Shown here: positions 1-64,000 of the stretch, one piece after another
How the letters are laid out: each line of letters begins with the position of its first letter
Numbering within the stretch: the stretch's first letter is position 1
Assembly: GCA_016183235.1 (NCBI GenBank)
Contig: JACPFA010000047.1
Span: 1 to 64,000, forward strand
DNA: 64,000 nucleotides
Direction of reading: 5' to 3'
Source: Deltaproteobacteria bacterium
Lineage (GTDB): Bacteria; UBA10199; DSSB01; JACPFA01
Notes under the pieces: model-generated
The model's database searches: none
What the model was told of the DNA's origin: nothing
Seen by the model: only the letters and a program-made list of their open reading frames with translations
Translations under genes and position numbers: made by a program

Positions 1-110
1 AGCGGGCACGGAAGCCTTCCGCGTTCTCGCCCAGAGGCGAGCCGCGGTTTTCCGTGCCCGCTAATCCGCATTGGGGGCCCCGGCGATTCCGCGATGGGTC
101 GAAAAAGCTA
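1..110. repeat. Palindromic intergenic element E1 (cut by window start)
   Basis: A 13-bp perfect stem pairs positions 1-13 (AGCGGGCACGGAA) with 50-62. Inside it, CCGCG/CGCGG and CTCGCC/GGCGAG form a second hairpin. The same core recurs at 17726-17795 (element E4) with compensating base changes in both arms. The right flank (62-110) resembles the E4 right flank and contains GATGGGTCG, which also occurs in E5. The left outer arm lies outside the window. Confidence 0.7.
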
Positions 111-169
111 ACTCAACTGCAAAGCCACCTCACTCGCTTTTCAAATAATTCTCAAATATTTGCAGAGAA

Positions 170-371
170 GTCTTTTCGGGGTGGGTAGAGGTAACTTGAG
201 AGCCTGTAGCGCAGAAAGGAGGCCGTAGGAGGGCTAAAAAATTTTATTGTTTTTTTGAATTAGAGGATGACGAAGGAATACTCTAATTCAATTAAAAACA
301 AAAAATTTTTTAGCCCGAGTAGGCCGACTGGGCGCGGGCTCTTAAGTTACCTCTACCCACCCCGAAAAGAC
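170..371. repeat. Long inverted-repeat element E2
   Basis: Arms 170-204 and 337-371 are 35-nt inverted repeats with one mismatch (a G-U pair if transcribed). An inner stem, GGGCTAAAAAATTTT paired with its complement, encloses a third GAATTAGAG/CTCTAATTC hairpin. The outer ends, GTCTTTTCG/CGAAAAGAC, are identical to those of element E7 (31860-32102), and the first about 40 nt inside are also similar, so the two are members of one family. Together E1 and E2 fill 1-377, where I see no gene. Confidence 0.8.
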
Positions 372-377
372 GTGACA

Positions 378-1160
378 CTAATTGTAAAGAAAATAAGGTC
401 TGCCGGTGCGATTGGAAAGTTCTTGATGCACAGTTACGCCAAATACTTCGCGAATATTTTGTTCGGTCAAAACCTCTTTAGGATGTCCCATGCAATGAAT
501 CATCCCATCTTTAATTAAGAGTATGGTCTTGCACATCGCAGCGGCTAAGTTGAGATCGTGCAATACAGCTAGAATGGTCAAATTTTTTTCGCGATTAAGG
601 CGCGTTAATAAAGAATAGATCACGGTTTTATGACGCAAATCAAGAAAGGTAGTGGGCTCGTCTAGTAATAAGATCCTTGGATTTTGTGCTAAGGCCCGGG
701 CCAACATCACCCGCTCTCGCTCGCCCCCCGACAAGGTACGCACATCACGATCTGAAAATTGCAAACAGTCGGTTTGTTGCATGGCTTCTCGAACAAAGGC
801 TAAATCATCAGCCGAGGGAGTTTGAAACAAACTTAGAAAAGGGGCCCTGCCCATCAAAGCAATCTCCCAAGCGCTAAAGGGATAATCCACATAGGCCTCT
901 TGGGGTAATACGGCTAAACTTTGGGCCAAGGTTTTGCGTGGATATTCTTGCACGACTTTCCCCATCACCCGCACCTCGCCAATGTCGGACCTCTCTACAC
1001 CAGCCGTCAATTTCAATAACGTTGTTTTGCCACAACCATTGGGGCCCAAAATACCTACAAAGTCCCCCGCCTCGATTTTTAAATCAAGCTTGGGGAAAAT
1101 CATGCGATTTCGATAGGAAAATTGAACCTGTTGAAATTCGATGGCGCTTACCATTACCAT
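378..1160 (-). CDS. btuD: ABC transporter ATPase, BtuD/FecE type (probable B12 import)
   Basis: This 260-aa ATPase would power a type II metal-chelate/cobalamin importer at the cytoplasmic face of the inner membrane. It has a Walker A motif GPNGCGKTT at about residues 39-47, the ABC signature LSGGERERV, a Walker B RILLLDEPT and the H-loop His in VLHDLN. Its start overlaps the end of the permease gene by 7 bp, so the binding protein, permease and ATPase genes form one translationally coupled unit. Family membership is clear. The substrate (cobalamin rather than iron chelates) is inferred from the BtuF-like neighbour. The stop lies just past the right arm of element E2. Confidence 0.85.
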   Translation of the reverse strand: MVMVSAIEFQQVQFSYRNRMIFPKLDLKIEAGDFVGILGPNGCGKTTLLKLTAGVERSDIGEVRVMGKVVQEYPRKTLAQSLAVLPQEAYVDYPFSAWEIALMGRAPFLSLFQTPSADDLAFVREAMQQTDCLQFSDRDVRTLSGGERERVMLARALAQNPRILLLDEPTTFLDLRHKTVIYSLLTRLNREKNLTILAVLHDLNLAAAMCKTILLIKDGMIHCMGHPKEVLTEQNIREVFGVTVHQELSNRTGRPYFLYN

Positions 1161-2164
1161 AATTTAAACTTTTTCCGTCGTTTGAGTAGGTACACAAAGA
1201 AAGGCCCCCCTAACAAGGCTGTAATCACACCTACGGGGAGTTGAGTCGAATAGGTTTCGCCGGCAAAGAGTGAACGTGCCCCGGTGTCGGCGATCACCAA
1301 AAAGGTGGCCCCAAATAGGGCCGAAGCGGGTAATAACACACGATGATCACTGCCCATCCATAAGCGCATCAAATGGGGAATAAAGAGCCCCACAAAACCA
1401 ATTAACCCCGATACACTCACACAAGCCCCAATAATGAGAGATGCTGCAAAAAAAATATTGCGTCGCACACGATGCGGATCGCACCCCAAGTAGGCTGAGG
1501 TTTCTTCGCCCAAAGCTAAAATGTTCATCTGCCCGGTTTGAAAAAATAAAAGCAAAACCCCAAAAATAACAATGCCGCTTACCAGGGCAATGTTAAAATA
1601 ACTTTCGCCCGCTAATCCCCCCACCATTAAATACCAAATGCGATGGGCATTCTCAAAAGACACCAGTGAATTGATCAACATAATTACGGCAAAGGTAAAA
1701 GAATTATAAATAACCCCAGTTAATAATAACGTGTAAACCGGCAACCTCCCCTCCGTGGTTGCAATCCAATAAATGAGCATCATTGAAAAAAAACTGGCAA
1801 GAAAACTCAGGAGGCTGATCCAAGGCAAGCTCCACCCCAAAGAAATCCCCAACACACTTCCAAGGGCAGCCCCCCCGGAAACACCTAGAATAAAAGGATC
1901 CGCCAGTGGGTTACGCAGCAGGCATTGAAAAGACACCCCGCAGGCCGACAAAGCCATGCCCACCATAGCGCCCAATAAAATTCGAGGGAGGCGTGAATAA
2001 AATAAAATGGCATGCTCGACACTTTGGGAATCAAAGAAGGCTTTTTTCAGCGAAATAGTTTCAACACCTACCAGGCTCGCTAGCCCTAGCGTTACAACCA
2101 ACAAAGCGGTCAAAACCAAAACAATTTTAATGAGTCGCCATTTACTGAAGTGAATGATCGCCAT
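1154..2164 (-). CDS. btuC: ABC transporter permease, BtuC/FecCD family
   Basis: A 336-aa inner-membrane permease with about ten hydrophobic segments, the normal size for BtuC/FecCD. Family hallmarks are visible: RNPLADPFILGVSGGAALG after the first helices, and the GLIGFVGLFIPHLMR segment that forms the coupling region for the ATPase. The C-terminus is basic (LLKRRKKFKLW), consistent with a cytoplasmic end. It overlaps the upstream binding-protein gene by 23 bp and the downstream ATPase gene by 7 bp. It probably carries cobalamin across the inner membrane; an iron-siderophore substrate cannot be excluded from the permease alone. Confidence 0.87.
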   Translation of the reverse strand: MAIIHFSKWRLIKIVLVLTALLVVTLGLASLVGVETISLKKAFFDSQSVEHAILFYSRLPRILLGAMVGMALSACGVSFQCLLRNPLADPFILGVSGGAALGSVLGISLGWSLPWISLLSFLASFFSMMLIYWIATTEGRLPVYTLLLTGVIYNSFTFAVIMLINSLVSFENAHRIWYLMVGGLAGESYFNIALVSGIVIFGVLLLFFQTGQMNILALGEETSAYLGCDPHRVRRNIFFAASLIIGACVSVSGLIGFVGLFIPHLMRLWMGSDHRVLLPASALFGATFLVIADTGARSLFAGETYSTQLPVGVITALLGGPFFVYLLKRRKKFKLW

Positions 2165-3032
2165 GGGCTAGGTTCCACAGATATTCATAACCTTGAACAA
2201 CGCGGGAAGAAGCTCGCAATAAACTAATGGGCACTTTATAAACCCGCTTGTTTTTAATGGCAGGGACATTTTGTAGCCCCGGGCCAAAATCAGGGTCTAG
2301 ACTGTCTTCGCTGCCCATGTACAGGTAAAAAATAATCTCTGGGGCTTTTAGCAAAATCAACTCCGAATCAACTCGCGGGTAAGGCAATTTAGAATTGCCA
2401 AACACATTGATCAACCCCACATAATCACAAGCCTCATTAAAAAAATTCCCACTGCCTACTACCACCAAGGGCCGATGCCCCACCACCAGCATGGCTTTCA
2501 GGGGTTTAACGCGCCCAGCTTTGTCTTTTAATTGATGAAGCCTTTGCTCCATCTCATTTACAATTTTACCGCCAACCTCTGCTTTGCCTAACAACATGCC
2601 CAATTTTAAAAAAGAGGCTCGAATGTCATTCAGGGTTTGAAAATTTAATTGTTCTACTCGCAAGCCCTGTTGCATCAAAAACAAAATATCTTTTTTGGAA
2701 CTATTTTCTTCACTCGTCAAAATAAGATCGGGATGCAGGGTTAACACTTTTTCGACATTCACATTAATGTAGTCGGCCACCTTGGGTAACGATTTAACCT
2801 GCGCCGGGTAATCACAAAATTGGGTAACCCCCACTACTTGATCCCCTACTCCTAAAGCAAAGAGAATTTCGGTAATATTGGGTTTTAATGAGATGATGCG
2901 TTCGAAACTGTAGGCAGGCTTAGGGCTTACGATTAAGCAAAGAAACAAAATAATAGGGAACAGAATGGATCCCGGGTCAAGCCCGGGATGACGTTGGGCT
3001 GGGACAGCATGTTCAGGTAAGTGTTGTGTCAT
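2142..3032 (-). CDS. btuF: Periplasmic cobalamin-binding protein, BtuF-like
   Basis: A 296-aa periplasmic binding protein of the BtuF/FecB fold. After a signal peptide (hydrophobic stretch ILFPIILFLCLIV, then AYS before FERI) it reads IISLKPNITEILFALGVGDQVVGVTQFCDYP, which fits BtuF-like proteins better than siderophore binders. Residues about 13-23 (QRHPGLDPGSI) are encoded by a copy of the dispersed GGATCCCGGG palindrome at 2965-2992. The signal peptide n-region has therefore been built from, or invaded by, a repeat. The ATG at 3032 has no good Shine-Dalgarno, so the true start is uncertain. A 23-bp overlap with the permease supports an operon. Confidence 0.83.
   Translation of the reverse strand: MTQHLPEHAVPAQRHPGLDPGSILFPIILFLCLIVSPKPAYSFERIISLKPNITEILFALGVGDQVVGVTQFCDYPAQVKSLPKVADYINVNVEKVLTLHPDLILTSEENSSKKDILFLMQQGLRVEQLNFQTLNDIRASFLKLGMLLGKAEVGGKIVNEMEQRLHQLKDKAGRVKPLKAMLVVGHRPLVVVGSGNFFNEACDYVGLINVFGNSKLPYPRVDSELILLKAPEIIFYLYMGSEDSLDPDFGPGLQNVPAIKNKRVYKVPISLLRASSRVVQGYEYLWNLAHGDHSLQ
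2965..2992. repeat. Dispersed palindrome of GGATCCCGGG type, inside a CDS
   Basis: GGATCCCGGG, a short loop and CCCGGGATGAC form a hairpin, lying in the 5' end of the BtuF-like gene. Copies of the same family occur at 17359-17386, 40375-40437 and 61856-61922. Confidence 0.75.
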
Positions 3033-3038
3033 TTTGCT

Positions 3039-3220
3039 TTACTAAGGAGACCATAACCTACTGCACATATGACACAGGATCATGAGCCGAGACAAGGAAG
3101 ATGAGCAAAAAATTCGGAGGCGTGGCCTAAGCCACGTTGATGAATTTTTTGTGAAATCTGACGCAGTCGTAGGCCATGAGCCGAAGTCAGATGTGTAGTA
3201 GGTTATGGTCTCCTTAGTAA
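3039..3220. repeat. Long inverted-repeat element E3
   Basis: The 24-bp arms at 3039-3062 and 3197-3220 are perfect inverted repeats. The inner hairpin is AAAAAATTC/GAATTTTTT with GGCGTGGC/GCCACG. The right arm carries the last codons and stop of the TPR gene (3203-3982). A diverged single arm recurs at 15902-15924. Confidence 0.75.
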
Positions 3221-3982
3221 CTCTTGATCCCAATTTTCAAAAGTCTTTACCAGGCTATCGAGCGAAAACCCAATCCCCGCAATTTCTTGATTCTTCGTGT
3301 TAGTCAATATTTCTTGTAGTTTGATGGCCCGATCTTTAATTGCCCCAATGGCCTTGCGATACTGAGTGGGATTAAAATTAAAGGTATGCAAACTATCTCG
3401 CACCACCAGCAAGCTGGTAAATTCTAAATAAATTTTAGCCGCCTCTTGCACATTCCGATTTTCAATATTCGAAGAACCCTCAGATGTAAACGCACGCTTA
3501 AAATATTCTTTGGCTAATTTAAAATCGTTGATGGTTAAGGCAATTCTACCCTTTAGATAAAGGGCCTCTGCATCGAGAGGATGGTTCTCTAAATAATTCT
3601 CTAAAAGCTCAGCGGCTCGATCAACTTGGCCTAGATCAAACAATACCTTGGCTTTATAAACAACGATCTTAGGATTGGGCACAATGGCATTGGCAAGATC
3701 GTAAAATTTAAAGGCCGAGGCTAACTGGCCAATTTTTCGCAACTTATCAGCGATGCCAACCAAATAAATAGCCACCCTGGGGGCATAAGATTCTTTTAAA
3801 ACCTCTACTTTTTCGGGATGCGCAAATTCGTTTAAAGGTGGGTCAAAATAAATTCCACTTAAATTTTTAGGCCAGCCTTGTTTGAGGCGATCAATATCTT
3901 TAGCTGTGATATGGGAATCACACAGCTCAAGCACGCGAGGGCGTGCTTCGTCTCGAATACTGCAAACATAAATTGATGCCAT
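3203..3982 (-). CDS. TPR-repeat protein, function unknown
   Basis: A 259-aa protein without a signal peptide. Residues about 85-170 form two to three TPR-like helix pairs (GQLASAFKFYDLANAIVPNP, GQVDRAAELLENYLENHPLD, then a third ending KEYFKRAF), so it probably binds partner proteins in the cytoplasm. The N-terminal 80 residues match no domain I recognise. The last residues (LLRRP) and the stop are encoded by the right arm of element E3, so the element either landed at the 3' end of the gene or supplies its terminator-like structure. The start ATG has only a weak AGG upstream. Confidence 0.7.
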   Translation of the reverse strand: MASIYVCSIRDEARPRVLELCDSHITAKDIDRLKQGWPKNLSGIYFDPPLNEFAHPEKVEVLKESYAPRVAIYLVGIADKLRKIGQLASAFKFYDLANAIVPNPKIVVYKAKVLFDLGQVDRAAELLENYLENHPLDAEALYLKGRIALTINDFKLAKEYFKRAFTSEGSSNIENRNVQEAAKIYLEFTSLLVVRDSLHTFNFNPTQYRKAIGAIKDRAIKLQEILTNTKNQEIAGIGFSLDSLVKTFENWDQELLRRP

Positions 3983-4010
3983 AACCTAAGCCCATTACGC
4001 CCTATGGCTT

Positions 4011-4514
4011 TCAAATGTCAACCTTGGCTGTCGCTTTAAACTCGGGATGTTCTACCACGACATAGCTGACGCCTTCCCCTTTTACTTTAAAATATCCAGC
4101 CGTCGCCAGCTTTTGCAACACGCCGGGAGCGGTTGATTTCCAAGTAATGCTTTCGCCATTATACGTAGAAGTAACCAACTGCTTGGTCCCATCATCAAAA
4201 GTGATTTGAACTTTTAATTTTAAGGTCTTGCCTACGGTTAAATTACTGAGCGTACTCACCTTTTTGCCCGTTTCATCAATGACACTTAAAGATGCGATTT
4301 CCACTTCTTCAGATTCAGGGGTGACCGTAGGGATAGGGGTCGGTTCGGGTTCTTGGGATGCCGAGGGTGCCGGGGTTGGCGCCTTGGAGGTGGTAGAATC
4401 TTCAGGGTCTAAAGGATCCCCCGGCAACTCACCATTATCACAAGGCCCTAAGGCCAAAAGCCATGGCAGAATGATTAAAAAACTAAATAATTTCAATATA
4501 TTACGCGTTTTCAT
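4011..4514 (-). CDS. Secreted or lipid-anchored protein with Pro-rich linker and Ig-like domain
   Basis: Starts at MKTRNILKLF because an AAAGGGG ribosome site lies 5 nt upstream; the frame stays open further 5' without a good start. The 167-aa product has a hydrophobic signal (FSFLIILPWLLALGPC), a Pro/Thr/Glu-rich linker at about residues 35-70, and a C-terminal domain resembling a bacterial Ig-like (Big) fold, with VSTLSNLTVGKTLKLKVQ and SITWKSTAPGVLQ. The Cys after LALGP could be lipidated, but Pro at -1 is unusual for a lipobox. The gene for a similar linker-plus-Ig lipoprotein lies at 58929-60380. It is divergent from the next lipoprotein gene across a 132-bp gap. Function unknown. Confidence 0.68.
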   Translation of the reverse strand: MKTRNILKLFSFLIILPWLLALGPCDNGELPGDPLDPEDSTTSKAPTPAPSASQEPEPTPIPTVTPESEEVEIASLSVIDETGKKVSTLSNLTVGKTLKLKVQITFDDGTKQLVTSTYNGESITWKSTAPGVLQKLATAGYFKVKGEGVSYVVVEHPEFKATAKVDI

Positions 4515-4646
4515 CGAAACCCCTTTTTGTATCGATATTTCAATATCGACTGGCTCAAGATTAAGTTGCCACCTGCTTTTGGGATTGCCGCTAGACAGAC
4601 TATCCCTATTTTCGGTAGAATGTACTATTGGGAGGGAGTACTGGGG

Positions 4647-6107
4647 ATGAGGGGAGTCCTTAAATTTCTTGCTGTTGCCTTTATTCAAGGCTTACTGCTT
4701 CAATGTAGCGGGGGTGATGCCTCACCACCGGTTACCCTGCCCACACCGGGGGCCGCCAATGCCAATGTTATTATGGTGACCTCGCCCGATGAAAATGGGT
4801 CGAGTAAAGTCGTTGGCGAGGCTGGGGCAGTTAATGCATCGGGAACGGTTAAGATTTATTCCCTAGATTCAACCAGTTTATTTCAATTACCAACCCGGTT
4901 AATTTCTAACATCGCCTACGCCCAATCGAATTTATTATGCAGCACCCTAGCGGACACCGATGGTTCCTTTAGTTGTTCCTTTTTGGCCAGCATTGGCACC
5001 TTGCTCTGCATTACTCAAGTTGATGCCAATGGTCAAAGCTCCGATTGTTTACAAAGAGAAGTCCCGGCTGGCATACCACCTTATAATTTAACCACCCTGA
5101 TCGATGCCTCGATCGATGAGGCTAGCTCCATGACCTATTTGTTGGGGCAAGATGAAAATAACCAATACAAACTCAAAATTTTTAATAATCAAACCAAGGC
5201 TCATGCCGCAACTCTAACCCTGAATAATCTATCTACTTCCTTAGGCACGGCTCATTTAACGAGCGTGACCGCTTACAATGGTGAAGTGGTGATTACGGCT
5301 GACACTGAAGGCATGCTTTTCAAGATTACCCTCGATTCATCACTCACACCACAAGGCGAAGTGGCAACCCTGAATGTCGCTAGCGATCAACAATATGGCT
5401 GCAGTCTACCCACCTATGTGCGTTTTGACCCTGAACTCAATGCGGGCGAATCGAGCCCACGTTTCTTGCTGGTTTGCCAAAATAGCGGAGTCGAAAATCG
5501 CCGCTTCTTAGAATTTGATACTCAGCTTAATGCCGTGCATCGTTTTGGCCAAATCTCGGGCAGCAAATCCTTTGCCTTTGGATCGGAATACATGAGCCTG
5601 TCAACCAGTGGTGACCATGTGTGGTATGTAGGGGCAGGGTTGACCAATGGCAATACCGAAATTTATCGCCTCATTCCTAATGATAACAATCTCTTCACCA
5701 TCAAAACTAAAGAAGTTGAAGGCCGGTTTCGCTCTTTTTCGTCGGGCGACAAAAGTAACGGCAGCGATGTGCATATTGGTATGGGGGTGAATCAAACAAC
5801 TTCTTTGGCAGGAACCACGTTTTTGGAAAATGACGATGTGAATTTAAGAGATATTCCCTTAACCAACAACGTTACCGCAAACGATGCGGTGTGTTATCGA
5901 CGTAGCAATTGCTCCACTGGTTATGTTTTATCGAGTAGCGAAAAATCGGTTTTTTCTATCAATTTAAGTTCGGACACCCCCACCGTACAAGGCACGACTT
6001 CTATTGGCGGCCTTCAACCCGCACGGCTCTTAGTCGACGAGTCTTCTGGCAAAGTTATTGTGGTGGATTACAAAAGCCAAGCGGTCTATTGGGTAGACTC
6101 ACTCTAA
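4647..6107 (+). CDS. Lipoprotein, possible beta-propeller, function unknown
   Basis: The start is placed at MRGVLKFLAV because GGGAGG/GGAG sites precede it and a signal peptide with lipobox (LLLQC, Cys near residue 19) follows directly. The longer upstream frame lacks these. The 486-aa mature part is rich in Ser, Thr, Asn and Gly, with repeated strand patterns such as HLTSVTAYNGEVVITADTEGMLFKI and LQPARLLVDESSGKVIVVDYKSQAVYWV. These look like propeller blades, but no named family is recognised. Several paired Cys could form disulphides. It is followed 37 bp later by tamB on the same strand. Confidence 0.68.
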   Translation: MRGVLKFLAVAFIQGLLLQCSGGDASPPVTLPTPGAANANVIMVTSPDENGSSKVVGEAGAVNASGTVKIYSLDSTSLFQLPTRLISNIAYAQSNLLCSTLADTDGSFSCSFLASIGTLLCITQVDANGQSSDCLQREVPAGIPPYNLTTLIDASIDEASSMTYLLGQDENNQYKLKIFNNQTKAHAATLTLNNLSTSLGTAHLTSVTAYNGEVVITADTEGMLFKITLDSSLTPQGEVATLNVASDQQYGCSLPTYVRFDPELNAGESSPRFLLVCQNSGVENRRFLEFDTQLNAVHRFGQISGSKSFAFGSEYMSLSTSGDHVWYVGAGLTNGNTEIYRLIPNDNNLFTIKTKEVEGRFRSFSSGDKSNGSDVHIGMGVNQTTSLAGTTFLENDDVNLRDIPLTNNVTANDAVCYRRSNCSTGYVLSSSEKSVFSINLSSDTPTVQGTTSIGGLQPARLLVDESSGKVIVVDYKSQAVYWVDSL

Positions 6108-6144
6108 GATTGCCGTTTCAATTTAATTAGTCTACAACTTTACC

Positions 6145-9100
6145 ATGAAAAAAGGCTGGAAAAGACTCATTATTTTCCTATCTTTTTGTTTGGTGAGTCT
6201 CTTTATTTTTTCCATTTTGTTACGCTCGGAATCTTTTTGGCGTTTTGCTTTAAAATATATCAGCGCCTCGGTTCCAGGAAACTTCGATGTTCAAACTATT
6301 AAGTTTGATTTAGAAACTGGGACCATCCATCTTAAAAACTTAACCTATCAACGCGATAACAAACTTGTGCTTTCAATTGAAAGTGCGGATCTTAATCTCA
6401 CCTACGCCTATGTTATTCGGGGCCTGCTGGGTATTAAAAACCTCAAAGTTCAAGGTTTTCTTTTTTACCAAGAAAATTTACCCAAAAAAGACAAGCCTAT
6501 TTCAGGGCGTAATGTTTTAAAATTTTTATTAAAACACATCGTTATTGAACAAGGTACCATCGACCATGGCTATCTTTCCATGCGCATTGGCCATCAAATA
6601 ACGGTTCCCCACTTACAGTTTAGTTATCGCAAACGCATCTTTGGCAATCATCGTTCTTCAATTCAAATCCCGCAATGCGACTACACCTTTAAAAATCATC
6701 ATTTCAAAATCGAACAATTTGATTATGAAGGTAGAACCTCGCTTTCCACTTTTGGAAATTACAAATTTGTCTTGTCGCAAGCCAAGGGCAAGTTGGAGAT
6801 TGGGCTGCTTACCTTTGATGATCAAGTGCATGCAAAACTAATGGGCACGCTCTTCATTGATGGCGACACGATTGGTTTAACCAAGAGTGCATGGGATGCC
6901 AACCTTGGCAAATTTAATTTGGCCTTTTTGATCAACCCTGAAGCAGAAGATTTACAGGTTGATTTTAAATCACAAACCCCGCTTGCCACGGAATCAATTC
7001 CAAAACTATCCCGCTACATTAAAAAATTAATTGAAAATTTTGAATTCGATCTTGTGGCCAAGTTACATCGCTATAAAAAATTGGAGAACCTCGACGGCAA
7101 ACTCTACCTTACCTTAACCACCCATGGGAACAGTGCCAACCCCGCCGATCCCACCCAACAGCTTAATGTGCGGGGCAAAATTGACAATGGCAGCCTTAAT
7201 CTCGATCAATTTCAAATCAAATCCCAAGAGACAGATCTTGTCGCCCAAGGCAAAATAGATTTTGCTAAGCAAAAATTCGACACCAAAATTCAGGCTAAAA
7301 AAATCAATGTAGAAACTTTATTGGGATATTTCACCGACATTAAAGTGGGGGGGCAAGCAAGTAGCGAAGGCACCATCCGTGGCGATTTTAAAAACCCAGA
7401 ATTTCAATTTAAAACTCAGGCCCAAAAGGCCTTTTACTCCGCTCTCCATTTTGCTTCGAGTAGTGGCGATCTCAGCATCAAAAATCGCCAATTCAATTAT
7501 AACCTGCAATCGCAAACCCAAGTTGGCAACATTACCTTTGGCGTAAAAATTGATGAGCTTTTTTCTAAACTCGCTCGGCGCGTCCAACTCAAAACTACTT
7601 TTGATCGTATTGATATTGGCGCACTGCTCAACAATCCTTTTCATAAGGGCTTGGCCTCGGGTTCTTACGAAATGGAGGTTTTTTCTAATAAAACTAAAAA
7701 AGGCATCTTGCGAGTCAATGGTTCAAACTATTACCTTGATCGATTTCACTTTGGCGATCTTAGTGCTGAAGGTGTTTTGGAAAACGATCAATTCACCATA
7801 AAAAATGTTAAGCTTGTCGTGCCTCAATATGGAGAAGTCATTTCGCCTGGAGTTGCTATTTTTCAATTTACCCCCGAAGTGGGTTTTACCATGAAGGCAA
7901 ACCCCTTGTTGGGCATTCAAATTCAAGGCAAATATTTTTATGCCCGCCCGCAAGTGTTTGAAACGGAGTGGGACATTAAAAATGGTGACCTAAGATTGCT
8001 CGAGGCCTTGTTAGAATTGCCGCAAATCGAGGCCTATGCCGATGCCAAGATGAAACTCAATTTAGGGGTGGGGCTTGGCAGCACCAGCACCATGGAATTA
8101 ACCGCCAGTCGATTTTATTTGCCCATCGAAGAGGGTGCCTTGCGCGAAGCCCGGCCTTTACGCCTCAATTATCAAAGTCCGCGGCTTAACTTCGCTGATG
8201 TTCAATTGAAATCAGAGGGAGAAATTTTAACCTTGCAAGGCGGTTTTGTCCCAGAAGGCGCTTTAGATATTCGTTTGTTGGGAAAACTAAACCTAAGTTT
8301 ATTGAGAAATATGCGGAACTATTTTCGTGATGGCGCAGGGAACGCCAATGTTAATGTGGCTATTCGTGGCACGTGGGAAAATCCTTTTCTTGATGGCTCC
8401 ATTGAATTTTTAAAGAGTTCTTTAGCCATTCGGCGTTTCCGTGGACTTTTTGAAAACATGACTGGGAAATTAATTTTTAAAAATTCTGATTTGGTTTTCG
8501 AAAACTTCAAGGCCAATGTGGCCGATGGTGAATTTAAAGCAACCGGGCACGTGCAATTGAATGGGCTTAGCCCCGCTTATTATAATTTAAAATTTTCAGC
8601 CCAAGAAACCACTATTGCAGAACCTGGCACTTACAAAATGGTTTTCAGTGGTGATTTCGATTTAAAGGGCCCAGTTGACAAGGCCTTACTGACTGGCACA
8701 GCCAACATCTTAGATGGAAAATACATCCGCAATTTTAGCATTGCCGAATCGGTGCTTAAAGCTGAACCTGCCTTTTATGCTGAACCAGGCGCGGCAGGGC
8801 CTATCGATAATATTGGGCTTAATCTTAAAGTGCGAAGCCCGGGTGAATTATCGGTAAAAAATAATCTGGCGCAGCTTTTTTTAAAAGCCGACTTAGAAGT
8901 TTACGGGACGGTCAAAAATCCAAAATACAAAGGCTTGTTGGAAATTATTGATGGTTACTTCAATTATTTTAATGTCGAATTTGAAAACGCCCAAGGTTAT
9001 GTCGACTTTAAAGATAATCCCCAAAAAACTTATATCGACATGAAGGCTGAACGAAACTTTGAACGCTTCAACGATATCATAACCGTAAGTGCCCATATTC

Positions 9101-9534
9101 AAGGTAATACTGAAAATCCCCTCTTAACTTTTCGTTCAAACCCACCTATGGATAGAAAAGATATTTTAAGCCTCTTATTTACCGGCGCTTTCCCCGGAGA
9201 CAGTCGGCTGGCCTCGCGTTCCAATTTGGCTTCTAACGTTTTGGTCTCTCAACTCACCACCTTCTTTGAAGGCCCGGTCGAACGCTATACCAAACTCGAC
9301 ATTTTTCGTTTAGAAGCCAATGAGCCTGAAGAAGAACAAGCCTCTCGTTTGGTGATTGGCAAACGTTTGACAGATCGACTCACGTTAGAATTTAAAACCG
9401 ACTTAAACCCCGATAGCAATTTACGCACCGTACAAATGGAATATCTGCTTTTAGATAATATGCTTATTAAAAGCTCTCGCTCTACCGGGAACCGCTATAA
9501 ATTAGACGTAACCTTTCGTTGGAAGTTGTATTGA
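6145..9534 (+). CDS. tamB: TamB-family translocation and assembly protein
   Basis: A 1129-aa AsmA/TamB-like protein: one N-terminal transmembrane anchor (residues about 7-25), a very long periplasmic beta-rich region with many GxLxxxG-type strands, and a C-terminal TamB (DUF490) domain. The C-terminus includes GVAIFQ..., then the typical NPPMDRKDILSLLFTGAF and GKRLTDRLTLEFKTDL segments and a strand-like end (LDVTFRWKLY). TamB bridges inner and outer membranes and is implicated in outer-membrane protein insertion or lipid transport. It is somewhat shorter than E. coli TamB. The stop overlaps the start of the barrel gene (TGATG), so the pair is translationally coupled. No clear Shine-Dalgarno is seen. 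Confidence 0.88.
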   Translation: MKKGWKRLIIFLSFCLVSLFIFSILLRSESFWRFALKYISASVPGNFDVQTIKFDLETGTIHLKNLTYQRDNKLVLSIESADLNLTYAYVIRGLLGIKNLKVQGFLFYQENLPKKDKPISGRNVLKFLLKHIVIEQGTIDHGYLSMRIGHQITVPHLQFSYRKRIFGNHRSSIQIPQCDYTFKNHHFKIEQFDYEGRTSLSTFGNYKFVLSQAKGKLEIGLLTFDDQVHAKLMGTLFIDGDTIGLTKSAWDANLGKFNLAFLINPEAEDLQVDFKSQTPLATESIPKLSRYIKKLIENFEFDLVAKLHRYKKLENLDGKLYLTLTTHGNSANPADPTQQLNVRGKIDNGSLNLDQFQIKSQETDLVAQGKIDFAKQKFDTKIQAKKINVETLLGYFTDIKVGGQASSEGTIRGDFKNPEFQFKTQAQKAFYSALHFASSSGDLSIKNRQFNYNLQSQTQVGNITFGVKIDELFSKLARRVQLKTTFDRIDIGALLNNPFHKGLASGSYEMEVFSNKTKKGILRVNGSNYYLDRFHFGDLSAEGVLENDQFTIKNVKLVVPQYGEVISPGVAIFQFTPEVGFTMKANPLLGIQIQGKYFYARPQVFETEWDIKNGDLRLLEALLELPQIEAYADAKMKLNLGVGLGSTSTMELTASRFYLPIEEGALREARPLRLNYQSPRLNFADVQLKSEGEILTLQGGFVPEGALDIRLLGKLNLSLLRNMRNYFRDGAGNANVNVAIRGTWENPFLDGSIEFLKSSLAIRRFRGLFENMTGKLIFKNSDLVFENFKANVADGEFKATGHVQLNGLSPAYYNLKFSAQETTIAEPGTYKMVFSGDFDLKGPVDKALLTGTANILDGKYIRNFSIAESVLKAEPAFYAEPGAAGPIDNIGLNLKVRSPGELSVKNNLAQLFLKADLEVYGTVKNPKYKGLLEIIDGYFNYFNVEFENAQGYVDFKDNPQKTYIDMKAERNFERFNDIITVSAHIQGNTENPLLTFRSNPPMDRKDILSLLFTGAFPGDSRLASRSNLASNVLVSQLTTFFEGPVERYTKLDIFRLEANEPEEEQASRLVIGKRLTDRLTLEFKTDLNPDSNLRTVQMEYLLLDNMLIKSSRSTGNRYKLDVTFRWKLY

Positions 9535-12233
9535 TGACCGCAATGTTTTATCGGTACCTATCAGCATTGTTGATTTTATGCCTGTTTTTCGACACGCAGG
9601 CGAAAAGCTATCCACCGCATCGCTCTCAATTAATTCAGGGTATTGAATTTTCCCCCTCCGTTGACGAGGCTTTATTAAAAGAAGTCATCCACCTCGAAGT
9701 GGGGGAACCCTTTAACGAAGAAAAATTAGACCATGCCAAACAAAATTTGCTCAAATGGGGAATTTTCAAAACCGTTGAAGCTGAAATTAAAAGCACGCCT
9801 AAAGGCGTTATCATTCAATTTAAATTGGAACCGGGTTCTACCATCCGTGATGTAATCATTAAAGGTAACTACCCTTTTTTAGAAACCAAAATTAAACGGG
9901 CGGTTATTCTTCACTCTGGGGATCTATATTACCCTGAAAAGGTGCCGGAACAAATCGATCGTCTCCTGCAATTTTATGAAAAACAGGGTTATTTTAATTC
10001 AACGGTTTTTATCGAAGAAGAATATTTTGAAAAAACGGGCAATCTCGATATTAAAATTCGCATCCAAAAGGGCAAAACCTATCGTTTAAGCAACATTGAA
10101 ATTGAAGGGCCCAAGGGGCCGGGTCACAAACGATTCCGCAATATCCTTTTCACTTATGTTCACTACAAACCTGACCAACTGAAAAAAGATTTAGAAAAAA
10201 TCAAAGCAAAGCTTGCTAACGATGGCTATGTGCGAACTCGAGTGAAACTTTTAGATGTGCAATTTAATCGTGAAACAAGAAAAGTTGCGGTTAAAGTGGG
10301 TGTTTACCCTGGCAAAAAAGTTAACATTGCCTGGGAAGGCAACGAAAAACTACAAACCTTTCAACTTAAAAAAGCCCTCACGCTTGATGAAGATGAAGAT
10401 TATGACGAATACGCCCTCACCCACACGCAAAGCAAGCTTATTAGCCTTTACAAAGGTTTTGGCTTTACCCAACCCACCATAGAATATCGTAAAGAAAATT
10501 TAAGTGATGCTGAAGTGCTGGTGACTTTTGTCATTCAAGAGGGCCCACAAGAAATCATTAAACAGATCGGTTTTACCGGTAATCAGGCCGTATCTGACAA
10601 AACATTGCGAAAACAAATGCTCACCCAAGAAGAGGGTATTTTAGCTAAAAAATATTTTATCGAGCCTGTCTTCAACCAAGATTTAATTTCGGTTGAAAAC
10701 TTTTTAAAAAATAATGGTTACCTTGAGGCCAAAATCAATGAATGGAGAAAAGAATGGAACCACTACAAAGATAAAGTTTTGCTCACCATCGACCTTAGCG
10801 AAGGCACCTTAAATTTAGTGGAAAGGGTTTCTTTTGAAACCACAAGTGAAGCCCCCTCAGAAATTGTTAAAAAACAATTGCTCACCCAAAGTGGGCAATA
10901 TTTCAGCTACCTCAAACTCGAATCGGATGTGCGCTCGCTATTGATCGATTATGCCAACCGTGGCTACCCTTACGCCCAAGCCAAAACCGAACTTCACGAA
11001 ATAAACCCACAAAAGTGGGAAGTGGTTTTTAAAATCGAGCCAGGGCTCAAGGTCAACATCGGCAAGATTTTGTTTGTGGGTAATATTAAAACCAAGAAAT
11101 CACTTATCCAAAAAAATCTTTATTTAAAAGAAGGTGAAGTTTTTTCAGCCGAAAAATTAGAAGACTCTCAAAATGCGCTCCGCCGCCTGAACGTCTTTAA
11201 TGCGGTTTCGATTCAAACCTTAGGGCTCACCGATCAACAAGCAAGGGTGCACTTGGTGGTAAGAATGGAAGAAAAAAAGACCCAACAACTCGATTTTGGC
11301 CTTGGCTACGACACCGACACAGGGTTCACCAGCAAACTCATTTACCAAAAAAATAATTTTTTAGGTCTTGCTAAAAATTTGCGTTTCGCCGCCATTGGGG
11401 GCGAACAATTACAAAAAGGTGAATTGACCTACATTGATCCTCGTTTGTTTGGCACTGGCTTGCAGTTTGTGAGCGGAATTTTTGCCCAACGTGAAGATCG
11501 CCCTTCTTTTGAAGACACTAAGTTTGGTGGATCTTTAGCCCTACTTTACGACCTCACTCACTCACTCACGGCTTTTACCCAATTACGTTTTGAAAATATC
11601 AATTTTAACGAGAGTGGAACCGATTTGGCGTTACTGGGCGATAGCGCCAGGGATCGCAATTTACTATCTTTGGAAATTGGTTCTACTTTTGATCGGCGAG
11701 ATAATTTTGGTGATCCCCACAAAGGCTATTACCTTTCAGCGATCACCAAACTAACCAATGATTTTAATCAAATTGGGCTTGGGTTTGTTAAATTAACCAC
11801 TCAGGCGGGCGTATGGTATTCACCTTTTTCAAGATTAACCATCGCCAATGCCTTGCGTTTTTCTTACATCCATCAATTTTCCAGCGAAAGTATCCCGGCC
11901 AATGAACTGCTTTATTTGGGTGGCGATGACACCCTGCGAGGTTTTGGCCGAGATGCAGTAAACCCCGCCGGTGGCAAATTGAGCTTGGTGCATAATTTAG
12001 AATTACAATTTAGACTGGTTAACAAATTTCAACTGGTGGGGTTTCTTGACTCGGGTACTTTAACCAACCATTTTGATGAAATTTCTACTCAATCTTTGCG
12101 GCATAGCGCAGGGATCGGCTTTCGTTATGTAACCCCCATTGGCCCGATTCGATTGGATTATGGTTTTATCTTAGATAAAAACCCTGGCGAAACCCCACAC
12201 CGCCTACATTTCACGTTTGGATACTTTTTTTAA
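9534..12233 (+). CDS. tamA: Omp85-family outer-membrane assembly protein (TamA/BamA type)
   Basis: An 899-aa Omp85 protein. The start is the ATG in TGATG at the tamB stop, with GGAAG upstream. It has a signal peptide (LSALLILCLFFDTQAKS) and multiple POTRA domains over residues about 30-570, recognisable by the recurring (I/V)xFxGN and LxxFYxxxGY patterns. The 16-strand barrel domain (Bac_surface_Ag) ends in an aromatic residue (HFTFGYFF). The lid-loop motif LYLGGDDTLRGFGRD (a variant of GGxxSVRGF/Y) is present. It has more POTRA repeats than the three of E. coli TamA, nearer BamA. Pairing with tamB argues for a Tam-like partner, but it could be a BamA paralogue. Confidence 0.88.
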   Translation: MTAMFYRYLSALLILCLFFDTQAKSYPPHRSQLIQGIEFSPSVDEALLKEVIHLEVGEPFNEEKLDHAKQNLLKWGIFKTVEAEIKSTPKGVIIQFKLEPGSTIRDVIIKGNYPFLETKIKRAVILHSGDLYYPEKVPEQIDRLLQFYEKQGYFNSTVFIEEEYFEKTGNLDIKIRIQKGKTYRLSNIEIEGPKGPGHKRFRNILFTYVHYKPDQLKKDLEKIKAKLANDGYVRTRVKLLDVQFNRETRKVAVKVGVYPGKKVNIAWEGNEKLQTFQLKKALTLDEDEDYDEYALTHTQSKLISLYKGFGFTQPTIEYRKENLSDAEVLVTFVIQEGPQEIIKQIGFTGNQAVSDKTLRKQMLTQEEGILAKKYFIEPVFNQDLISVENFLKNNGYLEAKINEWRKEWNHYKDKVLLTIDLSEGTLNLVERVSFETTSEAPSEIVKKQLLTQSGQYFSYLKLESDVRSLLIDYANRGYPYAQAKTELHEINPQKWEVVFKIEPGLKVNIGKILFVGNIKTKKSLIQKNLYLKEGEVFSAEKLEDSQNALRRLNVFNAVSIQTLGLTDQQARVHLVVRMEEKKTQQLDFGLGYDTDTGFTSKLIYQKNNFLGLAKNLRFAAIGGEQLQKGELTYIDPRLFGTGLQFVSGIFAQREDRPSFEDTKFGGSLALLYDLTHSLTAFTQLRFENINFNESGTDLALLGDSARDRNLLSLEIGSTFDRRDNFGDPHKGYYLSAITKLTNDFNQIGLGFVKLTTQAGVWYSPFSRLTIANALRFSYIHQFSSESIPANELLYLGGDDTLRGFGRDAVNPAGGKLSLVHNLELQFRLVNKFQLVGFLDSGTLTNHFDEISTQSLRHSAGIGFRYVTPIGPIRLDYGFILDKNPGETPHRLHFTFGYFF

Positions 12234-12649
12234 TTAAAAGAACCCCCCATGGCTTGCTGAAACTGCCCTGAATAAAAATGAAATTCGACGTGGTTAAAAC
12301 CTATCTTGTCGCCATCCATCAAGGCGCGAGAATTGATATCGGAAGGCAGCCGAGTCCCATTTAAGAAGGTACCATTTTTAGAGCGTAAGTCGCGCAAATA
12401 AAAACAACCATTTTCATGAATGATGGCCGCATGCACCCGCGAAATAAATTCATCATGAATGGCAATCGAAACCGCTGAATCATCACGCCCCACTAAAATA
12501 AGTTCATTATCTTGCATGGGCAAAGGCACTTCGAAATTCTTGCGAATAAGCCTGGGTAACCCCAGGGCTTCGGATACCGACACCGACCGCGGTTTAAACT
12601 TTAACCGCATGGTTTGATCAACTTGGTAAAATTCTTTTCTTAACCCCAT
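12230..12649 (-). CDS. FHA-domain protein
   Basis: A 139-aa cytoplasmic protein whose C-terminal 90 residues form a forkhead-associated domain. It shows LVGRDDSAVSIAIHD, the phosphothreonine-binding SRVHAAI, and NGTFLNG, which covers the conserved Gly-Arg, Ser-x-x-His and Asn-Gly positions. FHA domains bind phosphothreonine peptides, so a Ser/Thr kinase partner is expected, but none lies in this window. The gene converges on tamA with a 4-bp overlap. The ATG at 12649 has GGGAG about 10 nt upstream. No other domain is seen. Confidence 0.82.
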   Translation of the reverse strand: MGLRKEFYQVDQTMRLKFKPRSVSVSEALGLPRLIRKNFEVPLPMQDNELILVGRDDSAVSIAIHDEFISRVHAAIIHENGCFYLRDLRSKNGTFLNGTRLPSDINSRALMDGDKIGFNHVEFHFYSGQFQQAMGGSFN

Positions 12650-12851
12650 AAACTTTGTGCTCCCTGACCTATTTTAAAGCAAATTTCATTCCAACCGAAC
12701 GAAAAAAGTTTGGTGGGTTGTGAAATTTTATGAATGATTTCGAATGGTTGTAATATAAATTTAGCCATGGCCCATGGCATAAGGGAAAACTACTAAAATC
12801 TGGGGGGTTTTCACTACAGAAGGTATGCCCATCCTACCTACAACTGGGGTC

Positions 12852-14948
12852 TTAACTCCTCGCTACTTTTTTGCGCAATACGAGAGCTCCCAAGAGGGGA
12901 ATCAAATAAAACATCCAACTCAAGGTGGAGTAAGCCTGCAGCGGCGCTAAAGTACAGCCACCACCACTTTCTGGCTGAGGGGTAGGCTCTACCACCATGT
13001 TTTGATCGCAGGCATCACCAATCTTGTCGCCATCGGAATCGGCTTGGTCGCTATTACCAATAAACTTGCAATTGTCGGTTTCATTGGGGACACCGTCGTT
13101 GTCGGAGTCGCCTTGAGGATTATCAGGGTCGCAGGCGTCGCCAATTTGATCGCTATCTGCATCTTCTTGACCTGGGTTTTTGACACTCACGCAATTGTCG
13201 CTCGTGTCAACCACACCATCTTCATCCGCATCTTCTTGTGAGACCGCCGATTCACAGGCATCACCCACCCCATCTTGATCGGTATCAGCCTGATCGGCAT
13301 TGGCCGCTTGCGGGCAGTTATCAAGGTCGTTGGCCACACCATCTAAGTCACTATCGGCCAAGGCATCATCGGGATCGCAAGCGTCGCCCACCTGGTCACC
13401 ATCGGCATCTTCCTGCCCTGGATTGGCATCGCCCACGCAGTTGTCTTGGTCATTGGCAACTCCGTCATGGTCGGTATCGGACTCGGGGGTGTCAACATCA
13501 CACACATCACCAATCCCATCACCATCGCTATCGGCTTGAAGCCCATCGGCACCCGAAGGATTAGAATCGAGGGGGCAAGTATCGACGGAATCAATCCAAT
13601 CATCACCATCGGTATCAACTTCTTTTGGATCCGTTTCGCCCACATCGACTTGGCCATTGCCATTTTTGTCTTCATCGGAATCATTGATACCATCATTGTC
13701 ATCATCAGAATCACAGGCATCGCCACCTTGGAGGGCATGATCACCATCGGTATCCAATTGATCGGGGTTAGAATCATTAGGGCAATTGTCGCTACAATTT
13801 TCTTTTTCACCCGAGGCACAGATTTCTAAGGCTTCATCGTGGTTGATCCCATCACCATCCGCATCAGAGCCGGGGGGGAGATCACCATCTGGGTCGCAAG
13901 ACTTACCAAACCCATCGCCATCTTCATCTAATTGATCGGGATTAGCATAAGGGCAATTATCAACCAGATCATCTATTCCATCACCATCATCATCGGGGTC
14001 ACACATGTCACCTACCAGATTATCCCCTTCTTCAAGGGAATCTTGATTCGCTTGATTCGTATTCTCCGTATCCATCCATTGGCCTTCAAATTTACCATCG
14101 CCACCCATGATAGGCGGACAATTATCATCGGTGTCGATAACACCATCTGCATCATTGTCATCGTCACAAACGTCACCCATTCCATCCTCATCAAAATCGT
14201 CTTGATCTTTATTGGAATCGTTAGGGCAATTATCAGCTAAATCCTGAACATCATCCCCATCGGTGTCTTCAAACGGCGGGAGTGTAGGCGGTGGAGTGGG
14301 AGTGGGAATAACTTCTTCTTTTACCGTAATTTCGCCGGTGTTGGGATCAACCGTGGCAATTTCTTCATCATCAGCATCCACAATTCTAATATTTTGAAAG
14401 AGATTATAAAATTCTTCCGGATTATCACCCAGACTTGTATCATATCTTACATCATTGTAGATGGCATAAGGAGCAGCGTCTTTATCTTTCACTTTTAAGG
14501 TAAAATGAGTAAATGTTGCATTACGATTATAGATACTTAGACCATAAGTGATTGTGTTGCCATTTGGCCCCAAGGGCAAGCCACTCAAATCAATCACTAG
14601 TCGATTTTCTGTTTTGTCACTGCCTCTTAAGGTAAAATTGATTTTATCCTTATCACTATCAGAATCGTTCTTATTAGTAAAAGACAGGGGCCCATCAGGC
14701 TTAATATTAAGGGGCTTTTCAATACCATAAAGCTCTTCCCCGCACTCTTGGTAATCTGGCTTATTAAAATTAAAAATACCCCGCTCTAGGGTGTGGATTT
14801 TACCCACCCCGCCTTTGGCAAAACAAATGGAACATTTTTGAGGCTTACTGGTATCTTCTGGGCAATCAACGGCAGCCTGCCCATAGCCTGCACCCAATTG
14901 GATTAAAACCACCACCCCAATAACCACAAGAAATTTTTTGAATTGCAT
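12852..14948 (-). CDS. Surface protein with thrombospondin type 3 repeats and C-terminal sorting tail
   Basis: A 698-aa secreted protein. It has a signal peptide (FLVVIGVVVLIQLGAGYGQAA), then a beta-rich N-terminal domain to about residue 200, a PTPPPTLPP linker, and more than ten calcium-binding thrombospondin type 3 repeats of the DxDxDGxxDxxDNCP kind over residues about 225-650. The tail is SGGGCTLAPLQ, a hydrophobic helix (WMFYLIPLLGALVL) and RKKVARS. Cys-Gly-rich, helix and basic end is the architecture of CTERM-type sorting signals (MYXO-CTERM-like). A good GAGGG site precedes the ATG. The repetitive DNA gives long spurious antisense open frames. It may be a calcium-stabilised surface adhesin or matrix protein; this is inference. 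Confidence 0.83.
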   Translation of the reverse strand: MQFKKFLVVIGVVVLIQLGAGYGQAAVDCPEDTSKPQKCSICFAKGGVGKIHTLERGIFNFNKPDYQECGEELYGIEKPLNIKPDGPLSFTNKNDSDSDKDKINFTLRGSDKTENRLVIDLSGLPLGPNGNTITYGLSIYNRNATFTHFTLKVKDKDAAPYAIYNDVRYDTSLGDNPEEFYNLFQNIRIVDADDEEIATVDPNTGEITVKEEVIPTPTPPPTLPPFEDTDGDDVQDLADNCPNDSNKDQDDFDEDGMGDVCDDDNDADGVIDTDDNCPPIMGGDGKFEGQWMDTENTNQANQDSLEEGDNLVGDMCDPDDDGDGIDDLVDNCPYANPDQLDEDGDGFGKSCDPDGDLPPGSDADGDGINHDEALEICASGEKENCSDNCPNDSNPDQLDTDGDHALQGGDACDSDDDNDGINDSDEDKNGNGQVDVGETDPKEVDTDGDDWIDSVDTCPLDSNPSGADGLQADSDGDGIGDVCDVDTPESDTDHDGVANDQDNCVGDANPGQEDADGDQVGDACDPDDALADSDLDGVANDLDNCPQAANADQADTDQDGVGDACESAVSQEDADEDGVVDTSDNCVSVKNPGQEDADSDQIGDACDPDNPQGDSDNDGVPNETDNCKFIGNSDQADSDGDKIGDACDQNMVVEPTPQPESGGGCTLAPLQAYSTLSWMFYLIPLLGALVLRKKVARS

Positions 14949-15140
14949 GGGACCCTCAATTTTTTATTAAGCCAACGATTTCAAAGTTCTTTTTCAAACC
15001 ACCCCACCTTCAGTTAGAATATCGGACAATAGATAGAAAAGTTGCGAGTTGTTTTAGTGCAAAAACACTCATGTTTTCATGAGGATGATTCATGTTTCTT
15101 ATTGATAGACAGGAATCTAAAACCAAGAGATAATTAAATA

Positions 15141-15902
15141 ATGCAAAATTTCCTTAAGAAAATCATGCTATTCATTGGCAATCTGTTGCAAAGGGTCATG
15201 GGGCTTTTTGCTAAATCAAAGGCCAGTTCTGGGGCTGGCAGTACCCCTCGTGAAGAGGAGGCTGATTTGAGGCTCCATGATTTAAGTGAACAGGAGATCT
15301 TTCAATTGGTGCAGATTGTCGAACGGCTGGAATGTTCGAATTTGTTACCCAATTTAGCTGACAAAAAAATTCTTTATATTACTCCCAACGAACCGCATTA
15401 TTTGCCACTCATCACTTCGAAAGGTGGCACCGACATTTACAAAGTGGATGTGTCGCGGGGGGAAATTTCAGAACAGCACAAAGCAGACACCTCTTGGACT
15501 TGGACTCGCAGCAGCATTGAATCGCTGCCCTTTAAAGAAAATTCTTTTCATTTTGCCTTTTATGCCTCGGCCCTTACTTGGCGATCGGATTTAGTGCAGC
15601 TCATTCCTGAAGCCTCACGTACCTTAGCCGACGGGGGTCGCTTGATTATCACTTGCGTTCACCCTTGTTTTGAATTTATCAACGCGCCCAAATTAGGTTA
15701 TCAACGCAGCATCGAGAATCTTTACAGCGCTTTGCGAAAATCAGGCGTATTCGTGGAAGAATTTCGAGAAGGCACCATGGAAGAGGCCTTAAAATTTGTG
15801 CAGCTCAATCCCAAAAGGATGAAACAACTGCGAAACCTAAAAAAATTGCCCATGGTGTTAGCGCTCCGAGGCTTAAAAATTCGTCAAAGAAAAGGTAACT
15901 AA
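15141..15902 (+). CDS. Methyltransferase-like (class I SAM fold) protein, degenerate
   Basis: A 253-aa protein with an amphipathic N-terminus (MQNFLKKIMLFIGNLLQRVMGLF). A following domain resembles Methyltransf_11: KILYITPNEPHYLPLI takes the place of motif I, then SSIESLPFKENSFHFAFYASALTW (the post-II acidic and motif IV region) and EASRTLADGGRLIITC (motif V/VI). The glycine-rich SAM-binding loop is not conserved, so activity is doubtful. The N-terminal helix could bind membranes. The gene ends at a diverged copy of the E3 arm. Regulation is not visible; AGAG 10 nt upstream is a weak ribosome site. Confidence 0.6.
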   Translation: MQNFLKKIMLFIGNLLQRVMGLFAKSKASSGAGSTPREEEADLRLHDLSEQEIFQLVQIVERLECSNLLPNLADKKILYITPNEPHYLPLITSKGGTDIYKVDVSRGEISEQHKADTSWTWTRSSIESLPFKENSFHFAFYASALTWRSDLVQLIPEASRTLADGGRLIITCVHPCFEFINAPKLGYQRSIENLYSALRKSGVFVEEFREGTMEEALKFVQLNPKRMKQLRNLKKLPMVLALRGLKIRQRKGN

Positions 15903-15924
15903 GTAGACCATGTTCTCCTTAGTA
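15902..15924. repeat. Solo copy of an E3-type arm
   Basis: The 23 nt beginning at the end of the methyltransferase-like gene match the right arm of element E3 at 19 of 23 positions (shared TCTCCTTAGTAA). With the preceding AACTAAG the copy also forms a small ACTAAG/CTTAGT hairpin. Confidence 0.5.
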
Positions 15925-15932
15925 AATCACTT

Positions 15933-16397
15933 ATGGATTCTATTGAGAAAAAACTTCAGCACAAACTCATTGCCTTGCCTGTCCCCACCGACCCTTTAGG
16001 CAATTACGTACCGGTGCAAATGCTTGACACCATCGCCTATGTTAGTGGCCAACTACCGCTTGTTGATAATGCGCTGATTAATTATCGGGGAAGGTTAGGC
16101 CGAGAGATCAATTTAGAAAATGGGCAACGGGCCGCCAAGGCCTGTATTCTGAATGCCCTAGGGCATTTGAAAAAAAGATTGGGCTCGCTCGATAAAATTA
16201 AACGCATTATTAAAATGACGGGGTTTGTGAGTGTGATGCCGGGTTATAAAGATCACGCCAAGGTGATGGATGGGGCCAGCGACTTTTTGGTCGAATTATG
16301 GGGGGAGGCAGGCAAGCATGCACGTTCAACCGTTGGGGTATCGGATTTGCCCATGGGGGCATGCATCGAAATTGAATTGATGGTGGAGCTTAGATAA
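15933..16397 (+). CDS. RidA/YjgF-family protein
   Basis: A 154-aa protein of the RidA (reactive intermediate deaminase) superfamily. Family features: PTDPLGNYVPVQMLDTIAYVSGQLPL, LGREINLENGQRAAKACILNAL, and a C-terminus with ARSTVGVSDLPMGACIEIELMVEL, which carries the Arg and Glu that line the intersubunit active site of imine/enamine hydrolases. It most resembles the longer, poorly characterised RidA-like subgroup of about 150 aa rather than canonical 128-aa RidA. Probably a cytoplasmic trimer. It lies 30 bp after the preceding gene with no clear ribosome site. Confidence 0.85.
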   Translation: MDSIEKKLQHKLIALPVPTDPLGNYVPVQMLDTIAYVSGQLPLVDNALINYRGRLGREINLENGQRAAKACILNALGHLKKRLGSLDKIKRIIKMTGFVSVMPGYKDHAKVMDGASDFLVELWGEAGKHARSTVGVSDLPMGACIEIELMVELR

Positions 16398-16434
16398 TGT
16401 TTTTGAGCCTTGTGCAGCCATGTCTCAAAAAAAA

Positions 16435-16465
16435 GATTGCTTCGCTGACGCTCGCAATGACATCA
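16435..16465. repeat. Dispersed CATTGCGAG-type palindrome
   Basis: GATTGCTTCG and CGCAATGACA are the hallmark halves of the dispersed repeat also seen at 31965-32035, 49929-50041 and 60401-60475. This copy lies between the convergent ridA and receiver genes. Confidence 0.6.
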
Positions 16466-16471
16466 CGGAGC

Positions 16472-16891
16472 TTAAATAAAGGGGCTTAAGGGTGGGGTTT
16501 CGCGCGATTCTCTTGAGCCTACTTCGCGTTTCTCAAAGATAAAATTAATTTTCCTAGCCAACGAATCAATATGAAAAGGTTTGGTGATGTAATCGTCGGC
16601 CCCGTATTGAAAGGCTTGCAAACGATCGTGTTGTGAATCTTTGGCGGTTAACATGATAATCATGATTTCTCGATATTGCGGATGTTCCCTGACAAATTTG
16701 CAAAGCTCAATACCCGACATCCCTGGCATCATGATATCGAGCAAAAGTAAATCGGGCGCAAAATCATCAAAGGCCTTTTTGGCTTCTTCACCCGAACCCA
16801 CAGTTTGAATTTCGTATTGATCAGCAGGTAATAGACGGCTCACAATTTTGGAGACATACGGATCATCATCAACAACGAGGATTTTCCTCAT
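16472..16891 (-). CDS. Single-domain response regulator (CheY-like receiver)
   Basis: A 139-aa receiver domain without an output domain. The start is the second ATG, because the GGGGGAG site abuts the first ATG but lies 9 nt before this one. The acidic triad D8-D10, phospho-acceptor D52 (LLLLDIMMPG), T82 (IIMLTAK) and K104-P105 (ITKPF) are all present, so it should be phosphorylatable. A short Glu/Arg/Ser tail follows. No histidine kinase is nearby, so its cognate partner and output are unknown; signalling by protein-protein contact is inferred. Confidence 0.88.
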   Translation of the reverse strand: MRKILVVDDDPYVSKIVSRLLPADQYEIQTVGSGEEAKKAFDDFAPDLLLLDIMMPGMSGIELCKFVREHPQYREIMIIMLTAKDSQHDRLQAFQYGADDYITKPFHIDSLARKINFIFEKREVGSRESRETPPLSPFI

Positions 16892-17030
16892 AGCATTCAT
16901 CTCCCCCTAAGCATGGGCCCGCAGCTCGGCTATCATGCTCAAATCTTGTAACCTTGACAAGGCTTGTTGCGTCAACGTTTTGAGTACAAAATAGATAGTC
17001 GGCTGATTTTACAAACCATTTTGGCCCATT

Positions 17031-17606
17031 TTACTTTAAGTTAAACCTTAAATTAAAATGAATGGGGCCCGCATAATAAGGCAAGGGTTGGGCTTGTTTC
17101 ACAGCGGCAAGGGCAGCTTCGTCTAATAAAGAATGGCCCGAAGATTGGACTAACTGCACGTATTTAAGACTTCCATTTTGATGAAGTTCAAAGCGGATTT
17201 TGCTGATGCCTTGCCAAAATTGTTTTTTGGCCACGAGCGGATAGGTTTTGTGAGCTTCGATTTTGCGTTTGATGATACCAAGCACTTGATCATTGCCACC
17301 CTGACCACCTTTCTCACCACCCTCACCATTGCGTGTGTCCACCTCTGGCGAAAACCATGTCATCCCGGCCTTGAGCCGGGATCCATGACGGTGAAACAAT
17401 CTCTTTTGTTTGACCGATGGGATTTGAGAGCCTTCCCTGAGGCTTTGTGAAGGGTTATGCCCACCGTTTTCTCCTAAATGAATCTTTAACCCTTGAATGC
17501 CCGACTGAATAAAGTGCGGTCGGGATTTTAATAAAAAGATAATTCCAACCCCGGCTAAAATATGCAGAAAAATCGACCCTACGACAAAATAACTCACTCG
17601 CCTCAT
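17031..17606 (-). CDS. tonB: TonB-family energy transducer with repeat-derived linker
   Basis: A 191-aa TonB-like protein. It has an N-terminal transmembrane anchor (YFVVGSIFLHILAGVGIIFLL), a short linker instead of the usual Pro-rich spacer, and a C-terminal TonB domain. That domain reads YPLVAKKQFWQGISKIRFELHQNGSLKYVQLVQSSGHSLLDEAALAAVKQAQPLP, corresponding to the YP..A...G.V.v.f.i...G.v..v.v..sSG...LD.aAl.av motif. About 35 linker residues (from PSQSLREG through RLKAGMTW) are encoded by dispersed repeats (17359-17455). It could energise the BtuB-like receptor at 61924-63861. No ExbB/ExbD genes are in the window. Confidence 0.82.
   Translation of the reverse strand: MRRVSYFVVGSIFLHILAGVGIIFLLKSRPHFIQSGIQGLKIHLGENGGHNPSQSLREGSQIPSVKQKRLFHRHGSRLKAGMTWFSPEVDTRNGEGGEKGGQGGNDQVLGIIKRKIEAHKTYPLVAKKQFWQGISKIRFELHQNGSLKYVQLVQSSGHSLLDEAALAAVKQAQPLPYYAGPIHFNLRFNLK
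17359..17455. repeat. Dispersed repeats inside the TonB gene
   Basis: A CATCCCGGC/GCCGGGATC palindrome (17359-17386) is followed by a segment of about 60 bp (CAATCTCTTTTGTTTGACCG through GAGGCTTTGTGAAGG). That segment is clearly homologous to 49955-50015 in element E8. Confidence 0.75.
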
Positions 17607-17664
17607 TCTATTGTCTTAGCTTGTAAAACCGCCACAGGTCAATGGCCGCTTAGGTAATGCCTCA

Positions 17665-17861
17665 GTTTTGGGTGGAGAGTGCTTAGATTGTTTCGTCAGC
17701 CGTGCTTTTCGCGGCGACCCTAATGGGATTAGCAGGCATGGAAGCCTTCCGCGTTCCCGCCAAGCCGGGCCGCGGTTTTCCATGCCTGCTAATCCTCATT
17801 GGGGGCCCCGCCGCTTCAAGCAATGGCTTCCTCAACAATCTAAGCACTCTCCACCCAAAAC
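17665..17861. repeat. Long inverted-repeat element E4
   Basis: The 28-nt outer arms at 17665-17692 and 17834-17861 are perfect inverted repeats. Pairing continues imperfectly inward to an 18-bp perfect core stem (17726-17743 with 17778-17795) and a G+C-rich apical hairpin. The core matches E1 with compensatory substitutions. CCGCTTAG occurs as a direct repeat at 17646-17653 and 17862-17869. It sits between tonB and the YraN gene. Confidence 0.82.
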
Positions 17862-17865
17862 CCGC

Positions 17866-18237
17866 TTAGTCACTAAAGGGGTCGAGGCGAATCCATTCAA
17901 TGGAGAGGGTTTGTTCTATTTCGGTAATAGAAAGGATAGAATAAACGATCATGTGTTCTTTTTCATAGTAGGGATAGCGGCTCAAAAAAGCCAAGCCACA
18001 TTGTTTTAAGCGTTTAATTTTCTGCGCCGTTACGGCCTCAAAGGGTTCTCCAAAAAAATTTTGGGTGCGATATTTTACTTCAATAAAATGAAACTCTTGG
18101 TCGTTTTTGGCGATCAAATCGATTTCGCCCCAACGGGTGCGGAATCGCCGGGTCAAAACCTTAAACCTTTGTTTAGATAAATATTTTTCCGCCAAGGCCT
18201 CGCCGCGCTTGCCTTTGATAACATTGTCGTGACTCAT
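17866..18237 (-). CDS. YraN/UPF0102-family endonuclease-like protein
   Basis: A 123-aa protein of the UPF0102 (YraN) family. KRGEALAEKYLSKQRFKVLTRRFRTRWGEIDLIAKNDQEFHFIEVKYR contains the G-E-x-A-x-x-L and GEIDLI...FIEVK motifs, the Holliday-junction-resolvase-like PD-(D/E)XK core (E and D of GEID, E and K of IEVK). Start chosen at MSHDNVIKGK where family similarity begins; an in-frame TTG 48 nt upstream would add a hydrophobic extension and is less likely. Molecular role not established for the family. The 3' end abuts element E4. Confidence 0.87.
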   Translation of the reverse strand: MSHDNVIKGKRGEALAEKYLSKQRFKVLTRRFRTRWGEIDLIAKNDQEFHFIEVKYRTQNFFGEPFEAVTAQKIKRLKQCGLAFLSRYPYYEKEHMIVYSILSITEIEQTLSIEWIRLDPFSD

Positions 18238-18340
18238 AGGAAAATTTATAAGCAAGAGGCATGCCAGGTAGAAAAATTTTCCCAAAATAATGGAGAACCA
18301 AATCTATTTCTCTACGATAACGATAGAAAGGGGTAGAGAT

Positions 18341-19615
18341 ATGGGCACAAAAATTGCTTGGCCATTATTTGATATCAATCTAGACGGTACGGTTTTTCCA
18401 GAAGAAATCTACACAGTTCGCACCTTTCATGAAGTTAAATTAGAATTGGGAAAGATTATTCCCCAACTCGCCGAAACCCCCCGAGTAGATCAAGCAACTT
18501 TAGACGTAGTGGTGAATCAATTGTTGGGGGCTTTTGATGCCATCGAGGCTGTCGAAGCTGAGCATCCTGCAGGGGTCACGCCTGTTTTAGGTACCATGCC
18601 AGCAGGCGAGTCAGGTCAAAAATTAGTAAATTTTGCCCAAGCGGTTATTTCCAACTACCGGCAATACTCGCCCGCAGAAAGGGAATATTTTAAAAGCGAG
18701 CTAAAGGCTCTTAAGGCATCAGATTTTAATCAAGCCGGCATGGGGCTTTCTAAAGACATTTTAGAAGATGGCCAATGGATCTCCACCCATTACGTAAGAA
18801 TGGAACTAAACGATGGGGCGATTGGTTTAAGTGAAGATGAATTTAAATATTATGAACTTTATTATGCGGATTATAAAACTCAACCACGGATGGCCGGAAA
18901 TGTATCGCTGTTATGGGGTGCAGTACCCAAGCCAGATTGGGATTTTACAAATTTTGGTAAAAAAGAAAAATTAACCGCACAAACTAATGCCAATTTATTA
19001 AAACAAAAAATTAATATTGAAGACCCTGCCCTTAAAACAAAAGTAGAAAAAATGATCAATACTCTGGCATCGGTTCCAACGGGGGCTAAATTATTGGCCG
19101 ATGTTGTAGCGAAGCATACAGGGAGTAATTTTCAGATTCGATTACTAACGGAAGAAGAAAAGAAAATTATCCCCTTTAGTGATATTTTAGGTCAATTTTT
19201 CCATGATCAAAATGCGCTTGGATTTAACGGCCAAATTTTAAATAATTTACCCGACGAGATTTTGCCTGCCCAGGCCGCTAACCTTGCCCATGAATTGCTG
19301 CACTCAATTATCACGAAACGCCCAACCGGTGATGCTGCAACTATTAAAGAAGAGGAGTTATGCAATGAGACCGCCCAATTGGTATTGTGGGAATTGGGCC
19401 TTTCCCCCGTGCGCAATCAAGGACCAACCATCATGAGCCCAACGAACCGTTGGTTTGTGCTTTGGCATTCTTATAGCCCTAGAATATATGGGAAAGAAAG
19501 TACCGCTCAACAAGTAGCCACACGGGAATCGGCGTTTAGTTTCCTACCTTGGCGAAATTATATTGATCAGCAACGAGCATGGCTAATGAACGCTGCTTTG
19601 TCGGTTTATAACTAA
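18341..19615 (+). CDS. Putative zinc metallopeptidase with EF-hand-like loop
   Basis: A 424-aa protein with no signal peptide, start fixed by AAGGGG 8 nt upstream. Residues 11-22 (DINLDGTVFPEE) match a 12-residue EF-hand/dockerin calcium loop. The middle is helical and Gln/Asn/Lys-rich with no recognised domain. Residues 317-321 read HELLH and E343 lies in CNETAQ, the HExxH...NE arrangement of gluzincin peptidases. I recognise no named family. The catalytic inference rests on motif spacing only. It stands alone between yraN (divergent) and repeat element E5. Confidence 0.6.
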   Translation: MGTKIAWPLFDINLDGTVFPEEIYTVRTFHEVKLELGKIIPQLAETPRVDQATLDVVVNQLLGAFDAIEAVEAEHPAGVTPVLGTMPAGESGQKLVNFAQAVISNYRQYSPAEREYFKSELKALKASDFNQAGMGLSKDILEDGQWISTHYVRMELNDGAIGLSEDEFKYYELYYADYKTQPRMAGNVSLLWGAVPKPDWDFTNFGKKEKLTAQTNANLLKQKINIEDPALKTKVEKMINTLASVPTGAKLLADVVAKHTGSNFQIRLLTEEEKKIIPFSDILGQFFHDQNALGFNGQILNNLPDEILPAQAANLAHELLHSIITKRPTGDAATIKEEELCNETAQLVLWELGLSPVRNQGPTIMSPTNRWFVLWHSYSPRIYGKESTAQQVATRESAFSFLPWRNYIDQQRAWLMNAALSVYN

Positions 19616-19657
19616 AAATCATTTTATATCCATGAGTTAACGAACGTGGTTCAAGCC

Positions 19658-19826
19658 ATGATGGGGGCCTCTAAAAAGGGCCCAGCTGCAAGGCGCCCGC
19701 AAAGACGCGACCGGAGCATATATGGAAATACGTGAGGATCGCGGCTTTGCGGGCAATCCTTCGCTTGCGCTCTGGACAGGCTCTGCAGATGGGTCGTTTT
19801 TAGAGGTCCCCATATGATGGGGGCCT
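19658..19826. repeat. Inverted-repeat element E5 flanked by 13-bp direct repeats
   Basis: ATGATGGGGGCCT occurs at 19658-19670 and 19814-19826 as direct repeats. Between them, CCTCTAAAAA (19668-19677) pairs with 19797-19806, and GCCCGCAAAG (19695-19704) pairs with 19745-19754. A central imperfect palindrome spans 19706-19743 (GCGACCGGAGCATATATGG...). GATGGGTCG and GGACAGGCTC are shared with E1 and with E7/E8. The gap 19616-19952 holds this element and, after it, only the slipin leader. Confidence 0.7.
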
Positions 19827-19952
19827 ACCTGACTGCTGAGGAAGATCATACATTCGTTTAGTTTAGATCATTTTATCTTTTCTCTTTTTCGTGTTCTCTA
19901 GTAATAGATTGCAGGAATACCTATTTAACTTACGAACTAAAGGGCCCTATTT

Positions 19953-20807
19953 ATGAAAATACATCCATTTATTATTATTTTATTCCTAATACTCACAGCT
20001 GCTGGTGCAGGTGTAGGAATCAAAACTGGGGTTCCCTTAATTAGCTTAGGGGGTTTTATCATTGGCTTAGGTTGCTTTTTTATTTTTCGGGTCATCAGCC
20101 AGTGGGAACGCGCCATTGTGCTTCGCTTTGGCAAATTCAAAGGTCTTAAAGGCCCGGGGTTTTTTGCCATCATTCCCTTTGTAGATACCCTCCCCTACTT
20201 CATCGATTTACGAACCATCACCACGCCCTTTACTGCTGAACAAACCTTAACCAAAGACAGTGTGCCGGTGGATGTTGATGCAGTGCTCTTTTGGCGTGTC
20301 GTTGACCCCAAGAAGGCAGCCCTCGAGGTTGAAAATTATCGCAAGGCTATCGCCTGGGCCTCACAAACTGCCCTGCGAGATGTTATTGGTGAGACTTTAC
20401 TTTCTGACATGTTGGTAGGTCGGCAGCAAATCGATAGCAAACTTTGCAACAAAATCGATTCAAGCACCGAGGCCTGGGGGATCAAAGTTTTATCGGTCGA
20501 GCTTCGGGATGTTAAAATCCCCAGTGGGCTTCAAAATGCCATGTCGATGCAAGCCCAAGCCGAACGGGAACGACAGGCTCGGGTTATTTTGGGTGAATCT
20601 GAAGTACAGGTTTCGGAGAAATTCCAAAAGGCCTCTGAGCGTTATGCCAATAATCCAACGGCCCTTCATCTTAGGGCCATGAATATTCTCTTGGAGGGTA
20701 TGCGGGCTAATTCTTCGATCATCATTGTGCCTTCCAGCGCTGTCGAAACCATGGGGCTAGGGGCTATGACGGGCTTGGCGGCTTTAGCGAAAGAAGCCGG
20801 GAAATAA
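19953..20807 (+). CDS. Slipin (stomatin/prohibitin, SPFH band 7) protein
   Basis: A 284-aa SPFH protein. Two N-terminal hydrophobic helices (residues 4-22 and 27-47) precede a band 7 domain: WERAIVLRFGKFKGLKGPGFFAIIPFVD, the DLRT and LTKDSVPVDVDAVLFWRVVDP segments, and the C-terminal helix GLQNAMSMQAQAERERQARVILGESE. This is the slipin signature. Such proteins oligomerise on the inner membrane and organise microdomains or regulate proteases; a NfeD partner, frequent elsewhere, is absent here. AGGG 8 nt before the ATG. A 23-nt stem-loop follows the stop. Confidence 0.9.
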   Translation: MKIHPFIIILFLILTAAGAGVGIKTGVPLISLGGFIIGLGCFFIFRVISQWERAIVLRFGKFKGLKGPGFFAIIPFVDTLPYFIDLRTITTPFTAEQTLTKDSVPVDVDAVLFWRVVDPKKAALEVENYRKAIAWASQTALRDVIGETLLSDMLVGRQQIDSKLCNKIDSSTEAWGIKVLSVELRDVKIPSGLQNAMSMQAQAERERQARVILGESEVQVSEKFQKASERYANNPTALHLRAMNILLEGMRANSSIIIVPSSAVETMGLGAMTGLAALAKEAGK

Positions 20808-20841
20808 AGCTCTACCCGTGTTTAAAGTGACTCGTTTTCTG

Positions 20842-20864
20842 AAGCAGCCTTAAAAGGGCTGCTT
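20842..20864 (+). terminator. Stem-loop after the slipin gene, possible weak terminator
   Basis: AAGCAGCC pairs with GGCTGCTT around a 7-nt loop, 34 nt after the slipin stop and 23 nt before the cytochrome start. No strong T-run follows, so it may be an attenuator or processing site instead. Confidence 0.4.
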
Positions 20865-20886
20865 TGAATGAATAGGATTGCCTGTG

Positions 20887-21429
20887 ATGAACCATAGGAA
20901 AAAAATTGGGTTGCTATTATTCTTAAGCGTTTTGCTTGCCCTTGAGGCTCGTGGCCAAATTACTGAAACCAAACCAACCCATGACCCAGCGCTTCTCGGT
21001 GAGGTGATTGAGCAGATTCCTAAAATGCAAATGTACCCTTGCTCGGATTGTCATAGTGGCCCGGCTGATTTTAACACCACCCCTCGCAAACTCACCCAAG
21101 AACATTTAGAAAAGAAAATCCACTTTGGTAAAAATGAACCCGAGAAATGGTGTCAGACCTGTCATGACGAAGGTAATTATCTTAAGATGCGTTTGATAAG
21201 CGGTAAAGAGATCAGTTTTAACCAAACTTATCTTTTGTGTGGAGAATGCCATGGCGATGTTTACCAAAATTGGTTGCGCAACGCCCATGGGAAACAAGTT
21301 GGGTCTTGGAATGGCGCACGTCAAATCAATGCCTGTCCAGCTTGCCACGACCCCCATGCCCCTAAGTTTAAACCCATGAAAGCCTTAAAAATGCCGCCAC
21401 CACCGGTCAACACTTTTTGGAGCTTATGA
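20887..21429 (+). CDS. Periplasmic tetrahaem cytochrome c
   Basis: A 180-aa cytochrome with a signal peptide (KKIGLLLFLSVLLALEARG) and four CxxCH haem-binding sites: CSDCH (from about residue 52), CQTCH, CGECH and CPACH. Extra His residues could serve as distal ligands. Start: the ATG with AGGA 9 nt upstream, not the in-frame TTG. Its stop overlaps the Fe-S gene (ATGA) and NrfD follows, so this is the electron-transfer subunit of a quinone-linked membrane complex of the NrfBCD / DsrJOP / Qrc type. Haem count differs from DsrJ (three) and NrfB (five). Confidence 0.87.
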   Translation: MNHRKKIGLLLFLSVLLALEARGQITETKPTHDPALLGEVIEQIPKMQMYPCSDCHSGPADFNTTPRKLTQEHLEKKIHFGKNEPEKWCQTCHDEGNYLKMRLISGKEISFNQTYLLCGECHGDVYQNWLRNAHGKQVGSWNGARQINACPACHDPHAPKFKPMKALKMPPPPVNTFWSL

Positions 21430-22373
21430 GCATGAGCACAAAAGAAATAAAAGCAAACACACGAGCGGGTATGTTGGTTGAAAAGAAATTAAAAGCCAAG
21501 GTCTCACGGCGGCAATTTCTCAAAGGCCTGGTAGCCGTCACTGCCACCGCTGCAGCTACGGGTAGTTCTAGCACCGCCAAGGCTTTTTTGTGGGAAGAGT
21601 ACTTTCAAAAACATTATAAAAATCTAAGCCCTGAAGACAAACAAAAAGTCTTTGCCCGCATTGAAAATGAAACCAAAAAGAAATACGGCGTTGATGTCAA
21701 AGTTTCGGACCCTCCCCCTTTAAAAGGGGTCAAGTTTGCCTATGGTTTAAACCTCACCAAATGCAACGGCAATAGGCTTTGCGTGGCGGCTTGTCAAAAA
21801 GAAAATAACCTCGATCGTTCTTTTGGTTATATCAAGGTGTTAGAAATCGACAAAGGAACGATGAACCTTGAAAAGGGTAATCGTTATTATGAAGGGACGG
21901 TTCCCAAAGAGGGCAAATTTTATCTGCCTATTCAATGTAATCAATGTGAACAACCCCCTTGCACTCGCGCCTGCCCCATCGAGGCCACATGGAAAGAACC
22001 CGATGGGATTGTCGTGGTTGACTACGACTGGTGCATTGGTTGCCGCTATTGCCAAGCCGCTTGCCCTTATGAAGCCAGGCATTTTAATTTTCACACCCCA
22101 GAGATCCCTGCTGAAGAAATCAATCCCAACCAGTCTTACTTAAGCAATCGCATCCGTAAGCGTGGAGTGATTGAAAAATGCACCTTCTGCCTACATCGCA
22201 CCCGCAATGGCAAATTCCCAGCCTGTTTAGAGGCCTGCCCAACAGGGGCTCGAAAATTCGGCAATATCTTAGACCCCAACAGCGATATTTATTACATCAT
22301 GAAACACAAAAATGTTTTTGTTTTAAAAGAAGACCTTAACACCATACCGCAATTTTTTTATTACTTTGATTAG
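21426..22373 (+). CDS. Tat-exported ferredoxin-type Fe-S subunit (NrfC/DsrO/PsrB type)
   Basis: About 315 aa. A twin-arginine signal (SRRQFLKGL followed by an Ala-rich helix) directs folded export to the periplasm. Four Cys clusters follow: CNGNRLCVAAC (about 113-123), CNQCEQPPCTRACP, CIGCRYCQAACP and CTFCLHRTRNGKFPACLEACP, the usual four-cluster arrangement. In the first, the second Cys is replaced by Asn (N116). Start at the ATG overlapping the cytochrome stop with GGAG upstream; the next ATG, 6 nt on, is also possible. Role: relays electrons between the NrfD quinone site and the cytochrome. No catalytic molybdo-subunit is adjacent. Confidence 0.87.
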   Translation: MSMSTKEIKANTRAGMLVEKKLKAKVSRRQFLKGLVAVTATAAATGSSSTAKAFLWEEYFQKHYKNLSPEDKQKVFARIENETKKKYGVDVKVSDPPPLKGVKFAYGLNLTKCNGNRLCVAACQKENNLDRSFGYIKVLEIDKGTMNLEKGNRYYEGTVPKEGKFYLPIQCNQCEQPPCTRACPIEATWKEPDGIVVVDYDWCIGCRYCQAACPYEARHFNFHTPEIPAEEINPNQSYLSNRIRKRGVIEKCTFCLHRTRNGKFPACLEACPTGARKFGNILDPNSDIYYIMKHKNVFVLKEDLNTIPQFFYYFD

Positions 22374-22384
22374 GAATATTAAAG

Positions 22385-23635
22385 ATGACGACTTATTTGG
22401 AATATTGGCTGCGCATGACCCAGTGCGCTTTGAAGGGTAGCCGCGCTTACTATGTTTGGCTGTTCATCTTGCTTGTCTTTATCAGCCTAGGCGGGGTTAG
22501 TTATTATCACCACCTCACCGAAGGATTAGAGGTCACCAATATGACCGATCAGGTGAGTTGGGGCCTAGGCATTGCAAATTTTGTGTATTTCGTTGGGGTG
22601 GCAGCCTCGGCCGTACTCTTAGTTTACCCCGCCTATATTAAGAAACATAAAGAAATTAAAGAAGTCGTGATTATCGGAGAACAGTTGGCCTTCACTGCTA
22701 TTGTGATGTGTCTTTTATTTATCTTTACCGATATTGGCCGGCCCGAACGCTTGTGGCATTTGATGCCCTTCTTGGGGGGCAAACTAAATTTGCCAAGCTC
22801 TTTGCTCGCTTGGGACGTGGTTGTTTTTAATGTTTATCTTATTTTAAACATGCACATCCCCGGTTATCTTTTATACACGCTTTATCGGGGAGAAAAACCC
22901 AAATGGTATCTTTATTCCCCTTTTGTTATGATTTCGATCTTCTTTGCGATTAGCATCCATACGGTCACGGCCTTTTTGCTTTCGGGATTGGGGACACGCT
23001 ATTTTTGGAACACCGCCATCATGGCACCGCGTTTTTTGGTCAGCGCCTTTGCAGTAGGCCCGGCTATACTCTTCATCATTCTACACGTGGTAAAACGTTA
23101 CAGTTTGCTCGACGTCAAAGCCCCTGTGTTTGAATATTTTAAAAATGTCATGCGGGTCACGCTGCCGGTTAACTTATTTTTATTGGGCTGCGAACTTTTT
23201 AAAGAACTATATCCCGACACCCTCCATGCCTCCTCGGCTCATTACCTCTTCTTTGGGCTGGATGGGCACAACATGCTAACCAAATTCATTTGGCCAGCCA
23301 TTGCGATGAACATTACCGCAATGATTATCGTGGTAACGCCTAAGCTACGGGCCCACCCGATTTGGTTTTTAGCGGCTTGTATTTTAAGCATTGTGGGTAT
23401 TTGGGTAGAAAAAGGGATGGGGCTTATTTTCCCAGGATTTATTCCCACCCCCTTGGGTGAAATTGTTGAATATGCCCCCAATTTAGGGGAAATTTTTGTG
23501 TCTTTGGGCATTACCGCGCTAGGGGCTTTGATTTTTACCGTTATTACCAAGGTATCCATCACCATTCTAACTGGTGGCTTACGCATGCCATCGGAAGATG
23601 ACCCCTTCGAACCCCGCATTATCCGCCACGATTAA
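22385..23635 (+). CDS. nrfD: NrfD/PsrC-family integral membrane subunit
   Basis: A 416-aa protein with about ten transmembrane helices, the larger NrfD class (like DsrP/HmeC). WGLGIANFVYFVGVAASAVLL is the conserved first quinone-site helix. FTDIGRPERLWHL and the TAFLLSGLGTRYFWNTAIMAPRFL segment are also typical. It is 11 bp after the Fe-S gene. It should oxidise menaquinol or reduce quinone, exchanging electrons with the periplasmic Fe-S and cytochrome subunits. The complex type and partner oxidoreductase are not determined. Its end overlaps the convergent next gene by 4 bp. Confidence 0.88.
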   Translation: MTTYLEYWLRMTQCALKGSRAYYVWLFILLVFISLGGVSYYHHLTEGLEVTNMTDQVSWGLGIANFVYFVGVAASAVLLVYPAYIKKHKEIKEVVIIGEQLAFTAIVMCLLFIFTDIGRPERLWHLMPFLGGKLNLPSSLLAWDVVVFNVYLILNMHIPGYLLYTLYRGEKPKWYLYSPFVMISIFFAISIHTVTAFLLSGLGTRYFWNTAIMAPRFLVSAFAVGPAILFIILHVVKRYSLLDVKAPVFEYFKNVMRVTLPVNLFLLGCELFKELYPDTLHASSAHYLFFGLDGHNMLTKFIWPAIAMNITAMIIVVTPKLRAHPIWFLAACILSIVGIWVEKGMGLIFPGFIPTPLGEIVEYAPNLGEIFVSLGITALGALIFTVITKVSITILTGGLRMPSEDDPFEPRIIRHD

Positions 23636-24039
23636 GGTTTCCGAATAAGTGTATAATTAAAAAAGGTTGGATATTTTGCCACCACGCCCACCTCTCCGGA
23701 AAGAATCTCCCAGGGGCTAAAGCTATCATAGGCTTTGACCAAATCCTTTTTGACCACAAAATTGACCATGGTCTCAACGGGGTATTTCTTCTGACAGTCG
23801 CCTAACGACCCATCCCCTCGAACATAAGCCACCTTATCAATCAGGATCCCCAACACATAATTCTCTCGTAAGGCCAGAGGGGTCTTTTTCATTTCGCTCT
23901 CGGCCAACCTGGGCGGGGCATAAAGGGTATTTTCCATGATAGTGCCTGAGATTTTACACACCAAGGTTGGATCGGGGGCACCCGCCAAAGCCGGATTGAA
24001 CGAAAATATACCTAACCAAGCAAAAAGTAGGGAGATCAT
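23632..24039 (-). CDS. Small secreted protein, function unknown
   Basis: 135 aa with a signal-like N-terminus (ISLLFAWLGIFSFNPALAGA) that lacks the usual basic residues, so the true start may lie elsewhere. The mature part has two Cys (VCKISG and GDCQKK) that could form a disulphide, and mentions no recognised motif. It is convergent with nrfD (4-bp overlap). No ribosome site is evident. Confidence 0.55.
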   Translation of the reverse strand: MISLLFAWLGIFSFNPALAGAPDPTLVCKISGTIMENTLYAPPRLAESEMKKTPLALRENYVLGILIDKVAYVRGDGSLGDCQKKYPVETMVNFVVKKDLVKAYDSFSPWEILSGEVGVVAKYPTFFNYTLIRKP

Positions 24040-24238
24040 CTGTTTTCATTAGTTGGAGAGCTTCGAAAAGTCAAAACCTAATCGTTGCTTCATTGATTCA
24101 AAAAAGTCACATTTGTAACTTATTGAAATTAAAAGATTAAATTAAACAACCGGCTTCGCCCCTTCCAAAGATAGACCCGCGGCATTGACACGTCGCGTTA
24201 TAAACACCATAATGGGCCTTGGAATAGAAGGAGTATGT

Positions 24239-24400
24239 ATGAAGACTAAGAAAAGAACTCGGGGGCCTGTACAAAAGGTCAAGGCCCCGATAAAAAGAAA
24301 AAAGAAGGTCAGCAAAAAGAAACTGGGGTATTTTGATGTGGTAGCTAAGTTAGAATGGCTGCCCGCCTGGTATCAAAGCCAGCTAAGGCCGGCTGCCTAA
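24239..24400 (+). CDS. Small basic protein, hypothetical
   Basis: 53 aa, with about 17 Lys/Arg in the first 35 residues (KTKKRTRGPVQKVK...KKKVSKKK) followed by LGYFDVVAKLEWLPAWYQSQ. AGAAGGAG 5 nt upstream is a strong ribosome site and favours this ATG over an earlier start. The Lys-rich tract suggests nucleic-acid binding; this is inference. The 3' end overlaps trmJ on the other strand by 18 bp. Confidence 0.5.
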   Translation: MKTKKRTRGPVQKVKAPIKRKKKVSKKKLGYFDVVAKLEWLPAWYQSQLRPAA

Positions 24401-25132
24401 TTTAGCTTTCACCCAACGTACTTTTCGACAAATACCCCGGATAATCTTAATTTCCTTTTGGGATAATGCCGCCCGTTGAAAGATTTCGCGCAAGGGCCGC
24501 ATCATCAAAAGGGGATTTTTGCCTTTAAAGAAATCAATCGATTGTAGGGTTTGTTGTAAGTCCGCGAACATCTCTTCTAATTGACCACTCGAAATTTTAG
24601 GCAAGAGGCCGGGTTTGTAGTTTTGGGGTTTGACTTCAGCGGTAAATAGCTCGTAGGCCACCAACAGCACGGCAGCTGCTAAATTGAGCGAGGGGAAATT
24701 TTTGTGGGAAGGGATTTCCATCACATAGTGACAGACATCTAAATCTTCGTTTGAAAGCCCAGATTCTTCATGACCAAAAACCAAGGCTGCTCGGGCTTTA
24801 TTTGGCAACGCTCGCACCAATGCAACCATGTGTTTTGGATCTATCCAGTTACGTTTTAGCTTTCTGCGGCGCCGGCTTGTGCCAATGACGAGTTGAAAAT
24901 CTTTGATCGCAGCGGGCAACGAATTAAAATAAACGGCTTTTTGCAAAATATCTTTGGCCCCTACGGCCATGTTTTTTGCATCTTGATGCGCCGGATCGGC
25001 CGTGGGATTAACCAGCAATAATTTTGCAAGCCCCATATTCTTCATGGCCCTAGCCACTGACCCTAAATTCCCGGAATACATGGGTTGAACGAGAATGACC
25101 GCCACTTGTGGGTTAGTTTTTAAGCCGCTCAT
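24383..25132 (-). CDS. trmJ: tRNA 2'-O-methyltransferase, TrmJ/TrmH (SPOUT) family
   Basis: A 249-aa SPOUT methyltransferase. It begins with VAVILVQPMYSGNLGSVARAMKNMGLAKLLLVNP (motif 1, NxGSxARAMxN). Then come LVFGHEESGLSNEDLDVCHYVMEIPS (motif 2) and FPSLNLAAAVLLVAYEL (motif 3), as in TrmJ, which 2'-O-methylates nucleotide 32 of tRNAs. The C-terminal extension of about 80 residues matches the TrmJ dimer tail. Its ATG directly follows the ftsK stop (TAAATG), so it is the last gene of the dcw transcript. Confidence 0.88.
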   Translation of the reverse strand: MSGLKTNPQVAVILVQPMYSGNLGSVARAMKNMGLAKLLLVNPTADPAHQDAKNMAVGAKDILQKAVYFNSLPAAIKDFQLVIGTSRRRRKLKRNWIDPKHMVALVRALPNKARAALVFGHEESGLSNEDLDVCHYVMEIPSHKNFPSLNLAAAVLLVAYELFTAEVKPQNYKPGLLPKISSGQLEEMFADLQQTLQSIDFFKGKNPLLMMRPLREIFQRAALSQKEIKIIRGICRKVRWVKAKLGSRP

Positions 25133-27424
25133 TTATTCTTCAGCAAAATTGCCTACCAAAACTTGGCGACCTTTGGCCCCATCGGATGGACCTACCACCC
25201 CTTGTTGTTCCATGCGTTCAATCAGGCGGGCGGCACGGTTGTAGCCAATACGTAAGCGCCGTTGGATCATTGAAATAGAGGCCAGGCGGCTTTCGGACAC
25301 GATGGCCACGGCACGGTCGTACATTTCATTTTCTTCTTCATCCATGGCGTCCATCTCTGAAACTTTTTCAGGGATGTTTAAAATTTCTTCGTGGTATTCG
25401 GGTTTGCCTTGTTCTTTGAGCATTTTCACCACGCGCGTGATTTCGTGTTCGCTCACAAAGGCCCCATGAATGCGGGTGAGGCGGGCCAATCCCGGTGGCA
25501 GCAGCAACATGTCTCCCATGCCCAACAACTGTTCGGAACCAATGGTGTCTAAAATAGTGCGAGCATCGTGCCTGCTAGTAACTTTAAACGAAATGCGCGC
25601 GGGGAAATTGGCCTTGATAACCCCGGTGATAACATCGACCGAAGGGCGCTGCGTGGCGATAATCAAATGAATGCCAGCCGCCCGGGCCATTTGCGCCAAC
25701 CGCGTCACGGCCTCTTCGACTTCACGACCGGCTACCATCATGAGATCGGCAAATTCATCCACCAAAATAACAATCAAGGGAAGTTTTTCACTGTGCACCA
25801 AAGGTTTCATATCGGAAGTGGGATCAAAGTTGGGGATTTCTTTACCGGCTAGACCTGCTTCTTCGAACTTTTTATTGTAAGAGGCAATGTCGCGCACATT
25901 GACATCGGCCAATAAACGATAGCGGCGTTCCATCTCAATAATCGCCCAACGCAAGGCTAGGGCCGCTTTTTTGGGTTCGGTGACCACGGGCAATAATAAA
26001 TGGGGGATCCCTTCATAAAGCGATAACTCAAGGCGTTTGGGATCAATGAAAATAAAACGCACCTCAGAGGGTTTGGCTTTAAATAAAATACTCAAAATAA
26101 CTGAATTCATGCACACCGATTTGCCAGCCCCGGTGGCACCGGCAATAAGTAGGTGAGGCATTTTTTGTAAATCCGCCACATAGGGAACCCCTTCAATATC
26201 TTTACCCAAGGCCAAAGCGATTTTTGAATCCATGCGCTTAAATTTGGTTTCGCTAATAATGTCTTTTAAATACACCACTTCACGCACATGGTTGGGAATT
26301 TCAATTCCCACCGCTGGTTTGTTGGGAAGCGGCGCCACGATGCGCACCAATCGCCCGCCCATAGCAAGCGATAGATCGTCTTCTAAATTGACAATGCGAT
26401 TCACTTTAACGCCACTCGCGGGTTCGTATTCATACATCGTTACCACTGGGCCAGGGTGAATCTCGGTGACTTTGCCCTCAACACCAAAATCGAGTAACTT
26501 TTTTTCGAGCAAACGACTGTTGGCCCTTAAGGCCCCTTCATCCACCGCAACATTGGTTTGATCTTCGGAATGTAATAATGAAATGGGTGGAAGATTATAA
26601 GTGCCAGACAGTTTATTGAAACTAAGCTGATCTTCTTTGGAAGGTTTGATATTTTTATTTTCTCGTCGATAAATAAGCGGTTCACGATCGTCGCCTGATT
26701 TTTCAGATGTCTCTAAATTGGGATTGGTTTTTTTAAGATTAATTTTGGGAGGGGATGATTTTGCTAATTTGCGACTTTTTTCGCGCCTCGCAGCACGGAT
26801 TTCTAACCACTGTTGCACTTTAATTTGCAGGTCGGTAATAACATCTCTTAACTTAGTAAGCACTAACCACACAAACTTAGCGATCTCTTTGGCTAATTCC
26901 ACCAGTGAAATTTTGGTGGCCCACAGCAAGGCCATGAGGCCAATGCTGATCACCACAACATAAGCGCCGGTTTTGCTTAAATAGGTTTTTAATAATTCCC
27001 CTATATAATGCCCCACGATCCCACCGGCTAACTGCGACTGCCCGGCCAACCACAAGGTTTGGTATTTTAACTGCACCAACACGGCACTCATGATGAGAAA
27101 AACAAACAACAAAAAGAATTCGGAAATTTTAAAAGCTGTTTTGCGGCGCATTAAGATGAGATAGCCGGTAATAAAAAAGATACCGGCCACAAAATAACTC
27201 GCAATCCCAAAACACATGATGAGAAAATCGGCCGTGTAAGCCCCCACCATGCCGATGAGGTTATGAATTTCAGGCCCACTCGAAGCGGAATTAAAAGAAG
27301 GATCTGCGGGAGAATAGGAATATAAACAAAGGGTAACGAGTACCCCAACCGTGAGGCTTAAGATCCCCACGAAATCATTAAAAAAGGAACGATGGAACTC
27401 CTTTTTTTTTTCTTGTGCAGTCAT
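25133..27424 (-). CDS. ftsK: DNA translocase FtsK
   Basis: A 763-aa septal DNA translocase that clears chromosome termini during division. The N-terminal region has about four transmembrane helices (residues 18-185), a short basic linker (about 190-260), then the motor domain with Walker A GATGAGKSVCMNS and Walker B IVILVDEFADLM plus the VDVITGVIKANFPARISFKV and LGMGDMLL motifs. A C-terminal winged-helix gamma domain (RAVAIVSESRLASISMIQRRLRIGYNRAARLIERME) reads KOPS/FRS polarity sites. It is placed directly after ftsZ (1-bp overlap), an unusual appendage to the dcw cluster that couples division and chromosome segregation. Confidence 0.95.
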   Translation of the reverse strand: MTAQEKKKEFHRSFFNDFVGILSLTVGVLVTLCLYSYSPADPSFNSASSGPEIHNLIGMVGAYTADFLIMCFGIASYFVAGIFFITGYLILMRRKTAFKISEFFLLFVFLIMSAVLVQLKYQTLWLAGQSQLAGGIVGHYIGELLKTYLSKTGAYVVVISIGLMALLWATKISLVELAKEIAKFVWLVLTKLRDVITDLQIKVQQWLEIRAARREKSRKLAKSSPPKINLKKTNPNLETSEKSGDDREPLIYRRENKNIKPSKEDQLSFNKLSGTYNLPPISLLHSEDQTNVAVDEGALRANSRLLEKKLLDFGVEGKVTEIHPGPVVTMYEYEPASGVKVNRIVNLEDDLSLAMGGRLVRIVAPLPNKPAVGIEIPNHVREVVYLKDIISETKFKRMDSKIALALGKDIEGVPYVADLQKMPHLLIAGATGAGKSVCMNSVILSILFKAKPSEVRFIFIDPKRLELSLYEGIPHLLLPVVTEPKKAALALRWAIIEMERRYRLLADVNVRDIASYNKKFEEAGLAGKEIPNFDPTSDMKPLVHSEKLPLIVILVDEFADLMMVAGREVEEAVTRLAQMARAAGIHLIIATQRPSVDVITGVIKANFPARISFKVTSRHDARTILDTIGSEQLLGMGDMLLLPPGLARLTRIHGAFVSEHEITRVVKMLKEQGKPEYHEEILNIPEKVSEMDAMDEEENEMYDRAVAIVSESRLASISMIQRRLRIGYNRAARLIERMEQQGVVGPSDGAKGRQVLVGNFAEE

Positions 27425-28716
27425 TAGTTTGCTTGCTTACGCAAAAATGTCGGAATGTCATATTCATCTTGTTCTAAATCTACCATCCCAATCTCTGCAA
27501 CGAGCTTTTTGATTTCCGACATCTTGGTTGATTCATTCCCATGATCGAGCAAATCAATTTGAGTAAAACGATCGTTAGGCGCTTCGGCCCTTGTGGTGTG
27601 GGGAACATGCTCAACCGGTGGAGGCGTAGGAATGCGCACCGGTGGGGCTTGTCTCTGCACCGGGGATTGATAAACCGGCGGAGCCGAATGAGTTGGATTG
27701 ACCACCGGCACTTTATATTTTGGCAAGGTGGTCAAAGGTACGCCCGCTTCTCGCTTGGGATTTTTGTTAAAACCCGTTGCAATCACGGTAACGCGAATGC
27801 GATCTTTCATTTTTTCGTCGATCACGGCACCAAAGATGATGTTGGCATCTTCGTGGGCCTCTTGTTGCACCAATTTGCTAGCCTCGTTGACTTCAAATAA
27901 CGTGATGTCGCTGGAACCGGTAATATTAATGATGATCCCGGTGGCACCATTGATCGATACATTCTCTAACAAGGGGGAACTGATCGCCTTTTGAGCCGCC
28001 TCAATCGCCCGATTGTCACCCGTGCCATCGCCACTGCCCATGAGGGCCATGCCCATTTCACCCATGATGGTACGCACATCGGCAAAATCTAAATTAATAA
28101 GCCCGGGGATGGTGATCAGGTCACTAATCCCGCGCACGGCTTGCAACAAAACTTCATCGGCCATTTTGAAGGTGTCGATCATCGGGGTTTCTTTGCCAGC
28201 CACGGTTAATAATTTTTCGTTGGGGATGGTAATTAAAGTATCGACATTGGCCTTGAGGTTATCAACCCCCTCGTCGGCATAGCGAGACCGCTTTTTGCCT
28301 TCAAAGGCAAAGGGTTTGGTAACAACCCCCACGGTTAAGGCACCTATTTCTTTGGCAATGCGTGCAATCACGGGGGCAGCGCCGGTGCCCGTGCCACCAC
28401 CCATACCGGCAGTAATAAAAACCAAATCAGAATCGCGCAACACTTCGGCGATCGAATTTTCGTCTTCTAAGGCGGCCCCTTTGCCAATTTCGGGGTTGGC
28501 GCCCGCTCCCAATCCCTTGGTGAGTTGATGACCAATTTGAATTTTAATCGGGGCCTGCGAAAACTTAAGCGCCTGCATGTCGGTATTGACGGCAATGAAC
28601 TCAACACCTTCGAGGCTAGAACGGATCATGGTGTTGACCGCATTACCACCGCCGCCGCCAACTCCAACCACCTTAATCCTCGCATTTTGGGCTAAGTTTT
28701 CGACAAATTCAAACAT
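27424..28716 (-). CDS. ftsZ: Cell division GTPase FtsZ
   Basis: 430 aa. The start is at MFEFVEN because GGAGG lies 5 nt upstream; a longer frame back to 28755 would overlap ftsA. It contains the tubulin signature [10 protein letters not shown], the [11 protein letters not shown] nucleotide loop and the T7 catalytic loop [11 protein letters not shown]. After a Pro-rich variable linker (about 330-400) comes the conserved C-terminal peptide DIPTFLRKQ that binds FtsA. It polymerises into the Z-ring. Intergenic spacing to ftsA is 25 bp; the stop overlaps the ftsK ATG. Confidence 0.97.
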
Positions 28717-28741
28717 AGAATCCTCCGAATTTTTATCTTTT

Positions 28742-29968
28742 TTAGAAGATTTCACCGAACCACTCTTTCATTCTACCCTTAACTTTAGAATAGATATTAT
28801 TGTCACGAATCTTAAAACGCTGTTCGCTGGCACGCTTGATCCCCTCTAACACCAAGCCCACGCCCGTGGCATACATGGGGCTACGCACTACATCGACCAA
28901 TCCACCGATCCCACGTGGAATCCCACGCCGCACCGGGACATTAAACACTTGTTCGGCCAATTCGGGCATACCATCGAGCAAGGTTGCCCCTCCGGTTAAT
29001 ACGACGCCCGAGGCAATTCGGTCTTCAAAACCTGACTGAATAATTTGTTGCCGCACCAAACTAAAAATTTCTTCTACCCGGGGTTCAATGATTTCGCTCA
29101 AAATTTGCCGAGACAAGACCCGCGGTTTTCTCCCTCCCACCGATGGCACCTCGATGGTTTCATCTTTTTGCACCATCGAAGAGAGGCAACACCCATATTT
29201 TTGCTTAATGCGCTCAGCCTCCCCGGCTGGAGTGCGCAAACCCACCGCCACATCATTGGTAATATGATTGCCACCCAAGGTTAACACCCCGGTGTGTACC
29301 ACAGCACCCTCCGAATAAATGACAATATCGGTGGTGCCACCACCCATATCAACCAAAGCCACCCCTAATTCTTTTTCGTCAGTGGTGAGAACGGCCTCGC
29401 CTGAGGCCAAGGGTTGTAAGATGATATCGTTGACATTTAAACCACAGCGATTGGCACATTTCACAATATTTTGGGCGCTGGTGACGGCTGCGGTGACAAT
29501 ATGCACCTTGGCCTCTAAGCGCACCCCCGACATGCCAATGGGCTCTCGAATGCCATCTTGTTCATCAATAATATATTCTTGCGGTAAGACATGAATGACT
29601 TCGCGATCTAAAGGGATGGCCACGGCCTTGGCAGCATCGATCACACGAATGACATCTTGATCCCGCACTTCTTTTTCTTTAACCGCCACGATCCCATGAC
29701 TATTGAGCCCTTTGATGTGCCCCCCCGCAATGCCAGCATAAACCGAAGTAATATCACAACCCGCCATCAGCTCAGCTTCGCTCACCGCATGTTTAATGGA
29801 TTCAACCGTTGATTCAATGTTAATCACCACCCCTTTGCGCAACCCCTTACTTGGGTGAGAACCGATGCCAATGATATCAATCCCATCTTCGGTCATTTCT
29901 CCCACAATCGCACAAACTTTAGTTGTGCCAATATCCAAGCCTACTATTAAATCGTCCCGCTTTGGCAT
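28742..29968 (-). CDS. ftsA: Cell division protein FtsA
   Basis: An actin-like ATPase of 408 aa that anchors FtsZ to the membrane. [19 protein letters not shown] (phosphate 1), [16 protein letters not shown] (phosphate 2) and [14 protein letters not shown] (adenosine motif) are all present. The C-terminal amphipathic helix ([13 protein letters not shown]) is the membrane-targeting sequence. Start at the ATG with AGGGTG just upstream; the preceding GTG is too near that site. It lies 12 bp after ftsQ and before ftsZ, the classic order. Confidence 0.95.
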
Positions 29969-29980
29969 AGACACCCTTTT

Positions 29981-30742
29981 TTAGAGTTTAACTAAAATCT
30001 TTCCTAAATAGTTCAGATCTACCGAACTAATGCTACCATCTGAATGGTTAATTTGATCCAATGCAAGAAATAATTTTTGGAATTTATCATCAAAGTGGTC
30101 ACTGCCTATCTTAATACTATATTTTTTCTTTTCTGGGTAGAGGGTAAATCCATTATTTTTATCAAAATTCAATTCTGAAATGGGCAAAGCGTTATCTAAA
30201 CCTTTTTTTTGGTAACTTTCTCTCAAATTAAGCGCGAGCTGAATTGCTTGTGCGTCAACGGTACTCATACCCGTGAGATAAGGGAAATCTCGCGAGTCTT
30301 GAGTTTGGGTAATCTCTTTAAAAACGGCCCCACCTTGATCAACATAAAAATAAGCATCGTTGGAACGTAAGATAAAAATGGGCCGATATTCCTCGACATA
30401 AATCACCAAGTGCGTGGGCAGTTTTCGATTAACAAAAACGGATTTGATGTCGCCCAATTGCAGGACTTTGCTTTTCAGTTCGTCTAAATTGATTTGAAAT
30501 AAATTGACGCCAAGCGTTAAGCCTGCAACTTGCTTAACTTTTTCAGGGTCTAATTTGTAAAAAGTCCCTTGGATTTTTACTTCACTCAAGGCAAAAAACT
30601 GGGAGCGCTTGGCAAAATAAGCAGCCCCAACCCATAGCGAACTCAAACTCAAAATGAGCAAAATAAATTTATAAACAAACCGATACCTTTGTTTGCGGCG
30701 AATTCTTTTGCGATTTCTTTTTTTAAAGAAAATTTTTTTCAA
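29981..30742 (-). CDS. ftsQ: Cell division protein FtsQ
   Basis: 253 aa. A highly basic N-terminus (KKIFFKKRNRKRIRRKQR), one transmembrane helix (FILLILSLSSLWVGAAYF), a POTRA domain (ALSEVKIQGTFYKLDPEKVKQVAGL) and an FtsQ C-terminal domain ending SSVDLNYLGKILVKL. It recruits FtsL/FtsB and FtsW/FtsI to the septum. The frame starts with TTG; no ATG is available before the membrane helix. GAG lies 8 nt upstream. The left arm of hairpin element E6 begins 15 nt upstream, so the hairpin may influence translation. Confidence 0.88.
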   Translation of the reverse strand: MKKIFFKKRNRKRIRRKQRYRFVYKFILLILSLSSLWVGAAYFAKRSQFFALSEVKIQGTFYKLDPEKVKQVAGLTLGVNLFQINLDELKSKVLQLGDIKSVFVNRKLPTHLVIYVEEYRPIFILRSNDAYFYVDQGGAVFKEITQTQDSRDFPYLTGMSTVDAQAIQLALNLRESYQKKGLDNALPISELNFDKNNGFTLYPEKKKYSIKIGSDHFDDKFQKLFLALDQINHSDGSISSVDLNYLGKILVKL

Positions 30743-30756
30743 TTTTAAGTGCTCTT

Positions 30757-30892
30757 TATAGTATTTTAACTTTTTGATAGTATGTTTTCTGTCATCCTCG
30801 CGAAAGCGGGGATCCAGTTCTGTAAGTAGGGTTAAGCACTGGATCCCCGCCTTCGCGGGGATGACAGACTATTTAAAAGTTAAAACACTATA
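30757..30892. repeat. Inverted-repeat element E6 between ddl and ftsQ
   Basis: Outer arms 30757-30774 and 30875-30892 pair with one G-U-type mismatch. Inner arms 30788-30818 and 30838-30868 (a GTCATCC...GGGGATCC palindrome) pair with two G-U-type differences. If transcribed, it forms a very long hairpin inside the dcw message. Confidence 0.8.
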
Positions 30893-30904
30893 GTTGTAAT
30901 GCTT

Positions 30905-31831
30905 TTAGTTTTTTAGTTTTGCGGTCTCTAAAATAGCTTCTACTAAACTTTCAAAACTCATCCCCATCGCCAGGGCTGCCTTGGGCACCAACGAAGTTGC
31001 TGTCATACCCGGCAAGGTGTTGATCTCTAAAAAATAGGGGGTCGCTTCGTGGATAATAAAATCAGCTCGGGCCACCCCTTCACAGCCTAGTTTGTAATAA
31101 GATTTAAGACTGTAGGCTTGGAGTTGTGCAGCCATGGTAGCAGAAATTCGTGCAGGGATGAGATATTCGGTTTTGCCTTGGGTATATTTGGCTTCAAAAT
31201 CATAAAAGCCACTTTGGGGGACAACCTCGATAATAGGAAGGGGCTTACCGTTCAGAATGGCCACCGTAACCTCAACCCCCTTAATAAAAGATTCGACCAA
31301 AAGGCGATGGTCATACTTTAAACCCCGATGCAGGGCATCGCTCAGGTTTGCCCTCTCTTGGACAATTTCAATCCCCAAGGTAGAACCCTCTCGGGAGGGC
31401 TTCACAATCACGGGAAATTTTAAATCAAAGGCTTTGACAAACTCTTCGACGGTATTGTTTTGGGCATCTAAAAACCGATGCGCTGGGAGAGGAACCCCTT
31501 CGTTAAGCAAGACCTCTTTGGTTAAATACTTGTCCATGGCAAGGCTGCTGGCCAAAACACCAGACCCCGTGTAGGGAATGCCCATCATTTCTAAAAGCCC
31601 TTGCATAACCCCATCTTCACCCCACCTGCCGTGCAGCGCCAAAAAAGCAACTTCAATCCCAGCTGTTTTAAGCTGAACCGCAGCCTCACGCCCCACATCA
31701 ATTTTGACAACATCATAGCCCAATTTCACCAAGGCCTGATAAACCGCCTCCCCACTCCGCAAAGAAATCTCCCGCTCCGAAGACAAGCCCCCCAACAAAA
31801 CCCCGATTTTTTTATTTTTGAAATGTGCCAT
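30905..31831 (-). CDS. ddl: D-alanine--D-alanine ligase
   Basis: A 308-aa ATP-grasp enzyme joining two D-Ala for the peptidoglycan stem. The start is set at MAHFKNKKIGVLLGGLSSEREISL; the longer frame runs into repeat element E7. Signatures: HGRWGEDGVMQGLLEMMGIPYTGSGVLASSLAMDK, the ATP-binding VIVKPSREGSTLGI, and the metal/D-Ala site FLEINTLPGMTATSLVP. Length is normal for the family. It is separated from murB and ftsQ by repeats, whereas other dcw genes nearly abut. Confidence 0.95.
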   Translation of the reverse strand: MAHFKNKKIGVLLGGLSSEREISLRSGEAVYQALVKLGYDVVKIDVGREAAVQLKTAGIEVAFLALHGRWGEDGVMQGLLEMMGIPYTGSGVLASSLAMDKYLTKEVLLNEGVPLPAHRFLDAQNNTVEEFVKAFDLKFPVIVKPSREGSTLGIEIVQERANLSDALHRGLKYDHRLLVESFIKGVEVTVAILNGKPLPIIEVVPQSGFYDFEAKYTQGKTEYLIPARISATMAAQLQAYSLKSYYKLGCEGVARADFIIHEATPYFLEINTLPGMTATSLVPKAALAMGMSFESLVEAILETAKLKN

Positions 31832-31859
31832 CTGATAGTTTAATCCTATTTGATCAAAA

Positions 31860-32102
31860 GTCTTTTCGAAGGAGGGGGAGGCAATTTGAGAACCTTTCAG
31901 CGCAGGAGGTCGGCTCCAACGCATGCGCCTCAGGACAGGCTCCGGAGAGCATCTGTCATTGCGAGCCCAACGGGCGTGGCAATCTCACCGGTTAAACCGA
32001 GGAGATTGCTTCGTCGCAGACTCCCCGCAATGACAGAGGGCCTCATAGGCCTCCCTCCTGCACTTAAGTTTCTCAAATTGCCTCTCCCTCCTTCGAAAAG
32101 AC
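31860..32102. repeat. Composite inverted-repeat element E7 between murB and ddl
   Basis: Outer arms 31860-31892 and 32070-32102 are 33-nt inverted repeats with one mismatch, and carry the same GTCTTTTCG ends as E2. Inside are a 31-nt segment (31913-31943) identical to 49884-49914 and a CATTGCGAG/CGCAATGAC palindrome at about 31965-32035. A further GGTCCCCGCC palindrome follows at 32152-32181. The whole gap 31832-32188 is repeat sequence. Confidence 0.82.
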
Positions 32103-32151
32103 GTGGCGAAGAATTGCACACGACAGAATAAAATGGAAGATTCTTAAGCAT

Positions 32152-32181
32152 CATGGGTCCCCGCCTTCGCGGGGATGACAT
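32152..32181. repeat. Dispersed GGGGATGAC-type palindrome
   Basis: CCCCGCCTTCGCGGGG with flanking ATGGGTC/GATGACAT matches the inner arm of E6 at 30841-30865. It ends 7 nt before the murB stop codon. Confidence 0.65.
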
Positions 32182-32188
32182 GGGTTAA

Positions 32189-33154
32189 TTATCCTTCGCC
32201 GACGATTTTCACTTCCAATTCTAATTTAATATCAAAAATCTCCCGCACCTTGTCTTTGATGAGCGCAATCAGCGCCAACACATCACTCGCCGTAGCAGCC
32301 CCCTCATTGACAATAAAGTTGCCATGCTTAGGGCTAATGCGAGCCCCTCCCACCCGCACATCTTTTAAACCCGCCTCTTCGATCAGGCGGGCGGCATGCT
32401 GTTTAGGGGGGTTTTTAAAGACGCTCCCACAATTGGCTACATCTAGGGGTTGGGTTTCATGACGATATTTTCGGTAATCCCCCAATCGTTGGGTAATCTC
32501 AGAGATTTCTCCCTTTACTAATCGCAATCTGGCTTCCAGGATCAACGCATGCGGCGGGGTTTTTAAATGCCGATATTCAAATTTAAGTTGATTTGCTCCT
32601 TGCGTAAAACATTTCCCTTCCTCGGAAAGAAAAGTGATGGCCTCAACAATATTTTTTATTTCACCCTTGGTCGTGCCTGCATTCATTTTGAGGCTACCCC
32701 CCATATTTCCGGGAATTCCATAAAGATATTCCAAACCCTTAAGCCCTTTATTTTTTGCAAACTCCACCACCTTGGGCAGTGGAAACCCGGCACCCACTTT
32801 AACCCACATCGCTTCGCTGGTTTCTTCGACTAACTCAAAATAATTGAGGGCCCTCGTGAGCTTAAACACCACGCCACGAATGCCGCCATCGCGCACCAAA
32901 AGATTACTGCCCAAACCCACTACCATCCAGGGTACTTGATAAGTTCTAGCCAAACCTAAACCCGTTTTAAGATCGCTTAAATCTTCGGGTATAATCAACA
33001 AATCCGCCCTGCCGCCAATTTTAATCGAGGTATGGTTTTTCATGGGTTCACCCACTCGAACCTCGCCCCGAAGCTGTGACATGAAGGCTTCTTTCCAACC
33101 AACCAGCGGGCCTTGGACACGATCCAAAGCTTTGAGAGCCGATAATATTTCCAT
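32189..33154 (-). CDS. murB: UDP-N-acetylenolpyruvoylglucosamine reductase
   Basis: A 321-aa FAD enzyme that reduces UDP-GlcNAc-enolpyruvate to UDP-MurNAc. NHTSIKIGGRADLLIIP begins the FAD domain. VVGLGSNLLVRDGGIRGVVFKL and GIPGNMGGSLKMNAG are the flavin and substrate motifs. CGSVFKNPP holds the catalytic Ser, and HGNFIVN follows. The region between these lacks the Tyr-loop insertion, so it is a type II (S. aureus-like) MurB. An extra 24 residues precede the canonical N-terminus. It starts 5 bp after the murC stop. Confidence 0.94.
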   Translation of the reverse strand: MEILSALKALDRVQGPLVGWKEAFMSQLRGEVRVGEPMKNHTSIKIGGRADLLIIPEDLSDLKTGLGLARTYQVPWMVVGLGSNLLVRDGGIRGVVFKLTRALNYFELVEETSEAMWVKVGAGFPLPKVVEFAKNKGLKGLEYLYGIPGNMGGSLKMNAGTTKGEIKNIVEAITFLSEEGKCFTQGANQLKFEYRHLKTPPHALILEARLRLVKGEISEITQRLGDYRKYRHETQPLDVANCGSVFKNPPKQHAARLIEEAGLKDVRVGGARISPKHGNFIVNEGAATASDVLALIALIKDKVREIFDIKLELEVKIVGEG

Positions 33155-33159
33155 AAGGT

Positions 33160-34557
33160 TTAAACTCTTTTCTCCAGTGCCAATTTTTTCTTAAGGCCCA
33201 AGGCTATCTTGTGGCCAAGCTTAGTAATATCGCCCGCCCCTAAAGTTAGCAAGATATCTCCCGGCCCACATTTTGCCAATATCTCCACGAGGGCATCTTC
33301 TAATTGTTCGTAATAATAGGCCTCTAAATTATTTTTGGATTTAATTTCACGGTAGAGATTTTCTGAACTAATCCCAGCAATCGGTGCCTCACCCGCCGCA
33401 TAGATTTTCCCCAAATAAAGTTGATCTGTCCCCGTAAACGCTTGAGTGAATTCTTGGAATAAATCGCGGGTTCGGGTGTAGCGATGCGGTTGAAAGAGGG
33501 TCACAATTCTTTGTTTAGGAAAGGATTCGCGTAGGGCACACAAAGTTGCCTTGATTTCTTGCGGATGATGCCCGTAATCGTCGATGACTTTTAGATCAGG
33601 TGAATCTAATAAAATTTGCATGCGCCGTTGAATACCCTTAAACTGACTCAAACCCCGCCCAATTTTTTTAAAGGGGATGTCCATTTCAATGGCAATGGCA
33701 ATCGCCGCCAGGGCATTGGCCACATTATGTCGCCCCATGAGGTTAAGGGTCACACTGCCCAGCGAATTACCTTTGAAATGCACCTCAAAGGTTTGGCCAT
33801 AACCCACCGACTGAATACGTTTAGCCGTAAAATCAGCCGGGCTATCGATGGCATAGGTAATCACTTTGCGGGTGATCTTGGGTAAAATCGCCTTCACCAC
33901 CGGATGATCCACGCAGGCCACCACATAACCATAAAAAGGCACCTGGTTGGCAAAATCAATGAAGGTGTTTTTTAAATCTTCGAAATCACGATAATGATCC
34001 ATATGTTCAGGGTCGATGTTGGTAATCACCGCAATGGTGGGCGATAATTTCATAAACGAGCCATCTGACTCATCGGCCTCGGCCACCAAATACTCGCCCT
34101 TTCCCAGCCTGGCATTGCTACGAATTTTATTAAGAATGCCCCCCGACACCAACGTGGGGTCAAAGCCACCTTCTTGTAATAAAGTGCCCACCAACGAAGT
34201 GGTGGTGGTTTTGCCATGACTCCCCGCAATGGCAATGCCATATTTTAATCGCATGAGTTCGGCCAACATCTCGGCTCGGGGAATCACGGGAACGCCTAAG
34301 CGTTTGGCGGCAATCACTTCCGGATTGTCGGGTTTTACCGCCGAAGAAAAAACCACCACATGGGCCGATTGCACTTGGCTTGCCTTATGCCCATAAAAAA
34401 TCTTGGCCCCGATTTTTTTTAAATGGCTCGTGACCTTCGATTTTTTTTGGTCGGAACCTGAGACACGGTAGCCTAAGTTGATCAACACCTCCGCTATGCC
34501 ACTCATGCCAATGCCGCCAATGCCTACAAAATGAATATTTTGAAATCGCTTAAACAT
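33160..34557 (-). CDS. murC: UDP-N-acetylmuramate--L-alanine ligase
   Basis: A 465-aa Mur ligase adding L-Ala to UDP-MurNAc. FVGIGGIGMSGIAEVLINLGY (N-terminal Rossmann), GSHGKTTTTSLVG (ATP P-loop), DESDGSF, NIDPEHMDHY and DYGHHPQEI are all in place. AGAGG 4 nt upstream sets the start. It sits between murG and murB, 12 and 5 bp away, so it is co-transcribed. Confidence 0.96.
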   Translation of the reverse strand: MFKRFQNIHFVGIGGIGMSGIAEVLINLGYRVSGSDQKKSKVTSHLKKIGAKIFYGHKASQVQSAHVVVFSSAVKPDNPEVIAAKRLGVPVIPRAEMLAELMRLKYGIAIAGSHGKTTTTSLVGTLLQEGGFDPTLVSGGILNKIRSNARLGKGEYLVAEADESDGSFMKLSPTIAVITNIDPEHMDHYRDFEDLKNTFIDFANQVPFYGYVVACVDHPVVKAILPKITRKVITYAIDSPADFTAKRIQSVGYGQTFEVHFKGNSLGSVTLNLMGRHNVANALAAIAIAIEMDIPFKKIGRGLSQFKGIQRRMQILLDSPDLKVIDDYGHHPQEIKATLCALRESFPKQRIVTLFQPHRYTRTRDLFQEFTQAFTGTDQLYLGKIYAAGEAPIAGISSENLYREIKSKNNLEAYYYEQLEDALVEILAKCGPGDILLTLGAGDITKLGHKIALGLKKKLALEKRV

Positions 34558-34569
34558 GAAACCTCTTTC

Positions 34570-35661
34570 TTACACCGGCGAAAGCATATTCAGGCTTTCT
34601 TCTAGCACGTCACTAGCCGCCATGGGGCGCGCCAACGTTTTGGCAATTTGGCTTCTCTTCGCCAACTCTTCAGGGTGATTCATAAAAAACTTAATGCGTT
34701 CAGCAATGCGTTCCCCGGTTAAATCCCAATCATAGATGATCTCGGCACAACCCGCATCTACCAAATCCATGGCATTATAAAATTGATGATCATCGGCCGC
34801 AAAGGGATAGGGTACCAAGATGGCGGGTTTTCCCAACATCGTCAACTCTGTAATGGTGCCAGCCCCCGATCGACAAATGACCAGGTCTGCCCGGGCATAA
34901 AAATCCTTCACGTTGGCAATAAATTCAAAGACTTCAGCTTCGATGTTATCGCGGGCATACACCTCTTTTACTCGCTCAAAATCAGCCTTCCCAGTTTGAT
35001 GCAAAATGCAAAGCTGATCTTTAATGTCATGCAGATAAAGCAAAGACCCAAGCATAGCCAAATTGAGGCGATTGGCCCCTTGCGATCCCCCCAAAACAAA
35101 AATGGTAAACCGCTCAGAGGTTTGCCTTGCCGCCTCATCGTTCAAAAACCCCAGGCGCACCGGATTACCGGTTACAAAAACCTTATGTGGTTTAAAAAAA
35201 CTCGCCGCCCTTTTGGAGGCCAAAAAAACTTTGTGCACAAATTTTCCTAAGATGCGATTGGCAAAACCAGGGTAGGCGTTCTGCTCAATAATAGCGGTCT
35301 TAATGCCCAACCACCGGGCCGTTAAGGTAAGCGGCCCACTGGCATAACCTCCAATGCCCAACACAATGGTGGGTTTAAATTGTCGGATGATTTGGCGAGA
35401 CTGCCGAAAGGCTTTGGGCAATTGAGCCAAACTTTTTAAGCGACGCTTGAGACTTGACCCCTTCAAGGGTGCAACTTCAATGCACTGCAGTTCATAGCCT
35501 TCTTGCGGCACAATGGTTTTTTCGAGCCCATACTCCGTCCCCACAAATAAAATCTCTGCATCCGGATATTTACGCTTCAACTCCTGCGCCACCGCAATCC
35601 CCGAATAAAGGTGCCCCCCCGTCCCCCCGCCAGCAAATATAATGCGAATCGGATTTTTCAT
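34570..35661 (-). CDS. murG: Lipid II synthase, UDP-GlcNAc transferase MurG
   Basis: A 363-aa GT28 glycosyltransferase on the inner face of the membrane that adds GlcNAc to lipid I. FAGGGTGGHLYSGIAVAQEL is the N-terminal G-loop, VLGGSQGANRLN the second, and VICRSGAGTITELTMLGKPAILVPYP the donor-binding region with Glu. It is preceded by a 56-bp gap after the DUF1016 gene, without a clear ribosome site. Confidence 0.95.
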   Translation of the reverse strand: MKNPIRIIFAGGGTGGHLYSGIAVAQELKRKYPDAEILFVGTEYGLEKTIVPQEGYELQCIEVAPLKGSSLKRRLKSLAQLPKAFRQSRQIIRQFKPTIVLGIGGYASGPLTLTARWLGIKTAIIEQNAYPGFANRILGKFVHKVFLASKRAASFFKPHKVFVTGNPVRLGFLNDEAARQTSERFTIFVLGGSQGANRLNLAMLGSLLYLHDIKDQLCILHQTGKADFERVKEVYARDNIEAEVFEFIANVKDFYARADLVICRSGAGTITELTMLGKPAILVPYPFAADDHQFYNAMDLVDAGCAEIIYDWDLTGERIAERIKFFMNHPEELAKRSQIAKTLARPMAASDVLEESLNMLSPV

Positions 35662-35717
35662 AATATAATAATAGACAGCTTCGGTATTGTGCCATAGACC
35701 GTGGCATTTTTACCGAG

Positions 35718-36833
35718 TTAATTCTTTGATTTTTTCTTTCGGCTCCTTTTCATAGATAACTCCGTCTCAATTTGTTCAATTGTCGGCAGACTGCTTTTCA
35801 ATTGTTTTGGCAAAGCACGAGTCAACTCGTATTGCGAAACCCCGATAGGTTTTTTGATGCTTCGCAGGGTATACTCAGCCAAAACCTTCTCGCGATCCTG
35901 GCAGAGAATTAACCCAATAGTTGGGTTGTCCGCCTCATGCTTCAAATAATCATCGATGACATTACAGTAAAAATTCATCTTACCTGCGTAATCCGGTTTG
36001 AAGGGGCCTTTTTTCAAATCGATGACCACAAAACATCGAAGCCTCAGATGATAGAAAAGCAAGTCAAGATAGAAATCATGCTCGCTGACATCGATATGGT
36101 ATTGCCTACCAACAAAGGCAAAACCTTGCCCGAGTTCGACCAGAAATTTTTCAAGGTGCCGAACCAGGTTTGTTTCCAGTTCTCGTTCACGAAACGGTTC
36201 TTCTAGGGTCATGAAATCAAAAATGTAAGGATCTTTGAGGGTTTGTTGGATCAGATCGGATTGAGACATAGGCAAGCGTTTGCTGAAATTTGAGATAACC
36301 TTGCCTTCCCGCTTGTGCGTTTCACTTTTGATCATGAGGGATAATACATCACGACCCCAACCTTGCTCGATGGTTTTTTGCATGTACCAAAAGCGGATCG
36401 AGAGGTCTTTGATCTTCTCTAAAAGTAAAAAATGATGGCCCCAAGGCACACTTGCAATCAAGTCCCAGTGATCCCGATTCAATTTTGCCACGGCCCGTGG
36501 CAATTTTTGAACAGGGGATAATTTTGCCACAGCGTGTGGCAAAATTAGATGAAGCTCAGGATAGGCCCGATAAAAAGCGATCATTCGGTTAAGATTGCGC
36601 TCGGAAAAACCTTTGACCTGCGGGAGTTCATTGTGAATGTCTTTCGAGAGTTTCGGGATAACGGCAGTTCCCCAACCCCTCACCAATTGCTGGTTATGAA
36701 GCATAGCACCGATATCCCAATATGTGTGGATTATCGCAGCATTCGCTGACAACACAGCACGAGTCTGCCCCTGACGAATCCTAGCCTTAATCTTGTCCAG
36801 TAGTTCGCTGTAATGAATGAGCTGATTTTTCAT
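35718..36833 (-). CDS. DUF1016 (YhcG-type) PD-(D/E)XK nuclease-like protein inside dcw
   Basis: 371 aa. The N-terminal DUF1016_N domain (HTYWDIGAMLHN, GWGTAVIPKLSKDI, FSERNLNRMIAFYRAYPE) and the C-terminal PDDEXK-like domain (ERELETNLVRHLEKFLVELGQGFAFVGRQYHI, DFYLDLLFYHLRLRCFVVIDLK) are complete, with the catalytic D...D-x-K pattern. Between them, residues about 97-118 carry a duplicated VAKL segment encoded by two tandem palindromes (36481-36546). The ATG overlaps the ftsW stop (ATGA), so it is translationally coupled to a cell-wall gene. The family's role is unclear; members often accompany restriction or mobile loci. Its presence within dcw is unusual. Confidence 0.87.
   Translation of the reverse strand: MKNQLIHYSELLDKIKARIRQGQTRAVLSANAAIIHTYWDIGAMLHNQQLVRGWGTAVIPKLSKDIHNELPQVKGFSERNLNRMIAFYRAYPELHLILPHAVAKLSPVQKLPRAVAKLNRDHWDLIASVPWGHHFLLLEKIKDLSIRFWYMQKTIEQGWGRDVLSLMIKSETHKREGKVISNFSKRLPMSQSDLIQQTLKDPYIFDFMTLEEPFRERELETNLVRHLEKFLVELGQGFAFVGRQYHIDVSEHDFYLDLLFYHLRLRCFVVIDLKKGPFKPDYAGKMNFYCNVIDDYLKHEADNPTIGLILCQDREKVLAEYTLRSIKKPIGVSQYELTRALPKQLKSSLPTIEQIETELSMKRSRKKKSKN
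36481..36546. repeat. Tandem palindromes inside the DUF1016 gene
   Basis: Two 27-nt units (36481-36507 and 36520-36546) both begin AATTTTGCCAC and contain GTGGCAA. The second is a perfect 11-bp palindrome around 5 nt; the first is near-perfect. In protein they give HAVAKL and RAVAKL. Confidence 0.7.
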
Positions 36834-37930
36834 GAGCGTTGATTAGCTTGGCTGCTGATATTTAGCAAGATTCCTACCAAAACCATCATCACGATAAGCG
36901 AGGTGCCACCGTGACTGATGAAGGGTAAAGGCAATCCCTTCGTAGGCAGGATACCCAGGGTGACCCCAAAATTGAATAGGGCTTGGATTATAATGAGGGA
37001 GGTAATCCCCAACGCAATATAAGTACCGAAAAGATCGGGCGCTTTAAAAGCAATTTTGAAGCCTCGAATCATGAGAAAGAAAAATAACCCAATGACAAAT
37101 AACACCCCAATAAGGCCTAGCTCTTCTCCAATGACTGAAAAAATAAAATCGGTATGAGCCGCTGGCAAATAAAAAAGTTTTTGTTTGCCCTCGCCTAAAC
37201 CTTGACCCCATAAACCCCCGGAGTTAAAGGCAACATAAGATTGAATGATCTGAAAACCCGCGTCGGACTTATGTTCCCAAGGGTCTAAAAAAGCCAAGAT
37301 GCGTTTACGCCGATATTCCACTGAAAAAATCATAAAATATAAAAGCGGCACCGCGGCAAGCAAGGCATAACCCAAATAACGAAAGCGCGTTCCACCCACA
37401 AAGAGCATCACCATCACCACGAGGGTTATAGTAAGGGCGGTACCCAAATCTTTTTGTAATAAAATAATACCGGCAAACAACATTGAAATGACAATGGCTG
37501 GCAAAAACCCAATCAGAAAATCTTCCATTTTTTCTTTTTTCTTGGCTAGCGTGTAAGCCAAAAATAAGACCACCCCTATTTTAGTTAGCTCGGAGGGTTG
37601 AAAGGTAAACCCGGCTAACTTCACCCAACGCTGCGCGCCCCCGGCCGAATGCCCCAGGCCCGGAACGAAAATCAGAAAAAGTGCCAATAGAATAAAAAAT
37701 AAAATGGGATAAATAAATTTCCAATAAAGATGATAGTCGATGCTCATGAAAACAACCATCAAACCCAGGCCCAAAACGGCAAACAAAACTTCTTTTTTGA
37801 GATAATGATAACTGTCATTGAATTTTTCGAGGGAAAGAATGGCGCTCGAAGAATAAACGATGAGCACGCCAATCCCCAAAAGCAACAAGACTGCTGTCAT
37901 GAGATAATAATCGATGACTCGTTTTTCCAT
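36830..37930 (-). CDS. ftsW: Lipid II polymerase FtsW (SEDS family)
   Basis: A SEDS glycosyltransferase of about 366 aa with ten transmembrane helices. GAQRWVKLAGFTFQPSELTKIGVVLFLAY is the signature with catalytic-site residues, followed by LLQKDLGTALTI, the YRRKRILAFLDPWEHKSDAGFQIIQSYVAFNSGGLWGQGLGEGKQKLFYLPAAHTDFIFSVIGEELG loops and LPFISHGGTSL. Start at MEKRVIDYYL because GAGG lies 5 nt before it; an ATG 15 nt upstream has no such site. It pairs with FtsI. Its stop overlaps the DUF1016 start. Confidence 0.94.
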   Translation of the reverse strand: MEKRVIDYYLMTAVLLLLGIGVLIVYSSSAILSLEKFNDSYHYLKKEVLFAVLGLGLMVVFMSIDYHLYWKFIYPILFFILLALFLIFVPGLGHSAGGAQRWVKLAGFTFQPSELTKIGVVLFLAYTLAKKKEKMEDFLIGFLPAIVISMLFAGIILLQKDLGTALTITLVVMVMLFVGGTRFRYLGYALLAAVPLLYFMIFSVEYRRKRILAFLDPWEHKSDAGFQIIQSYVAFNSGGLWGQGLGEGKQKLFYLPAAHTDFIFSVIGEELGLIGVLFVIGLFFFLMIRGFKIAFKAPDLFGTYIALGITSLIIIQALFNFGVTLGILPTKGLPLPFISHGGTSLIVMMVLVGILLNISSQANQRS

Positions 37931-37946
37931 GAAAGCCTCAAGCATT

Positions 37947-39269
37947 CTACAAACGATCTACGCAACGCCTAAAATCATTACCCCGTTCGTGATAATCTCG
38001 ATACATATCAAAGCTAGAACAAGCCGGAGACAACAAAACATAGCCGCAGCCTTTAGCCAATTGGTTGGCTTTTTGAACGGCTTCTTCCATGCTTTTGACC
38101 CTTTCAATTTGGCAATAACCCTCCAATGCACGGGCAATCAAAGGGGCCGCTTCACCTAGCACCACTACCCCGCGACATTTATTTTTTACCAAGGCCTTAA
38201 GCGGTGAATAATCGCCACCCTTATCCCTGCCACCTGCTATTAATACCACATCTTGCTCAAAACTGGCGAGCGACATCACGACCGCACCTACATTCGTGCC
38301 CTTGGAATCATCATAAAACTCAACCCCTCCTACCTTCCGAACAAATTCCAAACGATGCGGCAGCCCACGAAAACTTTCTAAGGCGGTTTGAATGCAAGCT
38401 GGTTCTATTCCCGCCAGGCTGGTCGCCGCCACGGCTGCCAACATATTTTCTAAATTGTGCACACCTTTAAGTTGAACTTTTGATAAATCCCAAGCAGCTT
38501 GCTTCCCGCGATAAGAAAAAGTGAGTTTGCCTTTGTCTTCGTAGGCCCCTTCTACTTTACGAATACTGCTAAAAGGCACCAGCGTTGCCTTGGCACCTTT
38601 CACGGCCTTGAGCACCTGCAAATCGTCGGCATTATAAATCAAATAATTTTCGGCGGTTTGATTCGAAAAAACCTTGGCCTTGGCTTGCGTGTAGGCATCG
38701 ATCCCGGCATGACGATCGTAGTGATCATCGGTGATATTGAGCAAAACTGAAATTCTGGGTTTAAATTTTTGGGCTAGCTCGAGTTGAAAACTCGAAACTT
38801 CAACCACTAACCAATCCACATCTGAAGAATTTTTAACTAAATCGAGAAAAGGTGTGCCTAAATTACCTCCCATCCGTACTTTAAGCTTGGCTTGTTCGAG
38901 GATATGCCCAATGAGCATGGTGGTGGTGCTTTTGCCATTGGTACCCGTGATCGCAATAATGGGGGCTTTGGTTAAGGCCGCGCCTAAATCAAGCTCGCCT
39001 TGCAACTTCACACCTTGCGCCCGAGCCTGCGCCGCGAAGGGATGATCATGTGAAACCCCGGGGCTGATATAAACCTCATCGATCTCCGATAAAAGCGGAG
39101 CCGCGCCTGCTAAATAAAATTTGATCTTCAATTGTTGAGCAGCTTCAGACAATTGACGCACCTCTGGCTTATCATCAATGCCGATCACTTCATTCCCCGA
39201 GGCAATAAAATGCTCGGCTAACGAAACACCAACCTTGCCCAAACCCAGAACGGCAATTCTCATATCCAA
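37947..39269 (-). CDS. murD: UDP-N-acetylmuramoylalanine--D-glutamate ligase
   Basis: A 440-aa Mur ligase adding D-Glu. Begins MDMRIAVLGLGKVGVSLAEHFIASG, with ATP loop ITGTNGKSTTTMLIG, EVSSFQLE, NITDDHYDRH and the C-terminal DDSKGTNVGAVVMSL. GGGTTGG upstream supports the start. It is 4 bp after mraY and 16 bp before ftsW. Confidence 0.95.
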   Translation of the reverse strand: MDMRIAVLGLGKVGVSLAEHFIASGNEVIGIDDKPEVRQLSEAAQQLKIKFYLAGAAPLLSEIDEVYISPGVSHDHPFAAQARAQGVKLQGELDLGAALTKAPIIAITGTNGKSTTTMLIGHILEQAKLKVRMGGNLGTPFLDLVKNSSDVDWLVVEVSSFQLELAQKFKPRISVLLNITDDHYDRHAGIDAYTQAKAKVFSNQTAENYLIYNADDLQVLKAVKGAKATLVPFSSIRKVEGAYEDKGKLTFSYRGKQAAWDLSKVQLKGVHNLENMLAAVAATSLAGIEPACIQTALESFRGLPHRLEFVRKVGGVEFYDDSKGTNVGAVVMSLASFEQDVVLIAGGRDKGGDYSPLKALVKNKCRGVVVLGEAAPLIARALEGYCQIERVKSMEEAVQKANQLAKGCGYVLLSPACSSFDMYRDYHERGNDFRRCVDRL

Positions 39270-39273
39270 CCCT

Positions 39274-40350
39274 TTATCGAATCTTTAAAGTTGCCAATGC
39301 CATTAAGGCTAATAAAAAACTAATAATCCAAAAACGGGTAATGACTTTAGGCTCGGCCCAACCCTTTAATTCATAATGATGATGCAAGGGGGCCATGCGA
39401 AAAACACGTTTCCCCGTCAATTTAAAAGAAATAACCTGCGTAATCACCGAAACGGTTTCCAACACAAAGATTCCCCCTACCAACACTAACAAGATTTCGG
39501 CCTTAGCTAATAAAGCCACCGTTCCCAAAGATGCCCCAATGGACAAAGACCCCACATCACCCATAAATAATTCCGCTGGATAAGAATTGAACCAAAGAAA
39601 CCCCATTACCGCACCTGCAATGGCACCACAAAAGATGGCCAATTCGCCCACCCCTTTAACAAAAGGAACCTGCAAATAGCCCGCCAACTTATAATTACCA
39701 ATGACATATACAAAAATCCCATAAGTAATAAATGCCACGATATTGGGCATTGCCACCAGGCCGTCGAGCCCATCGGTTAGATTCACGGCATTGCTGGAAC
39801 CCACAATGACAAACACGGCCATTAGAATATAAAACCCTTTTAAGTCAGGATGAAAATTTTTGAAAAAAGGCACGTTGAGTTCGGTGGAAAAATCTAAAAA
39901 GGCCACCATGATAAACCCAACCACAAAGGCAAAGGTGAGTTGCAAAAGCAATTTGGTTTTTCCATCCAGGCCCTGGTTTTCTTTTTTAACCTGCTTTTTG
40001 TAATCGTCTAAAAACCCAATGAACCCAAAAAAAATAAATACCGACACCACTAACCAAACATAAGAATTATGAAGATCCCCCCATAATAGGGTAGAGACTA
40101 AGCCCGCTATTGAAATCAAAACCCCGCCCATGGTGGGTGTCCCCTTTTTTTCAAAATGAGACTTAGGCCCTTCGCCACGAATGAACTGCCCCACTTCATG
40201 GGCAATTAAAAATCGAATGAATTTTTTTCCAAAAATCATGAAAATGAGTAGCCCGGTAAAAAATCCCCCCACCGTACGTACGGAGATATATTTTAATACA
40301 TTGAAAAGAGGAAATTCTTCCCCCAAGGGGAAGAGAAATTCATAAAACAT
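39274..40350 (-). CDS. mraY: Phospho-MurNAc-pentapeptide transferase MraY
   Basis: A 358-aa integral membrane enzyme making lipid I on undecaprenyl phosphate. Start set at MFYEFLFPLG, matching family length; upstream codons derive from a dispersed repeat (giving a spurious CHPGLDPGS extension). Key motifs: KKGTPTMGGVLI, GFLDDYKKQ (DD motif), NLTDGLDGL, FMGDVGSLSIGASLG and the APLHHHYELKGWAEPKVITRFW histidine motif. About ten transmembrane helices. Confidence 0.95.
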   Translation of the reverse strand: MFYEFLFPLGEEFPLFNVLKYISVRTVGGFFTGLLIFMIFGKKFIRFLIAHEVGQFIRGEGPKSHFEKKGTPTMGGVLISIAGLVSTLLWGDLHNSYVWLVVSVFIFFGFIGFLDDYKKQVKKENQGLDGKTKLLLQLTFAFVVGFIMVAFLDFSTELNVPFFKNFHPDLKGFYILMAVFVIVGSSNAVNLTDGLDGLVAMPNIVAFITYGIFVYVIGNYKLAGYLQVPFVKGVGELAIFCGAIAGAVMGFLWFNSYPAELFMGDVGSLSIGASLGTVALLAKAEILLVLVGGIFVLETVSVITQVISFKLTGKRVFRMAPLHHHYELKGWAEPKVITRFWIISFLLALMALATLKIR

Positions 40351-40374
40351 ATAAGTAAATGACCTTTCTAATAG

Positions 40375-40437
40375 GAGAGATTGCTTTGTCATCATGGATC
40401 CCGGATCAAGTCCGGGATGACATGGATCGCAATGACA
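40375..40437. repeat. Dispersed repeat between mraY and murF
   Basis: GAGATTGCTTTGTCATCATG, a GGATCCCGGA/TCCGGGATG palindrome and CGCAATGACAG combine the two dispersed repeat types. It fills the 99-bp gap upstream of mraY. The same hybrid, in the other orientation, lies inside tonB. Confidence 0.75.
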
Positions 40438-40449
40438 GCCATCCATCAA

Positions 40450-41826
40450 TTATGACGTAAGCTCAGCAACAATCCTTTCCAAGTGAATCCCTCGTGAGCC
40501 TTTGACTAATAAGACTTCTGCCTTGGCTAAAAAATTTTTAAAAGTGGGGTGCTCCAACGTTATATCTTGAGTTAATAATACCTGGTCAGGATTCATCCCG
40601 CTCGCAATGGCGGCCTTTGCCAGCCAGTGCGCATGAGAACCCACTGCAACCAAGTAATCGATCTTCAAATCAGCCACCCTCTTGCCAACACGGCGATGGC
40701 CTGCCTCGCTATAGTCGCCCAACTCTAGCATGTCTCCCAAAATCGCTAAGGTCTTTTTGTTAGAATCGATATCCCGCAATACTTGCAAGGCTGATTCCAT
40801 GGAAAGGGGATTGGCATTGTAGCAATCATCAATCAGTAAGGCCCCATTTTTAAGCTGCAAAACTTCTAAACGATGAGCATGGCCTCGATATTGCAACAAG
40901 GCGTGCAAGGCCTGTTGAATGGGCACTTTCAGCAATTTGGCCACGGTTAAGGCCACCAATACGTTGTAAACATTATGCGTGCCCAACATGGGCAGACTAA
41001 CGGCAAACGGCTCTTTGAAAAGAGTCCCTTCAATTTCTAATTGTAACCCTGTTTGTCGCACTTTCGTTGCTTGAACATCGGCCGAATCCTTGGTGCCATA
41101 AACAATTTTTCGAGCCAGGGTTGTAAGTTGAACCACAGCAGGATCATCGCCATTCACTAAGGCCACTCCTTCGGTATTTAATCGAGCAAACAATTCCCCT
41201 TTTGCTTTGGCCACCCCGCTAAGATCGCTTAGTTTTTCCAAATGCGCCGGCCCAATATTGGTAATCACTCCCATGGTGGGCTCGGTGATTTCGGCTAAGC
41301 GATCAATTTCGCCAAAATCATTCATGCCCATTTCAATCACGGCAACTTGATGATTCGCATTTAACCCAAATAAAGTAAGCGGCACTCCAATAAGGTTGTT
41401 CAAATTCCCCGTCGTTGCCAAACATTGATATTGAGAAGCTAAAACCAGGGCACAAAAATCTTTGGTGGTCGTCTTGCCACTACTGCCGGTGATGGCCAAA
41501 ATAGGAATATCAAAGCGCCGCCGCCAAGCCCTGGCTAAATCACCCAAGGCGCTTAGCGTATCAGGCACGATGATAAAATTTTTTTTAGGATGTTGGGCTA
41601 TTAAATTCGCATGGGCTTGATCGATCACCACACCACTGGCACCTTTAACCAAAGCCTCGGCAATAAATTCATGCCCATCCCTTTTACCCAACAAACAAAA
41701 AAACAACTCTTCTCTCTTAAGTAAACGAGTGTCGGTGCTAACGCCCCTGAAGGTAGCTTCAGGATTGCCTTGGCCAACTTTACCCAACATCGCATGATTG
41801 GCTTGAACAAGGGTTTGATGAATCAT
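40450..41826 (-). CDS. murF: UDP-N-acetylmuramoyl-tripeptide--D-alanyl-D-alanine ligase
   Basis: A 458-aa Mur ligase adding D-Ala-D-Ala. ITGSSGKTTTKDF is the ATP loop. EMGMNDFGEID, NIGPAHLE, LIDDCYNANPLSMESAL and LVKGSRG are the family motifs. Start at the ATG that overlaps the murE stop (ATGA), with AGGA upstream; an in-frame TTG 6 nt earlier is less likely. Confidence 0.95.
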   Translation of the reverse strand: MIHQTLVQANHAMLGKVGQGNPEATFRGVSTDTRLLKREELFFCLLGKRDGHEFIAEALVKGASGVVIDQAHANLIAQHPKKNFIIVPDTLSALGDLARAWRRRFDIPILAITGSSGKTTTKDFCALVLASQYQCLATTGNLNNLIGVPLTLFGLNANHQVAVIEMGMNDFGEIDRLAEITEPTMGVITNIGPAHLEKLSDLSGVAKAKGELFARLNTEGVALVNGDDPAVVQLTTLARKIVYGTKDSADVQATKVRQTGLQLEIEGTLFKEPFAVSLPMLGTHNVYNVLVALTVAKLLKVPIQQALHALLQYRGHAHRLEVLQLKNGALLIDDCYNANPLSMESALQVLRDIDSNKKTLAILGDMLELGDYSEAGHRRVGKRVADLKIDYLVAVGSHAHWLAKAAIASGMNPDQVLLTQDITLEHPTFKNFLAKAEVLLVKGSRGIHLERIVAELTS

Positions 41827-43319
41827 AAGCAAAATTCCTTAGCGACTTCTGCATCATCAAAGTGGGTTTGGGTTGTCCCAATGATTTGATAATCTTCATG
41901 CCCCTTGCCAGCAATCAACACAACATCCCCCGATTTAGCCATCGCCAGGGCTTGAGCAATGGCCTGGCGACGGTTAGGTTCCACGAGATAAGACTTGCCT
42001 TTTACCAAACCCCCGGCTTCAACCCCAGGGATGATTTGATCGATAATATGCAGCGGATCTTCGGTGCGAGGATTGTCACTCGTAATCACGGCAAAATCAG
42101 AAAATTTTGCGACTTCGCGGCCCATCTCGGGGCGCTTCGATGCATCTCGATCGCCACCACAACCAAACACTGTAATGATCTTTTTACAACGCAAGCTGTG
42201 CATCGCTGTTAAAACATTTTTTAAGGCATCAGGGGTATGAGCATAGTCGACAAATACATAAACTCCCCGCGGATGCGCAATTCGCTGCAATCGCCCCGGC
42301 ACCCCTGGAAAAGTTAAAAGAGCTTCGCGAATGGTATTGAAAGGTATGTCTAAATTAATAGCCGCTACAATAGCTGCCACAAGGTTCGATAAATTAAAGG
42401 CACCTATCAATTGGCTCGCAATAGGTAGTGGCCCAAACGGGGTCTCGACTTGTGCGGTTAAACCATCAAGAGAAATAGAAAATTGACTCACCCGATACGT
42501 CCATTTGGGATTGGGCGTTAAAGAAAAAGTGTCGATAATGCCATTTGTCACACAATCAATGAGCCGCCTACCATAGGGGTCATCAACATTCACAATGCCT
42601 TTACGCACCCCTTTGCCTTTTTTGAGTAATAATTCTTTGAATAAACGTTTCTTACTCTCAAAATAAAGTTCCATACTTTTATGGTAATCTAAATGTTCTT
42701 GGGTAAGATTGGTAAAAATACACAAATCAAAGGGAATGTCTTCAACCCGATAAAGATCTAAGGCATGCGAACTCACCTCCATCACACCCACTTGCACTCC
42801 CTGTTGATGCATGTCGGATAAAATTTTGTGAATAAAAATGGGATCGGGGGTGGTAAGAGGGGAAGGAATGATTTGATCTAAATAGCGGCAATTAATCGTG
42901 CCTAACACGCCTGAAAAAATACCGGCTTGTTTTAAAATCCACTCAATCAAATAGGTAACGGTTGTTTTGCCATTGGTGCCGGTAACACCTATTATTTTCA
43001 TCGCCCAAGCAGGATGACGATAAAAATTAGCCGCTATCCGGCTCAAGGCGCGCCTGGAATCTTTGAGTTGCAAATAGGGCACATAAGGGGGCAGGTCCAT
43101 ATTTTTTTCACCTAGCAAGGCCACGGCCCCATTCTTTAACGCCTCGCCTAAAAAATTATGCCCATCTATTTTGAGCCCGGTGACCGCCACAAATAGCGAA
43201 CCCGGCCCGACCTCTTTAGAATTACCCACAATTTTACGAATCACTAAGGAAGGAATCGGTGGGTTCCCTACCAACTCCACGCCTTCTAAAAGCTCCGTCA
43301 AAGGAATTGCATCTAACAT
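41823..43319 (-). CDS. murE: UDP-MurNAc-tripeptide synthetase MurE (meso-DAP type)
   Basis: A 498-aa Mur ligase. GVTGTNGKTTVTYLIEWIL is the ATP loop; EVSSHALDLYRV, NLTQEHLDYH and VDYAHTPDALKNVL follow. ITSDNPRTEDP is the DNPR motif that selects meso-diaminopimelate rather than lysine, consistent with a Gram-negative wall. GKGHEDYQ is near the C-terminus. It overlaps murF by 4 bp and lies 15 bp after ftsI. Confidence 0.96.
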   Translation of the reverse strand: MLDAIPLTELLEGVELVGNPPIPSLVIRKIVGNSKEVGPGSLFVAVTGLKIDGHNFLGEALKNGAVALLGEKNMDLPPYVPYLQLKDSRRALSRIAANFYRHPAWAMKIIGVTGTNGKTTVTYLIEWILKQAGIFSGVLGTINCRYLDQIIPSPLTTPDPIFIHKILSDMHQQGVQVGVMEVSSHALDLYRVEDIPFDLCIFTNLTQEHLDYHKSMELYFESKKRLFKELLLKKGKGVRKGIVNVDDPYGRRLIDCVTNGIIDTFSLTPNPKWTYRVSQFSISLDGLTAQVETPFGPLPIASQLIGAFNLSNLVAAIVAAINLDIPFNTIREALLTFPGVPGRLQRIAHPRGVYVFVDYAHTPDALKNVLTAMHSLRCKKIITVFGCGGDRDASKRPEMGREVAKFSDFAVITSDNPRTEDPLHIIDQIIPGVEAGGLVKGKSYLVEPNRRQAIAQALAMAKSGDVVLIAGKGHEDYQIIGTTQTHFDDAEVAKEFCL

Positions 43320-43334
43320 TGGATCAACTTCTAC

Positions 43335-45317
43335 TTAAATAGGTTCAAAATTCAAGACGATCTCGGTCCCTTTGTTCACCAAAACCCCGGCCTCTGGTTC
43401 TTGACTTACCAACATCCCAGAGCCCTGCATTTTTGCACGTAGTGACTTGGCCTCGACGGTACGAATCGCTTCTCGCAACGACAGCCCTTGTAAATCGGGA
43501 ACTTTTATAAGATCGGTTGTTTCTAATTCTTCGGCAACTGCTTTTTTGACAACCAAATCTTCCGATGGGTTTGTTTTATCGGTTACTCCAAAGCCTTCGG
43601 CTACAACGGTTTCTTTTTTGCCCTGTTTATCTTTTTTGTTTTTATCTTTTTCATTCTTTACTACTTTAACCGTAGCTTCTTGCGGTATCGCTAAATAAGC
43701 CAAGGTTTGTTGGGTGATTTTGCTAAAAGTTGGGGCGCTAACCGTGCCACCATAATAATCCCCCTTGGGTTCATCCACCGACACTAAAACCGCAATTTTA
43801 GGATCTTTGGCGGGGGCAATCCCCACAAAGGATGCTATATATTTATTACTAGCATAACCCTTTTTCCCCTCAATCACTTTTTGTGCCGTGCCGGTTTTGC
43901 CACCCACAATATAGCCATCCACTGCTGCTTGGGTTCCGGTCCCGCCAGGTTCTACCACGCCCACCAACATCTCCACTAATTCTTTGCTATGCTCTTTGCT
44001 CAACACCTCGCTCACCACTTGGGCTTGAGTTTTTTGCAAGGTGTTACCTTCGTGATCCATAATCTCTTGCACCAAATAAGGTCTCATTAAATGCCCTCCA
44101 TTGGCAACCGCTGAATAGGCGGCGATTAGCTGCAGTGGCGTTACCGAAATACCCTGCCCAAAGGCAATGGTGCCCATTTGCACTTCTGACATTCGATCGA
44201 GGGGGTTTAAAATCCCTCGAATCTCTCCGGGAATATCAATTTTTGTGGTTTCTCCAAAACCCAACTTTTTAACAAATTTATAAAATCGTTCTTTGCCTAA
44301 TTTTTGGGAAATTTTATAAGAACAAATATTGCTGCTCTTCTTAATCACCATCGCCAAAGTCATTTGCCCATAACGGCCATGGTCATGAATCACGTGTTTG
44401 CCTACAGGATAAGCCCCATTTTCACAGAACATCGAAGAATTTTTATTCATACCCAAAAGTTCCAATGCCGCTGCTGCCGTAATAATTTTAAAGATGGAAC
44501 CTGGTTCATAAGAATCGGTGATGTTTCTATTTCTCCACTGATCCTGCGGAAATTCCCAATAACGATTGGGGTCAAAAGTAGGATACGAAGCCATAGCTAA
44601 AATGGCCCCCGTGTGGATATCCATGACCAAGGCAATGCCCCCACGAGCATTTTTTCTTTCTACAACCTCCTGTAGTTCTTTTTCTGCAATATATTGAATG
44701 GTCTTATCTAAGGTCAGCTTGATGCTTTTCGGTTTAAAGGTAGACATCAGGGCCTCTGAATCAAAGGGCCTGCCTTTAGCATCTGTTTCCACCAAAATCG
44801 GTTGGTCTTGTGTTTTTAAAAAACTATCGTAGGCCAGCTCTACCCCACTTAAGGCCTTGGAATCATAACCCACCGCCCCTAGCAAATTAGCGGCTAGCGC
44901 CGCATTAGGATAAAGCCGTTTACTTTCTTTAATAATCCCTAAACCTTTGAACTGTAATGAACGAACTTTTTCACTTTGAGTTTGCTCAATCCGCCGTTTG
45001 ATCCAAACAAATCTTTTTTCGGGATCTAGTTTTTCTTCTACCTCACTCGGTTTTAAGTCTAAAGCCATGGCCACTTCGCGAATAAATTTGTCTTTATCTT
45101 CTACTAAATGCGGGTGCACAAAAACACTGTCGACTTTAATATCGGTGGCTAAAATTCCGCCTTTCGAATCAAAAATATTTCCGCGCCGCGGGGCCAAATT
45201 GATTTTACGATTATACTGATGGGTCGCCAAATTACGCAGTTTGGCATCACGAGTTAGGTGAAGTGTCATGGCACGGGCTATCACCAAAGCAAAAACCATT
45301 GTGAAAACCCCTGCCAA
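43335..45317 (-). CDS. ftsI: Septal transpeptidase FtsI (PBP3/SpoVD type) with PASTA domain
   Basis: A 660-aa class B penicillin-binding protein that cross-links septal peptidoglycan. PRRGNIFDSKGGILA is the dimerisation-domain motif. GSIFK holds the catalytic Ser, SSN the second motif, and GGKTGTAQK the third. A Lys-rich spacer (KNEKDKNKKDKQGKKE) precedes one C-terminal PASTA domain (LIKVPDLQGLSLREAI...). The only conventional start is TTG at 45317, which cuts into the membrane anchor. The upstream in-frame codons read KKVKVKVFC, so the true N-terminus may lie further 5'. Confidence 0.93.
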   Translation of the reverse strand: MAGVFTMVFALVIARAMTLHLTRDAKLRNLATHQYNRKINLAPRRGNIFDSKGGILATDIKVDSVFVHPHLVEDKDKFIREVAMALDLKPSEVEEKLDPEKRFVWIKRRIEQTQSEKVRSLQFKGLGIIKESKRLYPNAALAANLLGAVGYDSKALSGVELAYDSFLKTQDQPILVETDAKGRPFDSEALMSTFKPKSIKLTLDKTIQYIAEKELQEVVERKNARGGIALVMDIHTGAILAMASYPTFDPNRYWEFPQDQWRNRNITDSYEPGSIFKIITAAAALELLGMNKNSSMFCENGAYPVGKHVIHDHGRYGQMTLAMVIKKSSNICSYKISQKLGKERFYKFVKKLGFGETTKIDIPGEIRGILNPLDRMSEVQMGTIAFGQGISVTPLQLIAAYSAVANGGHLMRPYLVQEIMDHEGNTLQKTQAQVVSEVLSKEHSKELVEMLVGVVEPGGTGTQAAVDGYIVGGKTGTAQKVIEGKKGYASNKYIASFVGIAPAKDPKIAVLVSVDEPKGDYYGGTVSAPTFSKITQQTLAYLAIPQEATVKVVKNEKDKNKKDKQGKKETVVAEGFGVTDKTNPSEDLVVKKAVAEELETTDLIKVPDLQGLSLREAIRTVEAKSLRAKMQGSGMLVSQEPEAGVLVNKGTEIVLNFEPI

Positions 45318-45383
45318 ACAAAAAACCTTAACTTTAACTTTTTTGAGTGAAAATTGCCCTATGGCCTTAACCGGTTTGATTTT

Positions 45384-45974
45384 CTACATCCTCTTTTTTA
45401 AGATCGTCGCTGGCACGACCAACTTGGATTCTTGTTTAGGTTTAGCCGCAATTTTTAACTCAAGTGTACCCTTGGTTGACTCAGTCTTAGAATTTTTTGC
45501 CACCTTCATTTTTTCTTTGCTTGCTCCGGTTGGTTTTTTCACTTTCGGTACCGGCACAACAGGGGAGGGAGGTTCTTCAGCATGCAACAATTGAGCTAAA
45601 TTAACTTCACCAGGTTGCGCCTGGAGTTGGCTTAAATAAACAATTTGCCCTTTCGCTGGCATGTTCATCTTAAATTCGTTTTTTGCAATTTCTTCAATGT
45701 GGGTCAGGTTTTTCAATTTTTGAACTTCAAAAGTAAGCATTTTGTTTTTTTGAACGAGTTCTTCTTTCAGTTCAATTTGTCGATTGATACTGTAGCCAAG
45801 ATTAACCAACTGAATATTAAACCAGGTACGTAGCAAGGCAATGGCAACCGTAAACAAAAACACCACCGCTACAAAACCTAAAAATCTGGTTCGAACGCGG
45901 GCAAACTTAGATATTTTAGTTTGATTACGAACAGTGCGGGGCCGATAACGTGCACCCGTGACGGCAAGAGGCAT
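45384..45974 (-). CDS. ftsL: Cell division protein FtsL, long form
   Basis: A 196-aa bitopic protein. Basic N-terminus, one transmembrane helix (FLGFVAVVFLFTVAIALL), and a coiled-coil (YSINRQIELKEELVQKNKMLTFEVQKLKN) that pairs with FtsB. It has an unusual Pro/Lys-rich tail of about 75 residues, longer than E. coli FtsL (121 aa). Start is the ATG immediately after the rsmH stop with GGTG 6 nt upstream. Identification rests on topology and on its place between rsmH and ftsI. Confidence 0.83.
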   Translation of the reverse strand: MPLAVTGARYRPRTVRNQTKISKFARVRTRFLGFVAVVFLFTVAIALLRTWFNIQLVNLGYSINRQIELKEELVQKNKMLTFEVQKLKNLTHIEEIAKNEFKMNMPAKGQIVYLSQLQAQPGEVNLAQLLHAEEPPSPVVPVPKVKKPTGASKEKMKVAKNSKTESTKGTLELKIAAKPKQESKLVVPATILKKRM

Positions 45975-45975
45975 A

Positions 45976-46887
45976 TTAATCACCTATCTTTTCAAACACT
46001 CTTAGCTTGGCACTTCGACAACGCGGGTTGTGTTTTACTTCTTCAAAACTCGGGGTTAAGGGCTTTTTGTGGATCTTTTTGAAAGCTTCGCGATTTTTCC
46101 CAAACTGTTTTACCCTGCGATCTTCTAAAGAATGAAAACTTAAAACAGCTAATCTTCCGCCTTTTTGTAAAAAGGGCATGGGGGCTGCTAAAAATTTTTC
46201 TAAAATTTGCAGTTCTCGATTCACCTCAATCCGCAAGGCCTGAAAGGTGCGCGTTGCGGGATGAATTCTACCGCGCTTCAACCACGGCATGGCCTTAATG
46301 ACTAACGTTGCTAATTGCTTGGTTGTGGTAATTGGATTTTTCCTTCTTTCAAAAAGAATCCGCTCGGCTATTTTGGGCGCTGCTGTTTCTTCACCATAAT
46401 CTCGCAACACTTGAACCAAGCGCGCCTCCGAATAATGATTAACTATTTCGGCTGCTGTTAATTCATCTTCGCAGTTCATTCGCATATCCAACGGAGCATC
46501 CTCCAAAAAACTAAAGCCACGACTAGCATCATCGATCTGCAAACTACTTACTCCCAAATCCAACAAAATAGCCGAAGCAGCAGGGCTTCCCGAAGACCGC
46601 CAGCGCTCTTCCATGCGATCGTAGGTCGAATGATAAAAGAGCGTCTGGCTCTCCCAGGCCTTCAGGTTGACTTTTGCCCGCTCCAAAGCTGCTTCATCTC
46701 GATCCAAAGCAAGCATTCGCCCACTCGGGGCAATGACTTTTAAAATCTCCCCTGCATGACCACCTAAACCCACGGTTCCATCGATGACCACCATGCCGGG
46801 CTTCAACTGCAGGTGGGTTAATACCTCCTGCACCATCACCGGTTGGTGAATAAATTCGCCCTGCTCAATGCCAGGTTTGATTGTCAT
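45976..46887 (-). CDS. rsmH: 16S rRNA m4C1402 methyltransferase RsmH
   Basis: A 303-aa methyltransferase (MraW). HQPVMVQEVLTHL, the SAM motif VIDGTVGLGGHAGEIL, ILLDLGVSSLQIDDASRGFSF, LDMRM and FQALRIEVNREL are diagnostic, with FHSLEDRRVKQF near the end. It N4-methylates C1402 of 16S rRNA. Start is the ATG at 46887 inside the STAS gene (overlap 23 bp) rather than an upstream TTG. Confidence 0.95.
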   Translation of the reverse strand: MTIKPGIEQGEFIHQPVMVQEVLTHLQLKPGMVVIDGTVGLGGHAGEILKVIAPSGRMLALDRDEAALERAKVNLKAWESQTLFYHSTYDRMEERWRSSGSPAASAILLDLGVSSLQIDDASRGFSFLEDAPLDMRMNCEDELTAAEIVNHYSEARLVQVLRDYGEETAAPKIAERILFERRKNPITTTKQLATLVIKAMPWLKRGRIHPATRTFQALRIEVNRELQILEKFLAAPMPFLQKGGRLAVLSFHSLEDRRVKQFGKNREAFKKIHKKPLTPSFEEVKHNPRCRSAKLRVFEKIGD

Positions 46888-47227
46888 CGTTCTTGTAGTC
46901 AAAACTCATAACCGCATCGTCAACCGAATCATAAATCTTCAAAACTTGATCGGCGCCCACAAACTTAAAGATCTCCCAGGTGTAAGTGCTCATGTGGGCA
47001 CACTTGATATCGCCACTCAGTTTTCGGATTTTTAAAGTTTGATCGAGCAAGGCAGCCAGCGATTTATAATTTACATGTTCCACCAGCTCAAAGTTAAGCA
47101 CGACCTTGTTCATGCTTACTTCAAGCAGATCGTGAATCATGTTGCCAACAATGTTAAGGCTCAGGTCATCAATCTCTCCTAATAAATTGATGACCGCCAC
47201 ATCTTGCACCTGTCGCAAAGAAAACAT
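46865..47227 (-). CDS. STAS-domain (anti-anti-sigma-like) protein in dcw
   Basis: A 120-aa single STAS domain: VAVINLLGEIDDLSLNIVGNMIHDLL, KVVLNFELVEHVNYKSLAALLDQTLKIRKLSG and VGADQVLKIYDSVDDAV. A Ser (in NYKSLAAL) sits where SpoIIAA-type proteins are phosphorylated. GGGGAG 6 nt upstream gives a strong start. It lies between mraZ and rsmH with overlap, so it is co-expressed with division genes. No partner kinase or sigma factor is adjacent. A role in coupling stress or sigma signalling to division is speculative. Confidence 0.82.
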   Translation of the reverse strand: MFSLRQVQDVAVINLLGEIDDLSLNIVGNMIHDLLEVSMNKVVLNFELVEHVNYKSLAALLDQTLKIRKLSGDIKCAHMSTYTWEIFKFVGADQVLKIYDSVDDAVMSFDYKNDDNQTWH

Positions 47228-47243
47228 GTTTGACTCCCCGATT

Positions 47244-47690
47244 TTAAATTCCTAAGTCAGGCAATCCGCCGTTTGATTCTGAAATTTTTTCTTGGGCGGT
47301 CTTAAACACTTGTTCCCATTTTTCTTTGGCCCAAATTTCAATCTTGCGAGTCATGCCCACAAAAACTACTTCTCGTTTAAAAAAGGCATAATCCCTTAAA
47401 CTGGGGGGGACGATGATCCTGCCTTGCCGATCGATAGGGCATTCCATGGCGCCTGAAACAAACACGCGCTGCAGTGCCTTCACCTCAGTTTTAAATTGGG
47501 GCAAGGCAGCTACTTTTTCTTCGATTTTGGTCCACTCTTTGGTGGGGTAGGCCCATAGACAATCATCAAAGGTGGTCACGATGAGTTTTTCATCATCTTG
47601 GGTAGAAAGAATCTCTCGAAACTTAGCCGGTACCGAGACCCTACCTTTTTCATCAATATTAGCTTCGAATCGACCGCGAAACATCGTCAT
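47244..47690 (-). CDS. mraZ: Transcriptional regulator MraZ
   Basis: A 148-aa AbrB-like regulator, first gene of the dcw operon. MFRGRFEANIDEKGRVSVPAKFREIL and the second half (FVSGAMECPIDRQGRIIVPPSLRDYAFFKREVVFVGMTRKIEIW) form the two SpoVT/AbrB-fold repeats with the DxKGRxxxP signatures. It forms rings that bind TGGxx direct repeats and represses its own operon in other bacteria. Matching in-phase repeats lie directly upstream here. The first ATG (47690) or the canonical MFRG start (47684) could be used; neither has a clear ribosome site. Confidence 0.94.
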   Translation of the reverse strand: MTMFRGRFEANIDEKGRVSVPAKFREILSTQDDEKLIVTTFDDCLWAYPTKEWTKIEEKVAALPQFKTEVKALQRVFVSGAMECPIDRQGRIIVPPSLRDYAFFKREVVFVGMTRKIEIWAKEKWEQVFKTAQEKISESNGGLPDLGI

Positions 47691-47694
47691 AGTT

Positions 47695-47739
47695 TACCAC
47701 TTTAAACCATCTTTTGCCATTTTTTGGTATTTTAGACCA
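47695..47739 (-). promoter_or_regulatory. MraZ box array
   Basis: On the minus strand, TGG triplets occur at a 10-bp period (complements at 47697-47699, 47707-47709, 47717-47719 and 47737-47739, with a degenerate TAC at 47727-47729). This matches known MraZ operator spacing (TGGxx with 5-nt spacers). The array covers the -10 region and the start of the mraZ leader. Confidence 0.7.
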
Positions 47740-47758
47740 CGAGGCTTGTACAAGTCAA
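47729..47758 (-). promoter_or_regulatory. dcw operon promoter
   Basis: TTGACT (minus strand, 47753-47758), an 18-bp spacer and TAAAAT (47729-47734) resemble a sigma-70 promoter. A transcription start near 47722 would give a leader of about 32 nt to mraZ, overlapped by the MraZ boxes. Confidence 0.65.
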
Positions 47759-47801
47759 CGGAGAAATTTAAAAAATCTTCTCAGATTTTAGGGAGTTAGC
47801 C

Positions 47802-47847
47802 TTATCCACTCATTTATACACTCTGTGGATAAGTGAACTGTGGATAA
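47802..47847. promoter_or_regulatory. Cluster of three DnaA boxes
   Basis: TTATCCACT (47802-47810), TGTGGATAA (47824-47832) and TGTGGATAA (47839-47847). Two perfect and one 8-of-9 match to TTATCCACA lie within 46 bp, about 45 bp upstream of the dcw -35 box and abutting the hisG stop. An A+T-rich stretch lies between them and the promoter. Confidence 0.7.
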
Positions 47848-47848
47848 A

Positions 47849-48730
47849 TTAGGGGATGACCTTGTTTAAAGGATATTCAACAATCCCTTGGGCTCCCGCG
47901 CGTTTCAGGGCCGGGATAATATCTCGCACAATTTTTTCATCCACAATGACTTCCACACTTACCCACCCTTTTTGGCTTAAGTGTGAAATCGTTGGGGCAT
48001 TGATGGCCGGAAGCAGTTTGGAAACACTTTCTAAATTTTTTTCTAAAACATTCATTTTAAGCCCTACTTTGGCCTCCGCCAAAATAGACCCTTTGAGCAA
48101 TATCGCAATGTTTTCAAGTTTTTCGCGCTTCCAAGGGTCTTTCCACGCATTTTTATTGGCAATCAGCACGGTCACCGATTCTAAAATAGATTCTACAATC
48201 CGCAAATTATTGGCCCGTAAACTCGAACCGGTTTCGGTCAATTCTACAATCGCATCGGCCAACACCGGCGGCTTCACCTCGGTTGCACCCCAAGAGAATT
48301 CGACATCAGCGGTGACCCCCTGCTTTTTAAGATAGCGCTTGGTGTAATTAACCAATTCCGTGGCAATCCGTTTGCCTTGCAAATCTTTCACCCCTTTGAC
48401 GGGAGAATCATTAGGCACGGCGATCACCCAACGCACCGGGTTTAAAGTTGCCTTCGAATAACGCAGTTCACTAACCTCGTGCACATTGGCATCATTTTCC
48501 ATCACCCAATCTCGGCCACACAGCCCAGCATCCAACACCCCTTGCTGCACATAGCGAGCCATTTCCTGAGAACGGATGAGCAATGACGAAATTTCTGGAT
48601 CATCAAACTTGGGCACATAGGACCTGCTCCCCAAGGTAATGCGATACCCCGCCTTTTTAAACAAATTCACGGTCGACTCTTCTAAACTCCCCTTAGGCAC
48701 ACCCAAACGTAATTCTTTTTTCTGACTCAT
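47849..48730 (-). CDS. hisG: ATP phosphoribosyltransferase, long form
   Basis: A 293-aa enzyme for the first step of histidine synthesis (PRPP + ATP). [50 protein letters not shown] and the PRPP-loop region [16 protein letters not shown] identify HisG. A C-terminal domain of about 75 residues ([42 protein letters not shown]) is the ACT-like histidine-feedback domain of the HisZ-independent form. Start at MSQKKEL, with GGAG 8 nt upstream. No other his genes are nearby. Its stop adjoins the DnaA boxes. Confidence 0.95.
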
Positions 48731-48822
48731 GATAATCACTCCAAAAAATAAAAATTTGAGAAATTTCCATATTCTTTTTTCGACTGGACTGCAACTGGCT
48801 AATTTATTAAGGAAAAGATCCC

Positions 48823-49467
48823 TTGTTACGAACCAAAAATCTCCCCATCACTCTAATTTATATTTTATATTGCTTTAGCTTGGCTTTCTATTTTGGCTTA
48901 AGCACCCAATTCGAAAAAACTTGGGGTTTGTGGGGTGTTGCCATAGGGCAGGGAGTCATCTTTGCACTTATTCCCTTTCTTTTTGTAAAACTCTTTTCAA
49001 CCACTTCCCTCCGTTATGTTTTCCCGCTTACTAAACCCCGTTATCAGGATTTATTACTCGTTATCTTATTGAGTGCTTTGGTGATCGTTTTGGCTAACTT
49101 TGTGCTTAACTTGCAAAATCAATATTGGCCATTGCCTAAACCCGAAGTGCAATATTATCAAAACCTCATTCGTCATAAGAACTGGTTTGTGTTAAGTAAA
49201 AAACTACTGTTACTAGCGTTCGTCCCAGCTTTTTGTGAAGAAATTTTTTTTCGGGGACTGATTCAATTTAGTTTGGCCAAAAGATTTTCAAATATGGTAA
49301 CGATTGGTTTATCAGGTTTACTATTTGCCATTGCCCATTTTGATATTTATTATTTTGGCTATTTTCTTTTATTAGGGATTTTTTTCGCGTATTTACGGCA
49401 TTATTATCGTAGTGTCACTCACCCTATGCTTGCCCACTTACTCAATAATCTTTATAGCTTGATATGA
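48823..49467 (+). CDS. CPBP-family intramembrane metalloprotease
   Basis: A 214-aa membrane protein with six to seven helices and the CPBP (CAAX protease / Abi) motifs: [10 protein letters not shown] (motif 1, EExxxR), [11 protein letters not shown] (motif 2, Fx..H) and [11 protein letters not shown] (motif 3, HxxxN). These catalytic residues are all present. Substrate unknown; members include prenyl-protein proteases and bacteriocin immunity proteins. It starts with TTG, with AGGA about 9 nt upstream. Its stop overlaps the next gene (ATGA). Confidence 0.85.
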
Positions 49468-49841
49468 AAAAATCTTTTTTAGTCGCCCTTACTCTATTTA
49501 TTATTTTAGATATGATCTTCGTGTTGGGATGGTTTGGAGTGAGTGGGCGAGTTTTATTAAAAGGGGGAACCTGCGAGGCCAGTTACCCCCGTTACATTAT
49601 CAAGCCTTTTCTAAAAGATTTTGTGCAATGCAGCTACCGCAAACCCTGCGGAACACCTAGCCAAGACATGCTCGTTTATAATGCCCAGGCCGAACTTTTC
49701 ACCTGCCTCTGCCAGAATAAAGAAAATAACCGAGCCCTCATCACCCAACTCTATAACCAAGAATTTCACCCCAATCTACCCTCAACCAAAACCGTTGATT
49801 TTATCTGCTCCGAAGCGATAAAAAAGGTTTACACAGAATAA
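49464..49841 (+). CDS. Membrane-anchored small protein, function unknown
   Basis: 125 aa, with an uncleaved or signal-like N-terminal helix (FLVALTLFIILDMIFVLGWFGV) and a periplasmic domain with six Cys (TCEAS, QCSYRKPC, FTCLCQNK, FICSE), probably disulphide-bonded. Translationally coupled to the CPBP protease by an ATGA overlap, so it may be a partner or substrate. No family recognised. Confidence 0.62.
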   Translation: MKKSFLVALTLFIILDMIFVLGWFGVSGRVLLKGGTCEASYPRYIIKPFLKDFVQCSYRKPCGTPSQDMLVYNAQAELFTCLCQNKENNRALITQLYNQEFHPNLPSTKTVDFICSEAIKKVYTE

Positions 49842-49845
49842 AGGC

Positions 49846-50120
49846 AAAAATAATTTCATAGTCGAGCCTATCACTTAACCCTCGCTCCAACGCATGCGCC
49901 TCAGGACAGGCTCCAGCGGCGGGCCCCTCTGTCATTGCGAGGCCAGCCAGCCGAAGCAATCTCTTCTGTCTGACCGGTGGGATTGCTGAGTTTATCCTGA
50001 GGCTTTGCGAAGGACCCTTGTATGATCTCGCAATGACAGGAAGTCCGTAACGGTCATCCATGTGAAGGTCGCCGCTGCAGGCCGGGTCATAGAACAGCTT
50101 TTAGTTGTAAAATTATTTTT
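49846..50120. repeat. Composite repeat element E8
   Basis: AAAAATAATTT at 49846-49856 is inverted at 50110-50120. Inside, 31 nt (49884-49914) are identical to E7, a 13-bp stem CTGTCATTGCGAG (49929-49941) pairs with 50029-50041, and about 60 bp (49955-50015) match the repeat inside tonB. The gap 49842-50130 contains no gene. Confidence 0.7.
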
Positions 50121-50130
50121 GTAAGTGCCT

Positions 50131-50535
50131 TTAAGCTTTCTTATAAACCGCCGCTAATAAAATGCCCGCCAAAATACATTCAACGGTCGTCCCCCCAACC
50201 CAAGCCCCGATGAGCTTAGGAGGATAAGGTGTCACCGCATACATAATGAGGTTAGGGGCGTTTAATAGAAGGCTGATATAAAAACCATAGCGAAACCCTT
50301 CGCCTAAGCCTTTACCTTCATGGCCCTTGGCAAAGATGAAACAAAACATCACGCTAGCCAAGATCTGCCCAAAGATCATCCAAAACATATACTGCTGCAT
50401 GTCAGCTTCGGTACGCCACAAATGGGCTGTTTCAATATACATAGGTCTAAGGAGTATGTGATGAAAGCCCCACTCAAAGGCAAAAATAAAGGCAAACACC
50501 GCTACACTGGAGTAAATCAGTCTTTTGGTATTCAT
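50131..50535 (-). CDS. Small integral membrane protein, function unknown
   Basis: 134 aa, with four transmembrane helices (VAVFAFIFAFEWGFHHILL, MFWMIFGQILASVMFCFIF, YGFYISLLLNAPNLIMYAV, VGGTTVECILAGILLAAVY). The pattern W-x(2)-EADMQQY and KGHEGKGLGEGFRYG recurs in conserved hypothetical membrane proteins, but I cannot assign a family. AAGGA 6 nt upstream supports the start. It is transcribed away from the AmmeMemoRadiSam genes. Confidence 0.68.
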   Translation of the reverse strand: MNTKRLIYSSVAVFAFIFAFEWGFHHILLRPMYIETAHLWRTEADMQQYMFWMIFGQILASVMFCFIFAKGHEGKGLGEGFRYGFYISLLLNAPNLIMYAVTPYPPKLIGAWVGGTTVECILAGILLAAVYKKA

Positions 50536-50632
50536 GAAATATCCTTTCGTTATGGCAAGTTTTTAGGTTTGGGCCTCTTATACTCTGAATTAACCACTAG
50601 CTGAACTAAAATTTTTTGGCTAAATTACAGCC

Positions 50633-51430
50633 ATGGCAACGATTCGTCCCATGGCAGTGGCAGGTCTATTTTACCCAAGCAAGCCCCAAGAGTTACGCCA
50701 AGAAGTGCAAACCCTATTCTCGGAGGTAAAAAAGGCACCTCCCTTTAAGGCCGGAAATCTAAAGGCCCTGATCGTCCCCCATGCTGGCATTATTTATTCG
50801 GGGCTTACCGCGGCTTATGGTTATCGTTTATTACAAGAAAAAACCCCCGCGCCACAGCGTATCGTTCTGTTAGGCCCTTCCCATCATGCTTGGATCGAAG
50901 GGCTTGCCCTATCTCATTATCAATCTTTTGCCAGCCCCTTGGGTTCTGTCCCCATCGATCAAGCGGCCATCAAAAAACTCGAAGGCTTCTCCCAAGTTTC
51001 CCTAGCTGAAGCCACCCACACCCAAGAACATTCCCTAGAAGTACAACTGCCTTTTTTACAAATGATGTTAGAAAAATTTTCTTTAATTCCTTTTGCGGTA
51101 GGCGAAGCCAGCCCGCAAGCGATTGCTGAAATTTTGAATGTTTTATGGGGTGGCCCCGAAACCATGATCCTCATCAGTTCTGACCTATCCCACTATCTCG
51201 CTTATCAAGCAGCTAAAATAAAAGATGCCGCTACCATTCGTAACATTTTAGATTTAAGATTTCTTAATGAAGATAATCAAGCCTGTGGGGCGGTGCCTAT
51301 TAATGGGTTGATTGAAATAGCTAAACAACGTCACCTAAAACCTGAATTGATCGATTATCGAAATTCAGGGGACACTGCAGGTGATAAATTTCGCGTCGTG
51401 GGTTATAGTTCGATTGCTTTTTATGAATGA
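50633..51430 (+). CDS. amrB: AmmeMemoRadiSam system protein B (MEMO1 family)
   Basis: A 265-aa MEMO1-family protein, related in fold to extradiol dioxygenases. RPMAVAGLFYPSKPQELRQEV begins it. VPHAGIIYSGLTAAYGY and LLGPSHHAW supply metal-site His residues; EHSLEVQLPFLQ and ISSDLSHYL follow, and CGAVPINGLIE carries the conserved Cys. Human MEMO1 binds iron; bacterial function is unknown. It is encoded first in a three-gene overlapping unit with AMMECR1 and radical SAM proteins. Confidence 0.92.
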   Translation: MATIRPMAVAGLFYPSKPQELRQEVQTLFSEVKKAPPFKAGNLKALIVPHAGIIYSGLTAAYGYRLLQEKTPAPQRIVLLGPSHHAWIEGLALSHYQSFASPLGSVPIDQAAIKKLEGFSQVSLAEATHTQEHSLEVQLPFLQMMLEKFSLIPFAVGEASPQAIAEILNVLWGGPETMILISSDLSHYLAYQAAKIKDAATIRNILDLRFLNEDNQACGAVPINGLIEIAKQRHLKPELIDYRNSGDTAGDKFRVVGYSSIAFYE

Positions 51431-51965
51431 TAAAGGAAAAAATTTAATTATCATTGCCCGCAATGCCATTGGAGAGGCTTTTGGTTTTGAGCCTAAGGCT
51501 TACGAAGAAGGCCCATGGCTGCTTGAACCTGCGGCCACCTTCGTCACCTTGACCATGAGCGATGTCTTACGAGGATGTATTGGTTCGCTTGAAGCCCGGC
51601 GCCCTTTATTAGACGACCTTAAAAATAATGCCAAGGCCTCGGCATTCAATGACCCACGTTTTCCGCCTTTGGCCCAAGACGAATTCAATCTCATTCGGGT
51701 GGAGGTGTCTTTACTCTCAGCCCCTGAAGCGATAGAATCTAGCGATGAGGCCACTGCCACCGAACAACTAAGGCCCTTTGTGGATGGAATAATTTTTGAA
51801 TACGGCAAATATCGCAGCACTTTTTTGCCCCAAGTTTGGGAACAATTGCCAGACCCCAAAGAATTTCTCATCCATTTAAAAACCAAGGCAGGGTTGTCGA
51901 GTGGTTTTTGGGCCGAAGGCGTTAAACTACAACGCTATACGGTGATCAAATGGAAGGAAACATAG
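51423..51965 (+). CDS. amrA: AmmeMemoRadiSam system protein A (AMMECR1 family)
   Basis: A 180-aa AMMECR1-domain protein. The start is the ATG overlapping the MEMO1 stop (ATGAATGA). TFVTLTMSDVLRGCIGSLEARRPLLDDLKNNAKASAFNDPRFPPLAQDEFNLIRVEVSLLS is diagnostic, including the LRGCIG motif, followed by GKYRSTFLPQVWEQLPDPKEFLIHLKTKAGL. Molecular role not established. It overlaps the radical SAM gene by 16 bp. Confidence 0.92.
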   Translation: MNDKGKNLIIIARNAIGEAFGFEPKAYEEGPWLLEPAATFVTLTMSDVLRGCIGSLEARRPLLDDLKNNAKASAFNDPRFPPLAQDEFNLIRVEVSLLSAPEAIESSDEATATEQLRPFVDGIIFEYGKYRSTFLPQVWEQLPDPKEFLIHLKTKAGLSSGFWAEGVKLQRYTVIKWKET

Positions 51966-53035
51966 AAACAATCCATCCTGGCCGTTACTGGCACCTTTTA
52001 ACCGACGGCCGAATTCAATGTGACCTTTGCCCACGCGACTGTCGATTGCAAGAAGGCCAACGAGGTTCTTGTTTTGTAAGACAACGGGTCAATAACCAAA
52101 TGGTGCTAACCACCTATGGTCGCTCCTCAGGCTTCTGCATCGATCCTGTTGAAAAAAAACCCTTGAATCACTTTTTCCCAGGCAGCAGCGTTTTATCCTT
52201 TGGCACTGCGGGTTGCAACCTTGCCTGTAAATTTTGCCAAAACTGGGATATTAGCAAATCACGCGACATGGACCGCCTGGCCGATCAGGCCAGCCCAGAA
52301 AAAATTGCCCAAGCCGCTCAAGCAGCCGGATGCAAAAGCGTGGCTTTTACTTATAACGATCCGGTGATCTTTTTAGAATACGCCCTAGATGTCGCAGATG
52401 CCTGCCATGCCTTAGGCATTAAAACCATCGCTGTAACTGCCGGTTATATTCAGCCTGAACCTCGAGTTGAATTTTACTCTAAGATGGATGCCGCCAATGT
52501 AGACCTCAAGGCCTTTACCGATGAGTTTTATTCTAAAGTTTGTGGCGCCCATTTAGCACCCGTGCTCGATACGCTAAAATACCTGAAACATAAAACCAAG
52601 GTATGGTTTGAAATCACCAATTTAATGATCCCGGGAAAAAATGATTCCGAAGCTGAAACCCGCCAAATGTGCCAATGGATTCATCAAGAACTAGGCGATG
52701 CTGTCCCTTTACATTTTACCGCCTTTCATCCCGACTATAAGATGATGGATATCCCACCTACCCCACCCACCACCTTGAAAAGAGCCCGCGAAATCGCTTT
52801 GAGTGAGGGACTGCAGTTTGTTTATACCGGCAATGTGCACGATGCCGAAGGCGGCACCACTGCTTGCCCCCATTGCAAGTCGCCTCTGATCGTGCGGGAT
52901 TGGTATGAAATTTTAGCCTATCACATCCAAGCCGATGGCATTTGCTCTTCTTGTCATCAAAAGGTGCCAGGTCATTTTGAAAATTTTACAAAAGCCTTCG
53001 GTGCCCATCGCATTCCGATTACCATGACTTCTTAG
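51950..53035 (+). CDS. amrS: AmmeMemoRadiSam system radical SAM enzyme
   Basis: 361 aa. An N-terminal Cys region (IQCDLCPRDCRLQEGQRGSC) precedes the radical SAM motif C89-x3-C93-x2-C96 (CNLACKFCQNW) that binds the 4Fe-4S/SAM centre. SVAFTYNDPVIFLEYALDVA and DLKAFTDEFY are typical of this subfamily (formerly linked to pyruvate-formate-lyase activases). Two CxxC pairs near the C-terminus (CPHC, CSSC) make a zinc-ribbon. Substrate unknown; expected to act with the two preceding proteins. Confidence 0.92.
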   Translation: MEGNIETIHPGRYWHLLTDGRIQCDLCPRDCRLQEGQRGSCFVRQRVNNQMVLTTYGRSSGFCIDPVEKKPLNHFFPGSSVLSFGTAGCNLACKFCQNWDISKSRDMDRLADQASPEKIAQAAQAAGCKSVAFTYNDPVIFLEYALDVADACHALGIKTIAVTAGYIQPEPRVEFYSKMDAANVDLKAFTDEFYSKVCGAHLAPVLDTLKYLKHKTKVWFEITNLMIPGKNDSEAETRQMCQWIHQELGDAVPLHFTAFHPDYKMMDIPPTPPTTLKRAREIALSEGLQFVYTGNVHDAEGGTTACPHCKSPLIVRDWYEILAYHIQADGICSSCHQKVPGHFENFTKAFGAHRIPITMTS

Positions 53036-53038
53036 GTT

Positions 53039-54157
53039 CTAACAGGAAAGGCTTTTGAGATAGGTTGCGCTGTCTTTAATTTTTATATTTTCAAATTGCT
53101 GTTCTGTTTTTAAGTGATGAACCAATTGGATGCCTGCAAGGTGATATTTTTTGCAAAAATAATTAAGCCCTTTGTGGAGATGATCATCGGTCCATTTGGC
53201 TTCAATAATATTTTTGATTTTATCATCAATCACCAAACAAAAATCAACTTCATTGCCGGCCTTGGTTTTAAGGTAATACAAACCAACCGGTTTGCCTTTT
53301 TGATCTGCAATTTGTAGCAAATATTTATATAAGCTTAACGCCACATAGTTTTCATATTTGGCACCCACATCACCTACTACTGCTCCTGTATCATAAAAAT
53401 AAAGCTTAGGCTCTTTTTTGAGTGAATGCCTGATTTTACTAGAATAAGGGATAAGCCGAAAAACAATGTGAAGATCTTCTAAAATCTGAATATATTTTTT
53501 AACCGTATTGAGGGCTACACCCACATCTTCGGCTATGGATTGATAAGAAATAGTAGACCCCACCGAACGACGGAGAATTTCCAAAACATTTTGGATGGCC
53601 TTAAAATCATGGATTCGTTCAAAATCCAAAACATCAAAACGAATCAGGCCTTGCAAATATTGCGAACGCCAACGATCAGCGTCTTCATCAGAATTTGCCA
53701 AAAAGGCCTCGGGGAAACCGCCACGCTGAATTAATTTTTCCTCTTCGGCCACACTCGAACTGTTCATTTCTGCCAAAGACAAGGGTAACAAATGATGCAA
53801 AAAATACCGCCCCGCTAAAGAATCACCCGAATAACGAAAAGTATCCAACCGTGCACTCCCCGTCACCAGGATATGTAAATTTTGTGGGCGTGTATCATAA
53901 ATACCCTTGAGATAATTTTTCCAACCAGGCATTTTGTGGATTTCATCAAAAATGATGAAATCAATTTCTCTCAACCAAGTTCGCTTTTTAATGATTTTGA
54001 GATGGTCAGGATCATCATAATTTAAATATAAAGGCTTTTTAAAAGTTTTCATTAATTCTTGCGCCAACCAAGTTTTACCCACCTGCCGTGGCCCAGTGAG
54101 AAAAACCATTTTTTTGCGGAGGTCTTGTAAAATGATGGTTTGCTGTGAACGAAACAT
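53039..54157 (-). CDS. AAA ATPase with DUF4143 domain
   Basis: About 372 aa. The Walker A loop is FLTGPRQVGKTWLAQEL and Walker B IDFIIFDEIHKMPGWKNYLKGIYD; LVTGSARLD is sensor 1 and GGFPEA the next motif. Residues about 190-340 form a winged-helix-containing DUF4143 domain (SYQSIAEDVGVALNTVKKYIQILEDLHIVFRL, then KTKAGNEVDFCLV, PD-(D/E)XK-like). Start is the ATG at 54157; no ribosome site is visible. The family is common in mobile or toxin-antitoxin-like contexts, function unknown. Two palindromes lie in its promoter region. Confidence 0.86.
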   Translation of the reverse strand: MFRSQQTIILQDLRKKMVFLTGPRQVGKTWLAQELMKTFKKPLYLNYDDPDHLKIIKKRTWLREIDFIIFDEIHKMPGWKNYLKGIYDTRPQNLHILVTGSARLDTFRYSGDSLAGRYFLHHLLPLSLAEMNSSSVAEEEKLIQRGGFPEAFLANSDEDADRWRSQYLQGLIRFDVLDFERIHDFKAIQNVLEILRRSVGSTISYQSIAEDVGVALNTVKKYIQILEDLHIVFRLIPYSSKIRHSLKKEPKLYFYDTGAVVGDVGAKYENYVALSLYKYLLQIADQKGKPVGLYYLKTKAGNEVDFCLVIDDKIKNIIEAKWTDDHLHKGLNYFCKKYHLAGIQLVHHLKTEQQFENIKIKDSATYLKSLSC

Positions 54158-54164
54158 ATTACTA

Positions 54165-54216
54165 TTATGCAATACTTTGCATAATAATCAATACTATTCT
54201 GCAAAATGTTGCAGAA
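54165..54216 (-). promoter_or_regulatory. Pair of operator-like palindromes
   Basis: 54165-54184 (TTATGCAA, 4 nt, TTGCATAA) and 54197-54216 (TTCTGCAA, 4 nt, TTGCAGAA) are 20-bp dyads with 8-bp arms. Their centres are 32 bp apart, about three helical turns. They sit 8-59 bp upstream of the ATPase ATG, overlapping any promoter. Confidence 0.65.
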
Positions 54217-54254
54217 TGGATAAATTTCATGAAAATTGAGCTCAATTTAATATT

Positions 54255-55445
54255 TTAATAAGTAGGAATCGTGAAATTTGAGCCATCATTAGCAATCAAA
54301 TCGGTGTCGTTGCCTGCAAAGAATGATTTGTCTTCAAAATTGGTGGGGATGCTCGGAGAAAGTGTAAAAGGAAAGTCGCTACTCCAAACATAAGCCGTTT
54401 CGTAGGCCGTGCAATTGCTAGAATCCACCACCGTAGGGGTTCCGGAACTCGCTTGTTGAATACAAAAAACATCGGTGGAACCACTCAACCCGCCGGCCGT
54501 AGAATCAACTTGAAAAATCGAGTTTTGCCCGGTGGCAAATTGCCCGCGCCCCATCGTTTGGGTAACTTCGGTATAAGTAGAACTATCTTGGTTAACCCCT
54601 TGGTCATACTTGGTTACCGTAAAATCACCTTCGCCATCCGAAACCGTGCTGCTACTACTAAGCACAACCCGACCCGTAATGCGGCTACGACTTTTAAAAA
54701 CTACGTTATCGGAAGCACTGGTGAAACTGCCATCCACACCGTTGTAAATTGACGCTTGAGTGTATTGTAAATCAATATACAAAACTGTACTGCCCGATTC
54801 GGTGGTTTGTTGAAACGTGGTATAAACGACTTGTTTAATGTTGGATTCATCCCCACGGGTGCCTGTTTCTTCGGTATTTGTCGAAGTGTTGTCGCTCATT
54901 TGGACCACACGTATAATGCCACTGCTATCTTGGCCATACAAAAGAGTTTCGGAATTGTCTCCAGTCGTAACCGCCAAGCAATCAAAATAGCGATCGCTGC
55001 TGGTGCCATTGCTAATGCTGCCATAAAAGGCAATCGTCACCTCGTCACTGCCCGAGAAAGCTGTCGCGCCGGTACAGTCAAGCAATGCATCGGTAGAAAG
55101 AATTTCCCCCACCCGACTGGCAAATTGATCGAGCAATACCCTTATCTTAGTCACAACCGCAGGGCTAACATTGGGGTCTCCAAAGACATCGGTTAAAACG
55201 TAATAGGTGCTGTCACCAGTATAGCTACTCCAACCCGAATCTGCACCATAGGTGAGGGCTGCTGATAACTCGTCTTTTGAAATGGAAGAATTTCCGCTCG
55301 TCATCAAAGGCACAAGCCCACCCGCTGCCGTCTCAAAATTAGTCGCTAAATTTGTGTTGTCAGTATCATCATTATTATTGCTGGACGAACCGCCACATCC
55401 CACTAAACCCAAAATAACAAACCCTAGAATTATCTTAACCCGCAT
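54255..55445 (-). CDS. Lipoprotein, function unknown
   Basis: 396 aa. Signal peptide and lipobox LGLVGC (Cys at about 17), then a GGSSSNNNDDTDN tether and a Ser/Thr-rich, low-complexity domain with four further Cys. GAGGGGG 5 nt upstream fixes the start. Composition resembles outer-surface lipoproteins of this window; no domain recognised. It is divergent from the BNR-type gene that follows (about 100 bp gap). Confidence 0.68.
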   Translation of the reverse strand: MRVKIILGFVILGLVGCGGSSSNNNDDTDNTNLATNFETAAGGLVPLMTSGNSSISKDELSAALTYGADSGWSSYTGDSTYYVLTDVFGDPNVSPAVVTKIRVLLDQFASRVGEILSTDALLDCTGATAFSGSDEVTIAFYGSISNGTSSDRYFDCLAVTTGDNSETLLYGQDSSGIIRVVQMSDNTSTNTEETGTRGDESNIKQVVYTTFQQTTESGSTVLYIDLQYTQASIYNGVDGSFTSASDNVVFKSRSRITGRVVLSSSSTVSDGEGDFTVTKYDQGVNQDSSTYTEVTQTMGRGQFATGQNSIFQVDSTAGGLSGSTDVFCIQQASSGTPTVVDSSNCTAYETAYVWSSDFPFTLSPSIPTNFEDKSFFAGNDTDLIANDGSNFTIPTY

Positions 55446-55546
55446 AATACCCCCTCATCAAAGTAATGCTTGAAAAATGATTTTGAATGAATCAGGATAG
55501 CTTGTCGATGGGTAATTTTTGCCATGCTTTAGAACCCGTTGTAATT

Positions 55547-57175
55547 ATGAAAAAAATTAGAATTTTTTTAAAAATAGGCGTGGGTTTGTTTTCTTTACTT
55601 TTAGGGGTAAATTTTGCCCAAAGCGAAGAGCTTGCCCAATTTGCCATCGGCACAGATAGCCTTACAATCAGCCCTAGCACGACTACAGTCATCAAAGGCT
55701 CCACCCAACAATTTGCCGCCACCCAAACCACCGCTTCGATTAGCCAAGGAGGTACGGCTTGGGGTTGTGGCAATGGTGGATCAACGGGATGGTCGGTAGT
55801 AGGCGGTGACAGCAATGGGACTATTTCAACAGCAGGTCTTTATACACCGCCCTCTACGTTACCGGCCGACCCTGAAGTGACCATACGATATACGAATGCA
55901 GGGCTTACGGCCCAAGCCACCGTCAATTTAAGAACGGCTACCAGTATTAGTTTTGGCACCACCACCCAAACCAACACCACCGCAATCCTCATTAATGTTG
56001 TAGTGGTTGAATCTCTCTTGGGAGGATCGGGTAATCGCATTGCCAGTCGAGTAGGAAGTTTGCAAACTGGTTTTTCGTGGCTAGGGATTGATAGTGGTGG
56101 TTTTGCTGATGTCTTCTTCAATCAACAATCGGGGCTGTCTGGTTTAGTAGGCCTACAAAATATTTCGAATGATCCAACCGGTAATCAAATTCCACAAAGT
56201 GTGATCATTGATAGTGATCTCAATCCCGGCGTTTTTATAACTGGGGCTAATGGGTTGCAATACTTGAGTAGTCAAAATGATGGTGCCAGCTTTGGCACCC
56301 CCGTCGCCATTCAGTCGGTCAGCACTCAGCCTGCCACAGCAGCTTCTGCCATTGATGCAAATAATAATCTCCACGTGGTTTACACAAATAATTTTGATTC
56401 TGATGAAGATGACAACGATGGCAATGGAGATGATGGGTTAGTTGAAACTGGCCAAGTTAAATATGCCCAAAGCACCGATGGTGGCCAAACTTGGAGCACC
56501 CAGGTGATTCAAAGCTCTACCAATGTCCAAATAGATCCCGCCTTGGCTGTGAGTGAAGATGGCCAAGAAATTTATGTTTGTTATGCTGACGATCTAGGTA
56601 CAGATGAAACCTTTGAAATGATGTTTACCAAAAGCACCGATGGTGGCACCACCTGGGCCACTCCTCTTGAATTAAAAGAAAGTTTAGGGATTAGCCCTCA
56701 AGAAGGTTTTTCGGCTTTCTGTCAAATTGCTCTAGGCCCCAACAACGAGGTTTATCTCACCTATAATGAGACTTTAACCGGCAGTGCCGTTGACCATCAT
56801 CTTTATTTTACCCAAAGCACCAATGGAGGCAGTAGTTTTTCAACCCCCATACAAGTAAGTTCACAAGCCCTGACTCAAAGACCCTATATCTATTTTAATC
56901 ATTTTATGGCGGTGGATTCCCTGGGTCGCATCGATATCATTTGGCCCCTTGATGTTGGGGCAACCAACGCCCCGCCCGATACCATCATGTACGCCCGTAG
57001 TACCGATGGCGGTGTAACTTTTTCCTCAAATACCACCCTCGCCGGTGGGCTTGCTACCATTCGCGCTATCCCCATTGGCCTAACCCACGATATTTCGGGG
57101 CGAGTTCACGTGCTCTATTTAGATAGTGGAACCAGCACCACCGAATACAATGTTTTCTACATCCGCGGTGAATAA
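55547..57175 (+). CDS. Secreted protein with Ig-like and BNR/sialidase-type repeats, copy 1
   Basis: About 542 aa. Start at MKKIRIFLKIG, where the signal peptide begins. An Ig-like (Big-type) domain (LTISPSTTTVIKGSTQQFAAT... ISTAGLYTPPSTLP) is followed by a propeller with Asp-box repeats STDGGQTW, STDGGTTW, STNGGSSF and STDGGVTF. Asp boxes mark sialidase-like propellers, but catalytic sialidase residues are not obvious, so a binding role is as likely. HFMAVDSLGRIDIIW and THDISGRVHVLY are shared with the next gene, its tandem paralogue. Confidence 0.72.
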   Translation: MKKIRIFLKIGVGLFSLLLGVNFAQSEELAQFAIGTDSLTISPSTTTVIKGSTQQFAATQTTASISQGGTAWGCGNGGSTGWSVVGGDSNGTISTAGLYTPPSTLPADPEVTIRYTNAGLTAQATVNLRTATSISFGTTTQTNTTAILINVVVVESLLGGSGNRIASRVGSLQTGFSWLGIDSGGFADVFFNQQSGLSGLVGLQNISNDPTGNQIPQSVIIDSDLNPGVFITGANGLQYLSSQNDGASFGTPVAIQSVSTQPATAASAIDANNNLHVVYTNNFDSDEDDNDGNGDDGLVETGQVKYAQSTDGGQTWSTQVIQSSTNVQIDPALAVSEDGQEIYVCYADDLGTDETFEMMFTKSTDGGTTWATPLELKESLGISPQEGFSAFCQIALGPNNEVYLTYNETLTGSAVDHHLYFTQSTNGGSSFSTPIQVSSQALTQRPYIYFNHFMAVDSLGRIDIIWPLDVGATNAPPDTIMYARSTDGGVTFSSNTTLAGGLATIRAIPIGLTHDISGRVHVLYLDSGTSTTEYNVFYIRGE

Positions 57176-57249
57176 CAAATTCACTTTGCAAATCCCCCTT
57201 AAATCCACTAGAATTATTTGATACAGTTAATTGTAATGAGAGGTTGGTG

Positions 57250-58926
57250 ATGAGGTATTTTTTGCGGGGGGCGTGTTTAATCCTTATTGGCATTACGACG
57301 CTTTTAACCAATAAAGGGATGGGGCAGACTATTGGTCCTTCCCAAGGTGGTGGGGGTTTTGGTTGTTCTAACTCTACTTCCAGCAGTGGAGGTAGTGGGA
57401 CCGATGCGCTCACGATCTCGCCTTCCGGCACTGTAACCGTCACGAAAGACGATACCCAACAGTTCACGGCTAATAAAAGCGATGTCACATGGTCTATTGT
57501 AACTTCTGCTGATATTAGCCTAAGCGAATCTTTTGGTGAAATTTCAACAACGGGCCTTTACACACCTCCTAGCACCTTGCCTTTAAATCCAAGCACCACA
57601 CTCCGCGGTTGTGCCGGCTCCGAATGTGTGGATGTAACCATTAACCTCCGCACGGGCGATTCCATCACCTTTCCCGCCACCGATACACAACTCAACACCA
57701 CTGAAAATTTTGTGACCAGTGGCCAAGACTTTTCTGTTGCCTATTCCGGCATTGGCCATCGGCTTGACACCACCATTGGCTCACTTCACAAAACGATGGG
57801 TTATCTTACTGAACTCAGTGGCTCCAGGGCCAGTACTGAAAAATTTGGGTTGTTCAATCTCCTTAACGTCGCAAGCCCTGTCGAAGACTATATCGACATT
57901 ACGGCCACCAACAATGAAATTCCCTTAGCGATTTTTTATCTCGACACCTCCACCCTCGCGGTTTTTTATGTCGACTTTTTAGCCAACCGTTCAGGAAGTT
58001 CTATGGTACTAAAATGGAAAACCATTGATGAATCTGGAACGACCCAACAAAATCGCAGTTCAGTGTTAACAGATGTGTCAGGCCTTCAATTTAGGGCCGA
58101 TGTTTATAAAAATGGGAGTTATTTTGACGGCATCATGGCAATTTGGGATGCAATCACTTCACCTACCTTGAGTCGTTTAGTGTTCTTTCGCTGTGCTACG
58201 GATGGATCCTCTTGTACGAGTAGTACCATAGCTTCTAGTTCGTCGTTGATTCATTATTATCCTGAAATTATCTCGATTGGAGATACGCTCCATATTTGTT
58301 ACATGGCCACCAATAGTGCTGGAACCAACCAACAAATTTATTATACCCAATCCACTGATGCCGGCTCTAGCTTTTCAAGCCCCACCCAAATCACTAACGA
58401 TTCGAATGGCTGGCTCTATTGTCAGATTGACATGTCACCTCTAGATAGCAACAAGCTTTATCTCACCATGTCTGGAGAAAGCGGTGGTTCCCGCACCGAA
58501 CAAATCGAAGGTGAAGTGGGTAGCGAAACTTCCCTCTGTAGCGCCGATTGTTTAAACACCTCCGCAACCGGTCAAACCTATTTTAGCAAAAGTACAGACA
58601 ATGGAACTACCTGGAGTACCGCTGCACCCATTGGTACTGGCATTTCCCGTTCGGTGGATTCAGTCAATGAATTGATTCATTTCATGGAGGTTGATTCGTT
58701 AGGCAGGATTGATCTTGTTTATGGTACCCTCAACGACTCAAGGCGAACCATCTACCACACTCGCAGCAGCGATGAAGGAAGCACTTGGACCACCCCTGTC
58801 GCCTTAGGCACCCTGGATTCAAGGCCGGTAGGAGTTAATCACGATATCTCAGGAAGGCTGCATATTTTTTATCACTGTGAAGAAAGTGCGAGTTCAACCA
58901 ATTATTGCTTCAACAGCGCTGAATAA
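57250..58926 (+). CDS. Secreted protein with Ig-like and BNR/sialidase-type repeats, copy 2
   Basis: 558 aa. Start at MRYFLRGACL with GAGAGG about 7 nt upstream, not the earlier TTG. Signal peptide, Gly/Ser-rich spacer, Ig-like domain (TISPSGTVTVTKDDTQQFTA... ISTTGLYTPPSTLP), then a propeller with Asp boxes STDAGSSF, STDNGTTW and SSDEGSTW. It is paralogous to the preceding gene (shared VDSLGRID and HDISGR) but has more Cys (for example LRGCAGSECVD). Probable tandem duplication. It converges on the surface-lipoprotein gene with 2 bp between stops. Confidence 0.72.
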   Translation: MRYFLRGACLILIGITTLLTNKGMGQTIGPSQGGGGFGCSNSTSSSGGSGTDALTISPSGTVTVTKDDTQQFTANKSDVTWSIVTSADISLSESFGEISTTGLYTPPSTLPLNPSTTLRGCAGSECVDVTINLRTGDSITFPATDTQLNTTENFVTSGQDFSVAYSGIGHRLDTTIGSLHKTMGYLTELSGSRASTEKFGLFNLLNVASPVEDYIDITATNNEIPLAIFYLDTSTLAVFYVDFLANRSGSSMVLKWKTIDESGTTQQNRSSVLTDVSGLQFRADVYKNGSYFDGIMAIWDAITSPTLSRLVFFRCATDGSSCTSSTIASSSSLIHYYPEIISIGDTLHICYMATNSAGTNQQIYYTQSTDAGSSFSSPTQITNDSNGWLYCQIDMSPLDSNKLYLTMSGESGGSRTEQIEGEVGSETSLCSADCLNTSATGQTYFSKSTDNGTTWSTAAPIGTGISRSVDSVNELIHFMEVDSLGRIDLVYGTLNDSRRTIYHTRSSDEGSTWTTPVALGTLDSRPVGVNHDISGRLHIFYHCEESASSTNYCFNSAE

Positions 58927-58928
58927 TT

Positions 58929-60380
58929 TTATTCCAAATAGCGAAAGCTAACGGCATCTAGATCAAACCCGGCTGCCCCGCCACCACCGCCATTGTCAAG
59001 GTCGGTAATTTTAACAAATTTGATACTACCAACGCCCACTTGGTTCAAATCAAAGGCATCTCCACCGGCAACATTAGGATCTGTGGGATCAATATTGTTA
59101 TTGGGATTGGCTTGCACGGGGTGAACGCCCGCACAACCCGGATAGAGCAAGGCCGCATTGTCTGCATCACAAGCAAAATCAACAAAAGCCTCCCCATTGT
59201 GACTGACACTGACCGTCCCTAATTCTTTGAAGGGATTATTAGGATTGCCGCCAATCAAAAATGGATTTTCAAAAACCATAAGATCAGCCCCTGGCCCATC
59301 AAAAGCAAAACTTTCTGATTCCAAGATAATCTCACCGCTGGTCCCAAGGGAAAGCACATTTAAACCAGCCCCCAAATTTCCGCCCCCCTGCGGAGAGCCC
59401 AACACAATTTCAGGAAACTTATTACTACCAAACCCAGCCCCCGCTCCTGGTAAAAAACAAACCACCCGATCTGCAAACGAATCAAAATGCTGTTCTAAAG
59501 GTGCCAGGTCACGAGAAATATAAATTGTTTGATGGTAATTCCCCCAACTCACCTCAATTCGGGCGCAACCTGATTGCTCGCCTGAGATATTTCCATTTTT
59601 ATGCAATTGGGCAACTTGTAAATCACTCGAAGTAAAACTTAAAGCCATTTTTTGTTGTTCATTAAGTGGGGCCTGGGTCCCATCTGAAAAAATTCTGTAA
59701 AATTGAGTGGCATGGTCATTGAGCTCGCCGATGATGACCAATTGCGGTTCTACTTTAAAACCCGTAACTATTTTTGAGTCATTGGGATCTTCTTCTACCA
59801 CGGGCGGTGGAGGCGGAGGGGGTTCGGTGGGGGTCGGAGTAGGAGTAACGATCGGAGTTGGAAACGGCTTTGATGTTGGCACTACCGTTGGCGTTGGGCT
59901 TGGGCTTGGAGTGGGTGGTAAAGAACAATCCCAAATTTTGACTAAATAAGATCGGCCAAACTCTGGGTGTAAAACAATCAAATAAGTATAACCAACTTTA
60001 CTCGCAGTCAGTTGCCCTGCTTCATTGATTGAAAATAAAATGGGCCCAAAGTTAAACCATTGAATGCCTTTACCCTGAAATTCATTCTGAACTAAATAAG
60101 TCTGACTTTGCTGATCGGTTAATTTCAAATATATATTCACTTGATCAGATAAACACAGTTGTAAGGGGATTGCAGGATCAAACATTTGATCATCAATCAC
60201 CAAATCAACTTTAGAAATTTTAATAGGGTTTTCTTTTATCACAGCTGGCAAGCTCGAAGGCGTGGGTGCTGGAAGCTCTTCTTGATTGGTCGTGGCTTTA
60301 GGTTCTTGAAAAACTTCTGAACCGCAGGCACTCAAACCTAACAGTGATAAAATTAAAAATAGGAATTTTATTTGTTTCAT
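58929..60380 (-). CDS. Surface lipoprotein with Ig-like and cell-surface C-terminal domain (btu locus)
   Basis: 483 aa. Start at the ATG (MKQIKFLFLILSLLGLSAC), with AGGAG 10 nt upstream. Lipobox LSAC, an N-terminal beta domain, a long Pro/Thr linker (about 160-200), an Ig-like domain and a C-terminal domain follow. That last domain has VVCFLPGAGAGFGSNKFPEIVLGSPQGGG, GPGADLMVFENPFLIGGNPNNPFKELGTVSVS and GGDAFDLNQVG...FVKITD...AGFDLDAVSF. This C-terminal domain recurs in surface proteins of varied bacteria and loosely resembles DUF4465-type domains found beside B12 receptors. Third gene after the cobalamin riboswitch; role in B12 capture is inferred. Confidence 0.7.
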   Translation of the reverse strand: MKQIKFLFLILSLLGLSACGSEVFQEPKATTNQEELPAPTPSSLPAVIKENPIKISKVDLVIDDQMFDPAIPLQLCLSDQVNIYLKLTDQQSQTYLVQNEFQGKGIQWFNFGPILFSINEAGQLTASKVGYTYLIVLHPEFGRSYLVKIWDCSLPPTPSPSPTPTVVPTSKPFPTPIVTPTPTPTEPPPPPPPVVEEDPNDSKIVTGFKVEPQLVIIGELNDHATQFYRIFSDGTQAPLNEQQKMALSFTSSDLQVAQLHKNGNISGEQSGCARIEVSWGNYHQTIYISRDLAPLEQHFDSFADRVVCFLPGAGAGFGSNKFPEIVLGSPQGGGNLGAGLNVLSLGTSGEIILESESFAFDGPGADLMVFENPFLIGGNPNNPFKELGTVSVSHNGEAFVDFACDADNAALLYPGCAGVHPVQANPNNNIDPTDPNVAGGDAFDLNQVGVGSIKFVKITDLDNGGGGGAAGFDLDAVSFRYLE

Positions 60381-60400
60381 AAGATTCACTCTCCTAATTT

Positions 60401-60475
60401 AGAGATTGCTTCGGCAAGATTGCCTCGCAATGACATGGGGGCGGTGTCATTGCGAGGCGAGCCGAAGCAATCTCT
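60401..60475. repeat. Dispersed CATTGCGAG-type hairpin
   Basis: AGAGATTGCTTCGGC (60401-60415) pairs with 60461-60475, and GCCTCGCAATGACA with TGTCATTGCGAGGC. It lies between the two lipoprotein genes of the btu locus and could attenuate transcription into the distal one. Confidence 0.75.
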
Positions 60476-60484
60476 ATGACGACA

Positions 60485-61828
60485 TCAATACGTTTGCACG
60501 GCCTTCAACACGCCTGGACTGGCTTGAATGATAAAAAGGTCTGGCCCACTAAAATCAGTGCCCGGAGTCCCTGGCCTAAAGGCAATCGGGCCAACCCCTG
60601 TTACCCCAGGATTATCGGTTTCTGTAAAATCTAATACTTCTGATAGTAAGGGATAATTGGCATCACCCAAATCTATCCCAAAAATTTTATTGTCGTTAAA
60701 ACTAGCCACCGCCAGCAATTCACCATCGGCTCGCACGGCCATGTCACTAATAAATTGCAACTGGGTTTGTTGACTGCCTAAATAAATAGGATTACTCGCA
60801 CCACGCACCGTGGTCATAGCATTGAGATCAATCGCATAACATTTGTTTTCCATATAACTGCCAATAAATCCCAAATTATCTTCGGCAGCATAGGCTATTT
60901 TTTTGAACGTCAAACCTACCATGCCCATATTAAGCGAAGTAAGGGTTGTTAAAGTTGTGGTGTTCAACCGATCTAAGAGTGAAGGTGTCGTAGGAACTGG
61001 TTTAAAACCTTCATCGTATTTAAAATCTCCCGAATTGGTGATGATCAAATCACCAACCTTGCTTAAAAGCAGGCCGGTGGGATTAAATCCGCTCACCTCA
61101 AGATAAGGGGTGGCAGCGATCGTCAAGTAGGGTGAACTGTCGTGCAAATCATAAAGACGCAAAATGCCCTTGGCGCGATATGTTGTACCCGTTGCTGTGA
61201 AATACAAATTGGCCATGCTGACAAAAACCTTATTTTGTGACACAACTACATCTGAAGCAAAAGAAGGGCTGAAATTGCCTGATAAAGAAATTTCTTGGTC
61301 CCCGTCACCATCTGTATCCACAGCCTCCGAAAGCAACAAAGGTTGTTTCAATTTAAAAACATCGGCCAGTGAGACCGCTTGCAAAATTTGGCCGCTGGTT
61401 GGATTAAAATAAACCAGGCTTGCCCCAGTTAATAAAAACCCTTGGGTGGGGCTTAAAAAGAAAGACCCAACTCCAAAATCAAGACTTGACCCCTTTGGCA
61501 AGGTACCAAGATCAAGTCCAAAAAATTTGAGGCTCGCTTGGAGATTGTTTAAATCAATCGGGACCAAGTAAGGAGGTTCAGCCAGCGTAATAAACGCTGT
61601 ATCTCGCATCCCGTCAATATTGGGGATATCGATATCAGCGGGAAACAACGACCCCAGGTTTAAACTGCCACAACTTCCTGCCAATTGTTTGCCATCATCA
61701 GCAACCGGTTTACAAGGCGCCGTGCTACTAAATTGTTCCTCGGTATTTTCTTGGGTGATAATCCCCCCACCACAACCCACAAAGAAAAATAAAATGATTA
61801 GTATAGAATATCGTTTTATCTTGTTCAT
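60485..61828 (-). CDS. Beta-propeller-like lipoprotein next to BtuB (BtuG-like candidate)
   Basis: 447 aa. Start at MNKIKRYSIL with AGGAG 8 nt upstream; the longer frame runs into repeats. Signal peptide and lipobox FFVGC. The mature part has recurring blade-like units: AFITLAEPPYLVPIDL, GASLVYFNPTSGQIL, VVVSQNKVFVSMANLYF, ILRLYDL, NPTGLLLSKVGDLIITNSG, FISDMAVRADGELLAVASFNDNKIFGIDL. This is a YVTN-type propeller layout. It directly follows the riboswitch-controlled receptor gene. In Bacteroidetes, BtuG is a propeller lipoprotein that captures B12 over BtuB; the same role is inferred here, without sequence proof. Confidence 0.68.
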   Translation of the reverse strand: MNKIKRYSILIILFFFVGCGGGIITQENTEEQFSSTAPCKPVADDGKQLAGSCGSLNLGSLFPADIDIPNIDGMRDTAFITLAEPPYLVPIDLNNLQASLKFFGLDLGTLPKGSSLDFGVGSFFLSPTQGFLLTGASLVYFNPTSGQILQAVSLADVFKLKQPLLLSEAVDTDGDGDQEISLSGNFSPSFASDVVVSQNKVFVSMANLYFTATGTTYRAKGILRLYDLHDSSPYLTIAATPYLEVSGFNPTGLLLSKVGDLIITNSGDFKYDEGFKPVPTTPSLLDRLNTTTLTTLTSLNMGMVGLTFKKIAYAAEDNLGFIGSYMENKCYAIDLNAMTTVRGASNPIYLGSQQTQLQFISDMAVRADGELLAVASFNDNKIFGIDLGDANYPLLSEVLDFTETDNPGVTGVGPIAFRPGTPGTDFSGPDLFIIQASPGVLKAVQTY

Positions 61829-61855
61829 ATTTGTTACTCCTATTATCAATGTCAT

Positions 61856-61922
61856 ATATGGATCCCGGCTCGAGGGCCGGGATGACGTAATGCCGTCATG
61901 CCGGACTTGATCCGGCATCCAT
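61856..61922. repeat. Two dispersed palindromes after btuB
   Basis: GGATCCCGGC/GCCGGGATGAC and TCATGCCGGA/TCCGGCAT hairpins lie between the btuB stop and the next gene start. Both belong to the dispersed family seen elsewhere in the window. Confidence 0.7.
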
Positions 61923-61923
61923 T

Positions 61924-63861
61924 TTAACTCTTATATCCCACCGTCACATACGCCTGTATTCCCGGCAGCGGGAATCCACGCGCATCTAACGTCGACACAT
62001 TGCTAACGTTTTTTACCTGTACGGTTAAAAAATAAAATTTTTTGAATTTAAGCGTCCCGCCTACATCCACGAGGGTTCGATTTTTAATAAAAGTCGTATT
62101 GGCAAAATCGATCGGCAAATCATCCACCCAATTGACTTCTGCAAATAAAACACCCCAAGCGTTACTCAATTCAATCGAGCCATTAATTTTATGCCGGGGG
62201 CGACCAGGAAGTTGAGCCGAACTATTTTCAAAACTAGAATCTAAAAAAGTATAATTGCCTTTTAATTCCAAAAAAGAAAAAGGCTGCACCGTAAGATTGG
62301 TTTCTACTCCTTGGGTCACAAGATCGTTGGTGTTGATCGGTGCAATCGTATAGGCACTCACCGGTACAAAAATAATTGAATTGGCGATGTCATTACGAAA
62401 GTAAACGACTTCGGCCTCTAATTTAGAAAATTTTACCCCCACCCCCCCATCAAAATTAAAAGCTGATTCTTTTGATAATTGAGGATTGCCCCGCAGGTAA
62501 CCAAGATTGGGCAAATAAAGTTCGGTAAAATTAGGAAACCGAAAAGAATTGCCAACATTAATTTTAAAATAAAGATGAGCTATGGGTTTTAAAATGATTC
62601 CCAAATGCCCTGCCCACTCACTGCCAAAATCTAAGGCGTGCTGAAAACGTAAACTGGGGTTTAAATAAAGTTTTTCCTGCCATAGCGAGATTTCATCTTG
62701 CAGTAATAGGGCATTGCTAAGTCGAGTTTTATTTCCAATGGCCGCAGCGCCACCTTGCAAATAATCATCACGAAAATAATCGACTCCCAATTCATACAAA
62801 AGTTTAAAGGCATGATTGTGTTTGGCAAAGGTCTTGAAATAATCCGCACTCGCTTGTTGGGTAAAGTTGACATTGAGATAAGTGACATCAATCGCCCCAC
62901 CTAAGGCTGGGGTCAGGTCCATAAAATGACTGCGGCTTAAATTAACCGATGGTAAAAAGGTAAGGTTAAGATTTTGCATCCCAACATTGTGCCCCATCCA
63001 TTTTAACCCCATGGTATTACGCGCTAAATTTTCATGGGCATTGAGAGGCAACCCTTCAATGACTTGGGCTTCTGTGCCAGGGATATCACGATCGCTGTAA
63101 TAGAGATTATTGACCCAAGTGGCTGACCAATTTTTGTTGATAGCAAAATCAAACCGCGAAAATAAATTTTCGCTCAAAATAGCATTGTTTTCGCGAGTAA
63201 AAGTTTGGCCGCCTCCAAACGCACGGCCCCCAATGGTTAGCGGAGTCGATTTAAATTTAAAATCACCTTGAGAATTTAAATGCGTATGATTGATTTGAAA
63301 TCCCCATTTTTCAAAGCGCTTACTGATTCCCCCATCCAGGCGTGCTGTCCAAAAAGAACCTCCTGTTAAAGCCAAATGATAATCTTTTTCTCCCACGGCT
63401 TGCTGGCTCACAATATTCACCACTCCCCCAATGGCATCGCCACCAAAACGACTGCTCCCCCCACCACGAATGACCTCCACTCGATCCGCCGCGTTCAAGG
63501 GCAGTGTCGAAAAATCAAGTGAATACCCCTGCGGCGTATTGATACGAATGCCATCCACAAATACCGCCACTTGTTCACTACTAGATCCACGGATCTGCAA
63601 GGTCGTGTAATGCCCCAGGCCACTGGTTTCTTTGGTGTAAACCCCGACTTCTTTAGTTAAGACCTCGGGCAAAGTACGCATTTGCAGTTTAAATTTTTTA
63701 GGTTGAATAATAGAAGAAAAAGCCGAGGGTTTTTCTAAAGATTCTTTAGAAATTTCTTCTTCGGCTACAATCTCACCTAAATCCGCTTCGCCTGACAAAG
63801 GCGGTTCAGCCCAAGCAAGACAAGAAAACAAAAATATAAATAAAATAGCGACCGCGCCCAT
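61924..63861 (-). CDS. btuB: TonB-dependent outer-membrane receptor, probable cobalamin receptor
   Basis: A 645-aa TonB-dependent transporter. Signal peptide (AILFIFLFSCLAWAEPP), an acidic N-terminus, a plug domain (LPEVLTKEVGVYTKETSGLGHYTTLQIRGSSSEQVAVFVDGIRINTPQG, RVEVIRGGGSSRFGGDAIGGVVNIVS) and a 22-strand barrel. The barrel has the FRFPNFTELYLPNLGYLRGNPQL segment typical of BtuB/FecA-like proteins and ends FPLPGIQAYVTVGYKS. A cobalamin riboswitch lies 39 nt upstream, so B12 or a related corrinoid is the likely substrate. It heads a unit with two lipoprotein genes. Confidence 0.9.
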   Translation of the reverse strand: MGAVAILFIFLFSCLAWAEPPLSGEADLGEIVAEEEISKESLEKPSAFSSIIQPKKFKLQMRTLPEVLTKEVGVYTKETSGLGHYTTLQIRGSSSEQVAVFVDGIRINTPQGYSLDFSTLPLNAADRVEVIRGGGSSRFGGDAIGGVVNIVSQQAVGEKDYHLALTGGSFWTARLDGGISKRFEKWGFQINHTHLNSQGDFKFKSTPLTIGGRAFGGGQTFTRENNAILSENLFSRFDFAINKNWSATWVNNLYYSDRDIPGTEAQVIEGLPLNAHENLARNTMGLKWMGHNVGMQNLNLTFLPSVNLSRSHFMDLTPALGGAIDVTYLNVNFTQQASADYFKTFAKHNHAFKLLYELGVDYFRDDYLQGGAAAIGNKTRLSNALLLQDEISLWQEKLYLNPSLRFQHALDFGSEWAGHLGIILKPIAHLYFKINVGNSFRFPNFTELYLPNLGYLRGNPQLSKESAFNFDGGVGVKFSKLEAEVVYFRNDIANSIIFVPVSAYTIAPINTNDLVTQGVETNLTVQPFSFLELKGNYTFLDSSFENSSAQLPGRPRHKINGSIELSNAWGVLFAEVNWVDDLPIDFANTTFIKNRTLVDVGGTLKFKKFYFLTVQVKNVSNVSTLDARGFPLPGIQAYVTVGYKS

Positions 63862-63899
63862 CTCTCAAGCCCACGAAGAGATAAGTTATAGTTGAACTT

Positions 63900-64000
63900 T
63901 GTGCTAGGTCTCCTGGCTTAAGAGATTTCTTCAAGCCTTCCCATCTTGAATGGACAGTGGCTGTTTTTTGAAGAAACGTTTTTCTCTATTACAGTGGCGG
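63900..64000 (-). ncRNA. Cobalamin riboswitch (3' part; rest beyond window)
   Basis: Read on the minus strand, GCCACTGT (63954-63961), GGGAAGG (63936-63942) and AGCCAGGAGACCTAGC (63902-63917) occur in the order and spacing of the conserved cobalamin-riboswitch core, ending in the B12 box. A further GCCACTGT begins near 63998. It precedes the btuB ATG by 39 nt and should repress the receptor operon when adenosylcobalamin is abundant. The 5' portion lies outside the window. Confidence 0.9.

Follow-up and report, generated by a model that had tools for sequence, protein, structure and literature searches.

The enterobacterial BtuB–BtuCDF system works without surface lipoproteins, unlike the operon described here. 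Closer to this operon in layout are the BtuB1–BtuG1 (BtuGH) and BtuB2–BtuG2–BtuH2 systems of B. thetaiotaomicron, which likewise combine a riboswitch, a TonB-dependent receptor (TBDR) and a propeller lipoprotein (PMC6143338, PMC8941943, PMC10404256). BtuH2 consists of Ig-like PKD domains followed by a C-terminal B12-binding domain (PMC8941943), and B. thetaiotaomicron BtuG1 is a propeller that carries a C-terminal BtuH domain (PMC10404256).

The window, that is, the whole 64,000-nucleotide stretch of DNA analysed here, ends in a locus of similar composition (Table 1). An earlier note had read it as three genes and a cobalamin riboswitch on one strand with short gaps, forming a two-lipoprotein capture module beside a BtuB-like receptor outside Bacteroidetes. 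Rfam, Pfam, the lipoboxes and comparison with relatives all confirmed the layout, and the riboswitch, the receptor and the conserved co-occurrence of the parts support the proposed module. The locus is probably a corrinoid (B12) acquisition operon working like the Bacteroides BtuB–BtuG–BtuH systems. The distal lipoprotein ends in a domain referred to below as FDLDAV.

Table 1. Features of the locus, with window coordinates.
Feature	Position	Strand	Basis or location
Cobalamin riboswitch aptamer	63886..64000, continuing to contig position 64053	-	Rfam RF00174
BtuB-like TonB-dependent receptor, 645 aa	61924..63861	-	Pfam plug and barrel
Beta-propeller lipoprotein, BtuG position	60485..61828	-	Homologues, AF2, Foldseek, lipobox
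Nested perfect inverted repeat	60400..60476	.	Propeller–FDLDAV gap
Lipoprotein, N-terminal Ig-like/Pro-rich part and C-terminal FDLDAV domain, BtuH position	58929..60389	-	Lipobox LSAC
FDLDAV C-terminal domain, residues 299-486 (188 residues)	58932..59495	-	AF2, Foldseek, NCBIfam

Read along the minus strand, the order is riboswitch, TBDR, propeller lipoprotein and FDLDAV lipoprotein, with successive gaps of 24, 95 and 95 nt, and repeat elements occupy both of the 95-nt gaps. The riboswitch is cut by the window edge, where the partial RF00174 match scored 44.4 bits (E 6.8e-8); the complete match on the contig has an E-value of 5e-21. In RNA folds of the region from riboswitch to start codon, no expression platform stood out clearly (the start region had z 0.37, and alternative pairings were present), and scans for consensus promoters and terminators yielded hits at chance level. 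The riboswitch is presumably an OFF switch.

As for a btuB gene under cobalamin riboswitch control, the complete RF00174 match (83.2 bits) lies directly upstream of the receptor gene, and it is the sole cobalamin riboswitch found in the 2.6 Mb genome. The receptor matched the Pfam plug (2.2e-19) and barrel (7.8e-32) models, and its best NCBIfam model was TonB-B12 (TIGR01779, E 1.9e-44), at 152 bits and thus below the 599.7-bit cut-off. This low score, together with further matches to the siderophore and heme receptor models of NCBIfam, would suit an operon that imports a corrinoid precursor, a cobalt complex or another riboswitch-coupled metal or tetrapyrrole ligand instead of B12. Such a ligand is very improbable, however: TIGR01779 ranks first among NCBIfam models for three divergent relatives as well as for the window receptor, the genome's single riboswitch belongs to the cobalamin class, and B12-dependent enzymes are present. 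For a B12 importer, the reading that we prefer, the need can also be gauged from the genome. Because it holds six B12-binding-domain matches, one of them within a 1190-aa frame, and because CbiC, the sole B12-synthesis gene tested, had no match in it (one marker that does not prove the pathway absent), dependence on B12 uptake is plausible.

The mechanically called ORF of the propeller lipoprotein (60485–61918) begins within a repeat element; translation likely starts at the ATG at 61828, which would give a signal peptide with the lipobox FVGC. Foldseek with the AF2 model of this protein (pLDDT 88.5) returned propellers, including BtuG2 (8bai, E 1.1e-8), in a generic fold match in which BtuG2 ranks 21. 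The window propeller matched nothing in Pfam, DUF5074 (PF16819, the BtuG family) included; three of 19 propeller homologues matched DUF5074 at E about 0.02, and across the class such matches were weak or few, with none in the window genome. PDB sequence searches with both lipoproteins gave nothing meaningful. The protein has in common with BtuG the propeller fold, the lipobox and a gene beside btuB, a TBDR being adjacent in every one of the 17 untruncated homologues. BtuG is further characterised by femto- to picomolar affinity for B12 and by a stable complex with BtuB. A second propeller subfamily holds the middle position in other loci. Its hhalign comparison with the window propeller gave Prob 98.4 and E 5.5e-15, and it finds a fusion protein described below (L086) at 1e-23; the resulting chain of kinship is suggestive only, because propellers readily align to one another. 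Weak propeller matches elsewhere in the window genome were discarded, as they align residues 1–27 only, which are translated repeat element.

The distal lipoprotein resembles BtuH in being a lipoprotein of a btu locus with an Ig-like N-terminal stalk, as indicated by its lipobox, by the conserved co-occurrence and by the Big_2 domains that Pfam recognised in relatives (L067, L079 and L080); in the N-terminal part of the window protein itself, Pfam recognised no Ig domain. The FDLDAV domain was modelled by AF2 with pLDDT 95.4 and pTM 0.92. Its residues D71, E76, N77, E91, D149, D165, D178 and D180 are conserved and may mark a Ca site and a ligand cleft. The best PDB fold match of this model is BtuG1 (8blw_B), the only one with E<1e-3 (TMq 0.55). 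Neither BtuH2 (7BIZ) nor the propeller-only BtuG entries appear among the 50 fold matches listed, and since the latter are missing, the match probably sits on the BtuH domain of BtuG1, the aligned residues not being shown by the search. The fold link between FDLDAV and BtuH is suggestive in view of the rmsd of 13.7 and of the absence of BtuH2 itself from the list.

Further down the list of fold matches come CBM32/F5-8 type C domains, AlyQ among them, and this invites another explanation, in which the BtuBG-type importer consists of receptor and propeller and the FDLDAV protein merely shares the operon as an anchor, as a glycan- or polymer-binding protein or in a structural role, its discoidin/CBM32-like fold binding something other than a corrinoid. 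We consider this unlikely. The fold argument loses some of its force in that BtuH2, too, has a modest structural similarity to AlyQ-type domains (PMC8941943). A role in corrinoid capture, which we favour for the FDLDAV protein, would not make it a member of a described family. Profiles built from 38 and from 86 FDLDAV domains, compared with all PDB chains (a set that includes 8blw and presumably 7BIZ), matched neither BtuH nor BtuG1 at E-values up to 10. Membership of DUF4465/BtuJ was rejected, with Pfam matches in 0 of 38 and 0 of 86 domains. With nothing in these profiles connecting it to BtuH or DUF4465, FDLDAV is, by sequence, a distinct family in the H position of a BtuBG(H)-like operon. 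The suggestion of an independently assembled or distantly related module fits these results, given the missing BtuH sequence match, a propeller under the DUF5074 cut-off and a fold match to BtuG1.

All 38 FDLDAV C-domains matched the LIC_13355 family of NCBIfam (NF033170; best E 1.7e-15), with scores far below the curated cut-off of 120 bits, which was exceeded in no genome. By this measure FDLDAV is related to the LIC_13355 family, yet is not a member of it. The LIC_13355 family lipoprotein is the only named relative of the domain. Its reported binding of laminin and plasminogen (PMC11891782) also suits an FDLDAV protein that binds a ligand other than a corrinoid. In Leptospira, the two cobalamin riboswitches that have been reported stand before LIC12374/btuB and LIC20135, and not before LIC13355 (PMC3953431), which counts against the capture reading.

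The conservation survey covered a sample of 99 genomes surrounding that of the window, 46 of them in its class. Propeller homologues were found in 20 of the 99 genomes and, at full length, in 18 class genomes besides the window's, giving 19 sequences with that of the window. A TBDR and a same-strand riboswitch share the contig with the propeller in 17 of these 19, the other two being cut by a contig end. The FDLDAV domain is more widespread, with 47 genomes (40 of the 46 in the class, and seven outside it), and a same-strand riboswitch lies 0–10 kb upstream of its gene in 37. Of the remaining ten, seven lie at contig ends, two come from genomes in which no riboswitch was found, and one genome (G034) shows a true separation. 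With one to two riboswitches per 2–3 Mb, we roughly estimate the chance rate of such proximity at ~0.2% per genome. Gene order and domains are thus kept in relatives far beyond chance expectation. The earlier note had named, as the observation that would count against it, that the proteins occur mostly away from btuB in relatives, and had called for a survey of both lipoprotein families alongside cobalamin riboswitches; what we found is strong co-occurrence, without exception among untruncated propeller homologues and in most FDLDAV genomes.

In ten genomes of the class, the propeller and FDLDAV are joined in a single ORF of 636–811 aa. The fusion protein L086 joins FDLDAV to a propeller whose score exceeds the cut-off of Pfam DUF5074 and whose sequence matches that of BtuG1 (8blw_B) at E 3.8e-10, and the fusion gene stands behind a riboswitch and a TBDR. 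The source genome of L086 is rich in T9SS sorting domains. As BtuG1 carries a BtuH domain, the pairing of propeller and C-domain is common to both systems. It had also been claimed that an Ig-like part joined to such a C-terminal domain is a new architecture for this role; that claim is weakened, because an Ig-like part followed by a B12 domain is the layout of BtuH2 (PMC8941943), and the fusions mirror BtuG1 (PMC10404256).

When GTDB genomes were searched with the FDLDAV alignment, at least 300 relatives were returned, of which the best 80 loci were examined. Most of the 80 are from records of Deltaproteobacteria, Myxococcota, Planctomycetota and CSSED10-310. A same-strand riboswitch is present upstream in 50 of the 80, and in 48 of the 67 whose upstream sequence reaches at least 3 kb; the motif pattern used had zero matches in shuffled sequence. 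Propeller-like neighbours occur in 35 of the 80 loci and TBDRs in 23. FDLDAV is often the first gene after the riboswitch, at a distance of 150–350 nt, even where no TBDR was detected (L112, L102, L116, L143), an arrangement seen in several myxobacteria. About a quarter of the loci with at least 3 kb upstream have no riboswitch, notably those of planctomycetes, whose FDLDAV copies generally go without one. A search of plasmids gave no match to FDLDAV, and the propellers that it did return were generic. The riboswitch-free copies again fit an FDLDAV protein with some other ligand, whereas its being the gene most consistently linked to the riboswitch, with or without a detected TBDR, argues against this and for corrinoid capture. 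We tentatively propose, as a possibility that falls somewhat short of probable, that FDLDAV is a separate corrinoid-binding family, not recognisably derived from BtuH, BtuJ or BtuG, that is spread over many phyla and acts in BtuBG-like operons but also, in myxobacteria, as a surface trap that stands alone under riboswitch control.

How the operon might work can be outlined from its gene content, the further steps being modelled on the Bacteroides system (PMC10404256). When cobalamin is low, the riboswitch would permit expression of the operon. The FDLDAV lipoprotein, held off the outer membrane by its Ig-like/Pro-rich stalk, would then capture corrinoid at the surface and hand it to the propeller lipoprotein; this protein, probably the lid of the TBDR, would release it into the barrel, and TonB would power import through the receptor. 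Corrinoid binding by either lipoprotein, their surface exposure, the hand-over of ligand and the lid role of the propeller are all put forward here by analogy. As FDLDAV is compact (188 residues) and confidently predicted, the prediction would be cheap to test.

Lipoprotein-assisted capture of B12, worked out in gut Bacteroides, would thus recur in environmental lineages as the same three-part logic, natural fusion included, and the little or no sequence similarity to the Bacteroides system points either to a very ancient divergence or to assembly on more than one occasion. The analysis also offers a likely function for a domain that has no Pfam family and bears only the name 'hypothetical lipoprotein'. 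FDLDAV spans phyla and had gone unrecognised as a domain, with no earlier connection to B12 found in the open library searched. If it is indeed a separate corrinoid-binding family, part of the unexplained LIC_13355-like lipoproteins would move to vitamin acquisition.

Among known systems, the enterobacterial one shares with this locus a TonB-dependent receptor behind a cobalamin riboswitch. The Leptospira LIC_13355 family lipoprotein has the same core domain as FDLDAV, and has been studied as an adhesin (PMC11891782). The B12-binding DUF4465/BtuJ jelly-rolls are alike in being secreted beta-sandwiches in btuB neighbourhoods of many phyla, often beside a propeller (PMC13398666, PMC12751083), but the FDLDAV alignment consensus does not show their HI-loop motif (GTPAYF/NTPAY). 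From BtuBGH the locus differs in several respects: the host lineage is deltaproteobacteria-like rather than Bacteroidota, the window propeller fails to reach DUF5074, unlike Bacteroides BtuG, FDLDAV is without sequence similarity to BtuH, and the Ig-like stalk, where it is recognised in FDLDAV relatives, is of Big_2 type and not PKD as in BtuH2. In both, however, a second lipoprotein combines an Ig-like stalk with a C-terminal domain, propeller and C-domain are sometimes fused, and AlyQ is a weaker fold neighbour common to the FDLDAV model and BtuH2.

Where the operon's riboswitch gives way to the receptor gene, the start-codon region (GGGCUUGAGAGAUG) could pair with a nearby AUCUCU, and it has an alternative partner in AUCUCUUAAGCC, which adjoins the B12 box; these pairings single out no clear expression platform. 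On a single contig of G001, one of the genomes surveyed, there are two cobalamin riboswitches, one preceding the TonB-dependent receptor gene and the other directly preceding the propeller gene.

In the myxobacterial loci L112, L102, L116, L143 and L172, the gene for the FDLDAV domain, which forms the C-terminus of the distal lipoprotein in the window, lies directly behind a riboswitch. No TonB-dependent receptor gene was detected beside these genes, and it is possible that they encode stand-alone B12 traps. At the planctomycete FDLDAV genes of L100, L108, L117, L121, L122 and L134 no riboswitch was found, and these may have a different role.

In several relatives the FDLDAV gene is followed by an additional propeller gene, a diverged one, which has no counterpart in the window. 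In the window, the operon is met by a pair of adjoining paralogous secreted proteins, with BNR-like repeats and Ig-like N-termini, which are convergent with it and separated from it by 2 nt.

Positions of features in the window and in relatives
Feature	Locus	Position	Setting
Start-codon region	window	63840-63920	
Cobalamin riboswitches	L056 (G001)	825-980; 4760-4898	
Diverged second propeller gene	L057	796-2244	
Diverged second propeller gene	L074	7922-9382	
Diverged second propeller gene	L107	7575-8957	
Diverged second propeller gene	L123	7530-8903	
Diverged second propeller gene	L165	7497-8930	
Paralogous secreted pair	window	55487-58926	plus strand
Palindromic repeat-like DNA	window	61829-61923	receptor-propeller gene gap
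Nested perfect inverted repeats	window	60400-60476	propeller-FDLDAV gene gap

Both gaps between the operon's genes hold repeat DNA. The start of the mechanically called propeller reading frame falls within the palindromic repeat-like DNA, and the weak propeller matches on C15, C14 and C43, other contigs of this genome, arise because this repeat was translated. The nested inverted repeats of the second gap, with arms of 16 and 14 bp, resemble a dispersed palindromic element.
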